From Lachnospiraceae bacterium (GTDB lineage: Bacteria; Bacillota; Clostridia; Lachnospirales; Lachnospiraceae), in NCBI GenBank assembly GCA_022793065.1, contig JAAWCE010000073.1, positions 1 through 64,000 of the forward strand: a stretch of DNA of 64,000 nucleotides. Reading direction: 5' to 3'. A program made the position numbers and the translations under genes. Below are positions 1 through 64,000 of this stretch, piece after piece. The notes below the pieces were generated by a model. It had not been told where the DNA came from, did not search any database, and saw nothing but the letters and a program-made list of their open reading frames with translations. Within the stretch, counting starts at the first letter, position 1; each line of letters starts with the position of its first letter.

Positions 1-34
1 GGTTCATATGAGTACAGGTGATAACAAAGAAGTA

Positions 35-57
35 GCAGGTCCGCGGGCCTGCTTTTT
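35..57 (+). terminator. Rho-independent terminator-like hairpin of an upstream gene
   Basis: gcaggtccgcgggcctgc near-palindrome followed by TTTTT. Confidence 0.65.
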
Positions 58-128
58 GCCATTAAATATGACGAGAAACAGTTGTATATAACAAAATAAT
101 TCATTTAAAACTATATGCTGAAATATAT

Positions 129-527
129 ATGGCTGAAAATGAACTTCGTGCATTTATCAGTAAAGTGATGATAGAGCATTTTGGAATTGACTGGAATGAT
201 AGGCCGGAATTTTATAAGCTGGATACAAGTATTAAGGAAAATAGTGCAAATATAAGAAGAAACGTTCCAAGTTTCGATAATATAGATATTAATCTTTATA
301 CAGTAATATTAGAAACACTTATGGACACGGTAAAAGCAGATATTTATTCAGATACTCTGCCAGAGGCATCAGAGATTCAAAGGACAATTAAGGAGAAAGT
401 TTTTGCCACGACACATTTAGATAAAATGCAGTTAGCGTTGGCTTATTTAAAAAATAGGTATGTGAAAAAGTGTAACAGTTCAACCTTCCGGTCAAGCAAT
501 TTACGAATGGTACAATATACGATATAG
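129..527 (+). CDS. Hypothetical protein, possibly a HEPN/Swt1-like fragment next to the RM locus
   Basis: 132-aa ORF in an AT-rich region; the C-terminus looks frameshifted (another frame continues ...FTNGTIYDIDLTTVENKATYEEI*); family guess is weak. Confidence 0.35.
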   Translation: MAENELRAFISKVMIEHFGIDWNDRPEFYKLDTSIKENSANIRRNVPSFDNIDINLYTVILETLMDTVKADIYSDTLPEASEIQRTIKEKVFATTHLDKMQLALAYLKNRYVKKCNSSTFRSSNLRMVQYTI

Positions 528-886
528 ATTTGACGACAGTGGAGAATAAAGCGACTTATGAGGAGATTTAGAGTTATGTGTTGGAGCATAGCAGATTAAA
601 AGTAAGAAATATTTATATTGTAAATATAAAACAAAAATGTAGTATTGTTGAGAGAGAAAACTATAATAAAGCGAAAATAGAAAAGATTAAACAACCACAG
701 TGTCCGCCGGAAAAGGAAACGGTAATTATGGAGGAATTAGAATATTTTAGAATAATTTAATTTTTAAAATTATTATCACATAAACTAATTAAATCCTACA
801 AGGGATATAAAGAAAGTAGAGAAGAAAATTAACAGCTTGATATAAGATTATAGGGTGATTTAATACATAAAAAGCGGAGGTCAGAA

Positions 887-3800
887 ATGCTGGTATTTAA
901 TGAAGATACAAGGGTAAAAATTCCTGCAACAATACAGTTTCTTAGGTTGGGCTACAATTATCAATCGCTGAAGGCAGATGACATTGATATAGATTTTAAT
1001 ACAAAGATTTTTGTAAATAGATTAAAGCCTGCGCTTGAAATCATTAATGGCAGAAAATTTACTTATGATGAGATTAAAGCCATTGTTATAGATATTCATA
1101 ATGTGCTAAAGAATAATGATTTGGGGAAAGAGTTTTATAATTGGCTTATTGACCCAAAGGATAAGGTAAAACTTATTGATTTTGAGGATATAACAAAAAA
1201 CGATTTTGCAGTCGTGGATGAATTGCCGTTTAGCATTGTGGAAGGAACGGAGGAAGGCTCGTTCAGACCGGATATAAATATACTGATTAATGGTATGCCA
1301 CTTGCTTTTCTGGAAGTAAAGAAGCCAAATAATGAGGGTGGGATACAGAAAGAATTTGACAGAATGATAAATAAAAGACTACAGAATCCAGATTACAAAA
1401 AATTTTTTAATTTGATTCAGTTGGTATCTTTTTCTAATAATATGGAATATGAAGAAGATGACGATGCGGAAGATGTAAAGGCGGGCTCATTTTATACAAC
1501 GCCAAATGGAAATAATACCAGCTTTTCGTTTTTCAGAGAGGATAATGAACAATATCATTTAACGTATCCATACAAAGATATTGATGAGGATACAATCAAA
1601 TATGTAATGAAAGATTGCGGTTATAATCCGGACGAAACAGATACATCAGAGTTTGCGGAGAACTTAAAGGCAGGAACACCTTGTAATAGTTTTGTAACTT
1701 CTGTATTTGACAGGGAACGATTCTTATATTTCTTGCAGTATGGGATAATGTTTATAAGCAGCCAGATTCCGGAGAAGCATATTATGCGCTATCCTCAATT
1801 TTTTGCTACTAGAAAAATTATTGAAAGATTAGAAACTGGAGGTAAGGGCGGTATTATATGGCATACACAGGGGTCAGGAAAGACAGCGATAGCTGCTTTT
1901 TCTAATCGCATTATCAGAGATTATTATTCTAAGAAAGACATTAGCACAAGGTTTTTCTTTGTGGTAGACAGGCTTGATTTGCTCACACAAGCTAGTATCG
2001 AGTTTACCAATAGAGGGTTGAATACTGTTAATTGCGAAAATAAGACAAGTTTTAGCAAAGAACTGAATAAACCTCTTTCAACAGATGTTGGTGGTAAGGC
2101 GATTGGTGAAATATGTGTTGTAAATATACAAAAATTTGAAGGGAAGATGCCAGAGGCAAAGAATGATTATAATGCCAGGGTGCAGCGCATTTTTTTTGTT
2201 GACGAAGCGCACAGAAGCTATTCTTCCACAGGGGAATTTTTCAAAAATCTAATGATTTGCGATATGGATGCCGTTTATATTGGACTCACTGGGACACCGT
2301 TACTTTCAAGGAAGGAACGTTCTAATTTGAAGTTTGGCGATTATATACATAAGTATTTTTATGATAAGTCCATTGCTGATGGATATACACTTAGAATTAA
2401 AAAGGAAAATATTGATACTATTGCAAAAACTGAAATTAAAAAGAATCTGGAAATAGAAGATAAACAGCTTGAAGATAAAGATATTTATGAATCGGATGCT
2501 TATGTAAATGCCCTGGGTGCTTTTATAGAAAAGGACTTTGTTAATTTTAGACTCCAGAACACAGATACATCTATAGGCGGGATGATTGTGTGTCGTTCAA
2601 ATCCGCAGGCGAAAAAGGTACATCAATGGTTTAAAGATAACTCCAAGTTAAATACAGGACTTGTTATCACGGATTCAGACGATCCGAAACAGAAGAAAAT
2701 AAATCATAATAATCAGATAGATTTTAGGGAGACCCTTGTTCCTGATATTTTAGTAGTAAATTTTATGCTTACGACAGGATATGATGTGAAACGTCTCAAA
2801 AAAATGTACCTTCTACGAGGCCCACATGCACAGTCGCTTTTACAGACCATTTCAAGAGTAAACAGACCTTATAAATCACCAAATGGAAAGACATATAAAT
2901 ATGGTTATATTGTTGATTTTGTAGATATTGAACAGGAATATGATAAGACAATAGAAGCCTATATAAAGGAATTAGAAGCAGACCTTAATGAAAATGGAGA
3001 AAATGAAGGCTCTCTTTCGGGATTGGTTATTGATAAAGAAGATATTAACAGAAAGTATCATAAGTATGCAGATGAGTTAGAAGATATTATTTCTACGGAT
3101 AATTTGGAAAGGTTTTCAAAACAGCTTACTTTTTATAATAAAGAAACGCTGCTAAAAATTTAAAGACTCTTAAATGGCATCAAAGAATGTCAGACGGAGT
3201 TTATTCTTTCAAGAGCCATGGATTATGCAGCGCAGATTGATTCTGATAAAAATAAAAAACTCTTGAAATCAACACAGGAGAGAATTGATTTTATAAATCT
3301 TTCTCAGAACACTGTTGATATGATGGATGTTATTTCAAATGAAGAAGTAGTGGAGATTTTGTATGAATTTATAAAAGTGAAAATTATCATTATGGACCTC
3401 GGACAGATGACACAGGATAACCCTAAGTTCCAGAGATTCTCAAAAGTTGTCAGGGATATACAAAATGAGATAAAGAAGAACAAAAATAAGGGTGATATTA
3501 AAATCAGAAAGCTGGATGAATTATTGCAGAAGATTTTCAATGATTTATCTATTTCAGATTTCAATGATTTGGATTCTATCACTGATGAACTGTTAGAGGC
3601 TCTGCAAAGGGCAAGAAATATTAATTATGAAAATGAAAGGTTATCAAAAATTTATGGTGGAAATTATGCTTTTGTGAAAACCTATCAGGATGCCATAGAA
3701 ATATATCCTGCTGATAAATCAGAGATTGAGCGTACCTTGGTTATCATATTTAAGGAAATAAGAGATGCCTTAGATAAAGAGATAGTAACAATTCAGGGAA

Positions 3801-3934
3801 GAAAGAATTTTGTTGACTCCATAAAATCAAAAGCAACAAAGATTCTTTTGAAAGAAAAATTGTATGGAAAAATAAAAGGATTCTATGTACAGTTGCTGAA
3901 TGATTTATATACAAATATACAATTATTCAAATAA
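887..3934 (+). pseudogene. hsdR: Type I restriction endonuclease subunit R, interrupted by an in-frame TAA
   Basis: Helicase motifs GGIIWHTQGSGKT, FFVDEAHRS, GLTGTPL; ORFs 887..3163 and 3218..3934 share one frame, separated by a single TAA at 3161-3163 with sensible sequence (RLLNGIKECQTEFILSRA) between. Confidence 0.85.
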
Positions 3935-3945
3935 GGAGAATTAAA

Positions 3946-5621
3946 ATGACGGATATTTTTACGTTAGAGAACAAAATAAAACAGATGATTGATGAAATGA
4001 AGGGACTTTGTCAAACTAATGGGTTGTCAAATCAGGCAAGTGAAGAAGTGGTAATTACTTCTGTATTTCTCTACAAGTTTCTAAATGATAAATTTATGGC
4101 AAATATGAAAGATTTTGCAAACGATATGGATATGAGTACAGAAAAAGTTTTGCAAGATGAAGATATGCTGGCTGGATTTTATGATACATATCCACAGGAT
4201 GTGGCTTTTAAGTATGAAGATACAATTGAGTGTTTGATTAATAAAGTTGGGAGCAGCGATTTTTATAAGCTTTTTGATGATGCATTGGAGAGGATATCGA
4301 ATTATACAGAAAATGAAGAATTTAGCATTGATACGGCGGATGGCGGAAGGAAGCCACTGTTTACCAGAGTGACAGAGAATGTAGAAGCGTCAAAGCGAAA
4401 TAATTTTGCTAAGAATATTTTTGGAATTATCAGTCAGGACAAATTTGATTTTGGAGAGGCATTTAAAAATAATTTCGATTTTTACAGTGCAATTTTTGAG
4501 CATTTGATTAAAGATTACAATGTTGCCAGTGGTGTATATGCGGAATATTTTACACCGCAGGCTATTTCTGCTATTATAGCAAAGATTTTAGTAGAGATGT
4601 CCCCTGTAGAAGATAAAATATATGATGTGTATGATCCATCCGCAGGTTCCGGTTCGTTGGTGCTTCATCTTGCAAATGCTTTAGGAAAGGGAAGTTTTGG
4701 AGATAGGGCGCAAGTGTATACACAGGATATTTCTGGAAAATCATCCAGGTTTCTTAGAACCAATATGCTGCTGAATGGTCTTACAAATAGTTTGGACAAT
4801 ATCATTGAAGGAGACACTCTGGAAACACCGGCAAATTATAAAGCGGCTCATGACCCAAGTTCCGGAGTAAAGCAGTTTGACTATATTACATCTAATCCCC
4901 CATTTAAAATGGATTTTTCTTCTACCAGAAATATGATTGAACAGAAGTGGGAGAATTCAGAACTTAGGGACGGAATTAAAAGATTTTTGCAGGAGTTCCT
5001 AAAATCCCAAATAAGAAAAAAGAATCAATGGGAGTATATTTGTGCTTTATCCAACATATTCTCTGGAGTTTAAAAGAAGATGGAAAAGCAGCTATTGTTG
5101 TGCCAACAGGTTTTATTACGGCACAATCAGGAATTGAAAAAACGGTGCGGCAGACGATTGTTGATAAACATTGGTTGAAGGGCGTTATTTCCATGCCGTC
5201 TAATATCTTTGCAAATACAGGGACAAACGTATCTGTTCTATTTATAGACAAGTCAAACCAAGATGGGAAAATTATGCTCATAGATGCGTCTAAGTTAGGA
5301 GAAAAAAGAAAAGAGGGAAAGAATCAGAAAACAGTTTTACGTCCTGATGAAGTAATGAAGATAGAAGATACATTTATTAATCAGGACGTAATTGAAGACT
5401 TTAGCGTTTCCGTTACATATGAACAGATTGCAGAGAAAAATTACTCTTTATCAGCAGGGCAGTATTTTGAAGTGAGAATTGAGTTTGTGGAACTGTCGCA
5501 AGAGGCATTTGAACAAAGAATGACAGCATATGCTGATAGGTTAGGAAAGTTGTTTGCTGAGGGAAAATCTTTGGAAGATGAAATAAAACAGAGATTGGGG
5601 GAGTTGAAGTATGAAGATTAA
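3946..5621 (+). pseudogene. hsdM: Type I restriction-modification DNA methyltransferase subunit M, frameshifted
   Basis: SAM motif DPSAGSGSLVL and N6-adenine MTase NPPF; frame changes at a 5-T run (4984-4988), after which the other frame reads IFAGVPKIPNKKKESMGVYLCFIQHIL. Confidence 0.87.
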
Positions 5622-6884
5622 AGATATTGGCAAGGTAATCACAGGAAAAACTCCCAGTACTAAAAATATAGAGTATTTTGAAGGGGGCATTAATTTTATA
5701 ACTCCTGAGGATATTTCCAAGGGATATATTATAAAAGTAACAAATAGGCATATATCTGAAAAAGGGTACAACAGTATAAAATCAAATACTTTGGATGGTA
5801 TCAGTGTGTTGGTTGGATGTATTGGATCTGATATGGGAAATGTTGCAATTTCAGTGGGGAAGTGTGCAAGTAATCAACAAATTAACGCGATTACAGATAT
5901 TGTAGCTACATGGAATCCTTTTTTTATTTATTATTATTTATCGAAAAAGAAGAAATATTTTCAGCAGATAGCAGGAACAACGACAACGCCAATTTTACCA
6001 AAAAGTGTTTTTGAAGAAATAAATATTCCTTATATTAGAAAAGAAGTACAGGATAAAATAGCCAATATTTTGAAATCCTTTGATGATAAAATAGTAAATA
6101 ACAATATGGTAATTGAAGAATTGGAATCTATGGCAAAAACCATTTATGACTATTGGTTTTTACAGTATGAGTTTCCAAATGAAGAAGGGAAACCTTATAA
6201 GTCTTCTGGTGGGAAAATGGTTTGGAATGAAGAATTGAAAAGAGAGATACCAGAGGGATGGAAAGTGGATCTTTTGGGCCATTTATTCACATCAAGTAGA
6301 GGAATATCTTATAATTCAAAAAACATTGAGGGTAATGGTGTTCCGATGATAAATTTAGCTTCATTTAATACGGATGGAAGCTATAAAGAAGAAGCTATAA
6401 AGAAGAAGGTATAAAAGTATATTCAGGAGAATATTCGGAAGAAAAAGTAGTAAAACCATTTAATTTATTGATGTGTAATACACAGCAAACGGCGATAGAC
6501 TATAAAAAGGATATTATTGGGAAAGCATTTTTAGTTCCAGATATATTTGAAGGGGATATTGTCACTTCACATCACGTTACGACAATACAAGTAAAAAAAG
6601 ATAATGTGAAATATTTTCTCCATAGGCTTTTTAATACAGATTACTTTCATAAATATGCAGCGGGTTTTACTAATGGTACAAATATTTTGGGATTGATTTT
6701 TAGCGGTATTGAAAAGTATAGATTGGAAATACCAGATGATGCAGTGTTAGAAAAATTTGCAGATTTAATGTTAGATATAGAAATGAAAAAAAGTAAAATT
6801 ATCAAAGAAAATCAAGAACTTATTTCTCTTAGAGATTTTCTACTTCCACTTTTAATGAATGGGCAGGTTGGGTTTAAAGAGTGA
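5611..6884 (+). pseudogene. hsdS: Type I restriction-modification specificity subunit S, frameshifted by a 14-bp tandem duplication
   Basis: Two TRD-like halves with conserved helix (VQDKIANILKSFDDKI...LESMAKTIYDYWFLQYEFP); order hsdR-hsdM-hsdS; removing one 14-bp unit restores a continuous frame. Confidence 0.85.
6377..6408 (+). repeat. 14-bp tandem repeat inside hsdS (about 2.3 copies)
   Basis: ctataaagaagaag ctataaagaagaag at 6381-6394 and 6395-6408. Confidence 0.95.
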
Positions 6885-7653
6885 TTATAAGGAGAACTGG
6901 ATGATTATGAGCAGATAACAAAATTATGTTGCATTTCGTAAAAGGTTGAAGTCATAAACACTATTATGAATTTGCAAGACATGGGAATGTCAAAGAAATA
7001 TTTGTTTTTTGAATGTCTTCAAAAGAATTTAACGGCTTACATTCTTGTGTACATTAAGATTAGAAATATAAGCGATATAATTATTGAAGAAATTCTCAAC
7101 TGTAAATTCCTATTTGATAAAAATGGAAGTGAAGAGGTAGAAACAAGCTATAAGGCTTTTTAGCATATGGGTTGTCTTTCACAGACTGCCAATTTGGAGT
7201 CTCAAAAAATTTAGGTTAGAGGTAACGGACTATGGTGTACAACAAATCCAGTGAAGAAAGAAAATAGCATAGATGGAAAGTCGCAGAGGATGTGGTACTA
7301 CCCGAAGTGAAAATGGTTGAAAAAAAATTGGGGATAACATTGAAAATGTAGTGATGTATCAAGAGTAGTATCAGTAAGATAAGCTCATCTGCTGGATCAT
7401 TGTAACAGATGTGGATATATTGGTAGAAGAGAAAGCTAAAAAAGATGGAACAGAAACGAAAGAATTATGCAGGATAGTGTCTGGAGGAGCAGAAGATAAT
7501 AGATGATAGACATAGTTTAATAAAATGGGCGTAATGGGTTATTATAGTTTACATAGATTAAAGTTATGATGGATAAGAAAAAACGAGAAAACCACAGGCC
7601 TTATTTGTTTAAAAATTGCTTTATAATTTAAAGAATAGCAGGAGGAAATAGAA

Positions 7654-8547
7654 ATGTACGACATAATTATTATTGGCGGGGGACCGGCGGGGATTAGCGC
7701 GGCTATTTATGGGAAAAGCAGAGGGAAAAAAGTTTTGGTATTAGAAAAGAAAAAGGTGGGAGGCTTGATTGGAGCGGTATCTACGGTTACCCACTATACG
7801 GCGATTGTGCAGGAAGAATCCGGCGATACCTTTGCTGAACGAATGAAAGAGCAGGCTCTTAGGGCCGGTGTGGAAATTCGTTATGAAAATGTGACGGAGA
7901 CAAAACTTACTGGCGAAATAAAGAAGGTGGTAACAGAGAAAGGAAGTTATGAATCTAAAACTTTAATTTTAGCAAATGGCGGTTCTGGCCGTATGCTGGG
8001 TATTCCTGGAGAAAACCTGAAAGGCGTCAGGTTAAATGCACCCAAAGATGGTTTGAATTATAAAGGAAAGAATGTTTATGTCATCGGCGGAGCAGATGGA
8101 GCAGTAAAGGAAGCGCTTTATCTGGCACAAATAGCAGGAAAAGTGACGATTGTATGTGTGGAAGATGAACTTGTTTGTATACAAGAATTCAAAGACAAAG
8201 TAGTTACTTTTGATAATATCGAGGTCATGCCACATGCAAGTCTTACTGCAGTATATGGCAGCGAAGCGGTGGAAGAGCTTGAATTTACAGATAACAAAAC
8301 AGGAAAGAAACAAATTGTGAAAGATTCAGAGTGTGGAGTATTTGTATATGTAGGAATTGTTCCCAATACGCAGATGTACACAGAATTAAAGTTAAATGGG
8401 GGTTATATTCCCGTTGATAATTCCATGCAGACGGAAATTTCAGGAGTATTTGCCGCAGGAGATATCTGTGTGAAAAAAGTGAGACAGGTGGCTACGGCAG
8501 TTGCAGACGGTGCTATCGCAGGTATCCAGGCAGCAGCATTGTGTTGA
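7654..8547 (+). CDS. NAD(P)/FAD-dependent oxidoreductase, thioredoxin-reductase-like without the CxxC
   Basis: N-terminal GGGPAGISAAIYG, second Rossmann GGADGAVKEALYLA, C-terminal GVFAAGD; the usual CATC position reads NAPK. Confidence 0.85.
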   Translation: MYDIIIIGGGPAGISAAIYGKSRGKKVLVLEKKKVGGLIGAVSTVTHYTAIVQEESGDTFAERMKEQALRAGVEIRYENVTETKLTGEIKKVVTEKGSYESKTLILANGGSGRMLGIPGENLKGVRLNAPKDGLNYKGKNVYVIGGADGAVKEALYLAQIAGKVTIVCVEDELVCIQEFKDKVVTFDNIEVMPHASLTAVYGSEAVEELEFTDNKTGKKQIVKDSECGVFVYVGIVPNTQMYTELKLNGGYIPVDNSMQTEISGVFAAGDICVKKVRQVATAVADGAIAGIQAAALC

Positions 8548-8628
8548 ATTTTATTATGATACTGAATAATGTCTGAAATGTATATCGGATTTGTCATTGG
8601 CGAAAAGAGGAAGAAAGCAGGGGAAATC

Positions 8629-9205
8629 ATGTCGGACAGCCGTTTGTTTAAAATTGTATATCATCTTTTAGAGAAGGGACATGCCACTGCGCCCGAATTG
8701 GCAGATAAATTTGAGGTTACGCCGAGAACCATATATTGAGATGTGGAAGCCTTAAGCGGCGCAGGTATTCCTATTTATGCAGAGTCGGGAAGAAATGGTG
8801 GTATATATTTATTGCACCATTTTGTTTTGGAGAGAGCGCTATTGCCTGAAAGTGAAAGGCAGGATGTATTGACGGCAGTGCAAGGTTTTTCTCCAGACAT
8901 TTTCCCGGATCGTTCTCTTATTTGCGAAAGAAATTGCGTATCGTGTGTATGATGAATTTAACATAACACAGATTCAGTGTCAGGAGAATGGGGATTTAAT
9001 TGTGTCCGCAGATATGCCTGTTGACACATGGCTTACCGGGTATTTGCTTTCATTGGGAGCACAGGTTAAAATTATGGAACCAAGGTATTTGAGAGAGGTT
9101 TTAGCGGGGCAGGCAGAGGAAATTTATAAAAAAATAAAACTTGACAAAGGATGTCAAGGTATGTGTGTTATTGTCCCTTTTAAGGAAAGTGTTGCTGGGA
9201 TATAA
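8629..9205 (+). pseudogene. HTH/WYL-domain (YafY-type) transcriptional regulator remnant
   Basis: MSDSRLFKIVYHLLEKGHATAPELADKFEVTPRTIY*DVEALSGAGIPIYAESGRNGGIYLL with in-frame TGA at 8737-8739; C-terminal WYL-like tail in another frame. Confidence 0.75.
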
Positions 9206-9295
9206 CTTCGGCAGTTTCTACAAAAGCACATTGATATAACAGAAACTATACGCTATAATCAATTCGACAAATAGAAATTTAAGGAGGGCAATAAT

Positions 9296-9658
9296 ATGCA
9301 GGAAGCTATATTGAAGATACAAAAAATAGGAGCGCCGCCAGAGGGCTTTGAAGATGGTGGATGTCTGGAAGATGAAGCTTTTCCCTCAGATGAACTCTGC
9401 GATTTGTGGGACGAATATCAAGATGCGGCAGATTCAATCACTCGGCCAGTTACATGGGAAGAGGCAGAAATCCTGATAAAATGTTGTCCCACAGACCATA
9501 TGGCCGGAATTGAATGGACAGTTTTGCATTGTATTGAGAGTGTATTTGCCCCTGAAGCGATAGAGGACTTCCAAAGCCTGATCGAGAAATGCAATTCGGA
9601 CATGATGAAAAATATGCTGCTGGAACGGCTTCAGAATTATCGCAATGGAAGGGAGTAA
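9296..9658 (+). CDS. Hypothetical acidic protein
   Basis: 120-aa ORF with good RBS (aaggagggcaataatATG). Confidence 0.55.
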   Translation: MQEAILKIQKIGAPPEGFEDGGCLEDEAFPSDELCDLWDEYQDAADSITRPVTWEEAEILIKCCPTDHMAGIEWTVLHCIESVFAPEAIEDFQSLIEKCNSDMMKNMLLERLQNYRNGRE

Positions 9659-10010
9659 CAACTTACAGTTTATCGGACAGTTATCCATCAACAGGGGTTT
9701 GCTCACTTTGGATATTTTGACGCGCGGTCTGGCGAAGCGGCTTTTGGCAACACCAATCTGAAAAGGGATGTGTTATATTAAATACCATAGTAAGACAGCA
9801 AAATATAAGCATTTATGGATGCCGTTTTCGGCGGCAAATGTAATGAATGAGAAAATGGAGGCAAGAAAATGAACGAGATGAATCAGAAATAATAATTGCT
9901 GTATGCTTAGAGGCAAAGGAAATGCTTGAAACGATCCAGTCATTATAATTGGGCTATAAAAAAGCTGAAAGCACATATTAAAAATTGTAAGGGAAAATTA
10001 ACGATTACCT

Positions 10011-10043
10011 GTCCCAGGCATTCCATTGGGGATTGCCTGGGAC
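10011..10043. other. Perfect 10-bp inverted repeat / hairpin
   Basis: gtcccaggca - 13 nt - tgcctgggac. Confidence 0.7.
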
Positions 10044-10095
10044 ATTTTGTGGATAAGCATATGCCTTCCATGGGATGGATGTGGATAATGCAGCA

Positions 10096-10383
10096 TCAGG
10101 AAATACCAGAGTGAATCATCATTCCTAAGAACGCTGCCCCAGCAATGCCATAAAGGCTGTTTACAACCAGGCATACTTTCATTAAATTATTTTGAACCTT
10201 TCCCTTTACATAAAATAGAATCGTAAACACACCACTTAATATCATAAAAACTGCATAGCAGGCAATTATAATCTCCCCAGCGGGTGATTTCAACGCCCAG
10301 TCAAATGAGCGGAGGGGAAGAATGGTCCATGGGATGAAAAGCATAAGAATACTTACAAAGGTTGATATTTTGTTTTTTATCAT
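10096..10383 (-). CDS. Small integral membrane protein in the lantibiotic-protection ABC operon
   Basis: 95 aa, three hydrophobic stretches, 3 nt downstream of the permease gene. Confidence 0.65.
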   Translation of the reverse strand: MIKNKISTFVSILMLFIPWTILPLRSFDWALKSPAGEIIIACYAVFMILSGVFTILFYVKGKVQNNLMKVCLVVNSLYGIAGAAFLGMMIHSGIS

Positions 10384-10386
10384 AAT

Positions 10387-11157
10387 TTATCTCCTTTCAG
10401 TCTGCCCAAAACGGATGCAGGAAATACCAAAACATATCATAGTAATCAGAAAAGCAATAGGTATCCAGGGGATCAATTCCACTTGTGCTGTGTTAAGCCT
10501 GGCGGCAAGCTTTCCATATTCGGCTGTGATTACAAAGAATGGGTAGGACATGGGATAAGCAAACCACAGTTTTGTGTTAATCATTAATACCGAAGGTACA
10601 ATGGATGCCAGGCCGATACAGACGGAGAAAATAGGGGTCTGAATACATACGGACAACATCCAGAAGAAAGCAATCATAGGTATGGCGGATAAAAACAACA
10701 AGCCAATTTCTTTCACAACAAATATGGGGGGCAAAATAAAATTGTAGTCCTGTGCTGCAGAACAGATTGCGGCGCTGATGTAATACATACATGCCATCAT
10801 GATAATCTGTGTGATTGCCAGCACAAGCAACACGATAAACTTTGCCAAACAGAGTGCTGCCCTCTGAATGGGCAAAGCAAGCATTTTTAAAATACCTTTA
10901 TTTGACCTTTCCGTTTGGCTCAAGAGAACGGTCCCGACCACCATACTTGCAGGGAACATAAACCATGACATTCCCATAAAACCCTGAATAAAGAAGTTAT
11001 GTTCCGGGGAAATGCCCTCCGCTTCCATATGAAAGTTTAATTGTACATTCAGAATGGACGGTATCCACAGGATAACGGTTGCCGCAAGCAAAATAAAAAG
11101 TATTTTAGATCGTTTTAGCTTCCGAAACTCAACGCTCACAAGGGATATGAAATTCAT
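10387..11157 (-). CDS. Lantibiotic-protection-type ABC transporter permease (MutG/BcrB-like)
   Basis: Six-TM profile, SVEFRKLKRSKILFILL start, tandem with a second permease and ATPase. Confidence 0.8.
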   Translation of the reverse strand: MNFISLVSVEFRKLKRSKILFILLAATVILWIPSILNVQLNFHMEAEGISPEHNFFIQGFMGMSWFMFPASMVVGTVLLSQTERSNKGILKMLALPIQRAALCLAKFIVLLVLAITQIIMMACMYYISAAICSAAQDYNFILPPIFVVKEIGLLFLSAIPMIAFFWMLSVCIQTPIFSVCIGLASIVPSVLMINTKLWFAYPMSYPFFVITAEYGKLAARLNTAQVELIPWIPIAFLITMICFGISCIRFGQTERR

Positions 11158-11876
11158 GCACCCCACCTCCTTACACGTATCAATATTAGTTCTGCCAGGC
11201 CCAAAACTATCAGTTCTGCGGCAGTTGCGCAGACAAACCTCATACTCCATGTCATATCGGCGTTCATAAATATCTGAAACGGCGCTGCAAAAGGAAATAG
11301 TGAAAGAATAAAGTTATTTGGGGGCAGCATGGTTGCAGTAAAGACAAAGATAACGCCCATGCCCAGCGATATCCACATATTCTTGCAGCTTTGCGAAATA
11401 AGGAGCGACAGCACAATACAGGGCAGCATCAGCCAGAAGGCATATGCAAAACTTTTGCATAGTTCACTCCAAAAGGTATTTTGAATTTCAAACCATTTAT
11501 AAGCACAGAATGTTATTGCTCCGGCTTCTATTGCTAACATAAGGGTGCTCATGAAAATGGTCAGGATTGCCTTCCCAAAGAAGACGGAGCTTTCCCGTAC
11601 AGGGAGAGACTTTATCTTCTGTATGGCATTGTCGGCATATTCTGTATGATATAGAAGACAGGTTCCGGCAACAATAAACAATACATTTAACATTGCCATC
11701 ATCTGCCAGTTGGCATCCAGCAAAATTTGAATGGGATTTCCCGACACTACAACATACGTTTTCCAGCGAATGGTCATATTGAGTACCGGCACGGCTGCGG
11801 CTAAGATACCGCCGCATAAAAGCGCGGGGAAAAAACCGGTTCGTTTCAACTTAATACATTCCAGGGAAATGCTCAT
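11154..11876 (-). CDS. Lantibiotic-protection-type ABC transporter permease (MutE-like)
   Basis: MSISLECIKLKRTGFFPALLCGGILAAAVPVLNM start typical of this family; overlaps its neighbours by 4 nt. Confidence 0.8.
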   Translation of the reverse strand: MSISLECIKLKRTGFFPALLCGGILAAAVPVLNMTIRWKTYVVVSGNPIQILLDANWQMMAMLNVLFIVAGTCLLYHTEYADNAIQKIKSLPVRESSVFFGKAILTIFMSTLMLAIEAGAITFCAYKWFEIQNTFWSELCKSFAYAFWLMLPCIVLSLLISQSCKNMWISLGMGVIFVFTATMLPPNNFILSLFPFAAPFQIFMNADMTWSMRFVCATAAELIVLGLAELILIRVRRWGA

Positions 11877-12628
11877 CTTACAACACCTCTTTTCTGATTG
11901 TCGGAATTGATCAGGGCCAAGAAGGTATCTTCCAGGTTATCTGTGGGATATCCACTGGAAGCAGCGCTGCTTTTTAGCTCATCCAGCGTTCCCTCAAACA
12001 GCATATGTCCATGATTTAGAATCCCCACATTGTCAGCCATCAGTTCTATTTCAGAGAGCAGATGTGAGGATACCAGAACAGTACAATCGAATTTTTCAGG
12101 CAGAGAGCGGATGAGGGTTCTTATTTCATGAATTCCCACAGGGTCAAGGCCGTTTGTGGGCTCATCCAGAATCAAAATCGGCGGTTTCCCTATCAATGCA
12201 CTGGCAAGTCCTAATCTCTGTTTCATGCCGAGAGAATACTTTTTGGCAAGCCGTTTCTTAAACTGTGTCAGACCTACAATTTCCAACGCCTCTTCCACGG
12301 AAGACTTTGGAAGGCCCAAGATTTTACGGATAATTTCAAGATTCTCCTCACCGCTTAGATTTCCGTAAAAGGCAGGGGCTTCGATAAATGACCCCACTTC
12401 TTTCAAAATTTCCACTCTGTTTTCAGGGTACCTCTTCCCATTTATGGTAAACGAACCGTCTGTAGGTTTGGTAAGCCCCAAAAACATCTTCATTGTGGTG
12501 GATTTTCCCGCGCCGTTGGGACCCAGGAATCCGTAGACGGTGCTTTTGGGAATATGCAGATTAATGCCCGCAACTGCGGTGAAATCTGCATAAGATTTGG
12601 TTAAATTTGTGGTTTCAATGATATTCAT
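11873..12628 (-). CDS. Lantibiotic-protection-type ABC transporter ATP-binding protein (BcrA/MutF-like)
   Basis: Walker A GPNGAGKST, signature SLGMKQRLGLA, Walker B ILILDEPTNGLDP. Confidence 0.9.
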   Translation of the reverse strand: MNIIETTNLTKSYADFTAVAGINLHIPKSTVYGFLGPNGAGKSTTMKMFLGLTKPTDGSFTINGKRYPENRVEILKEVGSFIEAPAFYGNLSGEENLEIIRKILGLPKSSVEEALEIVGLTQFKKRLAKKYSLGMKQRLGLASALIGKPPILILDEPTNGLDPVGIHEIRTLIRSLPEKFDCTVLVSSHLLSEIELMADNVGILNHGHMLFEGTLDELKSSAASSGYPTDNLEDTFLALINSDNQKRGVVR

Positions 12629-12888
12629 TTTTATACTCCTTTCGTCTGGCTGTAAATTCATTGTACTTTTTCAACCTTGCATTAACCTTCCCGTGTCCTT
12701 ACATTTACCTTACATTTTGCTAAAACCAGAAAAAAGAGGATATTTTTGTGGTATGATCTTTTTGTACCATGGTATAATGTTGACACCAAAAAGCATGGAG
12801 TCAACTATTGATTCCATATGCGCTTAAAGAGGGGTGTTTACACACCCTCTTGCGTATGAGCATAGAGGATTTATTGAGAGGTACCCAA

Positions 12889-13593
12889 ATGAGCATTGAT
12901 TACCTGAAACAAAAACGTATATTGCTTGTGGACGACGAGCAGGAGCTTTTAGAAATGGTAGTATCTATTTTAAACCAGGATGGATTTCTAAATATTAGGA
13001 CGGCGAAAACGGTAAAAGAAGCAGTTATGATTTCAGAAACCTTTTGTCCGGAATGTGCAATTCTCGACGTAATGCTTCCTGACGGCAACGGTTTTGAGCT
13101 TATGGAACGTTTAAAAAGTCTTTCGGATTATCCCATATTGTTTCTGACGGCCCGCGGAGAAGATGAGGACAAATTTCGAGGGTTTGGTCTGGGAGCGGAT
13201 GATTATATGATAAAACCATTTTTACCAAAGGAACTTCTCTTTCGTGTCAATGCGATTCTCCGCAGAAGTTATAAAGATGAAAATCCCCTTGTAAAACTGC
13301 GGGACAGCGAAATTGACTTTGACCGTGCGGAAGTCATTCAAAATGGGCGTCACATTTCTCTTACGGCAAAGGAATATGCGATCCTTGCCGCACTCTATCG
13401 AAATGCAGGAAGAATCGTTACCATTGACGCTTTGTGTGAAGCCGCCTGGGGAGACAATCCTTTTGGATATGAGAATTCTTTGATGGCGCACATTCGGCGC
13501 ATCAGAGAGAAAATTGAAGCCAATCCCTCCCGGCCTGTTTCGCTTATCACCATTAAGGGATTGGGATATAAACTTATGGTGGGGGAAAAATAA
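12889..13593 (+). CDS. OmpR-family response regulator
   Basis: RILLVDDEQELLEM receiver, Asp in AILDVMLPDGNG, winged-helix C-terminus with IRRIREKIE...TIKGLGYKL. Confidence 0.92.
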   Translation: MSIDYLKQKRILLVDDEQELLEMVVSILNQDGFLNIRTAKTVKEAVMISETFCPECAILDVMLPDGNGFELMERLKSLSDYPILFLTARGEDEDKFRGFGLGADDYMIKPFLPKELLFRVNAILRRSYKDENPLVKLRDSEIDFDRAEVIQNGRHISLTAKEYAILAALYRNAGRIVTIDALCEAAWGDNPFGYENSLMAHIRRIREKIEANPSRPVSLITIKGLGYKLMVGEK

Positions 13594-13594
13594 T

Positions 13595-15016
13595 ATGAAA
13601 AGTATGCCTAAACTATTGCGGCGCTTTGTTGGCATTTTGCTTTTGGCGTCAGTTTTGCTGATTATTTTAAACTTGATCTTATTATTCCTGTTTACCGTAA
13701 ACCAAACATCCAACGCGCATCCTTGGAAAACTGCTGAGGAAGTTGCCAATGAATTAAGCTGGAATACCAACGGTTATATTTTGTCTGAAGAGTTGGCGCT
13801 TGAATTAAAGGAAGCAGATGTATGGGGAATTTTCATTGACAATGTCTCAATGAAAGTGGTGTGGCGGACGGACAATCTTCCACCGTCGGTGCCTGTGACC
13901 TATTCTGCTGCGGATATTGCAAATCTGACTCGTGGTTATATAGACGGATATCCCACATTTACAGGAGAAGCACAAGATGGACTGGTGGTATTGGGATATC
14001 CTAGAGAAAGTTTTTGGAAACATATGTGGCCTAGCTGGGATTACCAATTTATTGCTAATTTCCCCAATATCTTTCTGAAAATATTCATAATTAATATTGT
14101 GTTTGTTTTTATAATCTATGTAAGCGCCAACACAAGACTACTGAAATCTGTAAAACCCATTGTGGATGGTATACAATCATTGCCCACAAAAGAAGCTGTT
14201 TACGTCAGTGAAAAAGGAGTGTTGTCTGAGCTTGCGGTAAGTATTAACAAGACTTCGGAAATATTGCAGTCTCAAAACAATCAGCTCCGCAAGAGAGAAA
14301 CTGCAAGAGCAAATTGGATTGCAGGAGTATCCCATGATATACGCACGCCTTTGTCAATGGTTATGGGTTATGCAGGGCAGTTGGAAAATGAAAAACATTT
14401 ACCGGAAGAAGACCGCAAGAAAGCGGAGGTGATTGTAAGGCAAAGCCAGCGAATAAAAAATCTGATTCAGGACCTTAACCTTGCATCTAAATTAGAATAT
14501 AACATGCAGCCCATAAATGTCACAAAGCAAAATTTGATAGCTGTTGTGCGTCAGGTTGCTGTTGATTTTATGAATATGGACATAGAGGAAAGACACCCTA
14601 TTCTATGGGAAACAGAAGGGACCTTCACTGTTTGTCTTGCAGATATTGACAGGGACTTAATAAAAAGAGCGGTAAGCAATTTGATTCAAAACTGTATCAA
14701 TCATAACGAACAGGGGTGCCATATCTATGTCTGTGTGACCGAGGAGGATGGTAAGAGTACGATAACGGTTGCTGATGACGGTGTGGGAACATCAGAGGAA
14801 CAAATTGAAAAGCTCAATCATTTGCCTCATTATATGGTTTGTGATGAAAATACGACAAAGCAGCGCCATGGACTGGGGCTGCTGATTGTCAGGCAGATTA
14901 TGTCGGTACACAACGGTATCACCAGGATTGGACGCAGCCCATACGGCGGATTTTCTGTTCAACTGATATTACCCACAAAGAATAGAGACAATGAGATAAA
15001 AAATCTAAAAAAATGA
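13595..15016 (+). CDS. Sensor histidine kinase (lantibiotic-responsive type)
   Basis: Two TM segments, H-box GVSHDIRTPLSMVMGYA, ATP-binding VADDGVGTS and HGLGLLIVRQI. Confidence 0.92.
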   Translation: MKSMPKLLRRFVGILLLASVLLIILNLILLFLFTVNQTSNAHPWKTAEEVANELSWNTNGYILSEELALELKEADVWGIFIDNVSMKVVWRTDNLPPSVPVTYSAADIANLTRGYIDGYPTFTGEAQDGLVVLGYPRESFWKHMWPSWDYQFIANFPNIFLKIFIINIVFVFIIYVSANTRLLKSVKPIVDGIQSLPTKEAVYVSEKGVLSELAVSINKTSEILQSQNNQLRKRETARANWIAGVSHDIRTPLSMVMGYAGQLENEKHLPEEDRKKAEVIVRQSQRIKNLIQDLNLASKLEYNMQPINVTKQNLIAVVRQVAVDFMNMDIEERHPILWETEGTFTVCLADIDRDLIKRAVSNLIQNCINHNEQGCHIYVCVTEEDGKSTITVADDGVGTSEEQIEKLNHLPHYMVCDENTTKQRHGLGLLIVRQIMSVHNGITRIGRSPYGGFSVQLILPTKNRDNEIKNLKK

Positions 15017-15207
15017 AAACTTAAAACTTCTAACCCTAATTCTGTAATTTGATAAATTCTGCGTTTTTTCCTCCCGGATAAATTGAATTAAGTTGTTTTT
15101 TCCATTTTGGATTAACTGCCGTACATTGTTCCCGGCACAAGCCGGATAGCGCCTTTTGCCAATAGATAATAAATATTTTATCATGATTTATTTTTTATCA
15201 GGTATTT

Positions 15208-15343
15208 TGTGCATTTCAAGACGAAAATGTGCAGACAAAAAGTGTGTGCCCCGTCTTTTCTGTGCACGAACTTTGTGCAAGTTCGGCAAAAAATGTGCAT
15301 AAAGAGTATATCTATTGCATGCACAAAATGTATGTCCTATAAT
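15208..15343 (+). promoter_or_regulatory. TGTGCA motif array plus sigma-A-type promoter upstream of the HTH-PIN gene
   Basis: TGTGCA at 15208, 15228, 15261, 15274, 15294 and inverted TGCACA at 15320; TTGCAT(15315)-17 nt-TATAAT(15338). Confidence 0.7.
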
Positions 15344-15382
15344 GGGGACGTGTAATCAAAAAATACAAAAGGGGGTTTCGTT

Positions 15383-16345
15383 ATGGACAGTACCGTAATG
15401 GAATTGGCAAATATTGGCAGGACTATGGCAAGAATTCGTAAATCGCAGACAGTAAAATGGACACAGGCTGCGGTGGCAGATAAATTGGGCGTGGAAAGGT
15501 CGGTCTATGCCAAATATGAAAGCGGCCAAGTAAAGCCGTCTGGGGAAGCCATAAAAACATTTGCTGATATATTTCATGTAAAGGAAGAAGAGCTAATCAA
15601 ACAAGTATCCATTGTGATACCCGACACATCTGCATTGTTAAAAAATAAAAGACTACTGAATTTATTGTTGGAAGACTACAATGAAGTTGTAATACCGGAC
15701 ACTGTACAGATTGAATTGAATAGAGCAAAAGACAAAGGGAATAAAGCAGGATGGCAGATTTTAATGTCGATTCCGGAATTTAGAAAAAATTATCCTGATA
15801 AGTTCAAAATAGAAAAAAGTGAGCATTTGAAGGAAGAAAGCAGGGATGCAAAAATTCGTCGTCTTGCTGCCGAGATAGAAAAGAAGAAAAAGGTAGATGT
15901 CTATATTGTCCATGACGATACCAGTTTTACGAATATGTATGACAGAAGTATTCTGCTTAGAGATTATATGGCGTCAAGAAGTAAGAATCTGCATTATGCG
16001 ACAATTCTGGCGTTGGATGAAGAATACCGGAACTTTAACGCGGACTATTATAAAGAAGCCGGGCAGTGGAATCTGGATGAATATCTGCCGGATGGACTGA
16101 CTTTATTAATAAGCTGTATCAGGCATAATTATGATATAAAGAAAGGGAAGAAAAAGGGTGAGCTTGTGCCAGATTCTGACAGAATGAATAAAATTCGCTT
16201 TTTGTTAAAACATGGTGCGGATATCAATAAAACAGATGGAAAAGAATTTTGCTTTACACCATTGGCTCACTGTGTTCAAATAGATGATTTTCAGGCGTTT
16301 TGTCTTTTGCTGGGATTTCTATGTCATGGACAATCCTCCCAGTAA
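15383..16345 (+). CDS. XRE-type HTH + PIN-like nuclease domain + ankyrin-repeat protein (possible frameshifted fusion with the next ORF)
   Basis: HTH WTQAAVADKLGVERSVYAKYESGQVKPS; PIN-like VIPDTSALLKNKRLLNLLLEDYNEVVIPDTVQIELNRAKD; ankyrin-like MNKIRFLLKHGADINKTDGKEFCFTPLAHCVQ. Confidence 0.75.
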   Translation: MDSTVMELANIGRTMARIRKSQTVKWTQAAVADKLGVERSVYAKYESGQVKPSGEAIKTFADIFHVKEEELIKQVSIVIPDTSALLKNKRLLNLLLEDYNEVVIPDTVQIELNRAKDKGNKAGWQILMSIPEFRKNYPDKFKIEKSEHLKEESRDAKIRRLAAEIEKKKKVDVYIVHDDTSFTNMYDRSILLRDYMASRSKNLHYATILALDEEYRNFNADYYKEAGQWNLDEYLPDGLTLLISCIRHNYDIKKGKKKGELVPDSDRMNKIRFLLKHGADINKTDGKEFCFTPLAHCVQIDDFQAFCLLLGFLCHGQSSQ

Positions 16346-16952
16346 TTTGTTTGATGATATCTCGGACATATTAAGCTTTATAAAAAAGATTACAGAGGGC
16401 TTTAGCTGTAGTACATATGCCAGGAAATGTGCAGACAAAATTTTGAAGAGAAGTAAGTCTGACGTTATTGTACTTTTGGATGGGGATAAGACGCTTACGA
16501 TGGAAGATAGCAGTACTGTATTCGGGTACAGCACAAATCTTTATGACGGCAATTTTTATACTGGGTATCAGACATGGAAGCAGAAAGAGGAATTTAGAAG
16601 GTATAGAATTCCTGATATAAAATCCATGCCAGTTCCACTGAACAGGCATATATGCTGCCGTATTACCAAAGATTCTTATATTCTAACATCTGGGCATGAA
16701 GAAATATGGCAATATATTGCGGGCGAACTAAAGATTCCCTTTTATGGGGGAAGTGAAATGTCTGCAGAGACAAAGTTTTATATAACAAAGTATCTGCAGG
16801 AAGCCGGGAGAAAAGTGGAAGCATATGGGGATGGCATGAATGATTATTTTATGTTAAAGCAGGCGGATGCGGGATACCTTGTAACAAAACGGGATGGTTC
16901 TGTAAGCCGCTCATTAAAAGGAAGAGATATGGAGGGGTTGATATATGTATGA
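16284..16952 (+). CDS. HAD-superfamily phosphatase
   Basis: Motif I VLLDGDKTLT (DxDxT), motif II ILTSG, motif IV YGDGMNDYFMLKQAD; true start uncertain. Confidence 0.8.
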   Translation: MIFRRFVFCWDFYVMDNPPSNLFDDISDILSFIKKITEGFSCSTYARKCADKILKRSKSDVIVLLDGDKTLTMEDSSTVFGYSTNLYDGNFYTGYQTWKQKEEFRRYRIPDIKSMPVPLNRHICCRITKDSYILTSGHEEIWQYIAGELKIPFYGGSEMSAETKFYITKYLQEAGRKVEAYGDGMNDYFMLKQADAGYLVTKRDGSVSRSLKGRDMEGLIYV

Positions 16953-17448
16953 GTTAGCGAAAAGTGAAGAAGTGAAAAGGTTGATTGCAGCCGCCAAATC
17001 CGATTCTGGCGTAGCTGGGCCAGAACTGGCAAAAATCCATATGCGGTTAGGAGAATTGCTGGCAGGGGAAATGGAGGGATTTTATCCGGCAGATACGACA
17101 ATTGTGGCTATACTTCGGGGCGGAATCTTTTTTGCTGAAGGAATTTATTTTAGGCTCAACTGTCGATTCCAGACATATGACCCAAAGCATGAAGCGTTTA
17201 TCAGACCGAATACGCCAAATGTGATTATTGTAGATTCTGTGATTAATACGGGGAAGACCATAGAGAAGATTATAGACGACAGCATGACCATTGCCTGTTG
17301 TGTAATCAATGAAAAAGCGGCGCCCCTGTTCCACAGGCAGCTATATACGGTGAGAGTATCAAAAAATTCTTTTGTGGGATGTGATGTAAAAAAACAGTCT
17401 GGGAACCGGGGACCAGATACAACCATGCGGTTGTTTAACCAATTGTGA
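16945..17448 (+). CDS. Type I phosphoribosyltransferase
   Basis: PRPP-binding motif NVIIVDSVINTGKTIEK and TTIVAILRGGIFFAEGI; overlaps the HAD ORF by 8 nt. Confidence 0.85.
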   Translation: MYELAKSEEVKRLIAAAKSDSGVAGPELAKIHMRLGELLAGEMEGFYPADTTIVAILRGGIFFAEGIYFRLNCRFQTYDPKHEAFIRPNTPNVIIVDSVINTGKTIEKIIDDSMTIACCVINEKAAPLFHRQLYTVRVSKNSFVGCDVKKQSGNRGPDTTMRLFNQL

Positions 17449-17475
17449 TTTTATGCCGGAAGAAAGAAAACTATT

Positions 17476-18297
17476 TTATGATTCCAAAATGGGAATTTCA
17501 ATTTGTATAATATAATCTTCAATACGGTCAATAACGGCTTCATTGATTCCTTTTTCGTAGGAAAATCCGGACAAAGTCAGTCCTCGCTCCTGGGCGAATG
17601 TTAAGATTGCCTGATAACGAAGGGGGAGTTCTTCCCACCCCCCTTTGTGGAAGGCGCTTATATATTTGCCCCCTGGACGAACGTGCAAATCCTGGGCATG
17701 TTTTAAAAAAGGAATTTCTATAAACAATTTTGTATAATCATCAAAATTTCCCCTTTGCAGGCTGCTGACAGGGATCATGGAGCCATAGGAGGCTTCATGC
17801 AGGCGTCCAAGCTGGTATCGAGCGGTTTCTGCCGTAATTAATTCCACTTCTTTTTCAAAAGTAATGTTACTGTCTATATCCACTGTTACCAGACAACATT
17901 CTTCTTTTTCTATTATATTAATTTCACATAAATCCATGGTGATTAAGGTGTTCATATTTTTAAGATGGTTGTTCAATGTATTTTTGACTCCGTGCAAGTG
18001 CATGATTTGCATATCCAAATGGGCAATCTTTTCTTCTAACAGGCATTTCATGTTCTCTGCGGAGCGGCATTGCATGAAATGCTGTATTTCCGCTATGGAG
18101 ACGTCCAATTCCCTTAGAAGTAAAATTGTTTCCAAGATGGGGCTTTGGTGGTAATTATAACAGCGGTATCCGTTGACAGGATTGATTGAAGCAGGCTTGA
18201 ACAAACCAATTTCGTCATACCACATTAATGTTTTTTTGTTGATGCCGTGCAGGGCGGCAAATTGTCCGATGGTGAGCAGTTTGTTTTTTTCGTCCAT
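17476..18297 (-). CDS. MerR-family transcriptional regulator with GyrI/BmrR-like effector domain
   Basis: LLTIGQFAALHGINKKTLMWYDEIGLFKP...NGYRCYNY; C-terminal effector domain; divergent to MATE pump. Confidence 0.88.
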   Translation of the reverse strand: MDEKNKLLTIGQFAALHGINKKTLMWYDEIGLFKPASINPVNGYRCYNYHQSPILETILLLRELDVSIAEIQHFMQCRSAENMKCLLEEKIAHLDMQIMHLHGVKNTLNNHLKNMNTLITMDLCEINIIEKEECCLVTVDIDSNITFEKEVELITAETARYQLGRLHEASYGSMIPVSSLQRGNFDDYTKLFIEIPFLKHAQDLHVRPGGKYISAFHKGGWEELPLRYQAILTFAQERGLTLSGFSYEKGINEAVIDRIEDYIIQIEIPILES

Positions 18298-18343
18298 TGG
18301 AAATCTCTCTTTTCTGAATTGATAAATTTTTTTGCAGTTACTC

Positions 18344-18374
18344 TTGACCGTACTGTTACTGTATGGATTATGGT
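18344..18374 (+). promoter_or_regulatory. MerR-type promoter with 19-bp spacer and internal dyad
   Basis: TTGACC - GTACTGTTACTGTATGGAT (19 nt) - TATGGT; dyad CCGTACTGTTACTGTATGG lies in the spacer. Confidence 0.65.
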
Positions 18375-18477
18375 ACTATATGCAGGGAACAAATGCAAGC
18401 CGAAAACAGGACACTTTGGAAAAAAGTCGCTTGTGGGTTGAAAGCACGTGAAAAGCACAATACGAGGAGGTAAGAGT

Positions 18478-19812
18478 ATGGAAGATCAAAATGTATATTT
18501 AAAACCGGTAACTTTAAAAAATATTATGAAATTTGCTGTCCCAACCATTGCAATGACAGTATTTATGTCTTTTTACACTATGGTTGACGGCTTATTTGTA
18601 TCCAATCTAATTGGCACCGATGGGTTGTCGGCAATCAATTTGACTGCGCCCATCATTCAGTTGGTCACAGCCATTTCTACTATGCTGGCCACCGGAGGCA
18701 GCGCGGTAATTATGAAAAAAATGGGGGAACAGAAAAGCGAGGAAGCAAAGGAGGATTTCACATTCCTGATTTTGGTGAATGTACTTGTGGGGGTTATTAT
18801 GTGCGGGATTGGGTATCTGGCAATGGAACATATTTTTGCAGCAATGGATCTTTCACCCCATGTGGAAGGATATTGCGTGGAATATTTAAGCCGTTATCTT
18901 ATCTTCACCGTACCGATTCTGCTGATGAATAATTTTACTCTTTATATGATTGCCAGTGAAAAGGCCACGCTTTCCCTTGTCTGTTCCGTTACAGGAGGCG
19001 TTTTAAACATGATTCTCGATTATCTGTTTATAGCGGTTTTTGATATGGGAATCAGCGGCACAGCGATTGCAACAGGATTGGGATATTCTGTGACGGCGGT
19101 GGCAGGAGTAATTGTTTTCAGCCGCAAAAAGAATCTGCTGCACTTTAAGAAACCGGTATTTCGTTTTCGCGTTCTTGCAAGCGCAGCCTCAAACGGATGC
19201 TCTGAGATGGCAACGGCGTTGGTAACGGGTATTGTTACAATGATGTTCAACTGGACCATGCTCCATTATGTAGGAGAGGATGGGGTGGCGGCTGTGACAA
19301 TTATAATGTATGTCTTAATGTTTGCAAGTTCTCTTTATACGGGATATTCTTATGGGGTGGCTCCCATGCTTAGTTATTATTATGGGGAACAAAATCATGA
19401 CAAGTTAAAAAAGTTAATTGCAGTCAGTTTGAAAGTGATTATGGTGATTTCAGCCTTGACAGTTGTGGCATCATTTTTCCTTACAAGACCTTTGGTATCC
19501 ATATTTGCACGACCGGATAATCCGGTATATGACCTTGCTGTAACCGGAAACAGAATATGTACCATAGCATTGCTTTTCATTGGCTTCAATATTTTTGCCA
19601 GCGGGATGTTTACCGCATTGTCCAATGGCATTGTTTCGGCGGTGCTGGCCTTTTCCAGATCTTTCGTGTTCATGCTGATTACAATGATTGTGCTGCCGAT
19701 TATCCTGGGGGTAAACGGTATTTGGTTAGCGACGCCCGTGGCGGAATTGATGGCGCTTGCACTGTCTGCTTTTATGTTCTTAAAGCATAGAAAAATATGG
19801 AACCAGCCATAA
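18478..19812 (+). CDS. MATE-family efflux transporter
   Basis: MEDQNVYLKPVTLKNIMKFAVPTIAMTVFMSFYTMVDGLFVSNLIGTDGLSAINLTAPI; about 12 hydrophobic stretches. Confidence 0.92.
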   Translation: MEDQNVYLKPVTLKNIMKFAVPTIAMTVFMSFYTMVDGLFVSNLIGTDGLSAINLTAPIIQLVTAISTMLATGGSAVIMKKMGEQKSEEAKEDFTFLILVNVLVGVIMCGIGYLAMEHIFAAMDLSPHVEGYCVEYLSRYLIFTVPILLMNNFTLYMIASEKATLSLVCSVTGGVLNMILDYLFIAVFDMGISGTAIATGLGYSVTAVAGVIVFSRKKNLLHFKKPVFRFRVLASAASNGCSEMATALVTGIVTMMFNWTMLHYVGEDGVAAVTIIMYVLMFASSLYTGYSYGVAPMLSYYYGEQNHDKLKKLIAVSLKVIMVISALTVVASFFLTRPLVSIFARPDNPVYDLAVTGNRICTIALLFIGFNIFASGMFTALSNGIVSAVLAFSRSFVFMLITMIVLPIILGVNGIWLATPVAELMALALSAFMFLKHRKIWNQP

Positions 19813-19828
19813 AGAAGGGATGAAAAAT

Positions 19829-19860
19829 AGGGGGCGCAGTTCGCTGCGCCTCCTGTTTTT
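19829..19860 (+). terminator. Rho-independent terminator after MATE gene
   Basis: aggGGGCGCAGttcgCTGCGCCTcct followed by gTTTTT. Confidence 0.85.
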
Positions 19861-19902
19861 GGCAAAGCATATGCTGATTGGGATGATGGAAAAACTGACA
19901 AT

Positions 19903-20760
19903 CTAAAAGAGTTTTTGCGTGATTGCTTCCGCAGTGGCAGACCGAGCTTTTGCATTGACTTCGGGATTGCGTTTACAAAAGACATAAAACAAACATTCAA
20001 TTAAAAAGAGTTGTCCTAATTTTGCGGCTACAGAACCGGATTGGAGAGGACTTTCGTTATAGCCGCAGAAGAGTACCACATCCGCAAACTGAGTGGCTCG
20101 TGATTTGGGAAAATGGGTAATTAATATGACGGATACTTGACGTTTTTTTGCAATGCGCATAACGTCTTCCATATCTTTTGTGGAGCCGGAATAGGAGAAG
20201 AACAGGATAACGTCTTTTTCGGACGCCAGCGCAATGTTCATAACCTGCATATGGGAGTCTTCGATATGGACGAAACGGGAAGTAGCGGTGGAAAAGCGCG
20301 CCCATGCTTCCATGGCCATTACCATACTTCCGCCCTGACCAAAACAGAATACCCTGTCTGCGGCGGAAATAAGGTCTACCGCTCTGGAAATCTGATTTTC
20401 GTCCAAAAGTTCCATGGTCTCATTTAACGATAGAATATTAGAGGCATGAAGTTTATTAAAAATACTTTTCATGGTATCTTCGGATGTAATGGTGTCAGGA
20501 GATTCCAAAGGTTCGCCAATATCCGTCAAATAGGCCGCCTTTGCCAGCTCCAGCTTTAAATCATTGTAGCCGGACAGGCCCAGACTACGGCAAAAGCGGG
20601 TGATGGAAGCTTCTGATACACCGCTGTTCTCGGCCAGACTGGAAATGGATAGATACTGTGCGTCATGCGTATTGGCAAAAATGTAGTCTGCCAGTTTTTT
20701 ACCGGAGCGGGTGAGGACATGATATTTTTCTGTGATCTGTTCCACAATATTTCCGCTCAA
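19903..20760 (-). CDS. RpiR/MurR-family transcriptional regulator (HTH + SIS)
   Basis: N-terminal HTH_6 SISSLAENSGVSEASITRFCRSLGLSGYNDLK; SIS domain VFCFGQGGSMVMAMEAW. Confidence 0.9.
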   Translation of the reverse strand: MSGNIVEQITEKYHVLTRSGKKLADYIFANTHDAQYLSISSLAENSGVSEASITRFCRSLGLSGYNDLKLELAKAAYLTDIGEPLESPDTITSEDTMKSIFNKLHASNILSLNETMELLDENQISRAVDLISAADRVFCFGQGGSMVMAMEAWARFSTATSRFVHIEDSHMQVMNIALASEKDVILFFSYSGSTKDMEDVMRIAKKRQVSVILITHFPKSRATQFADVVLFCGYNESPLQSGSVAAKLGQLFLIECLFYVFCKRNPEVNAKARSATAEAITQKLF

Positions 20761-20764
20761 ATTT

Positions 20765-21649
20765 CTACCTCCTTTGTTCTAAAACTGCTGCGCCCAACAT
20801 ACCGGCACGGTTTCCCAGAGCGGCTTTGTGTATTTTTACGCCGCGAAAGGAAGGAATCAGGTTTTCATAAAGTTTTTCCCTTATTTGTTCCAATACATAG
20901 GTCTGTTCCATGACCCCGCCGCCTAAAATAACGCATGCCGGATTTAATATATGGATAATGGTAGTGAGACCATATACAATTTCCATAATCCACCTATTTA
21001 CAATCTGCTTAATGTAAGGTTTGTCTATTTGCTCAAATATGGCGCGGCCATTGGTCAGGGAAGGATCTTCGGCAACGGCTTTGCGCACAAGGGCGGTGGT
21101 GGAGGCATATTGTTCATAGCAGCCGGAAAACATGCTTTGCCCGATATGGCGGTCTTCGGGGTGGGTGATAATGGCGCCGAATTCTCCGGCGGAAAAGCTG
21201 CTGCCGGAGTAAAGCTTTCCGTTGACAATGATAGAACCGCCAACGCCTGTTCCGTATGTGAGACATACGAAATTAGAGATATCTTTGCCGGCACCGAAGA
21301 CTGATTCGCCGATTGCCGCCGCATTAACGTCATTTTCTACGGCGGTGGGAACCTGAAATTCCTGTTCCATAATTTTTTTCAGCTGCGTGCCCGTATAGCC
21401 GGGAATGTTTTCATTGGCATAGATAATGGAGCCCTCCAGAGGATTTACCTGTCCGGCGGTGCTGATGCCTATGCGTTGGAAAGCGCTGATATTCTTATAG
21501 TCTGCGATAAGATTCTGAATGCGGTTGACTACATGTTCTCCGCCCTGTTTTGCTTCGGTGGGGATTTCCCTGAGTTCGGAGAGTTCTCCGTCTTTGTAAA
21601 GACCGGATTTTATTGCAGTTCCGCCTATATCTAAAACAATTGTAGTCAT
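20765..21649 (-). CDS. ROK-family sugar kinase (possibly ManNAc or GlcNAc kinase)
   Basis: VLDIGGTAIKSGLYKDG, ENDVNAAAIGE, YGTGVGGSIIVNG; located in nag/nan region. Confidence 0.88.
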   Translation of the reverse strand: MTTIVLDIGGTAIKSGLYKDGELSELREIPTEAKQGGEHVVNRIQNLIADYKNISAFQRIGISTAGQVNPLEGSIIYANENIPGYTGTQLKKIMEQEFQVPTAVENDVNAAAIGESVFGAGKDISNFVCLTYGTGVGGSIIVNGKLYSGSSFSAGEFGAIITHPEDRHIGQSMFSGCYEQYASTTALVRKAVAEDPSLTNGRAIFEQIDKPYIKQIVNRWIMEIVYGLTTIIHILNPACVILGGGVMEQTYVLEQIREKLYENLIPSFRGVKIHKAALGNRAGMLGAAVLEQRR

Positions 21650-21702
21650 ATGATCCCTCCATTTGAAAAATAAGGTGAATTGAGGCATAAAGGCGGTTGA
21701 TT

Positions 21703-22854
21703 TTAGGTCAGACGGACAGGAATCGAACGATGAAAGACTTCCTTTAAGTCCAGGTTTTTGTCCAAAATCACAATATTTCCGTATTTTCCGGCAGTAAGAC
21801 TGCCATAATCCTGATCAATTCCCACAGCTTTCGCCGGGTTTACGGAGGCACATTTTACGGCGCTGGCCAGAGGAATTCCCATATCCCGGACGGCGGTGCG
21901 GACACAATTCATAAGATTGGACACGGAGCCGGCAATGGTGCCGTCTTCTAAAACTGCCAGGTTTCCTTTGACAATGAAAGTCTGTCCTCCCAATTCATAT
22001 TTACCGTCAGATAGACCGGTGGCCCGCAGACTGTCGCTGATTAGTATAATGCGATCATGGCCGAATATTTTGAAGGTGGTTCGCACCACCGCCGGATGGA
22101 TATGAACACCGTCACAGATAAGCTCCACCATGCAGTGTTCGCTGTCGGCGGCGGCTCCAATGGGACCTGGAGCGCGATGGCTTAAAGGCATCATGGCATT
22201 GTACATATGCGTCAACTGGTTGGCGCCGCAGGAGAAGGCTTCCATGGTCGTATCATAGTCCGCGGTGGTGTGAGCCAGGGAAATATTGACGCTGCCTTTG
22301 TTGGCACGGATAAAGTCCAGGGCGCCTTCTGTCTCCGGAGCTATGGTAACGGTGCGAATCATGCCGCCGGATGCCTGCTGCAGCCGCTGCAGCATTGCGG
22401 TATCGGCCGGGCAAATATATTTTTCGTTCTGCGCACCTTTTTTGCCTGGGCTGATGAAAGGTCCTTCCATGTACAAACCGCATAAATCCGCGCCATTGTC
22501 GCAGGAGAAATCTTTTACTGCTTTACAAACCTTTGTCAATGTCTCTTCGGAAATGGTCATGGTGGCGGGGGTAATGGAGGTTACACCTTGCCGTAATTCG
22601 TATTCGGCAATGGTGCGTAAGGCTTCCGCCGTCCCATCGCAGCAATCGCTTCCCATGCAGCCGTGAAAATGGATGTCGATCAACCCTGGAATGATGTAAT
22701 TTCCTTCCGCGTTCGTGATGGTTTCATTGCCCTCTGTGGAGTGATAAGCTGCCTCTGAGACGATTCTGTCATTGCAGAGATAAACTGACGCGGGCTGAAA
22801 GCAGCCTTCTTCCTGGAATACAAGTCCGTTGATAATTTTATGTTTTTTTGTCAT
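21703..22854 (-). CDS. nagA: N-acetylglucosamine-6-phosphate deacetylase
   Basis: GLIDIHFHGCMGSD, YMEGPFISPGKKGAQN, THMYNAMMPLSHRAPG, ILISDSLRATG. Confidence 0.93.
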   Translation of the reverse strand: MTKKHKIINGLVFQEEGCFQPASVYLCNDRIVSEAAYHSTEGNETITNAEGNYIIPGLIDIHFHGCMGSDCCDGTAEALRTIAEYELRQGVTSITPATMTISEETLTKVCKAVKDFSCDNGADLCGLYMEGPFISPGKKGAQNEKYICPADTAMLQRLQQASGGMIRTVTIAPETEGALDFIRANKGSVNISLAHTTADYDTTMEAFSCGANQLTHMYNAMMPLSHRAPGPIGAAADSEHCMVELICDGVHIHPAVVRTTFKIFGHDRIILISDSLRATGLSDGKYELGGQTFIVKGNLAVLEDGTIAGSVSNLMNCVRTAVRDMGIPLASAVKCASVNPAKAVGIDQDYGSLTAGKYGNIVILDKNLDLKEVFHRSIPVRLT

Positions 22855-22931
22855 TCTGATACCCCCAGTGCGCTTTTGCGCACATACCAATCAATCGTTT
22901 TATTTTTTTGTGGATGATGCAAACACAATGC

Positions 22932-23657
22932 CTATATCTGAGACAGTGCAGCTTCGTCGGCTACAAGAATTACATGGTTATGGAGCTGCAGAACGGATGC
23001 AGGTACCTGTGGCGTAATGGGGCCGAAAAATGCTTTCTTTACAATCTCAGCTTTATCCTCCCCGGAAACGACTATCAAGATCTGGCGGGCTGACATAATT
23101 GTTTTGATGCCCATGGTATATGCTTCTCGCGGCACATCCTCTTCTGAAGCGAAGAAACGACGGTTGGCTTTGATGGTCTGTTCGGTCAATTTGACACAGT
23201 GGGTTTCCGTTTTAAAGAAGGTATCGGGTTCGTTAAATCCAATGTGGCCGTTATGACCCAGACCGAGAAGCTGTATATCCACCTGTCCCACAGAGGCAAG
23301 AATGTCATTGTATTGTCTGCATGCTTTTTCGCTGTCGGGTTCCGTTCCGTCGGGCAGAAAAGTCCTGTTTTTGTCAATGTTCACTTTTTGAAACAAATTT
23401 TCATCCATAAAGTAATAATAACTTTGAGGGTCTTCCTGGGTAAGGCCCTTGTATTCATCCAGATTCACAGTAGTAACTTTTGAGAAGTCAAGATCCCCCT
23501 TTCGATACCATGCCGCAAGCTGGTTGTAGAGGCCGATGGGAGTGGAACCTGTGGCCAGTCCCAGCACACAGTCAGGCTTTAAAATAACCTGCGCGGATAA
23601 AATGTTTGCAGCCTTTCGGCTCATGTCGTCGTAGTCCTTTGTTCTGTAAATGATCAT
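22932..23657 (-). CDS. nagB: Glucosamine-6-phosphate deaminase
   Basis: VLGLATGSTPIGLYNQL, VTTVNLDEYKGL, LLGLGHNGHIGFNEP. Confidence 0.95.
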   Translation of the reverse strand: MIIYRTKDYDDMSRKAANILSAQVILKPDCVLGLATGSTPIGLYNQLAAWYRKGDLDFSKVTTVNLDEYKGLTQEDPQSYYYFMDENLFQKVNIDKNRTFLPDGTEPDSEKACRQYNDILASVGQVDIQLLGLGHNGHIGFNEPDTFFKTETHCVKLTEQTIKANRRFFASEEDVPREAYTMGIKTIMSARQILIVVSGEDKAEIVKKAFFGPITPQVPASVLQLHNHVILVADEAALSQI

Positions 23658-23879
23658 GTTGATACCTTTCTGCGCGTTGCGGTGCGCACTGTAATTGTTG
23701 AATACGCATTTTTATTCAACATTTGCTGCCTTCTTGCGTCAACGCTGCTGCATAATGTGAGGTGCTTCGGCGCACATGGAATAAGAAGTTGACGCAATGC
23801 TCTCTTGTGGCAATATTATATCATATGTGGTCTCTTTTTTCAATTAGAAATGTTAGAAATTTTCAAAATAAATAAAAAG

Positions 23880-23931
23880 TGAAAATATTTTTCAAAAATG
23901 TATTGACAAACGCACAAAGCAAAGATAAAAT
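23880..23931 (+). promoter_or_regulatory. Promoter of sialic-acid/amino-sugar ABC operon with upstream palindrome
   Basis: TTGACA(23903)-17 nt-TAAAAT(23926); TGAAAATATTTTTCA palindrome at 23880-23894. Confidence 0.7.
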
Positions 23932-24010
23932 GAAATCATAGTAGTGGTGCGGAATTATACAATTTCAACAATTGCGATTGAAGAAATCGCGTAGAAAAGG
24001 AGGGCTTATT

Positions 24011-25366
24011 ATGAAGAAGCGTAAAATGATGGCAATAGCGTTAAGCGGTCTTATGATGCTTTCCGCTGTAGGCTGCGGCAATGTAAACGACGGCAGTTCG
24101 TCCGGTGGAAGTTCTGCTGGAGGAAGCAGCTCAACTGCCAGCAATCAAAGTTCCACGCCCACATCCGTGTCAGGAGGAACAGAGGGGGCGGAAATTACAC
24201 TGTGGACTTATCCCATCGGCAAGTGGGGAGATTCGGCTACGGTGGACGGACTGATTGCCGACTTTAACGCAGTACATCCGGAGATTAAGGTGACGGTTGA
24301 GTATCTGGACTATTCTAACGGCGATGACCAGATTAACACTGCCATTGAAGGAAAACAGGCGCCGGATATCGTTTTGGAAGGACCGGAACGATTGGTTGCC
24401 AACTGGGGTGCAAGGGGATTGATGGTAGATCTTGCTGACCTTTGGACGGACGAGGCGAAAGCTGCAATCTATGATTCCGTAGAGAGTGCTTGTAAGGACA
24501 ATAACGGCGTATATTATGAATATCCTCTGTGCATGACGGCACATACCATGGCAATCAACCGGGATATTTTTGAAGCGGCAGGCGCATTACAGTATATTGA
24601 TGAGGAAAAAGGTACATGGACCACAGACAACTTTATCAAAGCGGTAAAGGCTGTTTATGATAATGGTCAGACAAACGTGGGCGCAGTATACTGCAACGGC
24701 CAGGGCGGAGACCAGGGAACACGTGCGCTGGTGAACAACCTGTACGGCGGAACCTTTACCAATGCGGCACATACGGAGTACACCGCTAACAGCGAAGAAA
24801 ATATCAAAGCGCTGCAGTTGTTGCTGGATATGGAAGGAATCAATTATGATGCTTCTATCGTAGGCGGCGATGAAATCAATATGTTCTGTAACGGTACGCT
24901 GGCAATGGCATTTTGCTGGAACGTATCACAGGAAAAGAATAATCTGGATAAGATTAATTTTGACGTACTTCCCATGGCATTCCCGTCCAGCGGCGATCCC
25001 AAGCTTTGCGGCGGTATCTGGGGATTCGGTATCTTTAACAATGGCGATGACACCAAGATTGCAGCGGCAAAGACCTTTATCGACTTTATGGCAAATGACG
25101 AGAAGCAGGCTGTGGAGAGTGTAAAAGCTTCTAATTACTGGCCTGTAAAGGATTTGGGAAATATCTATGAAGGCGATGAGCTGATGACCGAATATGCAAA
25201 ATTTGTTCCTTACATGGGCGACTATTATCAGGTAGTGGGCGGCTGGTCAGAAGCCCGTACTGCATGGTGGAATATGCTGCAGCAGATTGGTTCAGGCGTG
25301 GATGTGAAGACCGCGGTGGAAGAATTTGTGACCAAATCAAATGCGGCTGCCCAAGGAGCACAGTAA
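24011..25366 (+). CDS. Sugar ABC transporter substrate-binding lipoprotein
   Basis: Lipobox LSAVGCGN, Ser/Gly linker, family 1 solute-binding fold. Confidence 0.92.
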   Translation: MKKRKMMAIALSGLMMLSAVGCGNVNDGSSSGGSSAGGSSSTASNQSSTPTSVSGGTEGAEITLWTYPIGKWGDSATVDGLIADFNAVHPEIKVTVEYLDYSNGDDQINTAIEGKQAPDIVLEGPERLVANWGARGLMVDLADLWTDEAKAAIYDSVESACKDNNGVYYEYPLCMTAHTMAINRDIFEAAGALQYIDEEKGTWTTDNFIKAVKAVYDNGQTNVGAVYCNGQGGDQGTRALVNNLYGGTFTNAAHTEYTANSEENIKALQLLLDMEGINYDASIVGGDEINMFCNGTLAMAFCWNVSQEKNNLDKINFDVLPMAFPSSGDPKLCGGIWGFGIFNNGDDTKIAAAKTFIDFMANDEKQAVESVKASNYWPVKDLGNIYEGDELMTEYAKFVPYMGDYYQVVGGWSEARTAWWNMLQQIGSGVDVKTAVEEFVTKSNAAAQGAQ

Positions 25367-25567
25367 GTATAAAAATCTGAGCAATGGTTCTGTGAATCAA
25401 CAGGATTGAGCAAAAGGAGTCATAGAAAGGTTCTTACAGGTTAGCTTAACAAAGGAAGCGTTTTTTGTGAGACTCGCGACCCTTCCCAAGGATATCTGCG
25501 GGGAGGGTCGTTTGCAGTATGAGAATGATATGTATGAATGATTTTGATACGGGAAGGAGGAATCCTT

Positions 25568-26470
25568 ATGGCAGCAGAAAGAAAAAATCCCATGAGTAAA
25601 GCCCTGGTGCGCAGGGAAACGATAACCGGATATGCGTTTATGCTTCCCAGTCTGGTTTTCTTTTTGGGGTTTGTTATTTATCCAATGGTTCAATGTGTGT
25701 TCACCAGCTTTTTTGATGCTACGATGAATCGGGAAGATATATTTATTGGGGTGGCAAACTATACGGAATTGTTTCAAGATAGTGTGTTCCTGGGAGCGCT
25801 GTGGAATACGGCGGTGATTGTAATTGTTTCCGTACCGGTGGTTTGCATCTTTTCTTTGTGGGTAAGTTCCGTAATATATAACTTAAGGGGTGCGGCATGT
25901 TCTGCGTTCAGGTGTATCTTTTATCTGCCGGTGGTAACAGGTTCCGTTGCCGTTACGGTAGTGTGGAAATGGATGTTTAATAATTACTATGGTATTTTTA
26001 ATTATGTGGGAACCAGCACAGGGCTTTTGGATAAAAATATCAACTGGCTGGGGGACGAAAAGTATGCGCTGGGATGTATTATACTGATTCTGTTGACCAC
26101 ATCGGTAGGGCAGCCAATTGTGCTATATGTATCAGCACTGAATAATGTGGATCAGTCTCTTGTAGAGGCGGCTGAAGTGGATGGAGCTACAAAGTTTCAA
26201 TGTTTTTGGCGGATAAAATGGCCTCAGATTATGCCAACTACATTGTATATCCTTGTAATTACTACGATTAACAGCTTCCAGTGCTTTGCGCTGATTCAGT
26301 TGTTGACCAGCGGCGGACCCAACCATAGTACGGACACCATTATGTACTATATTTATTACAATGCGTTTAAACTGTACCGCTATGGATACGGTAATGCAAT
26401 GGGCGTTGTCCTTGCCGTTATTATAGCAGTCCTTTCCGCTGTGCAGTTCAAACTGGCCAAGAGAGATTAG
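25568..26470 (+). CDS. Sugar ABC transporter permease
   Basis: EAA-like loop LVEAAEVDGATKFQCFWRIKWPQIMPT. Confidence 0.92.
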   Translation: MAAERKNPMSKALVRRETITGYAFMLPSLVFFLGFVIYPMVQCVFTSFFDATMNREDIFIGVANYTELFQDSVFLGALWNTAVIVIVSVPVVCIFSLWVSSVIYNLRGAACSAFRCIFYLPVVTGSVAVTVVWKWMFNNYYGIFNYVGTSTGLLDKNINWLGDEKYALGCIILILLTTSVGQPIVLYVSALNNVDQSLVEAAEVDGATKFQCFWRIKWPQIMPTTLYILVITTINSFQCFALIQLLTSGGPNHSTDTIMYYIYYNAFKLYRYGYGNAMGVVLAVIIAVLSAVQFKLAKRD

Positions 26471-26486
26471 GGAAGGGGGAAATGAT

Positions 26487-27392
26487 ATGAAACACAAGAA
26501 ATTCAATCGTTCTGCATGTTATAAGATTCTGTCGGTGGCTGTTATTACGATTTTGGCCATTTTGTTTGCCTTTCCTCTCTATTGGATTGTGACCGGTTCA
26601 TTTAAGACTTCTGCAGCAATTAATGCCACAACGCCTCAGTGGTGGCCCCAGGAGTGGGTATTGGAAAATTATCAAAAATTGTTCAGCAGACAGTTTGCGC
26701 CTCTGTGGGAAATACATATTCCGTTTACGGACGTTCAGTTTGCGGGGCCTGAGGTGCCGGCGGCTATTCGATGGCTGTTGAACACGGTGTTTATGGCGGT
26801 AGCAGCCATGCTGCTTACTTGTGTTACGGCGGCTATGGCAGGTTATGCTTTGGCAAAAAAGCGTTTTATTGGACGCACGGTGGTTTTTTCACTGATTGTA
26901 TGTGCAATGGCGCTGCCAAAGCAGGTAATTTTGATTCCCTTGCTGCGTGAGATGGCGGCTTTAGAATTGTATAATACCATATGGGCGGTCATTTTCCCCA
27001 TTGTAGGCTGGCCGTTCGGCGTGTTCCTGATGAAGCAGTTTTCAGAAGGAATTCCAGGAGAGATGATGGAAGCTGCGAAGATTGACGGGGCCGGAGAGTG
27101 GAAGACATTCTATACCATTGCTTTGCCTTTGATTAAACCAGGTATCGGGGCGCTGGCAATTTTCACGTTTATTAATTCATGGAATGATTACTTTATGCAG
27201 TTGATTATGCTGACCAGCACAAAGAATCTGACCATTCCACTCGGTATTGCGAAACTTCAGGCGGAAAATGCTATGGATTTCGGTTTGATTATGGCCGGCG
27301 CGTCGCTGGCAGCGATTCCCATTATCATTATCTTCCTGATTTTCCAGAAATACTTTACAAAGGGGATTACCATGGGGGCTGTAAAGGGATAG
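26487..27392 (+). CDS. Carbohydrate ABC transporter permease
   Basis: EAA loop GEMMEAAKIDGAGEWKTFYTIALPLIKPGIG. Confidence 0.93.
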   Translation: MKHKKFNRSACYKILSVAVITILAILFAFPLYWIVTGSFKTSAAINATTPQWWPQEWVLENYQKLFSRQFAPLWEIHIPFTDVQFAGPEVPAAIRWLLNTVFMAVAAMLLTCVTAAMAGYALAKKRFIGRTVVFSLIVCAMALPKQVILIPLLREMAALELYNTIWAVIFPIVGWPFGVFLMKQFSEGIPGEMMEAAKIDGAGEWKTFYTIALPLIKPGIGALAIFTFINSWNDYFMQLIMLTSTKNLTIPLGIAKLQAENAMDFGLIMAGASLAAIPIIIIFLIFQKYFTKGITMGAVKG

Positions 27393-27438
27393 TTCAGGAA
27401 GACATTGAAGAGAAGGTACTGGAATAGGAGGTGCAGCA

Positions 27439-27891
27439 TTGATTTACACTGAAATCAGTAGTATTGGGCGGTATCGCGGCATAGGAGAATATCTGGATAA
27501 GGCATTTGATTATCTTGCGACACATGCTTTAAAGGATATGGAAGCGGGGCACTATGAGATAGATGGTAAAATGGTGTATTTGAATGTGCTGGAGTATGAA
27601 ACCATTGCTGAGGAAGGGGCATTTTTTGAAGCCCATGGGAAATATGCCGATATTCAAATTGCGTTGGAGGGAGAGGAACTGGTTGGCGTTTCAGAACTGG
27701 CAAGGGTTACAGTAAAAACCTTTGACGAAGAAGCGGATTTGTATGAAGTGGAAGGGCCTGTGGAGCATTATATCAAATTGATACCGGGTAAGGTGCTGAT
27801 AGTTATGCCTGGAGATGCTCACAAGTTGAAACTGGCCCCAAAGCAGCCTTCCAAAGTAAAAAAGGCAGTTGTAAAAGTGTATATCGGATAG
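27439..27891 (+). CDS. YhcH/YjgK/YiaL-family protein (DUF386, sugar anomerase-like)
   Basis: KMVYLNVLEYETIAEEGAFFEAHGKYADIQIALEGEELV; MPGDAHKLKLAPKQPSKVKKAVVKV. Confidence 0.9.
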   Translation: MIYTEISSIGRYRGIGEYLDKAFDYLATHALKDMEAGHYEIDGKMVYLNVLEYETIAEEGAFFEAHGKYADIQIALEGEELVGVSELARVTVKTFDEEADLYEVEGPVEHYIKLIPGKVLIVMPGDAHKLKLAPKQPSKVKKAVVKVYIG

Positions 27892-27944
27892 GCATATAAA
27901 ACCCTTTCCGAAAAAGGTATGGAAGGGGAGAGGAGGTTATAGAG

Positions 27945-28868
27945 ATGAGAGATATGAAAAAGTATCAGGGAATTATTCCGGCATTTTATGCGTGCTATAA
28001 CGGCAAGGGCGAGGTAGACGGGGAGCGTGTGGAAATGCTGGCCCGTTATATGGTGGAGAAGAAAGTGAAAGGGGTCTATGTGGGCGGTTCGTCGGGAGAA
28101 TGTATCTATCAGACAGTGGATGATAGAAAACGCACCCTGGAGCATGTGATGCGGGTAGCGGGGGATAAGCTGACGGTTATTGCTCATGTGGCTTGCAACA
28201 ATACAGCGGAAAGCAGAGAGCTTGCCGCTCATGCCCAAAGTCTGGGCGTGGATGCCATTGCCGCCATACCTCCGATTTATTTCCATCTGCCGGAATATGC
28301 GATTGCAGAGTACTGGAACGATATTTCCGACGCGGCTCCGGATACGGATTTTATTATCTATAATATCCCTCAGTTGGCGGGAGTGGCGTTGACCATGCCG
28401 TTGTTCCGAGAGATGAGAAAGAATCCCAGAGTGATTGCAGTAAAAAATAGTTCTATGCCCACACAGGATATTCAAATGTTCAAAGCGGAAGGCGGAGAAG
28501 GATTTGTAGTCTTGAACGGTCCGGATGAACAGCTTGTGTCAGGACTTGCCATTGGGGCAGACGGCGGAATTGGCGGTACTTATGGTGTGATGCCGGAACT
28601 TTATCTGAAAATAAAGGAACTGATGGATGTGGGGAAGGTGGAAGAGGCACAGAAGATACAATATGCAGCCAATGAGATAATATACGGAATGTGTGCTTGT
28701 CATGGAAATCTGTATGCCGTGATAAAAGAAATCTTGCGTATCCGCCAGGGACTGGACATCGGAAGTGTTCGTAAACCCTTGCCGGCGCTGCTTCCCGAAG
28801 ATATGGAGCAGGTGAAGAAATGCGCTCAAATGGTGGATAAGGCAATGGAGATGTATATAAAAGCATAG
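27945..28868 (+). CDS. nanA: Dihydrodipicolinate synthase family / N-acetylneuraminate lyase-like
   Basis: GVYVGGSSGECIYQTVDDRKR, IIYNIPQLAG, catalytic K in VIAVKNSS; adjacent to nanE. Confidence 0.85.
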   Translation: MRDMKKYQGIIPAFYACYNGKGEVDGERVEMLARYMVEKKVKGVYVGGSSGECIYQTVDDRKRTLEHVMRVAGDKLTVIAHVACNNTAESRELAAHAQSLGVDAIAAIPPIYFHLPEYAIAEYWNDISDAAPDTDFIIYNIPQLAGVALTMPLFREMRKNPRVIAVKNSSMPTQDIQMFKAEGGEGFVVLNGPDEQLVSGLAIGADGGIGGTYGVMPELYLKIKELMDVGKVEEAQKIQYAANEIIYGMCACHGNLYAVIKEILRIRQGLDIGSVRKPLPALLPEDMEQVKKCAQMVDKAMEMYIKA

Positions 28869-28943
28869 GATGAGACATAACTTTGGGACTTATGCGGCGT
28901 GAAAAACAGCATCCACAGGGAAGCATCCAGGAGAAAAACGGGT

Positions 28944-29048
28944 GCACGAGAGCAAATTTCATGAGATGACTTAGGAATGAAATTTGTCTCTCCTGTGTGT
29001 GCGCCGAAAGAACTTCACCCTTTAGTGCCGTCGCGCAGCGACTTAAAA
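28944..29048 (+). repeat. 105-bp direct repeat, copy 1 (structured)
   Basis: Identical to 29118..29222; contains gagagcaaatttcat/atgaaatttgtctctc hairpin and gtcgcgcagcgac. Confidence 0.95.
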
Positions 29049-29117
29049 ATCGTCCGGCTAAGAAATGTCAAACCATTTATTAAAAATGTTTTGCTGGACA
29101 GGTGAGGTTGTGAAGGC

Positions 29118-29222
29118 GCACGAGAGCAAATTTCATGAGATGACTTAGGAATGAAATTTGTCTCTCCTGTGTGTGCGCCGAAAGAACTTCACCCTTTAGT
29201 GCCGTCGCGCAGCGACTTAAAA
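29118..29222 (+). repeat. 105-bp direct repeat, copy 2 (structured)
   Basis: Identical to 28944..29048; here the stem is extended by ggcgcac/gtgcgcc. Confidence 0.95.
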
Positions 29223-29237
29223 TAGGAGGAAACCGAG

Positions 29238-29948
29238 TTGAAGAAAGAGGAATTGTTTGAGCGGATTAAGGGAAAGATAATTGTATCCTGTCAGGCAGTG
29301 AAAGGCGAGCCTTTGTATGTGGAAGAAAAATCCATTATGTATCTGATGGCCAGAGCGGCCAAACAGGCGGGTACGCCGGCTATCCGTACCAGCAGTATCC
29401 GAGATGTCATCGCGATCAAGGAAGAGACAGGACTTCCTGTAATTGGGTTAATCAAGGTACAATATGAAGGTTTTGAAAGTTATATTACGCCTACCATGAA
29501 GGAAGTGGATGAACTAGTTGAAGCAAAAGCGGATGTGATTGCTTTGGATTGTACTGCCCAGAAGCGGGGAGACGGCAAAAGTATCAGCGAATTTATTACA
29601 GAGGTTCGGGAAAAGTATCCCGAAGCAATTTTGATGGCGGATATTTCTACTTACGAAGAAGGGGTCAATGCCTGGAAATTGGGGATGGATATTGTGGGAA
29701 CTACTATGAGCGGATATACGCCCTATACCACTAAAACAGATGGCCCTGATTATGAGCTGGTAAGACGGTTGGCAGAGACTGTGGATGTTCCTGTAATTGG
29801 AGAAGGAAGGGTGCACAGTCCGGAACAGGCGGTGGAGATGCTGAAGACAGGCGCTCATGCAGTGGTAGTGGGAGGCGCTATTACTAGGCCGTTGGAAATT
29901 GCACAGCGTTTTATGAAGGCGGTAGAAATGAGTAATGAGCTTGTGTAG
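29238..29948 (+). CDS. nanE: N-acetylmannosamine-6-phosphate 2-epimerase
   Basis: IIVSCQAVKGEPLY, VIALDCTAQKRGDGKS, IVGTTMSGYTPYT, VIGEGRVHSPEQA. Confidence 0.93.
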   Translation: MKKEELFERIKGKIIVSCQAVKGEPLYVEEKSIMYLMARAAKQAGTPAIRTSSIRDVIAIKEETGLPVIGLIKVQYEGFESYITPTMKEVDELVEAKADVIALDCTAQKRGDGKSISEFITEVREKYPEAILMADISTYEEGVNAWKLGMDIVGTTMSGYTPYTTKTDGPDYELVRRLAETVDVPVIGEGRVHSPEQAVEMLKTGAHAVVVGGAITRPLEIAQRFMKAVEMSNELV

Positions 29949-29964
29949 CGGAATGTGAGGAAAG

Positions 29965-30621
29965 ATGAAAAGACATATTGTATGTTTTGGAGATTCTAAT
30001 ACCCATGGTTATTGCGCCATGACAGGGGGACGTTTCGATGAAACGCAAAGATGGTGCCATCTTCTTCAGGAAAAGCTGGGAGATGATTTTCTTGTGTTGG
30101 AGGAAGGATTGAGCGGACGTACCACTTGTTTTGAAGACCCGATTCATGAGGGATTATCCGGCCTAGCCTATATTTATCCTTGCTTAATGAGTCATGAACC
30201 GGTGGACTTATTGATTATTATGCTGGGAACCAATGACACAAAAGAGAGGTTCGGCGCATCGGCGGCCTGTATTGCATTGGGATTGAAAAGACTGATTGCC
30301 AAAGCCATTGCCACTACGGATTGCTGGAGGGATGGGAAGGCGTCTATTCTGATAGTGACCCCGCAGAATATCGACAGACAGTATATGAAGACAGAGATAG
30401 CCGCTACCATGGGGCGGGGATGCGCGGAAAAGTCGGAAGGACTGGCAGAGGAATATAAAAAAATAGCCCAGCTTACCGGTTGTTATTATTTGGACGCCAA
30501 TGAGTTTGTCACAGCCCAGCCAAATGATATTGATTATATGCACCTGACGGCAGAAGGCCACAGACAATTGGCGGAGGGGCTTACTGATAAGATCAGGGAG
30601 ATTTTTTCGGAAGACCAATGA
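29965..30621 (+). CDS. SGNH/GDSL hydrolase (candidate sialate/sugar O-acetylesterase)
   Basis: HIVCFGDSNTHGY, EGLSGRTT, IIMLGTNDTK, DYMHLTAEGH. Confidence 0.88.
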   Translation: MKRHIVCFGDSNTHGYCAMTGGRFDETQRWCHLLQEKLGDDFLVLEEGLSGRTTCFEDPIHEGLSGLAYIYPCLMSHEPVDLLIIMLGTNDTKERFGASAACIALGLKRLIAKAIATTDCWRDGKASILIVTPQNIDRQYMKTEIAATMGRGCAEKSEGLAEEYKKIAQLTGCYYLDANEFVTAQPNDIDYMHLTAEGHRQLAEGLTDKIREIFSEDQ

Positions 30622-30655
30622 TGGGAAAGCTGAAAAATGAAATTGGATAAGGGAT

Positions 30656-30694
30656 AAAAAGCTATCGGTAACAGTACAGTTCCGATAGCTTTTT
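30656..30694 (+). terminator. Rho-independent terminator, bidirectional
   Basis: aaaaagctatcgg - loop - ccgatagcttttt. Confidence 0.88.
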
Positions 30695-30746
30695 ATAATA
30701 TGTCAAGGATAATGTGCAGAGAACAGGCGCGGTTTCCGGCCAATGA

Positions 30747-31946
30747 TTAAAGGTAGGGAGCAAGGTTTTTTAAAGCGTCTAGGTTTTTGGCTTGTATCAG
30801 GTGATGTGCAAGCTGCTTTAATGTGTCATGGCTTAAATATGGCGCCAGCTCATGTATGTGGTTCATGTGCTTATGGGGGTCTGCCTGTAGTACTATTTTG
30901 TCCAGAGTATCCTCGTTCAAATAAGGGGCTAAAGAAACCCATTTGGGCAGAATATTCATATGGAGCTTATTGGTGGCCAGTTTGTCCAGCGTGTCATCGG
31001 CCAGGTAAGGGGCCAGAGCCAAAATGCCATCCATATCTCCCGGTAATTCTGCCCGCTGTATCATAGTATCCAAACATTCCTCACTCAGATAAGATGCCAG
31101 GGGAATTAATTCGTACAGGGTATCTATCTGTAAATGGTCTGTAACAAGAGTGGTCAGGGTGTCTTCGCTGAGGTAGTTGGTCAGAGGAAGCAGGTCCGAT
31201 ACTTTGTCAATATGGAGTTTCTCCATAACCAGCCTGTCTAAAGTATCTTCGCTCAGGTAGGGCCCAATGGTCAGGATGTCTTCTGTTTCTACCTTTATAT
31301 TATCCTGAAAGACGATTGTCTCCAGGACATCTTCGCTCAAATAAAATACCAAATCGTTCAGCTCGCAAAGCCTGTTCACATGAAGTTCTTTTATAAGAAG
31401 GTTCAGGTATTCATCATCCAAGTAGGGTGCCAATGGAACCAAATCCTTTGGACGAAAGCCGTTTCCATTTTCGCAGAATTTTTCATCTACTAATTTTTCT
31501 ATTCTGGCTGGCGGAAGGAGAGGCGCAACTGTTTGAATTTCTTCTATTGTAATGGGCGCGGTACTGCAGATGGTGTCCAAATCGTTGTCTGCAGACTCCA
31601 TGCCGGGAATATCCTCTGCAATGTGGCTGTTGGCAGCCTCAGGAAGATTGACAGTATGCGTAACATCGCAGGCTGGCGTAATCGGAGCAGAATCAGCGGT
31701 ATCCACAGAGATAATTTTATGCAGTGTCCGGGTGGCGTCATCTGAACCTAAAAGTTCTTCTAAGGTAATATGCAAAATTCCGCAAAGCTGTTCCAGTTTA
31801 GAGATATCCGGCATGGAATTTCCGCGTTCCCAGTTGGAAACGGCCTGGTAGCTGACTTCCATAGCATCGGCCAGGTTCATTTGTGTCATATTTTGTGCAA
31901 TTCTTGCCTCTTTAATTTTTCGTGCTGTTTTCATAGTGTTAAACAT
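30747..31946 (-). CDS. XRE-type HTH protein with 28-aa C-terminal repeats
   Basis: HTH KIKEARIAQNMTQMNLADAMEVSYQAVSNWERG; eight 28-aa units such as ILTIGPYLSEDTLDRLVMEKLHIDKVSD. Confidence 0.85.
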   Translation of the reverse strand: MFNTMKTARKIKEARIAQNMTQMNLADAMEVSYQAVSNWERGNSMPDISKLEQLCGILHITLEELLGSDDATRTLHKIISVDTADSAPITPACDVTHTVNLPEAANSHIAEDIPGMESADNDLDTICSTAPITIEEIQTVAPLLPPARIEKLVDEKFCENGNGFRPKDLVPLAPYLDDEYLNLLIKELHVNRLCELNDLVFYLSEDVLETIVFQDNIKVETEDILTIGPYLSEDTLDRLVMEKLHIDKVSDLLPLTNYLSEDTLTTLVTDHLQIDTLYELIPLASYLSEECLDTMIQRAELPGDMDGILALAPYLADDTLDKLATNKLHMNILPKWVSLAPYLNEDTLDKIVLQADPHKHMNHIHELAPYLSHDTLKQLAHHLIQAKNLDALKNLAPYL

Positions 31947-32378
31947 AGTATTCTCCTGTTTAAAGTTCTAATCTCTAATTTTTTCTTGACAGTTCTTAGC
32001 TGGACTATCATAGCAGTGTATTACTTTTACATGTGGGACTGATTTTTTGGCTGCAGTCAGTGTGCCGGGCACAATCATAGTATATACGATTTTGACCACG
32101 TATGGAATAAAGAATTGCTTGAGTTCAGGTTTGTCCGGAATAAACAATGTCATAGGCTGTATTTCAGGGGACTAAAGCATTGCTTGAGTTAACATTTTGA
32201 CAGGTTCAAAAAACAAATACATGTAGCAATTTATTTGGAGTGTCCTATATAATAAAAGTATATTTATCGTGGGGTATTTTCCTGATGTCCTGGAAGAGGG
32301 CGGGAAAGAAAACGTAAGGAATCGTCATATGATAATTGATATGTTTGAGCGTCAGCAGCGCTCAGGAATGGAGGGTGT

Positions 32379-33542
32379 ATGAAAGATAGGATAATGGAAC
32401 GATTTACGGAAGTATTTGGAGCCGGGGAAGGGGTAAAAGTATATTTTGCCCCTGGGCGTGTGAATCTGATTGGAGAACATACTGACTATAATGGAGGGCA
32501 TGTATTTCCGTGTGCGCTGACCATCGGCACATATGGAGCCGCACGTAGGAGGACGGATCATAAGCTTCGGTTTTATTCCATGAATTTTGAAAAGCTGGGT
32601 GTTATTGAATCATCATTGGATGAGCTGACGGCGTCAAAGGAAGCAGGTTGGACCAATTATCCAAAGGGGGTTCTGTGGGCATTTGGCGAAAAGGGTATGA
32701 AAATTCCCTGTGGTATGGATTTGATGCTGTACGGAAATATTCCCAATGGTTCCGGTCTGTCGTCCTCTGCGTCGGTAGAGATATTGACAGGGTATATTTT
32801 AAGAGATTTCTTTGGATTTGAGGTGGATAATCAGGAGCTGGCACTCATTGGACAATATGCGGAAAATCATTTTAACAAAGTAAATTGTGGTATTATGGAT
32901 CAATTTGCAATTGCTATGGGGAAAAAAGATCATGCTATTTTCCTGGATACGGCGGATTTGTCTTATACATATGCTCCTATTGCATTGGAAGGGGCAAAAA
33001 TTGTCATTGCATGCAGTAATAAGAAACGCGGCCTGGGGGATTCAAAATATAACGAGCGGCGCAGTGAATGTGAAAAGGCGCTGGAGGAACTGCAGGCTGT
33101 GGTAAACGTAAAAAGTCTTGGGGAGTTGGACGAATGGGATTTTGAGAAATATCAGTCATCCATTGGAGATGACGTGCGCAGAAAGCGTGCGAAACATGCG
33201 GTGTATGAGAATCAGCGTACTGTCCGTGCAGTGGAAGCGTTAAAGAATCATGATGTGGCAGAGTTTGGCCAACTGATGAATGAATCTCATGTGTCTCTCA
33301 GGGATGACTATGAAGTGACTGGGATTGAGCTGGACACTCTGGTGGAAGAGGCATGGAAAGTGGAAGGCGTCATTGGTTCCAGGATGACCGGTGCAGGCTT
33401 TGGCGGCTGCACGGTAAGCATTGTGAAAGATGAGGCCATTGATACTTTTATTGCACAGGTGGGCGCGGCGTATGAGGCTAAGATCGGTTACAGGGCGGAT
33501 TTTTATGTGGTGGAAATCGGAGACGGGCCAAAGGTGCTGTAA
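32379..33542 (+). CDS. galK: Galactokinase
   Basis: PGRVNLIGEHTDYNGG, NGSGLSSSASVE, MTGAGFGGCTV. Confidence 0.96.
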   Translation: MKDRIMERFTEVFGAGEGVKVYFAPGRVNLIGEHTDYNGGHVFPCALTIGTYGAARRRTDHKLRFYSMNFEKLGVIESSLDELTASKEAGWTNYPKGVLWAFGEKGMKIPCGMDLMLYGNIPNGSGLSSSASVEILTGYILRDFFGFEVDNQELALIGQYAENHFNKVNCGIMDQFAIAMGKKDHAIFLDTADLSYTYAPIALEGAKIVIACSNKKRGLGDSKYNERRSECEKALEELQAVVNVKSLGELDEWDFEKYQSSIGDDVRRKRAKHAVYENQRTVRAVEALKNHDVAEFGQLMNESHVSLRDDYEVTGIELDTLVEEAWKVEGVIGSRMTGAGFGGCTVSIVKDEAIDTFIAQVGAAYEAKIGYRADFYVVEIGDGPKVL

Positions 33543-33585
33543 AGTATGGCGCAGTATAAGCGTGAGAAAGTGAGGGAGAAGCAGA

Positions 33586-35097
33586 ATGATACAAAAGGAT
33601 ATTAGGGTGCTGGTGAATTATGGAATAAAGACAGGGCTTGTACCAAAAGAGGATGAGGTCTATACCGCCAACAGGCTGTTGGAGTTATTTGGGTTGGATG
33701 AATTAGAGGCAGCGGAAGAAACGGCTCAGGAACCGGAGGGAGAGAATTCGTTGGAAGAAGTGTTGGGCAGAATGTGTGATTATGCCTTTGAACGGGGAAT
33801 TCTTTCCGAGAACAGTGTGGTTTATCGGGATTTGTTTGATACTAAGATTATGGGATTGCTGATGCCCAGGCCCAGTGAAGTGATTGGACGTTTTCATGAA
33901 TTATATGAAACGGAATCTCCAGTGGCGGCCACGGAATATTATTATAAATTAAGTCAAGACTCCGATTATATCAGAAGATATCGTATCTGTAAGGACATGA
34001 AGTGGATTGCGCCCACAAAGTATGGGGATTTGGACATCACAGTTAATTTGTCCAAACCGGAGAAGGACCCCAAAGCCATTGCCGCCGCCAAAAACGCGAA
34101 ACAATCCGGATACCCCAAATGTCTGCTTTGCAGGGAGAATGAGGGATATGCCGGAAGGGTGAATCATCCCGCAAGACAGAATCACCGTATTATTCCGGTG
34201 ACCATTAACGGAAGCCAATGGGGATTTCAGTATTCTCCCTATGTCTATTATAATGAACATTGTATTGTATTCAACTTTCAGCATGTTCCTATGAAGATAG
34301 ACCGGGCGGCATTTTGTAAACTTTTTGATTTCGTAAAGCAGTTTCCGCATTATTTTGTAGGTTCCAATGCGGATTTGCCTATCGTGGGCGGATCTATTTT
34401 GAGCCACGACCATTTTCAGGGCGGACACTATGAGTTTGCTATGGCCAAAGCGCCGGTGGAAAGGCAGTTTACGGTGACAGGATATGAGGATGTGGCAGCG
34501 GGTGTGGTCAAATGGCCCATGTCGGTGATTCGTTTAAGCGGACCTGACACAGAACGCATGATTACTTTGGCAGATGTGATATTGAACAAGTGGCGCGGCT
34601 ATACGGATGAACAGGCATTTATTTATGCGGTTACGGATGGGGAGCCGCATAATACCATCACTCCCATTGCCAGAAAGCGGGGAGAGAACTATGAACTGGA
34701 TTTGGTTCTGCGCAATAATATTACGACAGAAGAACATCCCCTGGGCGTATATCATCCTCATGCAAAACTGCATCATATTAAGAAGGAAAATATTGGATTG
34801 ATAGAGGTTATGGGTTTGGCTGTGCTACCCGCACGTCTGAAGGACGAAATGGCAAAGTTAAAGGCGGCCATACTTTCGGGGGCAAATCTCCAGGAAGATG
34901 CTGAATTGGAAAAACATGCAGATTGGGTCAAAGAATTTATGCCCAAGTATGATAAAATAGACGAGAGTAATATTGACAGTATAATTGAAGCGGAAATCGG
35001 ACTGGTATTTATGGAAGTTTTGGAAGACGCCGGAGTGTATAAGAGGACGCCGGAAGGACAGGCGGCATTTGATAGGTTTATACATGAACTGGGGTGA
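33586..35097 (+). CDS. galT: UDP-glucose--hexose-1-phosphate uridylyltransferase (class II GalT)
   Basis: Adjacent to galK; LSHDHFQGGHYEF, YHPHAKLHHIKKENIGLIEVMGLAVLP. Confidence 0.94.
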   Translation: MIQKDIRVLVNYGIKTGLVPKEDEVYTANRLLELFGLDELEAAEETAQEPEGENSLEEVLGRMCDYAFERGILSENSVVYRDLFDTKIMGLLMPRPSEVIGRFHELYETESPVAATEYYYKLSQDSDYIRRYRICKDMKWIAPTKYGDLDITVNLSKPEKDPKAIAAAKNAKQSGYPKCLLCRENEGYAGRVNHPARQNHRIIPVTINGSQWGFQYSPYVYYNEHCIVFNFQHVPMKIDRAAFCKLFDFVKQFPHYFVGSNADLPIVGGSILSHDHFQGGHYEFAMAKAPVERQFTVTGYEDVAAGVVKWPMSVIRLSGPDTERMITLADVILNKWRGYTDEQAFIYAVTDGEPHNTITPIARKRGENYELDLVLRNNITTEEHPLGVYHPHAKLHHIKKENIGLIEVMGLAVLPARLKDEMAKLKAAILSGANLQEDAELEKHADWVKEFMPKYDKIDESNIDSIIEAEIGLVFMEVLEDAGVYKRTPEGQAAFDRFIHELG

Positions 35098-35157
35098 ATT
35101 TGATTGCGTGCTATGTTGTGATAGCAATCATGTCATATCGGATAATGGAGGGAAGCG

Positions 35158-36933
35158 TTGAAGTTCAAATTTTTACTGATAGCAGTGAATGCAAAATATA
35201 TTCATTCCAATCCCGCCATTTACAGCCTTCGTGCGTATGCGAAAGAAGCCGGACGGCAATATGTGGAGTTAGCGGAATACACGATTAACCAATCCATGCA
35301 GGAAATCCTAGCGGATATTTACCGCAGGAAACCAAGTGTGATTGGTTTTTCCTGTTATATTTGGAATTGGCGTATCATTCAGGAATTGCTTGTGGAGCTG
35401 CCCAAAGTTCTGCCGCACATTCCAATCTATTTAGGCGGTCCTGAGGTGAGTTATGACCCGGAGGTTATTCTGCTGCAGTATCCCTGGCTGGCGGGTATTA
35501 TGATCGGAGAGGGAGAAGAGACTTTTCAGGAACTGCTTGACTATTATGTAGAAGCGATGCCATGTAATTTAACGGACATCAAGGGATTGTATCTGCCCAG
35601 CGGGTATACGCCGTTTCGGCCGCTGACGAATATGAATCACATTCCTTTTTTATATGATACGCTGGAACCATTTGAAAATAAAATTATATATTACGAAACC
35701 AGCCGGGGGTGTCCCTATAGCTGCAGTTATTGTCTGTCTTCCATAGAGAAGGCGGTGCGGCTGCGGGATATGGACATAGTGAAGAAGGAACTGCAATTTT
35801 TTCTGGATCACAAAGTAAAGCAGGTAAAGTTTGTGGACAGGACTTTTAACTGTAATCATAGTCATGCCATGGCAATTTGGCAGTTTATTTATGATCATGA
35901 CAATGGGGTTACCAATTTTCATTTTGAAATTTCCGCAGATATATTAAAGGCGGATGAAATTGCGCTGCTTCGCCGATTTCGTCCCGGATTGGCCCAATTA
36001 GAAATCGGAGTGCAATCTGTAAATGGGCACACATTGGAAGCAATCAAACGTGTGATGAACGTGGATAAACTGGAACAAGCGGTGGCTGCCCTTCAAGAGG
36101 GCAAGAACCTTCATTTGCACCTTGACCTGATAGCCGGACTTCCTTATGAGGATTATGATAGTTTTAAGATTTCTTTTCAAAGGGTCTATGGTCTGCGTCC
36201 GGAACAATTGCAGCTTGGGTTTCTGAAAGTTTTGAAGGGGTCCCAGATGTGGGAACGGGCTGATGAGTATGGAATTCAGTACATGAGCCGGCCCCCATAC
36301 GAAGTATTATCGACCAGATGGCTGTCTTATGATGAAATACTTCGGTTGAAAAGCATAGAAGAAATGGTGGAACTGTATTATAACAGTGCTCAATTTACAC
36401 ATACCTTGCCGTTTCTGGAGAAGGCGTTTCCGGATTCTTTTACTATGTATGAAGCGTTGGCAGATTTTTATAGGCAAAAAGGATATGGAGTCATAAGTCC
36501 GGCGCGGATACAGCGATATCAGATTTTGCTTGAATTTGCGGCGCAGTATGACGGCGCCAGAAAGGCCATATACCAGGAGCTTTTAACCTACGATATGTAT
36601 TTACGGGAAAATTTGAAAAGTCGGCCCGATTTTGCCAGCGAGCTTTCTGAATGGAAGGAAGCCATAAAGGAATTTTACCGGAAAGAAGAAAAAGAACGTC
36701 AATTTCTCCCTGAATATGTGGGGTATGATTGGAAACAATTGAGTAAAATGACGCATTTGGAGCCTTTTTTATATCCGGTATGGGATATGGAGCAGATGGT
36801 AAGCGGGTATGATGCGTGGGGAGACGGCACTGTCCTGAACAGTACTGAACAAGGGAAGCAGAAAGATTTTATTTTGTTTGATTATCAACAGAGAAATCCA
36901 TTAAATTACGAAGCGAAAGTCAGGCATATATGA
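35158..36933 (+). CDS. B12-binding domain radical SAM protein (DUF4080 C-terminus)
   Basis: YYETSRGCPYSCSYCLSS (CxxxCxxC); N-terminal B12-binding-like domain; HLDLIAGLPYEDY; TTG start. Confidence 0.9.
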   Translation: MKFKFLLIAVNAKYIHSNPAIYSLRAYAKEAGRQYVELAEYTINQSMQEILADIYRRKPSVIGFSCYIWNWRIIQELLVELPKVLPHIPIYLGGPEVSYDPEVILLQYPWLAGIMIGEGEETFQELLDYYVEAMPCNLTDIKGLYLPSGYTPFRPLTNMNHIPFLYDTLEPFENKIIYYETSRGCPYSCSYCLSSIEKAVRLRDMDIVKKELQFFLDHKVKQVKFVDRTFNCNHSHAMAIWQFIYDHDNGVTNFHFEISADILKADEIALLRRFRPGLAQLEIGVQSVNGHTLEAIKRVMNVDKLEQAVAALQEGKNLHLHLDLIAGLPYEDYDSFKISFQRVYGLRPEQLQLGFLKVLKGSQMWERADEYGIQYMSRPPYEVLSTRWLSYDEILRLKSIEEMVELYYNSAQFTHTLPFLEKAFPDSFTMYEALADFYRQKGYGVISPARIQRYQILLEFAAQYDGARKAIYQELLTYDMYLRENLKSRPDFASELSEWKEAIKEFYRKEEKERQFLPEYVGYDWKQLSKMTHLEPFLYPVWDMEQMVSGYDAWGDGTVLNSTEQGKQKDFILFDYQQRNPLNYEAKVRHI

Positions 36934-37004
36934 GAATTGGCAGATTAGTATCCGGATCTGAAAGTTGTGGAAGGATTTGAGGTTACGGTTATTCATTTCG
37001 GGAG

Positions 37005-37358
37005 ATGTTTTCTGTCTATAATCCAAATTCGTTAATGAAGGCTATTTTCAATGATGATTTTGATTCTTATTGGACACAGACCTCTGCCGCAGAGAGTCTG
37101 TTGGGATACATTGGGCTTGATTTTGACGGGCTGGATAAGACGATTTCAGAGCTGCTCGGCGGTGTGGAGATAAAGGTGGACCTAAGAGGATTTGCAAATG
37201 ATATGGTGACTTTTCGAGATAAAGATGATGTGTTGACATTACTGATTCATTTGGGATATTTAACCTATAATGAAATTACGCAGAAAGTGCATATTCCCAA
37301 CGAAGAAATTCGATTAGAATTTGCCAGAACTGTCCGAAAAGTCAAAAAGAAAGCATAG
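37005..37358 (+). pseudogene. Remnant of an AAA-ATPase-like/PD-(D/E)XK family protein, internal fragment only
   Basis: LFSVYNPNSLMKAIFNDDFDSYWTQTSAAESLL-type sequence without the N-terminal P-loop or C-terminal nuclease. Confidence 0.7.
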
Positions 37359-37388
37359 GTGTAAGATAAAAATATGAATAAAACGTCC

Positions 37389-38045
37389 CTACTCCATGAA
37401 ATCTACATGAAGTAATGCCTGCGCAAGTGCAAAATCTTCGGAATTATTGATATCAATGGCTTCCTTGTATGTGACTGTTTTTATAAAGGGATGTTTTCCA
37501 ATGCGTCGATGATAAGTTTTGAAAACTTCTCTTGTAAAAACATATACCCCAGATGTTTCACGGTATATGGGAGCCAAATCCTGACTGCGGGGGATATTTT
37601 CCGCATCAAAATTAAGCGGTTCTCCATTTTGCCACAAGAAATCCTGAATTTTGACCGCACAAAAGGCGGAATCGTATTCGCCTGATAGAACTGCCTTCAT
37701 ACATTGTGTCATGGTATCTACGGAAATAAAAGGAGCGGTTGCATGGGCATAAACATAAATATCGGCGTCGTGCATAGGAAGAAATTCTTCAAATATCTGA
37801 GTAAAGTTAGAACTTGGCAAATCCAAATATTCGGGTCGCTTGGCAAATAAAATATCTTTGGGAAGGTAAGGGATGATATCTTCCTGGCTGCAAAATACAT
37901 AGATTTGTTCCGGTATCCCTGTTTCTTTCAAATTGTCAAGTTCATATTGCAGTAAGGGCTTTTCACCCAATAGTCGGGTATTCTTGCCGGGAAGGCGTTC
38001 ATTTTGCAGTTTAATTGGCATTATTGCTATTATTTTTTGATTCAT
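37389..38045 (-). CDS. Acylneuraminate cytidylyltransferase family protein (CMP-sugar synthetase)
   Basis: IAIMPIKLQNERLPGKNTRLLGEKPLLQYEL; AHATAPFISVDTM; NNSEDFALAQAL. Confidence 0.88.
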   Translation of the reverse strand: MNQKIIAIMPIKLQNERLPGKNTRLLGEKPLLQYELDNLKETGIPEQIYVFCSQEDIIPYLPKDILFAKRPEYLDLPSSNFTQIFEEFLPMHDADIYVYAHATAPFISVDTMTQCMKAVLSGEYDSAFCAVKIQDFLWQNGEPLNFDAENIPRSQDLAPIYRETSGVYVFTREVFKTYHRRIGKHPFIKTVTYKEAIDINNSEDFALAQALLHVDFME

Positions 38046-39091
38046 GATGGCACCTTTCTGTCTGTTTTCTTTTCATAACTGGCATGTTCCTTCTTAAAGG
38101 ATTTCCACATTTGGAGGACGTAAGGTTTTCGGCAACGGGTTTTCATCTCATCCGGTATGGTAAGGATAAAAGCTTCAAAATCCGAAACAGATACATCATA
38201 CTCTTCCAGTAAATAACAAGCGTAATTTGGGTGGCAATGGTATAGTCCTGTAATAAACAGGTATGGGGAATATCCCCAGGATCTTTGCCGATAGATGGGC
38301 ATAATGTATTGACCGATGAGTTCCAAAATTAGTTGAATATTATACTTTTGGCCCATGGTCATATTGTAATAGTTGGTAATTAGTTCTGTGTTGAGGTTTC
38401 CGGCACCTCTGCCCATTCCGTACAGAGATGCGTCAAGAATTAATTTCCGGGTGGTTTCATATTCTAAAACATCCTGTGCGGTGATAAATGCCAGATTCAT
38501 ATTATTATGGGAGTGAAAGTCAATGAGGACATCGGGTTCCAGTAAGTTGTCTATGATCTTAAAGTACTTTCTGAAATCTTCTTTTATCATATATCCAAAA
38601 CTGTCCACAATGGAAACAGCATATGGTTCCAGGTGTGCAATCTGTCTCATTAAGCCGGCAAATTCATTCATGGTATAGTCAATCGTAACCATTGGCTGCA
38701 TAAATAGTTTGTAACCCTTTTGCCTCACCTCATGGGCAAGGGAGATTGCCTGATCAATCTGGTGTTTATAAAATACGACTCTGATACCGTCAATAGATGA
38801 GCCGGTGAATGTTGATAAATCATTTAAGGTAAATTGGTCTACATCTGCCATAGCCAGGAAGGTACAGTTTTTTCGGTCATCAGGAAGAAAAGAAATAATC
38901 TTTTCAATGGTATCAAACTGTGTGGTATGGCTGCAATGAACGGAATTGTTCAAATAACCTACTTCGATAAAGTCAATGGATGCAGTGGTTAAACCATGAA
39001 TCAATTGTCTTATTGTGTCATCCGAAAAGTTCCATTTGTTGATATAACCACCGTCTCGCAATGTGCAGTCCAGAATATTGAATTTGTCCAT
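38042..39091 (-). CDS. HMGL/4-hydroxy-2-oxovalerate-aldolase-type TIM-barrel aldolase
   Basis: FNILDCTLRDGGYINKWNF; IDFHSHNNMNLAF; overlaps the cytidylyltransferase by 4 nt. Confidence 0.88.
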   Translation of the reverse strand: MDKFNILDCTLRDGGYINKWNFSDDTIRQLIHGLTTASIDFIEVGYLNNSVHCSHTTQFDTIEKIISFLPDDRKNCTFLAMADVDQFTLNDLSTFTGSSIDGIRVVFYKHQIDQAISLAHEVRQKGYKLFMQPMVTIDYTMNEFAGLMRQIAHLEPYAVSIVDSFGYMIKEDFRKYFKIIDNLLEPDVLIDFHSHNNMNLAFITAQDVLEYETTRKLILDASLYGMGRGAGNLNTELITNYYNMTMGQKYNIQLILELIGQYIMPIYRQRSWGYSPYLFITGLYHCHPNYACYLLEEYDVSVSDFEAFILTIPDEMKTRCRKPYVLQMWKSFKKEHASYEKKTDRKVPS

Positions 39092-39102
39092 TTTGTTTGC
39101 TC

Positions 39103-40890
39103 CTATGAAGTTGTTTTCCTGCCAATGATGGGAATTATACTTATAAATATTGGAAGCATGTAGTAAATAACTAACATATATCGTGGCCAATAACTTGTTG
39201 GTGTGGCTATAAGTAATGTTATTAAAACTCCCAGACAAGGTACTATTGATAATATAAGTGATAGTTGTTTTTTTATTGAAGCATAAACCATTACCAAAAT
39301 CATAAACCACACAAGTATTCCAATTGCTATCATAGGAGTTGTCAGTGAAAAAATTTGTGTTGCATCAAACCATTTATTGCTTAATATATTATAATATTTT
39401 ACTTGTGCGTTTTTCCACCAGGGATTAGTTAGGGCACTGTTGAGATTACCGCTTGTAATATTTATTTTAAAATGGTTGTTTTCCCATACGTTGGGCGTCC
39501 AATATTGATAAGTCATTTCCAAGTATGCTTTTATATAAATGTCAGGGTTTTTTATTAATAGTTTAAACCATATTTTTATAAATTGAAGTTGATTTTGGGC
39601 TAAAAAATCTTTATTGAAATCTTTATCCCATTTAAGGGGATCAACTATTTGAGGGTGATATAATTCATTATATTTTTCTATAGGAAGTAGTTTATTAAGA
39701 AACTCCAATTCTTCTGTTCCTATATTACCTTCATCAGTGACAGTTCGAGCCATTTGTTGTAATAGTATTCCATATTTTTCAACTTCATCATCTTCTATAT
39801 TAAGAACTTTATATATGGGGCCTGTTATAATAAAAACCATAAATATAATTGTACATAAGGTCAAGATGTAGTGAATTTTTTCTTTGTAATTTTGTCTGTC
39901 AATAAAAGTATATATAAGCATAGATATGGTAATGACAGCGATAATATAAACACCATTATTTCTAAAAAAACAAATAATGAAAATACTTATTATATTTTGC
40001 AACAAAAAGCTTTTACTACGTAGGAGCTCACCTTTACTTAAGACCAGATCAAACAATAAAGTGCATAAATATAATAAGGAAACTGAAAAAATTCCATCTT
40101 TCCACATTGCAATTGCATGTTGCGGAAAACTTGGTTCAAATGCATAATATATGCAGGAAATAACTGAAAGAAAAATTATATTCTTATGTTTTAACCAACA
40201 AACTACATAGGAAAGAATACATGAAATAGCAATCATTTGTATGATAGTGTAGAAAGCATACCCTAAATTTATATTTCCCAACATAAGTCCGAATTTAATA
40301 CAAATTTTGATAAAGAATGTATATAATATTGGAAAGTGGTTATTCCAATTTTGAATTCCAAGTGCTTGATAGATAGAATTTAATGAATCTCCAAATATTA
40401 AACCAGGATAATATGTCAAAAAATATGGAAACCACATAGCAAAAATGAAGAAAGTGATAAGTATGAATTCACTTTTCTTTCCTATACCAGTTTTGGTTAG
40501 GTCTATAGAGCTTGTGTAGTTTCGGTAGGAAATTATTTCAAAAAGGTTGCAAAAAAAATTAAGTATCAGGTATGATGAAAACAGCAATAGTATTATGTCT
40601 AAAATGACAATTATAATATTAGCGTTGAAAGAAAATTCGTTTTTTATTAAATAAGCGACAAGGACTGATATATTTAAAAGTATTGCAGTTGATGAGAAAA
40701 CTAAGTTTTTTACATTATACAAATGGAGCAAAGAATATAAAAGGATACCTGCAATTATAAAATAGAGTATAGTTATATTAGGAATTAGCCAGTATTTAAG
40801 AAATACCTTTGTCACTAATAATATAAATAAGGTTTGGAAAAATAGTCGGATAATTGTTTTGTTATTTAAGGTTGAATTCTTTTCATTCAT
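39103..40890 (-). CDS. Multi-TM DUF6020-family membrane protein (GT-C-like)
   Basis: WFPYFLTYYPGLIFGDSLNSIYQALGIQNWNNHFPILYT; many TM segments. Confidence 0.75.
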   Translation of the reverse strand: MNEKNSTLNNKTIIRLFFQTLFILLVTKVFLKYWLIPNITILYFIIAGILLYSLLHLYNVKNLVFSSTAILLNISVLVAYLIKNEFSFNANIIIVILDIILLLFSSYLILNFFCNLFEIISYRNYTSSIDLTKTGIGKKSEFILITFFIFAMWFPYFLTYYPGLIFGDSLNSIYQALGIQNWNNHFPILYTFFIKICIKFGLMLGNINLGYAFYTIIQMIAISCILSYVVCWLKHKNIIFLSVISCIYYAFEPSFPQHAIAMWKDGIFSVSLLYLCTLLFDLVLSKGELLRSKSFLLQNIISIFIICFFRNNGVYIIAVITISMLIYTFIDRQNYKEKIHYILTLCTIIFMVFIITGPIYKVLNIEDDEVEKYGILLQQMARTVTDEGNIGTEELEFLNKLLPIEKYNELYHPQIVDPLKWDKDFNKDFLAQNQLQFIKIWFKLLIKNPDIYIKAYLEMTYQYWTPNVWENNHFKINITSGNLNSALTNPWWKNAQVKYYNILSNKWFDATQIFSLTTPMIAIGILVWFMILVMVYASIKKQLSLILSIVPCLGVLITLLIATPTSYWPRYMLVIYYMLPIFISIIPIIGRKTTS

Positions 40891-40920
40891 GGGTTTTTCT
40901 TCTTAATTTAGTCTATCAAG

Positions 40921-42774
40921 CTAATTTATGTTGTCATACATAGCAAATGGAGAATAAACATCAAATAGTACCTGATTACGATTTGGACTTAAATTATTAT
41001 ATTCCAGATAGAAGTAGTTCTCTATTTTTTCAGTAAGTTCAGTATGAGTTTTGTAATCAGTGATGTTACCGTCAGAATCCATGTACATATTAAATGAAGA
41101 TAAAACAGGAACATCCTTTTGCAGGTCAAGCATATATTGATAATATGGGGAGCGCTGTAAATCTGCCACTTCTAAAACCATAGGCATAATATAATTTAAA
41201 CTTACATAACCAACATCTTTGCTTTCCATATCACGATTACTCCAAATGATAAAAGGAGTACTGCGTAATCGCAGATCTTTTTCATAACCAGTATATTTTT
41301 CACTTACAATATCATCTGCAAAATAAGGAGAATGATCTCCTACCATACAGATAATTACAGGTTTGGATACATTTAAAAAGTAGTCAGTTAAATCTTTAAA
41401 TGCAGTATCAGATAATTTCATACATGAAAGAAACTCATTGATACGAGACGTATATTCGCCATAATCGCCTAAAATGTGTATAGAATCTACCTCAGGAGGA
41501 TTCATTTCATAATCGGCATGATTTTGTATGGTTAGAAGATATATAAACAGAGGATTGTCTTCCGAATTGTTCTCATACCATGTGATTAAATTCTGATACA
41601 AGCTGTCATCTGTTTCAAACCATCTATCTGAGTAAAATTCCCGATTAATAAAATCTTCCTCAAAATAGATTTTTTGAAATCCCATTGCTGGATACGCTCT
41701 ACCTCTTGAATAGTTCTCTCCCGTTCTGGGATGAGCGCCAATACTATTGTATCCTAACTGATTCATCAGGCTGACAATACTGTTTGCGTTTGTCATATCC
41801 AGTACATTAAAAGGAGTAATTCCCTGCATTATTTGAAGGGAGTTACTGGTTAGCAGTTCATATTCAGATGCATTGGTCATTCTTACAGGAACCACAGAAT
41901 ATCCTCTAATGGAGTTTTCTAAACTGTAAAAATTGTCAAAATATGGTACATCAGTTTTGATATCTATAATCTGATTGAGATCATAAAAAGTTTCATTCAA
42001 TATCAATATAATGTCCGGTCGTTCGCTGAAAGTTTCAGGTACTTCAATTTCAATATTTTGTACTGCAGCTTCAGAATAATTTTCAGGCATTTGTATAATG
42101 TGGAAGCTGGATTGTATCATTTCAATAGAGCATGCAACATAGCCATATGTCTGATAAGATTCTTGCCACGACCAACCAATTGTCTGATGCGGCTTAATTG
42201 AATACTCTGACAAATAACCGATATATAATAATGCTGAACAATATATAAGCGTTAAAGCGTTAAAAATGATATTTTGCTTTAATGTATAGTTCTTTTGAAC
42301 AAACTTAGGAATAAACGCCAAAATAATAGATGGTATTTCTAGCGCAATGAGTAAAAGTACAGTATTGTCGATTTTAATATTATACCCATTTATGACATCT
42401 AAAGCTGTTTTGAAATTTTTTAGTTCAAAAATAGTCAGAGGTAAACTGTGTAATTTTATCATATAGTAATTAACAATACCAACTAAAAAAAACGAAATAG
42501 AAAAACAAATTTGACTAATCCAGAGTTTTCTTAAAATTATGGTAAATAAGCCTAAAACTGCAATGAGAGTCATATAATTTAATATAATATATTTCCATTC
42601 CATTTTAAGATATTGCTCACTATAGTTACAGCTTATCTCTAACTGTATTTGTGTCAATAATATAATTATAATAGAAGATATTGCATTTGCTGAGTATATA
42701 ATTTTATGAGATATTGGACGAAAATTCAATATGGTATCCTGCTTTCTAATAATAGTTATGAATGATATTATCAA
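40921..42774 (-). CDS. LTA synthase family / sulfatase-fold membrane protein
   Basis: Five N-terminal TMs; RPDIILILNETFYDLNQI; GAHPRTGENYSRGRAYPAMGF; MVGDHSPYF. Confidence 0.88.
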   Translation of the reverse strand: MIISFITIIRKQDTILNFRPISHKIIYSANAISSIIIILLTQIQLEISCNYSEQYLKMEWKYIILNYMTLIAVLGLFTIILRKLWISQICFSISFFLVGIVNYYMIKLHSLPLTIFELKNFKTALDVINGYNIKIDNTVLLLIALEIPSIILAFIPKFVQKNYTLKQNIIFNALTLIYCSALLYIGYLSEYSIKPHQTIGWSWQESYQTYGYVACSIEMIQSSFHIIQMPENYSEAAVQNIEIEVPETFSERPDIILILNETFYDLNQIIDIKTDVPYFDNFYSLENSIRGYSVVPVRMTNASEYELLTSNSLQIMQGITPFNVLDMTNANSIVSLMNQLGYNSIGAHPRTGENYSRGRAYPAMGFQKIYFEEDFINREFYSDRWFETDDSLYQNLITWYENNSEDNPLFIYLLTIQNHADYEMNPPEVDSIHILGDYGEYTSRINEFLSCMKLSDTAFKDLTDYFLNVSKPVIICMVGDHSPYFADDIVSEKYTGYEKDLRLRSTPFIIWSNRDMESKDVGYVSLNYIMPMVLEVADLQRSPYYQYMLDLQKDVPVLSSFNMYMDSDGNITDYKTHTELTEKIENYFYLEYNNLSPNRNQVLFDVYSPFAMYDNIN

Positions 42775-42896
42775 ACTTTTATAAGGTTCTAACAGTTACA
42801 CTAAGTTTCTCTGTATAAAAAAGAATATATAGGCTGTCAGCATCACCATGTCATGCACAGCATATTTTGGGGGATTAATGTGGGTAGTTATGATGT

Positions 42897-43991
42897 TCAA
42901 CGAATCACCTCGTCAAAGTTAATTCGGGGAAAGACTTCCAGTGCGCTTTTCCGACTGGCATTGTAAATTTGTACGCCTAATTGTTTCTCACAATGATACT
43001 TTATATCTGCGTAAGCCTGTGTGGTATATTGGAAGGATTTTTCTGCATCGATAACATTTTTGTATACTTGTGAACGCTCTTGTTCATTGGAAAAATATTT
43101 ATTGTTAAAATGGCTGTTTACACTTGTGTCAACCACCTTTTTTCCATTTTCATCTATCTTCATGGGGAGCGTATGGTCACACCCTAATAAATATATTTCT
43201 GTAAATCCCATATAAACCGCAATGTTAATTAATTTGCCGGTAATGGTTCCATAGAAGTGTATTCCCCTGGTAATGTCTTTATTGAAGAAACAAGGTTGTC
43301 TCTCTGCCTGGATAAAGGGGTAATATATCGCATCTTTAATTTCAATATTGTGTCTTAGAATCGCTTGTGCACAGACAAATTTGGGAAAGCCGGATAATTT
43401 ATTTATATCTTTTTCTTTCAATTTAATATAATCCAAGTCGGACACGCCCCAAATGTCTGGTCGCCATGGGGTATCATCAAATATGTTATAAATTCCTTTT
43501 GATGCCAGGCAAAAAATGTGATTATCTTTTAAAGTAGTAAGATCCTCTGCATTTAAAGAGGGGCCATTACCAATAACAAAACATTTTTCTCCAACGTGGG
43601 AATTTTGGAATGACTCAATTTTGCTGCGATTTCCGGGAAAACGTTGTTCGATTTCGTATAACTGCAATTGGGAAAGCATATTATCAAAGCCAAAGGTAAG
43701 CATCCAATCTTCGGCTTTTTTAAAATTTTTGTATTCTTCCAGGCGTCGGTCTCTTTCCTCCAACTTACGGTTAATATAATTATACAATTCATCGCTTAAC
43801 ATCTTGTGACTTTGAGATATTCTGGTTTCTGTGTATTCTATTGCATTTTCGGGAGTGTTGCCATTATGATTATTCTCCAACTGTTTTCGCAAATCTTCAT
43901 TTTCTTCTTTCAAAGAATTTAACAGTTCGCTTAATTTAGAAATTCTAAAACTGTTCTCACGGATTTTTTGTTCTAATTCGGCTGATCTCAT
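42897..43991 (-). CDS. DUF115 (Maf/MptE-like) protein, putative glycosyltransferase
   Basis: GEKCFVIGNGPSLNAEDL; DIWGVSDLDYIK; IYLLGCDHTLP; N-terminal coiled coil. Confidence 0.83.
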   Translation of the reverse strand: MRSAELEQKIRENSFRISKLSELLNSLKEENEDLRKQLENNHNGNTPENAIEYTETRISQSHKMLSDELYNYINRKLEERDRRLEEYKNFKKAEDWMLTFGFDNMLSQLQLYEIEQRFPGNRSKIESFQNSHVGEKCFVIGNGPSLNAEDLTTLKDNHIFCLASKGIYNIFDDTPWRPDIWGVSDLDYIKLKEKDINKLSGFPKFVCAQAILRHNIEIKDAIYYPFIQAERQPCFFNKDITRGIHFYGTITGKLINIAVYMGFTEIYLLGCDHTLPMKIDENGKKVVDTSVNSHFNNKYFSNEQERSQVYKNVIDAEKSFQYTTQAYADIKYHCEKQLGVQIYNASRKSALEVFPRINFDEVIR

Positions 43992-44002
43992 TTTTTCCTT
44001 CC

Positions 44003-45292
44003 TTATACATTCTTATTTTTGTTAAAAAAATTACGCAATTTAAATTTAAAACTGAATATAATAGATGCAAAAGTAGTTTTTAGTCCTTTATTTTCTACAC
44101 TTTCAGTCAGTTTCTCTATTTTTTTGCTCTTAAGTAATAGATTACTCTTTTTTAGAAAACCATCTATACACTTGTTGAACTTTCCTGGATAATATCTTAT
44201 ATTGTTTTGCTGGGCAGTACTATTTTGCTTTTGGATATCCTGTTGGTGGATTTCTAAAAGTTTGTCATAAGCATATCCTACATCATTATGCTTTACACAG
44301 TGCTTAATCCATTCAAAATTTTCTGGAATCCAACCAGCTTTTCCAATCCATCTTTTGGCATCCTTGGTGTTAAGAATTCTAAAGATTTCTGATTTTATTC
44401 CTTGTTCTTCGGATAAATGTATGGATTTGCTTAGGGAATGTATACATTTTGATATAATTCCGGCAGCATATTGATAAAAATAATTTATATTATTTCCTGA
44501 CCAGATTTTTTCATCTATCAGAAAACTTTTAAATTCTCTTAACATAGCAATCTGATTATCAAACAAATTTTTGTGATAGCGCTCTGTTAAGGATTCCTGA
44601 CTTCTATGAAAATAGAAATATAAGATATCAGAAATAAAAGCAATGCTATTCAATAGCTTAAAATAGGAAAGGTTTAATATAAAATCTTCTCCTAAGTTTT
44701 TATCTTCAGGAAAAATAATATTATTTTCTGTCAAAAATTTTTTTTTATATAATTTATTGCAAGGACCTTCCAAGAGAACAGTATATAAAAGGATTGCAGA
44801 AAAGTCTTCTTCAAATTCTGTTTTGGACAAAATACATTCCTTCCCCAAATATGACGGTGTCCAGTCTTCGTGCTTTTCTACTTTTCCATCTGCCAAGTGC
44901 ACACTTCGCATGCCGCAAATGACCATATCCGTATCATAAGAAATCAGAGTATCCACCAATCGTTCTGTCATGTGAGTGGAAATGGTATCATCTGAATCCA
45001 CAAATTGAATGTAATCGCCAGTTGCCTCTTGAATTCCTTTGTTTCTGGCATGACTGACTCCATGGTTATCAATATTGATAATACGGATTCTTTGGTCCAG
45101 TTGTTCGTAATTTCGGCAGATGCGTAATGAGCCGTCTGTGGAGCCATCGTTTATGAGTAGTATTTCAATATTGTGGTAAGTTTGTCTTATAACCGAAGAT
45201 AAAGTTTGGCCTAAATATTGTTCCGCATTGTATATCGGAATAATAATACTGACTTTCCCTTTTTTTTCTTCGGCTATTTCCTTTTGATACAT
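44003..45292 (-). CDS. Glycosyltransferase family 2
   Basis: VSIIIPIYNAEQYLGQTLSSVIRQTYHNIEILLINDGSTDGS; VDSDDTIS. Confidence 0.93.
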   Translation of the reverse strand: MYQKEIAEEKKGKVSIIIPIYNAEQYLGQTLSSVIRQTYHNIEILLINDGSTDGSLRICRNYEQLDQRIRIINIDNHGVSHARNKGIQEATGDYIQFVDSDDTISTHMTERLVDTLISYDTDMVICGMRSVHLADGKVEKHEDWTPSYLGKECILSKTEFEEDFSAILLYTVLLEGPCNKLYKKKFLTENNIIFPEDKNLGEDFILNLSYFKLLNSIAFISDILYFYFHRSQESLTERYHKNLFDNQIAMLREFKSFLIDEKIWSGNNINYFYQYAAGIISKCIHSLSKSIHLSEEQGIKSEIFRILNTKDAKRWIGKAGWIPENFEWIKHCVKHNDVGYAYDKLLEIHQQDIQKQNSTAQQNNIRYYPGKFNKCIDGFLKKSNLLLKSKKIEKLTESVENKGLKTTFASIIFSFKFKLRNFFNKNKNV

Positions 45293-46272
45293 CGCTCCAA
45301 TGATACCTTTCCTTCCCTTGCATTTCTTTCAACCCCATATTTGATAATTCCTTTGGATAAGAGTTTAAATTCATCCAAATACCAGGGATCTACTTTGTGC
45401 TTTTCCAAATAGGCCACATCTCGTTGCACCTGCTTTATCAATTCGTTAACTTTATTGCCGCCGATATTGTATTGGTAGCATTTATAAGCACTCTCCAGCA
45501 CTTGCCAACAATAGATATCGTTCATTTTCTTTTCCAGACGTTTAATGCCGTTGGCTTCAAAAAAATCTATCCGCTCCCTGAATGCTTGGCAAGCGTCTAA
45601 ATTAGCCGCGCTGAATTTTTCACCCGTTATACTATCAGTGCGTCTGCGGTCATAATTATAAAAAGAAAAATCTATATAAACCAGTTTTTTTGCCTGATAA
45701 AATATCTTGTAAGTAGTAAATTCATCTTCGTGAATTTTACCTTTGGGATATCGGATATTGCCTATGACCTTCTTTTTGTATAGTTTATTCCACGCATTGG
45801 GTTTGAAATAATGCCAATCCAGCATTGCTTCCAAAGCAAAAATATTGTCCCCAACCGTTACGTCGCCCGTACAGGGGGATTCCTCTAAAGTGATATCGGA
45901 ATATAAATTGCGATAGCTACATTCCGCAATATCTGCCCCATGTTCAAGCAGGGTAGTGTGCAGGATTTCCAACATTTGCGGGTCAATCCAGTCATCGCTG
46001 TCAATGAAAGCCAGATATGCGCCTGTGGCCAATTCCATGCCGGCATTTCTGGCATCGGAAAGTCCTCCGTTTTCTTTGTGAAGTACACGGATTCGCTGAT
46101 CCGTTTGGGCATATTTATCACAAATATCTCCGCAGGAGTCAGGAGAACCATCGTCTATGAGCAAAACTTCCAGGTTTTGGTAGGTCTGATTCAGGATGGA
46201 ATTCACACAACGGTTTAAATATTGTTCCACGTTATAGATGGGGACAATGACACTTATTTTTTCATTTTCCAT
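45274..46272 (-). CDS. Glycosyltransferase family 2
   Basis: ISVIVPIYNVEQYLNRCVNSILNQTYQNLEVLLIDDGSPDS; IDSDDWIDP. Confidence 0.94.
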   Translation of the reverse strand: MENEKISVIVPIYNVEQYLNRCVNSILNQTYQNLEVLLIDDGSPDSCGDICDKYAQTDQRIRVLHKENGGLSDARNAGMELATGAYLAFIDSDDWIDPQMLEILHTTLLEHGADIAECSYRNLYSDITLEESPCTGDVTVGDNIFALEAMLDWHYFKPNAWNKLYKKKVIGNIRYPKGKIHEDEFTTYKIFYQAKKLVYIDFSFYNYDRRRTDSITGEKFSAANLDACQAFRERIDFFEANGIKRLEKKMNDIYCWQVLESAYKCYQYNIGGNKVNELIKQVQRDVAYLEKHKVDPWYLDEFKLLSKGIIKYGVERNAREGKVSLERCIKRK

Positions 46273-46401
46273 AACTATCCTCAATTAGTTTTCTTAGACG
46301 GCAATTTATCTGTGATGTCCGAAAATCTGCCAATACGCCGAACCAAATAAAAGTAATTGCGAAAAATAGCAATAATGTTGTAAAAAACGTATATTTTTAG
46401 A

Positions 46402-47139
46402 TTATTGGCTCATATATGCGTCGCAGACTTTCTCGGCATCACCCTTCATCATAACATGACCTTTTTCCAGCCAAAGCACATGACTGCACAGGGTTCTGAC
46501 GGATTTGATCGTATGTGAAACATAGAGTAAGGTAGTTCCGGAATCCAACATATGTTTCATGCGAGTTTCGCATTTCTCCTGAAATTTATAGTCGCCCACG
46601 GATAATACCTCGTCACAGATGAGGATATCGGGCTGTACCATGGTTGCGACGGCAAAACCCAACCGTGCTGCCATACCGGAAGAGTAATTTTTCAAAGGCA
46701 TATCAAGAAAGTCCCATAATTCTGCAAATTCAATAATTTCTTCAAAATTATTCCGCATAAATTCTTCCGAGTATCCCATCAATGTACCATTGAGCAGAAC
46801 ATTTTCCCTCGCCGTAAGTTCTCCGTCAAAGCCGGCGCCCAATTCGATTAATGGCGCGATACTGCCGGAAACGGAAACGCTCCCCTTATATGGTCTCAGA
46901 ATACCGCAAATGAGTTTCAATAAGGTGGATTTGCCGGAACCGTTAGTGCCCACAATGCCCCAGGATTCTCCGGCCTTTACCTGGAAGTTTACGTCCTGAA
47001 GAGCCAGAAATTCCTGAAACATGAGTTCTTTTCTTGCCAATTTAATGATATATTCTTTTAAATTGTTGATTTTTTGCGATGCCATATTGAAGCGCACAGT
47101 GGCATCCTTCACATCAATGACAATATTATTTTCGTTCAT
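46402..47139 (-). CDS. Polysaccharide/teichoic-acid ABC transporter ATP-binding protein (Wzt/TagH-like)
   Basis: GTNGSGKSTLLKL, YSSGMAARLGFA, ILICDEVLSVGD. Confidence 0.93.
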   Translation of the reverse strand: MNENNIVIDVKDATVRFNMASQKINNLKEYIIKLARKELMFQEFLALQDVNFQVKAGESWGIVGTNGSGKSTLLKLICGILRPYKGSVSVSGSIAPLIELGAGFDGELTARENVLLNGTLMGYSEEFMRNNFEEIIEFAELWDFLDMPLKNYSSGMAARLGFAVATMVQPDILICDEVLSVGDYKFQEKCETRMKHMLDSGTTLLYVSHTIKSVRTLCSHVLWLEKGHVMMKGDAEKVCDAYMSQ

Positions 47140-47148
47140 GCCGCACTC

Positions 47149-47937
47149 CTAAATGTACAGGATAAATTTATCCTGATTCTTTAAAAAGGAACAAGTGCCC
47201 AGTAATAAGAAAACGAAAGCCAGCACAAAACCATATACAAGGGTGCCGATATCAGGAATGGACTGTTCCAACACAAGGGTTCTGAACTGTGTAACATAGT
47301 GGTACATGGGATTAAACGTCATAATTGCCTGCTGCATAGCCTCAGGAAGCTGCTCCATAGGATAGAAGAGTGGGGTCAGATACATCCAGGCAGTTGTTAA
47401 GACACTGTATATATATTGAATGTCTCTGAAGAATACTGTAATCTGTGCCAGGAACAACCCCAGGCCGAGGCAGAAAATGTATACTTCAACCAATACCACA
47501 GGCACTAAAAGCATGTAAAAAGAAAACTGTACTTTGGATATAATAAATACAATGACCATTGCACCCAGGGAAAATAACAGGTTTACAAGGGAACTTGTCA
47601 CTTTGGACAGGGTAAAAATATATTTTGGCACATAGACTTTTTTCAGCAATGGACCGTTTCCGGTAATTGAAAAGAGCGCCTGGTTTGTGGCTTCTGTCAT
47701 AAAAGTGAAAAGCGTCTGACCAATAATCAAATAGGCAGGGTAATTTTGCACCTCAAAACGAAACATGTGTGAAAACACCAGATACATTACTACCATTACC
47801 ATCAGTGGGTTTAAAACGCTCCAAACATATCCGAGGAAACTTCTTCTGTATTTCAATTTGATATCTTTTAATACAAGCTGTTTTACCAATGCTCTATATT
47901 TATACAGCCCTTGTAATCGGGCGCTCATTTTATTCAT
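47149..47937 (-). CDS. Polysaccharide ABC transporter permease (Wzm/TagG-like)
   Basis: LVLKDIKLKYRRSFLGYVWSVLNPLMVMVVMYLVFSHMF; six TM. Confidence 0.93.
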   Translation of the reverse strand: MNKMSARLQGLYKYRALVKQLVLKDIKLKYRRSFLGYVWSVLNPLMVMVVMYLVFSHMFRFEVQNYPAYLIIGQTLFTFMTEATNQALFSITGNGPLLKKVYVPKYIFTLSKVTSSLVNLLFSLGAMVIVFIISKVQFSFYMLLVPVVLVEVYIFCLGLGLFLAQITVFFRDIQYIYSVLTTAWMYLTPLFYPMEQLPEAMQQAIMTFNPMYHYVTQFRTLVLEQSIPDIGTLVYGFVLAFVFLLLGTCSFLKNQDKFILYI

Positions 47938-47981
47938 AATTTGTGGTTCCTTTCCCGGCAATTCTTTTACTGCAAATCAAA

Positions 47982-49445
47982 TTATTTTCTACGATATATT
48001 TTGTGTAAGCATGCTCTCACAAAGCAACGAAACATAATTGCCGGACTGCTTAGTTCTTCCATGCTGACGATAGGCCGTTCCGGAACTTTACCAGAATTGT
48101 CAGGGGAAGATTCAATATTTATGGGTATTGCTGTAATATTTGACATGGCAGCCAATAACATATCATAGTCCGCAACATGTGAAGCAGGAGATGCATAAAA
48201 CAAAACTTTTATCTCTTTTTCCTTCAGCATGTTGTAAAATATCTTTGCCCGTTGTTCGTATAAATCCCAACTTGCATTAATGGAATCTGGTAAATATACG
48301 ACTTCTTTCAGGAATGTTTCCGAGGTATCCAATATATCTTTTTGATTTTCATCCGTGTATATTGTGACGGCGCTGCCTTGAGATTTTAAAAGGGCAATTA
48401 TTTGCGGTAATATGTGATTCAAGTCTTGATTGCCCAAATATCGGCAGTAAATTGCCGTATTACTTCCTACTTCAATTCCTGTTCTTTTTACAATGGTTTT
48501 GACTTGTTCAAAGTGAAGCCTTGCAAGGGCACCCACAATAGCGTCCGGTGAAAAGTATTTACTCAGAATTTGAAAACCTTTGACAGAATCGGATTTTGTC
48601 AATTTATGAAACCAACAATCTGCACAATCCCACAAAATTTGATTGGCAAACTGTGTGGCAATGGCCTCATATTGTTCCGCTGCATGTTCACTTTCTAAAA
48701 AATCTGCCACCAACGCAGAAGCAGAAGCACCGGAACACCGTTTCTCAAATTGTTCAACCGTTAAGAGATCTCCGCCGGTTACACCAATGCCAAGGTTGTA
48801 ATGATAAAATTTGTCTGTAATGCCCCTATAGCTTTTGGCATAATAAGCCATTAGGAAGAATAAATATCTATCTTCTGATGCTACAAGTCTTTGAGGTTGC
48901 ACTTTGGAAAAGGCGGCGGAGCATATTTCCCGTTTCCATATTTTATTTGTTATATTAAAATCAAATTTTTCCTGTAGAAAGCAAAAATTTAATAGATTAT
49001 CTCCCTCTAATTTTCCACTGTAAGGGGTCAGAAAGTGTGTAACCCATTTTATCATTTCGGCGGACACATTTGATCCGGAATGAAGTGCCGTGCCGAAATG
49101 GATGACATCGGTCTGTTCCTTTTCCATAAGAAGATACAGTCGTTCACAAGCCTGACAATCCAGAAAATCATCACTGTCCACAAACATCAGATATTGACCG
49201 TTTGCTTCCGCCACACCCTGAGTACGGGCGCATAACGTCCCTTTGTTTTCCGGAAAGGTAATTGTAATAATCCGGTCGTCTTCTTTTGCATATTTTTGTA
49301 TAATTTCGTGACATTTGTCCTGTGACCCATCGTTAATACATATGATTTCAATCTCTTTTAGCGATTGTCTGATCAGACTGTCCAGACAACCGCAAATATA
49401 GTTTTCTACATTATAAACAGGTACGATAATTGAAATTTTTACCAT
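47982..49445 (-). CDS. Glycosyltransferase family 2 with C-terminal extension
   Basis: ISIIVPVYNVENYICGCLDSLIRQSLKEIEIICINDGSQDK; VDSDDFLDC. Confidence 0.92.
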   Translation of the reverse strand: MVKISIIVPVYNVENYICGCLDSLIRQSLKEIEIICINDGSQDKCHEIIQKYAKEDDRIITITFPENKGTLCARTQGVAEANGQYLMFVDSDDFLDCQACERLYLLMEKEQTDVIHFGTALHSGSNVSAEMIKWVTHFLTPYSGKLEGDNLLNFCFLQEKFDFNITNKIWKREICSAAFSKVQPQRLVASEDRYLFFLMAYYAKSYRGITDKFYHYNLGIGVTGGDLLTVEQFEKRCSGASASALVADFLESEHAAEQYEAIATQFANQILWDCADCWFHKLTKSDSVKGFQILSKYFSPDAIVGALARLHFEQVKTIVKRTGIEVGSNTAIYCRYLGNQDLNHILPQIIALLKSQGSAVTIYTDENQKDILDTSETFLKEVVYLPDSINASWDLYEQRAKIFYNMLKEKEIKVLFYASPASHVADYDMLLAAMSNITAIPINIESSPDNSGKVPERPIVSMEELSSPAIMFRCFVRACLHKIYRRK

Positions 49446-49467
49446 GAGTTACCTCTATGATGGCTGT

Positions 49468-49668
49468 TTAACTATCCAAATGGCCAATGAGCTTTAGATA
49501 GACTTTGACAGCCCATTTTCGCGCTTTACTTTCTTTGGGGTGGTCTTTAAAAATATCCAGTATGAGAAAACGATAAATTGTTTCCGTCGTAATGGGTTCT
49601 TTTGCCAGAAGAATATGCCCGGCAACTTTCTTTCGGACATTTACAAAGGAAATCCAAACATTATCCTT
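49468..49668 (-). pseudogene. Remnant of a second DUF4422-GT8 gene, internally deleted
   Basis: Minus strand reads DNVWISFVNVRKKVAGHILLAKEPITTETIYRFLILDIFKDHPKESKARKWAVKVYLKL, matching two separate parts of the intact protein at 50378..52276. Confidence 0.85.
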
Positions 49669-49952
49669 GCATAATTGAGTCTATTGGCTGGAAGTATTTT
49701 GTTGTCACCCATTGTCAATCGCCGCGAAACATTGTGATAAATTTCCCGATTGAATTCATGCGCTGTTTTACCGGTCCATGAAAGCCATTACTTCTATTGC
49801 ATAAGCTTTTGGGATGGGCGTTTTCGGTTTTGCAGCCGATATATAAAAATGCGCTATAACAATTACAAAAGCGCAACAATAAAAAGCATATATTTTATGT
49901 TTTACCCCACGTAAGCCCAAAGACATTAAGCCGGCCCATAGGGGGATGTCAA

Positions 49953-50031
49953 TATTTATAACAAATAAGGACTTTTTTAATATAACAGTATTAGCCGGTA
50001 ATGTCAATACTTTAAAATCGCCTATTTCTGC
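49953..50031 (-). repeat. 79-bp inverted repeat arm A with promoter (minus strand)
   Basis: 73/79 identical to the reverse complement of 50264..50342; TTGACA-17-TATATT on minus strand. Confidence 0.93.
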
Positions 50032-50263
50032 TTTTATAAGGTATAATAACAGTTCCTGAATAGTGGTACGCCCTAAGTAAAATAGCCGCACTAAATTTCA
50101 GGAAACTCTTTGCATTCTGAAAGGGTTTGGGAAACTATGCACAAAATACAATTAATACCACTTTAAATATGTATGTTTATCTGCAGCTTGAAGAAAATGT
50201 GTAGAATTGGTAGAGTGGAAGTAATATCAATTGGGTATCCTAATTCTTAATTTTTGATAAGAT

Positions 50264-50342
50264 GCAGAAATAGGCGATTTTAAAGTATTGACATTATCGG
50301 TTGGTGCTGTTACATTAAAAAAGTCCTTATTTGTTATAAATA
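50264..50342 (+). repeat. 79-bp inverted repeat arm B with promoter (plus strand)
   Basis: Inverted partner of 49953..50031; TTGACA(50288)-17-TACATT(50311). Confidence 0.93.
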
Positions 50343-50377
50343 CAGCAATCCGGACAGGAGGATACGGAGAAACGACA

Positions 50378-52276
50378 ATGAACGATATTAAAGTATATGT
50401 AACCCATAGTCCAAACGGCAATGCAATGAGAATAGAAAATTCTCTTTTCTGCCATGTCATAGCGGGAAGCGATTTTCTGAAACAGCCTGTACCACAGGGA
50501 TATTTGCCGGATAATCAGGGGGAAAATATTTCCTCAAAGAATAAATCTTATTGTGAGCTTACCACCCAATATTGGGCATGGAAAAACCAGCAGGCCGACT
50601 ATTATGGCTTTTGTCATTACAGAAGGTATTTTAGTTTTAACAGGGGAACTTTGCCGGAAACCAAATGGGGAACCATTGAGTATGATTATTTGGATGAACA
50701 GGTTGCCGCCGAACTTCATTTAAATGAAAAGGACATGAAGAAATATATTGAAGAATATGATTTCCTCATAGCCAAAGGCGTCAACGCGGATTGTATGGAC
50801 TCCAAGACGATTTACGACCAATATAATGAGGCTTCCGATCTTCATATTGAAGATGTGGATTTGCTGTTGAAGATTATAGACGAGAGACATCCATATTTAA
50901 GCAGCGTTGCCAGGCGCTTTTTTCATGGGAAGACTTTTTACCCATGCAATATGTTTATTATGAAGAAGGAGTTATTTCATACTTATAGCAAACTCCTTTT
51001 TGATGTGTTGGGAGAGTTTGAGCGCTGTGCGAATTTAAGCGATTATTCAAGAGAAGGCTATCGAACCATTGGACATTTGGGGGAACGTATGGCCGGAATT
51101 TATTATCTGTATCTGAAGGAGAAACAGCAATTTCGACTGGGAGAAATTCAGATTGCATTGGTTCATCATGCAGATAAAGAAGATGAATGTTCTGCAGAAC
51201 TTGCAGACGGAGTGATGGGAGAGGATGAATCTGCCGTGGGTCAGGTAGTGCCTGTGGTGTTGGCGGCCAACCAAAAATATGTCCCCATTTTGTATATATG
51301 TATACAATCCATTGTGGAACATCTTAGCAGGGAATATCAATATCATATATATGTTTTCCATACAGATATCACCAAAGAGAGCCAGGACAAGTTTCGACAA
51401 CATTTTGTCGGCGACAATGTGGATCTTTCCTTTGTCAATGTGGGAAAAAGGGTGTGGAGACATGTTTTGCAGGCCAAGGAACACATTACAACGGAGACAT
51501 ATTATCGTTTTTTGATACTTGATATTTTGAAATGTTATCCAAAGGTAGTATATCTGGATTGTGACACCATTGTATGCCGGGATGTGGCGGAGCTGTATCA
51601 TACCGAGCTTAAGGATAATTTGATTGCAGCGGTTGTAGACGCTGACTTTGCAGGGCAGTGTAACAGGAAGAATTCGGAAATGAGGCAGTATTGTCTGGAT
51701 GTGTTGAAGATGGACAATCCTTTTCTCTATTTTCAGGCGGGCGTATTGGTGATGAATGTCCGTGAACTGCGCAAACAGATATCGGTTGAACAACTGTTTG
51801 ATATGTCCGACACGGGCATCTATAGGTTTTCCGACCAGGATATTCTCAATATTGTCTGTAAGGGACGTGTGACCTATCTGGATATGGCCTGGAATGTTTT
51901 GTCGGATTGTAATAATTTTCGTGTGAATGAGGTCATTCGTCATGCACCTTACTATATTTTAGACGCTTATGAGGAAGCGCGAAAAGAACCTTATATCATA
52001 CATTATGCAGGTTTTATGAAGCCGTGGATGAATCCCAAAGAAGATTACGCCCAGGTATTCTGGCAGGCTGCAAGGCGGACGGAATATTATGAAGCTTTGC
52101 TATGGGATATGATGGAAGGAATGTGTCCGTCGGGTGGACAGGAAAGAAAAGAAGAACCGGAAGACGGTTTGTTCTTAGGTACAATGAGAAAAATTATGCG
52201 GCATGTTTTTCCTAAAGGGAGTAAGGCAAGGCAATGGGCCATTCAGGTATATTTTAAACTGAAGAAACAGTATTGA
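50378..52276 (+). CDS. DUF4422 + glycosyltransferase family 8 fusion protein
   Basis: DUF4422 signature YYGFCHYRRYFSF; GT8 VVPVVLAANQKYVPILYICIQSI and VVYLDCDTIVCRDVAELY. Confidence 0.9.
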   Translation: MNDIKVYVTHSPNGNAMRIENSLFCHVIAGSDFLKQPVPQGYLPDNQGENISSKNKSYCELTTQYWAWKNQQADYYGFCHYRRYFSFNRGTLPETKWGTIEYDYLDEQVAAELHLNEKDMKKYIEEYDFLIAKGVNADCMDSKTIYDQYNEASDLHIEDVDLLLKIIDERHPYLSSVARRFFHGKTFYPCNMFIMKKELFHTYSKLLFDVLGEFERCANLSDYSREGYRTIGHLGERMAGIYYLYLKEKQQFRLGEIQIALVHHADKEDECSAELADGVMGEDESAVGQVVPVVLAANQKYVPILYICIQSIVEHLSREYQYHIYVFHTDITKESQDKFRQHFVGDNVDLSFVNVGKRVWRHVLQAKEHITTETYYRFLILDILKCYPKVVYLDCDTIVCRDVAELYHTELKDNLIAAVVDADFAGQCNRKNSEMRQYCLDVLKMDNPFLYFQAGVLVMNVRELRKQISVEQLFDMSDTGIYRFSDQDILNIVCKGRVTYLDMAWNVLSDCNNFRVNEVIRHAPYYILDAYEEARKEPYIIHYAGFMKPWMNPKEDYAQVFWQAARRTEYYEALLWDMMEGMCPSGGQERKEEPEDGLFLGTMRKIMRHVFPKGSKARQWAIQVYFKLKKQY

Positions 52277-52422
52277 TTTCTGGCTGCCGGAGTGCAGTTA
52301 TTTTACAGAACATCCCTGTGTAACAGGGACAATAATTATGGTAATTGCGGCAAGTGAAATCGGTGTCAATGGAAATCTTACTATACTGTTCTCATAAAAA
52401 GGGAATTCATACTGTGTTATGT

Positions 52423-52458
52423 AAAATACAGTTTACTTATAGGGTAAGCTGTATTTTT
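52423..52458 (+). terminator. Rho-independent terminator-like hairpin
   Basis: aaaatacag-ttac...gtaa-gctgtatttt. Confidence 0.7.
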
Positions 52459-52497
52459 AGCGTTTTTCTGTACAAGTTTCTTCAAAGAATATACATA

Positions 52498-53124
52498 TTA
52501 CAATCGCGAAACATCCCCCCATATTTTATCCTTTAAATTTCGGATAATGGCGTCTTTATTAGAGGAAGGAAGGCTTTCGGCGGACTGGATTAATTGTTCG
52601 ATATAAGTGTTTTCTCCTTGAGATAACCGGTAGTCTGCCAATTGGTAATAGGTGCGGCTGATATCGGTTCCGGCTTTGACGGCAAATTCCATCAGAGGAA
52701 CGGCTTCTTCCGCATAACCGGCTTCCGTCAGTATGTCGGCCCATTTCTGCAATGTGCGCACCAACAGAGTAAAATTCTGGTCGTATTCCGAGAGTAAGGT
52801 CAGGTTGGCAGTGCCGTATTCTAGTTTTAAGTCTGTGTTAGACCAACCGGTAAGGTTTACAATTTTTTGCCCGGAAAGGGATTTTATAATATCCATACAT
52901 TCCAATATGGCGGAATTTTCCAGCAATAACTCCATGGGAAATGATTCCAGCGGAATGTGAATATAGTTTAGATTGTCCAGAGATTTACGGCGGACATTAT
53001 TTGCCTTAGCTTCCCGAATCCAGAAGTTCTTTTCCAGTTCCACGCTTTTCTTAGATGTCCCTTTTGCGAAGACAGAAATAATAATTGCTATGCCGATAAA
53101 ACTTGCCAAAAACCCTAAAATCAT
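52498..53124 (-). CDS. Hypothetical membrane-anchored, TPR-like protein
   Basis: N-terminal TM MILGFLASFIGIAIIISVFAKG; helical C-terminus. Confidence 0.6.
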   Translation of the reverse strand: MILGFLASFIGIAIIISVFAKGTSKKSVELEKNFWIREAKANNVRRKSLDNLNYIHIPLESFPMELLLENSAILECMDIIKSLSGQKIVNLTGWSNTDLKLEYGTANLTLLSEYDQNFTLLVRTLQKWADILTEAGYAEEAVPLMEFAVKAGTDISRTYYQLADYRLSQGENTYIEQLIQSAESLPSSNKDAIIRNLKDKIWGDVSRL

Positions 53125-53211
53125 ATATAATATCCTTTCATAGAGATAATTGTTGGTTGTGGTTCCTGTGCCCTGTGGCGGACCGCCGCAATGGATGGAA
53201 AGGAGAATGCT

Positions 53212-53316
53212 ATGTTTCGATTAAATAATAAAAAAACTACACAGCGTATTTCGGCAATCCTTGTGATTATTTTGATACTTGCGATATTAATACCAACTGT
53301 ATCATATTTATTCTAG
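53212..53316 (+). CDS. Small single-TM protein (34 aa)
   Basis: ATG after aaaggagaatgct RBS: MFRLNNKKTTQRISAILVIILILAILIPTVSYLF*; below the ORF-track cutoff. Confidence 0.6.
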   Translation: MFRLNNKKTTQRISAILVIILILAILIPTVSYLF

Positions 53317-53343
53317 TAATTCAAGTAGAGAGGGAGATGTATA

Positions 53344-54825
53344 ATGAAATTAGACAAAAAATGGCTGTATTTGGGCTGTTTGCTTTTGCTGTGTCTGTTG
53401 GTGCCGGGAAGGGCGGCAAGGGCAGAGGAAAACGAGACGATTAAAAATGGGATTTATGCGGAACAGATTGATTTGTCCGGCATGACCGCCGCAGAGGCCC
53501 AGGAGGCGGTGCAGGCTTATGTGGACGCACTTAGGGATACGGAGATTACTTTGCTGGCGGCAGCGGATAAACCTGTGATAGTGACGGCAGGGGAGCTGGG
53601 CATTGCCTGGGGAAATTCGGAGTTGGTGGAGGAAGCCCTTTCCGTAGGAATTCGAGGAAATGTTATTGAGCGCTATAAGAAATTAAAAGACCTGGAGAGA
53701 GAGAATCTGGTCTACCCCATAGAGCTATCATTTGATTTACAGGCCATTGGAGATGTGCTGCTGCAAAAATGTACTCCTTATGACATAAAGTCCGTACCTT
53801 ATGGACTGGTTCGTGAGAATGGGAAATTTCGTGTATTGGAAGGGCAGACGGGCTATGCCCTTGATGTGGAGACTTCCATTGACGAGGTCAGCCGTTATCT
53901 GGCGGAAGAATGGGACAGAAGCCCATGCACCATTTCTTTGAATGTGATGGTGGATCAACCCAAGGGGAGCGTGGAAGAATTATCCCAGGTGAAGGATGTG
54001 CTGGGAAGTTTTACCACATCTTATACCACATCCAATTTTAATCGTTGTGCAAATATAGACAACGGATGTAACCTGATTAACGGAGCACTTGTATATCCGG
54101 GAGAAGAATTTTCCATGCATGCGTTGGTGACGCCCTTTACCGCCGCAAACGGTTATTACATGGCGGGGTCTTATATGAATGGGCAGGTGGTGGACAGCTT
54201 AGGCGGAGGAATCTGCCAGGTGTCAACCACACTCTATAATGCGCTTTTGCTGGCAGAACTGGATATAACGGAGCGTTATAATCATTCTATGATTGTTACT
54301 TATGTGGAACCTTCGGCGGACGCTGCGATTTCCGAAAGTTCGGGGAAGGATTTCAAGTTTATCAATAATCTGGAATATCCTGTGTATATTGAAGGATATA
54401 CCCAGAATAAACATATTACTTTTAATATTTATGGGCGGGAGACAAGAAGCCCCAATCGTGAGGTGCGGTATGAGAGTAAGGTGCTGGAAGTAAATCATCC
54501 CACGGTCAAAATATATGCGGATGCGTCCAGGCCCTTAGGATATGTGGGTGAAAGCGGGTCTGCGCACACCGGTTACAAAGCGCAGCTTTGGAAGGTTGTA
54601 TTGGAAAACGGCAAGGAAGTCAGCCGCACACAGGTGAACAGCAGCAGCTATAAAATGGTGCCCAAGAACGCCACGGTAGGGACAGCCACCGATGACCCCA
54701 CTGCTTACGAAGAAATTATGGCGGCAATTGGTACCGGAGATATTGGTCATGTAAAGAATGTTCTGGCAATATTGCTGCCAGCGCCGGAAGAAAATGAAGA
54801 GGACATGGTTGATGATGAAGAATAA
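53344..54825 (+). CDS. VanW-family protein with signal peptide
   Basis: SLGGGICQVSTTLYNALLLAELDITERYNHSM; N-terminal signal sequence. Confidence 0.92.
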   Translation: MKLDKKWLYLGCLLLLCLLVPGRAARAEENETIKNGIYAEQIDLSGMTAAEAQEAVQAYVDALRDTEITLLAAADKPVIVTAGELGIAWGNSELVEEALSVGIRGNVIERYKKLKDLERENLVYPIELSFDLQAIGDVLLQKCTPYDIKSVPYGLVRENGKFRVLEGQTGYALDVETSIDEVSRYLAEEWDRSPCTISLNVMVDQPKGSVEELSQVKDVLGSFTTSYTTSNFNRCANIDNGCNLINGALVYPGEEFSMHALVTPFTAANGYYMAGSYMNGQVVDSLGGGICQVSTTLYNALLLAELDITERYNHSMIVTYVEPSADAAISESSGKDFKFINNLEYPVYIEGYTQNKHITFNIYGRETRSPNREVRYESKVLEVNHPTVKIYADASRPLGYVGESGSAHTGYKAQLWKVVLENGKEVSRTQVNSSSYKMVPKNATVGTATDDPTAYEEIMAAIGTGDIGHVKNVLAILLPAPEENEEDMVDDEE

Positions 54826-54843
54826 GTGTTCAGGAACAGCGGC

Positions 54844-55893
54844 ATGGAAATAGGAAAAGTGTCGGGGAATGTCTTAAAACGCTCCGTTTTAGGGCAAATC
54901 AAATTTAAAAGAGAAGAAGTGGTCAGTGGCGCAGGGATGGGGGCAGACTGCGCCATTTTCTCATATGACGGCTCAGGGTATATGGCCGCCTGTATGCAGG
55001 AGGCGCAGGTGTGTTGGCCCTTGCCTCAAAGCGCTTCAATAGAAGCGGCAGTGCAAGAGGGTGTAAGGGACACAGGTGTGGAGCCATATATGACATTGGC
55101 GCAGTTGATACAGAAGTGTGCAAATAATCTGTCGGCCGCAGGGAGCAGTCCGGCGGCTTTGATGTTGACGCTGTTTTTGCCTGAGCGTGCGGAAGAGTCC
55201 CATTTGAAAGCATTGTTGAAAGAAGCGGAACAAATGTGTGCGGAGCTGTCCATGGAACTGATGGGCGGACAGACCAGGATGATAGAGAAAATTACATGTC
55301 CTATTGCGGTGGCGTCCATATATGGAAAAATGGGCCAGGGAACAGAGCAAATGTTAAAATCTGCGGCGCCGGGACAGGATATTGTAATCAGCAAGTGGAT
55401 TGGGCTTCAGGGAACTGCATTGGCGGTAAAGAGGAATCGGGCAAAGCTTCTTGCCAGATATCCTTCTTATCTGGTAGAGGAGGCGGAACTGTTTGACCGT
55501 TATCTGTCTGTGATACCGGAGGCTGCAATAGCGGTGAAGTCCGGCGTCTGCGCCATGCATGATGCTTCCGAAGGCGGTATATTTGCCGCATTATGGGAGA
55601 TGGCGGAAAGAGCAGGGGTCGGACTGAACATAGATTTGAAAAAGCTGCCCCTTCGTCAGGAGACGGTGGAGGTATGCGAATGTTGCGATTTAAATCCCTA
55701 TGAACTGTTGGCAGGAGGCTGTATGATCATGACTTCCGCGGACGGGCAGGCATTGGCGGATGCGTTATTGGCAGAAAATATCCCGGCCGTAGTGGTTGGC
55801 AGAGTTACGGAAGGTAAGAGAAGAATTCTGCGAAACGGGGAAGAAATTCGTTATTTGGACAGACCCAAACAGGATCAGATATATAAGCTGTAA
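54844..55893 (+). CDS. AIR synthase-fold (HypE/ThiL-like) protein
   Basis: GAGMGADCAIFSYDG; MGGQTRMI; MHDASEGGIFAALWEMAE. Confidence 0.82.
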   Translation: MEIGKVSGNVLKRSVLGQIKFKREEVVSGAGMGADCAIFSYDGSGYMAACMQEAQVCWPLPQSASIEAAVQEGVRDTGVEPYMTLAQLIQKCANNLSAAGSSPAALMLTLFLPERAEESHLKALLKEAEQMCAELSMELMGGQTRMIEKITCPIAVASIYGKMGQGTEQMLKSAAPGQDIVISKWIGLQGTALAVKRNRAKLLARYPSYLVEEAELFDRYLSVIPEAAIAVKSGVCAMHDASEGGIFAALWEMAERAGVGLNIDLKKLPLRQETVEVCECCDLNPYELLAGGCMIMTSADGQALADALLAENIPAVVVGRVTEGKRRILRNGEEIRYLDRPKQDQIYKL

Positions 55894-55988
55894 TGGGGAT
55901 GAGTTGAACCGGCATTATAAATTGAACGGTTTTGAGTGAAAAGCAGTTTGCATATAATGGTATATGATTTTACAGGGAGGTATGTGTA

Positions 55989-56471
55989 ATGAGAGAAGAA
56001 TTGTTAAAAGTAATTGAAAAGAACAGCCGGATTGACTTAAAAGAGTTGGCGGTGATGCTGGGGGTGGAAGAGGCTGCGGTGGTAAATGAGCTGGCGGCGT
56101 TAGAAGCGGAAGGGGTCATCTGCGGCTATCATACATTGATTAACTGGGAGAAAACTTCGGAAGAAAAAGTCACCGCATTGATTGAGGTTCGCGTAACGCC
56201 TCAGAGAGGACAGGGCTTTGACAGCATTGCGGAGCGGATTTACAATTATCCCGAAGTCCGCAGCGTGTATCTGATATCCGGCGGATATGATTTGATGGTA
56301 ATTCTGGAAGGGAAATCTCTTCGGGAAGTTTCCGCGTTTGTTTCGGATAAGCTTTCCACTTTAGAGACTGTTCTCAGTACCGCCACCCATTTTATTCTAA
56401 AGAAATACAAGGACCACGGCACCATTATTTCTACAAAAAAACAAGACGAAAGAGAGATGATTACCCCATGA
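55989..56471 (+). CDS. Lrp/AsnC-family transcriptional regulator
   Basis: HTH plus RAM domain VRSVYLISGGYDLMVILEG. Confidence 0.9.
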   Translation: MREELLKVIEKNSRIDLKELAVMLGVEEAAVVNELAALEAEGVICGYHTLINWEKTSEEKVTALIEVRVTPQRGQGFDSIAERIYNYPEVRSVYLISGGYDLMVILEGKSLREVSAFVSDKLSTLETVLSTATHFILKKYKDHGTIISTKKQDEREMITP

Positions 56472-57634
56472 GAAATCCATTGGCAGACAAGGTGGTAGAT
56501 ATTAAACCATCGGGTATTCGTAAATTTTTTGACATAGCAAGTGAAATGAAGGATGCAATCTCTTTGGGAGTGGGGGAGCCGGATTTTGATACCCCATGGC
56601 ATATTCGGGATGAGGGCATTTATTCTCTGGAACAGGGCCGTACCATATATACTTCCAATGCGGGACTGAAAGAACTGCGCCAGGAAATTTGTTATTATAT
56701 TGGGAGAAAACAGGGCGTAAATTATGATCCTATGAAAGAGGTGTTAGTTACCGTAGGCGGTTCTGAGGCAATTGATATAGGACTTCGAGCTATGATAAAT
56801 CCGGGAGATGAGGTTTTAATTCCCCAGCCCAGTTTTGTTTCCTATGAACCATGCGCCATTCTTGCCGGCGCGGTTCCGGTTATTATTCATCTCAAGGAAG
56901 AGAATGAATTCCGTCTGACCGCAAAGGAATTGGAGGAAGCGATTACGGACAAAACGAAACTGTTGGTTCTGCCCTTTCCTAATAATCCCACTGGCGCCAT
57001 TATGGAGCGGAAGGATTTGGAAGCCATTGCGGAAGTGATATTAAGACATGATATTTTTGTCATGTCGGACGAGATATACTCCGAATTGACATACACTGAT
57101 AAACATGTATCCATTATTGAATTGCCTGGAATGAGGGAGCGTACCATTTTAATCAATGGATTTTCAAAAGCATATGCCATGACAGGATGGAGGCTGGGAT
57201 ATGCATGCGGCCCTGAAGAAATTATCGCTCAAATGACGAAAATACATCAGTTTGCTATTATGTGCGCCCCGTCCACCAGCCAGTATGCGGCGATTGAAGC
57301 ACTGAAAAACGGCGACGAGGATGTTGTGGAAATGCGGACAGCATATAACCAGAGAAGAAGATTTCTGCTAAATGCTTTTAAAGAAATGGGGATTTCCTGT
57401 TTTGAACCCTATGGGGCTTTTTATGTATTTCCCTGTATCAAAGAATTTGGTATGAGCAGCGACGAGTTTGCCACCAGGTTTTTAAAAGAAGAAAAGGTGG
57501 CAGTGGTACCGGGGACAGCTTTTGGAGATTGCGGCGAAGGGTATCTGAGAATATCTTATGCCTACTCCCTGGAGCATTTGAAGACTGCTATGGGCAGGAT
57601 GAAAAAGTTTGTGACACGGCTTAGGACGGAGTAA
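56468..57634 (+). CDS. Class I/II aminotransferase
   Basis: LPFPNNPTGAIM, MSDEIYSELTY, PLP-lysine INGFSKAYAMTGWRLGY. Confidence 0.95.
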   Translation: MRNPLADKVVDIKPSGIRKFFDIASEMKDAISLGVGEPDFDTPWHIRDEGIYSLEQGRTIYTSNAGLKELRQEICYYIGRKQGVNYDPMKEVLVTVGGSEAIDIGLRAMINPGDEVLIPQPSFVSYEPCAILAGAVPVIIHLKEENEFRLTAKELEEAITDKTKLLVLPFPNNPTGAIMERKDLEAIAEVILRHDIFVMSDEIYSELTYTDKHVSIIELPGMRERTILINGFSKAYAMTGWRLGYACGPEEIIAQMTKIHQFAIMCAPSTSQYAAIEALKNGDEDVVEMRTAYNQRRRFLLNAFKEMGISCFEPYGAFYVFPCIKEFGMSSDEFATRFLKEEKVAVVPGTAFGDCGEGYLRISYAYSLEHLKTAMGRMKKFVTRLRTE

Positions 57635-57701
57635 TGGCGTTAGTTACAGGTGTGGTCACATACAAAGACATACACCATCGCGAGCAGTTGGGGGTAAGAG
57701 A

Positions 57702-58430
57702 ATGATTGTTGATAAAGCATATAAAATAAGTATATTTGGCGATTATAATGATATTGTAGCTACTGCAGAAAACATGCAGTTTATGTTGGATAAGTTCGGT
57801 TCTATGGGCTTATTACCTACAACGTTTCAAGAATTAGTAATGTCGGAGCAGCTTCAGCCGCCGATTTCCTATCAGCGTTTGGCATTGATTTCTGGTGATG
57901 GCTTAAAAAAGGTTACGATTGCTTCAAATAGATTGGATTTTGACATTCAGATTTCGGGCGACTGGCGTTTATCCAGTGAACAGATTTCAGAATATAATAG
58001 AGAAATGTCAGATGTATTGAAAGTAATTTTGGAAAAGTTTTCACAGAAATCTTCCCGACTTGCATTAAATACAAGCAGTCTTATTGTGGAATTAAATGAA
58101 CAAGAGATCCATGCCTTTTTGGATAAATTTACCAATCCGTTGTCTGTTTATCATGAGCCATTGGAAGAGTGGGCTACTCATATGATGATCAGAAGAGATT
58201 TTATGATTGGAGGGAATCAGGAGAAGGTTAATGTAATTACAGAAATTGAGAAGACAGAAATAGAAAAAAGCGAAAACGACAAACTCCTTCAGGCGGTTGG
58301 ATTTTCTGTATATTGTGATATTAACACGATTGCAGAGAATATCTTAAAACGTTTTAATGGAGATGATATTTTGACGTTTGCGGTGGCGGCGTCATCTTGT
58401 TGGAATGAAATTGTAGCAGATGTGGGGTGA
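57702..58430 (+). CDS. Hypothetical protein, first gene of unknown three-gene cassette
   Basis: 242-aa ORF; 7 nt upstream of next gene; no family recognised. Confidence 0.75.
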   Translation: MIVDKAYKISIFGDYNDIVATAENMQFMLDKFGSMGLLPTTFQELVMSEQLQPPISYQRLALISGDGLKKVTIASNRLDFDIQISGDWRLSSEQISEYNREMSDVLKVILEKFSQKSSRLALNTSSLIVELNEQEIHAFLDKFTNPLSVYHEPLEEWATHMMIRRDFMIGGNQEKVNVITEIEKTEIEKSENDKLLQAVGFSVYCDINTIAENILKRFNGDDILTFAVAASSCWNEIVADVG

Positions 58431-58436
58431 GGGTAT

Positions 58437-59078
58437 ATGGACAAATATATATCATTTATTTCCAGGTCGGAAAGCAATATTGAGGAAGGAACGTTTGAAA
58501 AAAACAAATTAATAAAATTTGTAATTCCTGAGAAAAAAACACGTAAAAGGATGAATACGGCTTCTACGTATGAAAATGAAGATAAGGCCATAAAGGAGGA
58601 ATCTACCAAACAGGAAAGTTTTTCAATACGGGTTAATGTTGAATATGCAAATATTTTGGAATCAATGTTCGAGAGCGAATTCTATGAAACAGGAATATCC
58701 AATCCATCGGAGAAATATTTTTTGAAGTGGTTTTATGATGATCCAATGGCAGCAATGAACGGCCTTACTAAGATTTTCTGGGACAATTACTTGTTGGAAG
58801 GGAGGAGGGTGAATGTACTATTGGGGGTACTTCATATATTGTCTCATATGAGATATAGTCAAGTATACCCTGTTGGGCCAGTTATTGCGGGATATGCTAC
58901 AAGTCATATGAACAACGAAGTGGCCGAATATGGACTTAAATGTTACGAAAACTGGGAATCTGCAGATGTGATTTCTAAATTAGAAGCAATGTCATTTTCG
59001 ACTGTCTGGCTTCAGGAATACGCAGATGAAATCATTGCCGAATTAAAAGGGGAAGAGTTACATGGCATTACTGGTTAG
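58437..59078 (+). CDS. Hypothetical protein, second gene of unknown cassette
   Basis: 213-aa ORF; helical C-terminal half; overlaps next gene by 17 nt. Confidence 0.75.
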   Translation: MDKYISFISRSESNIEEGTFEKNKLIKFVIPEKKTRKRMNTASTYENEDKAIKEESTKQESFSIRVNVEYANILESMFESEFYETGISNPSEKYFLKWFYDDPMAAMNGLTKIFWDNYLLEGRRVNVLLGVLHILSHMRYSQVYPVGPVIAGYATSHMNNEVAEYGLKCYENWESADVISKLEAMSFSTVWLQEYADEIIAELKGEELHGITG

Positions 59079-59499
59079 AAAAATTGCCCGTGCAAAATGG
59101 CCTGATGTTATATGCCCTATGGACGGAATACAGGGAGATGCGATTTCGGATTTGAGGACAAGGGGAAATACTCTTTCAGTATGGAGAATTGATGGACTGG
59201 AGGAATTGGATGAGGCAATATTGGCATTGGCCGCGTCATCACAGACAAGTGCTATTGAAAATATGTGTGTCGTGTGGATTCCAGAAGAAGAATTTATTAA
59301 GAATGGTATACTGATTGATGACGGAATAAAGGGCGATACGATAGTTAAAGATCTGGAAGAAACGCATCGTGATTTAATAGAAATTAATTATAGATCTTTG
59401 GGAATTATTTCAGAGATTATAATGAATGAAGTGATATCGAATCACTATAAGAGAGTGGGAAAAGGTGCTGTAAAGAAGGCGTTGGGGCCCATCGAATAA
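59062..59499 (+). CDS. Hypothetical protein, third gene of unknown cassette
   Basis: 145-aa ORF; translationally overlapped with previous gene. Confidence 0.75.
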   Translation: MALLVRKIARAKWPDVICPMDGIQGDAISDLRTRGNTLSVWRIDGLEELDEAILALAASSQTSAIENMCVVWIPEEEFIKNGILIDDGIKGDTIVKDLEETHRDLIEINYRSLGIISEIIMNEVISNHYKRVGKGAVKKALGPIE

Positions 59500-59563
59500 C
59501 AGAGAATATTTGTACAGACACTTTATTGGGCGAAGTGCGGAAAGCATCTGAGGGAGGCGTGTA

Positions 59564-60547
59564 ATGCACATTGTTTTACATCAACCGGAGATACCGGGAA
59601 ATACCGGAAATATTGGGCGTACCTGTGTGGCTACGGGTACGCCCCTGCACTTAATAGAACCTTTGGGCTTTCGATTGGATGAAAAGTCTATAAAAAGGGC
59701 AGGAATGGATTACTGGCATCAGCTTGAAGTGCACAGATATGTAAATTTTGAAGAATTTAAAGAGGCGCATCCAGGTGTAACGATCTGGATGGCGACCACT
59801 AAGGCAAAGCATACTTATACGGAAGTGGTCTATGGTCCTGACGATTACATTATGTTTGGAAAGGAAAGCGCCGGGATTCCGGAAGAGATTTTGGTGGAAC
59901 AGGAAGCTCATTGTATCCGAATTCCTATGCTGCCTCAGATACGTTCCCTGAATCTGTCCAATGCCGTATCCATTGTGCTGTATGAAGCACTGCGGCAGAA
60001 TGAATTTGCCGGGATGCAGCAGGAAGGGGAACTTCATAGATTACAGTGGCGTTCACAGCCGGAATGTATATCAGGCGGCGAAGCATATTTTATTGCACCC
60101 GAAGCAGTGGTAGCCGGGGATGTAAAGTTGGGGAAGAACGCCAGTGTATGGTACCATGCCGTAGTGCGCGGGGATCGTGCCTCTGTGCATATTGGACGTG
60201 GAAGTAATATTCAGGATAATTGTGTGGTTCATGTAGATGCCGGATATCCCGTAGAACTAGGAGAGAATGTTACGGTTGGTCATGGAGCCATTCTTCACGG
60301 ATGCAGCATAGGGGATAACAGTCTGATTGGAATGGGCGCTATTGTTATGAATGGAAGCCGCGTTGGAAGAAATTGTATCATAGGTGCCGGGACTTTAATT
60401 ACCCAGGGCATGGTAATTCCGGACAATTCGTTGGTCATTGGTAATCCTGGCAGAGTGAAGCGTCAGGTGACGGAGGCGGAAATTGAACAAAATCTGACCA
60501 ATGCCCGACGATATGCCGCCGAGGCTGCTTCTTTACGGCGTGCTTGA
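59564..60547 (+). CDS. trmL: Fusion: tRNA (cytidine(34)-2'-O)-methyltransferase TrmL + gamma-class carbonic anhydrase-like domain
   Basis: TrmL: IVLHQPEIPGNTGNIGRTCVATGTPLHLIEPLGF, MFGKESAGIPEEI, IRSLNLSNAVSIVLYEALRQ; gamma-CA: VWYHAVVRGDRASVHIGRGSNIQDNCVVHVDAGYPVELGENVTVGHGAILHGC; one ORF. Confidence 0.92.
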   Translation: MHIVLHQPEIPGNTGNIGRTCVATGTPLHLIEPLGFRLDEKSIKRAGMDYWHQLEVHRYVNFEEFKEAHPGVTIWMATTKAKHTYTEVVYGPDDYIMFGKESAGIPEEILVEQEAHCIRIPMLPQIRSLNLSNAVSIVLYEALRQNEFAGMQQEGELHRLQWRSQPECISGGEAYFIAPEAVVAGDVKLGKNASVWYHAVVRGDRASVHIGRGSNIQDNCVVHVDAGYPVELGENVTVGHGAILHGCSIGDNSLIGMGAIVMNGSRVGRNCIIGAGTLITQGMVIPDNSLVIGNPGRVKRQVTEAEIEQNLTNARRYAAEAASLRRA

Positions 60548-60578
60548 AATTGACTGTGCAGCGGTAACAAGGATATGG

Positions 60579-61304
60579 TCAAATGTCTTCCGGTATCACA
60601 ATCATTTTGGCGTATGCGGGATACTCTTGCAGAAATTGTGCAATAATCTCAGGATGCCCCCAATAGTGCATGGGATAGACCTGCTTTACCGATATTAATT
60701 GAAGGAAGGCAAGGAAACCTTTGGCATAGTATGTTCCAAGTCTGGGGTCTAAGGGCAGGAAAGCGATGTCAATGGTTTTTCTTTTCAACCTTTGAATAGA
60801 TGCAAGATAGCTGCCGGTCATTTGCCGGCGTTCCTGTTCAGGTGTTTCTTCTACTATCCATTCGTTTAAATCTCCGGCGTGATAGAGGGTTCCTTCTGGG
60901 CAAGTCAGGAGAAATGCCACGCCCTTGTCTGTGGAAAGCAGGGTTTGGACATGGGTGTGGAAAGGGAGGGCGTATTCCTGGCTGTGGTAGGCTTTGATGA
61001 CAGGGATGGAACCTTGACTACGGATATCATGGGCATTTTCTGGGGAACAAGGCGTCAGGCAGGCTGGATATCGTTTTTTAGGTATGTCATTGGAAAGAAT
61101 GGCTGTGATATGTTTCATGCCCATGGAAAGCAGCAAGTGGAAGATTTGGGGATTATAATGATCCTTGTGTCCGTGACTGACAAACACAAAAATAGGCTTT
61201 TCTATCTTCAGTTGGGGCAATGTTCCCTTTTCGTAATCAAAAAGATAATATACTTCCCCGGTCTCCGCCAGGAAACCGCTGTGGTGAATGTATGTAATTT
61301 TCAT
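60579..61304 (-). CDS. Metallo-beta-lactamase-fold hydrolase
   Basis: ITYIHHSGFLAETG, VFVSHGHKDHYNP, LYHAGDLNEW. Confidence 0.9.
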   Translation of the reverse strand: MKITYIHHSGFLAETGEVYYLFDYEKGTLPQLKIEKPIFVFVSHGHKDHYNPQIFHLLLSMGMKHITAILSNDIPKKRYPACLTPCSPENAHDIRSQGSIPVIKAYHSQEYALPFHTHVQTLLSTDKGVAFLLTCPEGTLYHAGDLNEWIVEETPEQERRQMTGSYLASIQRLKRKTIDIAFLPLDPRLGTYYAKGFLAFLQLISVKQVYPMHYWGHPEIIAQFLQEYPAYAKMIVIPEDI

Positions 61305-61564
61305 AACAATTTTCTTTTCACTTCCAACTTGAATCAATTTATTTTATAGTTCAGTTTCTTCACATATTATTATATCATTTGAGAATCCAGTGTGCAATGT
61401 ACGAAGTACTTTTCTGTTTCTGTATATTTTTTGAGTAATATTCTTTGATATTTTGTTGATTTTGCCGATATAAATGGTAGAAATAGGAAATGTTTCAATA
61501 ATATTGGGATTGTTTGGTGGCGTTCGTATGGACGGCTTGTCACAAGGATGTGGGAGGATGATCT

Positions 61565-62734
61565 ATGGATGGATTAAAAGGAATTGCCAGGGGTGTATCA
61601 GTCCCCTATGGCAGGAATGATGGGGTAAAATTGGATGTGCCGACTGCGGGTGCGGCGGCAGAAGGGGCGGCGCAGGGGTTTGTGCGGCAGGAGACAGGAG
61701 GCGGGCAAGCGCAGAAGGACTTGCAGGAGAGATCTCAGCGGAGGCCGGAAGAGGAACAAACGCTGCAGGAAACACTGCAGTTCATGCACCAGAGCGGCAG
61801 AACCACAAGGCAAAAGACCTGGGGTATGGAAGCGGAGCAGTCTGTGTGGCAGAAGGTATATGAAGAGCAGTCCGCACAAAATGCAAACAGAACGGTCGGT
61901 GAAAAGCAGGCAGACCAAGAGGCACAAAGGGAGAAATATATAGGGCACAAGGCGCCGAGACCGGTGCGGACAAGATGCAAAAGACACAATGGCAGCGCTG
62001 TGAATCTGAAAGATGAGCATGTGAATCCAAAGACCCAGGAAGAGAAAGTCAATGAGCAGAAAGCGGCCTGGGAGACATGGCTGATGCAGAAAGAAGCGGC
62101 GGAAAAAAGAAAGGAACAGCAAGAAAACAAAAACAACATGATTGAGCGTCTGAGGGAGCAGGCGGAGGCCATTAAGAAGGCCTATGACCCTAAAAAACGA
62201 AAGAATCTCTATGATGCCACACTGGATCTTACTTTGCTTGCGCAGATAGAAAAGATTCCCATGTTAAAAGCAATGCAGTCCAGACTGATGATTCAAATGC
62301 GGTATGTGAAACAAAGCGGTGCGGAATCCAGTGAGATTAGATGTGCAGTGAATAAGCTCAAAAAGGTTATAGGAAAAGCAAAAGCGAAGGTAAAAGGACT
62401 TGAGAAAGAGGCTTTGCTGGAAAAAAAGCGCAAAAGAGCCATTGAGGCCAAACGCAGAGCCAAAGAGCTTGCCTTACAAAGAGAGATTGCATGGCGAAAA
62501 AAAGCCCGGAAAGCCAGGGAACAGAAAGACATAGAAGAAAGTAAAATGGGAATGGGTGCAAATTACGGCGGCCCTACGGGAGATCCGGCACTGGATATGG
62601 CAATGGAAGCGTTTGCCAGTATGGATAGCGGAGCGGCAGCTTTGGACGTGGGAGCTATTGTGGATGTGGCAGTTGCAAATGTGGGCACTGCTGCCGCTGA
62701 CGCCGGCGGCGGAGGAATGGATATTAGTGTATGA
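61565..62734 (+). CDS. Hypothetical highly charged, Lys/Arg/Glu-rich coiled-coil protein
   Basis: 389-aa ORF; charged middle, Ala/Gly-rich termini. Confidence 0.65.
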   Translation: MDGLKGIARGVSVPYGRNDGVKLDVPTAGAAAEGAAQGFVRQETGGGQAQKDLQERSQRRPEEEQTLQETLQFMHQSGRTTRQKTWGMEAEQSVWQKVYEEQSAQNANRTVGEKQADQEAQREKYIGHKAPRPVRTRCKRHNGSAVNLKDEHVNPKTQEEKVNEQKAAWETWLMQKEAAEKRKEQQENKNNMIERLREQAEAIKKAYDPKKRKNLYDATLDLTLLAQIEKIPMLKAMQSRLMIQMRYVKQSGAESSEIRCAVNKLKKVIGKAKAKVKGLEKEALLEKKRKRAIEAKRRAKELALQREIAWRKKARKAREQKDIEESKMGMGANYGGPTGDPALDMAMEAFASMDSGAAALDVGAIVDVAVANVGTAAADAGGGGMDISV

Positions 62735-62762
62735 CAAAATACAGTGAGAAAGAAGGAAGGGA

Positions 62763-64000
62763 ATGTTAATTCACATATTGGTTCATGTAATACAGACATT
62801 GGGGATTCTGGTCCCGCTGGTGGGGTGCGTATCTCTTGTGAGGAAGGTTCAGAGCAGAGCGTCAATGTATCTTCTCCTTGCCAATTTAGGATGTCTGATT
62901 ATCAACGGAAGCTATATGCTTTTGCTTCAGACGGAGACCTATGAAGGGGCGCTGATCGCATTGAAGATGGAGTATTTCGGCAACGTGGTTTTTTATCTGA
63001 TGTTCGGGATGTTCCTATGGTCGTATTTAAGGCTGAAACGGCATAAATGGGTGAAAGTCTTATATGGCATATGGTGTATACTGGATGTGATGCTGTTGGT
63101 GTCCATATGGATTGCAGACGGGACGCCATTGGTATTTCAACAGTTACAGTTTCAGTGGAATGAAGGGTTGGGGCTGGTACTGACCCAATCCTCTCCCGGC
63201 GTATTATTTGTGGTGCGGTACAGTCTTGTATGTCTGTTTTTGTTCTGTGGTATGATTTATACTACGGTGCGGATGTTTTTGGTAAAGGTGCCCATGGAGC
63301 GCAATAATCTTGCTAAGCTGGCGGGGGCGCAGTGCATGATCTGCGTCTCTTTGGTCTGCATGTTGTTTTTTAATTTTTCTTTTGACATTGTACCTATCTG
63401 TGCTTCTCTGTCCATTTTATCCATTATTATCAGTGTACATAAGGATGAATTTTTTGGGATAATGGAGATTGGCCGTGAATGGATTTTTGAAGAAATGGAA
63501 GATGCCTTTGTAATTGTTGATGAATTGTACGGATATTTGGATTCTAACGCCTATGCCAAAAAGGTGTTTACAGAATTAAATTCCTTGCGCAAAAATAAAA
63601 CCGTATCGGGCAAACTATATGAGATGTTTGTGGATTTGGACAGGATACAGCAGATTGAAGGAAAGTATTATAATAAAAAAATTATGGAAATTCGAGAAAA
63701 AGGTGTTTTATCCGGATATTGTCTGTTGCTGGTGGACATTACGGAGCAGTATGTGCTGATGGAGCGGGTCAGACAGGAAAAGGAGCGGGCGGATGCGGCA
63801 AATCGGGCCAAATCTGCATTTGTTTCCAATGTTTCACATGAAATTAGGACGCCCATGAATGCCATTGTGGGAATGACCCAGATTATGCTTCGCAGGCAAC
63901 TGCCGGAACAGGACCGACAGTATCTGATGAATATCCGCAATTCCGGCAATGCGCTGCTGACCATTGTAAATGACCTGTTGGATATGTCCAAAATAGAAGC
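62763..64000 (+). CDS. Sensor histidine kinase, N-terminal 7-TM-type domain, truncated by window end
   Basis: Open frame from ATG 62763 (MLIHILVHVIQTLGILVPLVGCVSLV) to window end; H-box AFVSNVSHEIRTPMNAIVGMTQIML. Confidence 0.88.
   Translation, partial: MLIHILVHVIQTLGILVPLVGCVSLVRKVQSRASMYLLLANLGCLIINGSYMLLLQTETYEGALIALKMEYFGNVVFYLMFGMFLWSYLRLKRHKWVKVLYGIWCILDVMLLVSIWIADGTPLVFQQLQFQWNEGLGLVLTQSSPGVLFVVRYSLVCLFLFCGMIYTTVRMFLVKVPMERNNLAKLAGAQCMICVSLVCMLFFNFSFDIVPICASLSILSIIISVHKDEFFGIMEIGREWIFEEMEDAFVIVDELYGYLDSNAYAKKVFTELNSLRKNKTVSGKLYEMFVDLDRIQQIEGKYYNKKIMEIREKGVLSGYCLLLVDITEQYVLMERVRQEKERADAANRAKSAFVSNVSHEIRTPMNAIVGMTQIMLRRQLPEQDRQYLMNIRNSGNALLTIVNDLLDMSKIE

Follow-up and report, generated by a model that had tools for sequence, protein, structure and literature searches.

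At positions 15208-17448 of the 64,000-nt stretch of Lachnospiraceae DNA analysed here (hereafter the window), a gene for a DNA-binding, PIN-type nuclease is followed by genes for a HAD phosphatase and a phosphoribosyltransferase (PRTase), which raises the question of whether these genes constitute a complete module, as the original prediction proposed, and what such a module might do. The three overlapping, same-strand ORFs were present as predicted, and the boundaries fit the locus, as 15208 corresponds to the first half-site of an array upstream of the promoter. The features of the locus are as follows:

15208-15325, + strand: predicted operator array, with TGTGC half-sites at 15208, 15228, 15261, 15274 and 15294 (spacing 20/33/13/20) and an inverted GCACA at 15321
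15315-15343, + strand: predicted promoter, TTGCAT (15315-15320), 17-nt spacer, TATAAT (15338-15343)
15383-16345, + strand: ORF1, HTH-PIN-ankyrin protein, cut short within the ankyrin domain (relatives ~430-460 aa)
15449-15595, + strand: HTH_3 domain of ORF1 (residues 23-71; Pfam, 38.6 bits)
15617-15922, + strand: PIN_4 domain of ORF1, RNase fold (residues 79-180; Pfam, 29.0 bits, gathering score 21.9)
16184-16312, + strand: ankyrin repeat(s) left in ORF1 (residues 268-310; Pfam Ank_4, 26.3 bits)
16284-16952, + strand: ORF2, the HAD phosphatase part of a kinase-HAD protein whose kinase half is lost; true homology starts at 16314
16310-16316, + strand: putative deletion junction CTGGGAT, with ankyrin sequence to its left and kinase-HAD sequence (DFYV...) to its right
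16945-17448, + strand: ORF3, PRTase with PRPP loop VDSVINTGKT (Pfam PF00156, 28.4 bits); uracil-PRTase-like fold predicted from relatives

Domain content and promoter of the window locus

The predicted union of HTH, PIN and ankyrin segments in one polypeptide was borne out, as all three domains of ORF1 scored above their Pfam gathering scores, the ankyrin part being a truncated repeat domain. The HAD assignment of ORF2 was upheld by its main motifs (DGDKT, TSG, K and GDGMND), which are (nearly) invariant among relatives, the Pfam HAD match itself being weak and below threshold (18.2 versus 20.9 bits). ORF3 passed the Pfam Pribosyltran gathering score (26.3), and the modelled structure of a naturally fused relative (see below) showed the expected PRTase fold, of the uracil-PRTase (UPRTase) type. 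Full-length matches for ORF1-3 were found in neither PADLOC nor NCBIfam. A single promoter, likewise predicted, is backed by conservation: its position relative to the array and a TATAAT-like box recur in three other loci (L009, L010 and L059). A generic promoter scan did not list it because of its weak -35 element.

The intact four-gene operon and its distribution

The co-conservation of these genes elsewhere was confirmed by an intact operon at 13 other loci, nine in host genomes (L009, L010, L043, L044, L045, L046, L047, L061 and L077) and four on IMG/VR contigs (L056-L059). In all of these, the order is PIN-ankyrin, radical SAM, kinase-HAD and PRTase on one strand, with gene ends mostly overlapping by a few bases. 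The two closest relatives of the window copy, L009 and L010, both from Lachnospiraceae metagenome-assembled genomes, encode an HTH-PIN-ankyrin protein of 431 aa, a radical SAM enzyme of 273 aa, a P-loop kinase-HAD protein of 355 aa and a PRTase of 167 aa, whereas kinase, HAD and PRTase form a single protein in L044 and L045. Including its promoter, the cassette spans ~4 kb. The candidate module thus stood as regards its domains and its organization as a single operon, while it proved incomplete, as the intact form adds a radical SAM enzyme and a kinase domain and thereby changes the predicted chemistry.

Among family genomes, the cassette was identified in ~6/397 (about 1.5%), based on long PIN-ankyrin matches; in the PIN-ankyrin family search, only the top few matches are true relatives, the HTH alone accounting for most of the 195 genomes. 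Three of 61 genomes of the genus carry it, as do three of 391 in the class sample (two from the window's genus, including the window's own genome), and the single carrier among 399 genomes of the phylum sample is the window itself. The four IMG/VR contigs were all recovered with both the radical SAM and the kinase-HAD profile, three of them with the PIN-ankyrin profile, which additionally found L069, a contig that ends inside the PIN-ankyrin gene, and one of them with the PRTase profile. Because these profiles recover nearly the same contigs, the cassette genes are considered to travel together. Plasmid and INPHARED phage records contained no relatives of the kinase-HAD or radical SAM proteins, and plasmid records none of the PRTase. 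Literature searches, whose coverage largely excludes subscription papers, returned no description of this gene combination. The operon is a previously undescribed, mobile element with a rare and patchy occurrence in gut Lachnospiraceae.

Probable internal deletion in the window copy

Sequence comparison with L009 and L010 revealed that 1566 bp present in both relatives are absent from the window at 16312/16314, comprising the last ankyrin repeats, the entire radical SAM gene and the kinase domain. ORF1 tracks these relatives up to residue 310 (72% identity to L009 and 70% to L010), after which it ends in ten unrelated residues, while ORF2 matches residues 135-355 of the 355-aa kinase-HAD protein of L009. 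As the junction has only 1-3 bases in common with the two ends of the missing stretch, it looks like an illegitimate join, and the 62-nt overlap of ORF1 and ORF2, together with the start of ORF2 inside ankyrin coding sequence, is on this comparison a product of the deletion. Judged from sequence, the window locus is an internally deleted copy of the four-gene operon and not a complete module. It is probably inactive, altered or only partly working and, with the radical SAM and kinase parts gone, most likely unable to run the pathway; as such, it illustrates the decay of such modules.

The three-gene form might instead be a functional compact variant, composed of an HTH-PIN-ankyrin protein of reduced length, a separate HAD phosphatase and a PRTase. 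All three ORFs are open and retain their active-site residues, the operator array is likewise intact, and purifying selection is indicated by codon comparisons, although such estimates chiefly reflect the time before the deletion. Furthermore, 1566 is divisible by three and both source frames agree in the relatives, which places the junction one base off an in-frame PIN-ankyrin-HAD fusion. However, the three-gene form was absent from all other genomes searched, ORF1 terminates in unrelated residues and ORF2 lacks a gene start of its own, which renders such a variant quite improbable.

A second alternative, that the strain possesses an undeleted cassette, of which 1.6 kb were skipped when the contig was assembled, draws on the fragmented state of the window genome (142 contigs, 91.5% completeness and 4.9% contamination) and on the differing affinities of its genes. 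The PIN-ankyrin part is nearest to L009 and L010, while the HAD part of ORF2 is most similar to L046, from the same genus as the window (67% identity), followed by L057 (65%) and L059 (64%), as would be seen in a two-strain chimera. Similar mixing of nearest relatives occurs among the other loci, for which reason sensor and enzyme genes of the cassette seem to have been exchanged between loci. Against misassembly, the 1-3 bp shared at the junction do not constitute a repeat of misleading length, no trace of the missing kinase and radical SAM sequences turned up elsewhere in the 4-Mb window assembly, and the flanking sequence consists of continuous chromosomal genes; an artefact is thus regarded as unlikely, and a genuine deletion is preferred. 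ORF3 is 58-67% identical to ten of its relatives, 52% to L047 and 42-44% to the two fused forms.

The MerR-MATE gene pair adjoining the window copy is conserved in five genus mates lacking the cassette at that site, on the basis of which the window cassette is interpreted as an insertion at the MerR/MATE site. The region just upstream (10387-15016) encodes ABC transporter components and a paired response regulator and histidine kinase, possibly an antimicrobial-peptide resistance unit and unrelated to the cassette.

Operator arrays and the associated NERD nuclease gene

The array of the window consists of six in-phase half-sites, the last of which, the inverted GCACA, lies at the -35 region and abuts the -35-like TTGCAT; an additional, off-phase TGTGC is located at 15245. 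The core of this lattice (15274-15325) is found nowhere else in the 4-Mb window genome, even when one mismatch is tolerated. This lattice, with steps of 20/13 and then 27, also precedes the operon in L009, L010 and L059, the flanks of which are unrelated. In a second group of loci (L044, L045, L046, L056, L058 and L077), the half-site is GTTGC, spaced in 20/30 steps and followed after 33 bp by an inverted GCAAC, and the PIN-ankyrin proteins of this group are only ~30% identical to those of the first. Half-site and spacing thus change with the protein, as expected if the array is that protein's own predicted binding site. The number of half-sites before the operon was reached by none of 5000 shuffles in eight of ten loci, and no match to the lattice occurred in 191,580 bases of control sequence.

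The lattice was also identified between the PRTase gene and a following NERD-nuclease gene (PF08378) in L045, L046, L056, L058 and L059. As matching arrays occur before the operon in unrelated contexts and also before the NERD gene, the HTH protein most likely autoregulates its own expression and controls a predicted two-operon regulon consisting of the cassette and the NERD gene. A view of the NERD gene as plain prophage baggage was set aside, since the shared operator array argues for common regulation. Nevertheless, this gene is not a required part of the cassette, as it is missing from eight of the 14 loci; it also occurs without the cassette (L091). Two of the four NERD-bearing family genomes are among the six cassette genomes of the 397 (hypergeometric P 0.001, with genomes counted as independent).

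Several further observations concern these elements. In L057 (5480-7983), tandem PIN-ankyrin genes are present, the second of which lacks the HTH; a third type of operator (TGTGCC) precedes this second gene and also the NERD gene. L092 is a relic in which a lattice match precedes a truncated NERD gene. The genes glyS-ppdK are followed by the cassette in G623 (L061:1608-9922) and by the lattice and truncated NERD gene in G360 (L092:5747-6467); the position after glyS-ppdK is read as a shared insertion site, holding one intact and one decayed element. Downstream of the NERD gene, a conserved protein of ~70 aa is encoded in four loci (L058:11902-12114, L056:6155-6370, L059:12173-12385 and L045:4350-4565), the L058 copy of which has no Pfam or PHROGs match. 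In L059, the operator lattice and the NERD gene are separated by a gene (10497-11069) whose product, judged by eye, resembles a zinc-ribbon membrane protein. L091 (7606-12245) has a relative of NERD but neither cassette nor lattice, and next to this relative lies a gene for a 1143-aa protein whose start resembles a protein kinase.

Predicted enzyme folds and chemistry

AlphaFold/Foldseek analysis of a natural fusion protein (mean pLDDT 86) suggested that its N-terminal domain resembles adenylate kinases (TMt up to 0.71) and its C-terminal domain uracil PRTases (TMt about 0.6-0.66). These modelled folds of the kinase and PRTase domains point to nucleotide chemistry, with which the HAD phosphatase fits. 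The radical SAM enzyme contains nine invariant cysteines, three forming the CxxxCxxC cluster and five situated in the C-terminal region, and was assigned to the SPASM/twitch type by fold search. Its structure model (mean pLDDT 83) was closest to SPASM-type peptide maturases and anaerobic sulfatase maturases, with viperin in the second tier. Profile scores were likewise highest for peptide-modifying SPASM enzymes, so that a peptide or protein may be what it acts on.

The resemblance of this enzyme to maturases and not to nucleotide enzymes, together with C-terminal cysteines as found in SPASM/twitch enzymes, would also agree with a peptide- or protein-modifying system, whose radical SAM enzyme would act on a peptide or on the PIN-ankyrin protein itself, with a nucleotidyl or phosphoribosyl group supplied to this target or taken off it by the kinase-HAD and PRTase proteins. 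However, a conserved ORF for a small precursor peptide was not found between the mostly overlapping genes, and the kinase and PRTase domains have nucleotide-type folds. Small twitch enzymes, such as BtrN, use small molecules as substrates, and the radical SAM enzyme shows a weak match to BtrN. Peptide modification is consequently given a low probability relative to nucleotide chemistry.

The fusion of a P-loop kinase with a HAD phosphatase in one chain is shared with T4 polynucleotide kinase-phosphatase (Pnkp), and a nuclease is encoded in the same operon, which would suit a system of RNA damage and repair, where the kinase-HAD protein would heal the ends of tRNA or phage RNA cleaved by PIN. 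T4 Pnkp did appear in the fold search, albeit at ranks 47-48 and with a weak match (E 1.8e-3, TMt 0.26), adenylate kinases being far closer in the predicted structures. As RNA repair would also leave the PRTase and radical SAM enzymes without a role, and no ligase is present, it is considered very improbable.

Genomic company and proposed function

The intact cassette occupies prophage cargo slots in at least two IMG/VR loci. In L058, profile-supported assignments place it immediately downstream of genes for tail, holin and endolysin proteins and ahead of a serine integrase gene, and ORF reading indicated the same prophage order in L057. Among host-genome copies, Wadjet JetABC adjoins the copy in G1205 and DdmD/DdmE-like genes that in G110, AbiLi-like and Nhi/AbiO-like genes lie near the G336 copy, and the C-terminal part of the type I restriction subunit HsdR, cut by the locus edge, is located ~4 kb from the cassette in L010. 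PADLOC-type genes were thus found near four of the nine host-genome loci (window excluded), a count not set against matched random loci, and the neighbours entering the first PADLOC check had been chosen by eye. Five host loci (L009, L043, L044, L061 and the window) have housekeeping neighbours and no recognized defence genes nearby. Patchy distribution, mobile context and company of known defence genes are the features of a prophage- or island-borne defence module in general, and a defensive role is proposed here through guilt by association; the suspicion of a conflict system in the original prediction accordingly holds.

From operon structure, domain content, deletion, operator arrays and genomic company, all of which the sequence itself shows, we infer repression, a metabolite, RNA cutting and defence, and the reading that we favour, with moderate confidence, is a mobile four-gene operon directed against mobile elements (anti-phage), which pairs nucleotide chemistry with a PIN effector and of which the window holds an internally deleted copy. 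The HTH-PIN-ankyrin protein would bind the phased half-site array over its own promoter, acting as a repressor and latent ribonuclease. The radical SAM enzyme with its extra C-terminal cysteine cluster, the nucleoside-monophosphate-kinase-like domain fused to the HAD phosphatase, and the uracil-PRTase-like enzyme are the second, third and fourth components of the intact operon, and in some carriers a NERD nuclease gene with the same array follows. The PRTase, kinase-HAD and radical SAM proteins may make, modify or remove a nucleotide-like molecule, with the ankyrin part sensing a product or substrate of this pathway, directly or via a partner. Infection would shift the balance, and this molecule or its loss would free the ankyrin-PIN protein, upon which PIN would cut RNA; operator-controlled operons would then open, including that of the NERD nuclease where present.

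A more specific proposal is put forward as tentative and rather doubtful: that the cassette represents a new immune system, in which the radical-SAM/adenylate-kinase-like/HAD/PRTase pathway makes a novel modified nucleotide that holds or releases the DNA-bound HTH-PIN-ankyrin sensor-nuclease on its phased array, with the co-regulated NERD nuclease as second effector. If the favoured anti-phage reading is right, an undescribed defence module that hints at novel nucleotide chemistry resides in gut Lachnospiraceae and in their prophages, and its regulator unites promoter binding with ankyrin repeats and a nuclease within a single polypeptide. The cassette would be easy to test, being small, available in a natural fusion form and equipped with a clear operator readout.

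Comparison with known systems

Among PADLOC 2.0 system models, only partial matches to the HTH, PIN, ankyrin or radical-SAM-core regions were obtained. The cassette shares with VapBC a PIN nuclease, a DNA-binding domain and promoter operators, yet its PIN domain lies between HTH and ankyrin repeats in one polypeptide of ~430 aa in every locus, the enzyme genes are co-transcribed, no small partner ORF was seen in the loci and a separate antitoxin gene is absent; VapBC was therefore rejected, and the toxin-antitoxin reading of the original prediction is not supported.

In the Ter-associated pathway for a nucleoside-like metabolite (Anantharaman, Iyer and Aravind 2012, via PMC7824862 and PMC5512222), a PRTase and a HAD phosphatase likewise belong to a mobile operon related to conflict, for which a nucleotide-type product has been proposed. 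The partners in the cassette are instead a radical SAM enzyme and an adenylate-kinase-like domain. The previously suggested kinship with this pathway was not sustained, as TerD (PF02342) is absent from six of eight carrier genomes and located on another contig in the remaining two. By reading of the neighbourhood ORFs, no ATP-grasp or TIM-barrel partner was seen. In the window genome (G000), a TerD gene cluster is located at C8:114060-116888, on a contig other than that of the cassette.

As in prokaryotic viperins (pVip), a small radical SAM enzyme is found beside a nucleotide-kinase-like domain, and this enzyme showed a second-tier structural match to viperin 5vsm (TMt 0.70) and a PADLOC pVip match of 1.3e-11. 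Assignment as a viperin was rejected, with NF038283 scores of 37.9 bits (L009) and 54.2 bits (L058) against a cut-off of 180, and the cassette differs from pVip in its extra C-terminal cysteines and its PRTase, HAD and PIN-ankyrin partners.

Finally, DS-3 and DS-5, PIN-domain anti-phage systems reported with DefensePredictor (PMC13092281), resemble the cassette in that a PIN ribonuclease is the likely effector and a classical antitoxin is lacking. The cassette is distinguished from these systems by the HTH and ankyrin repeats within the PIN chain and by the nucleotide and radical enzymes encoded in the same operon.
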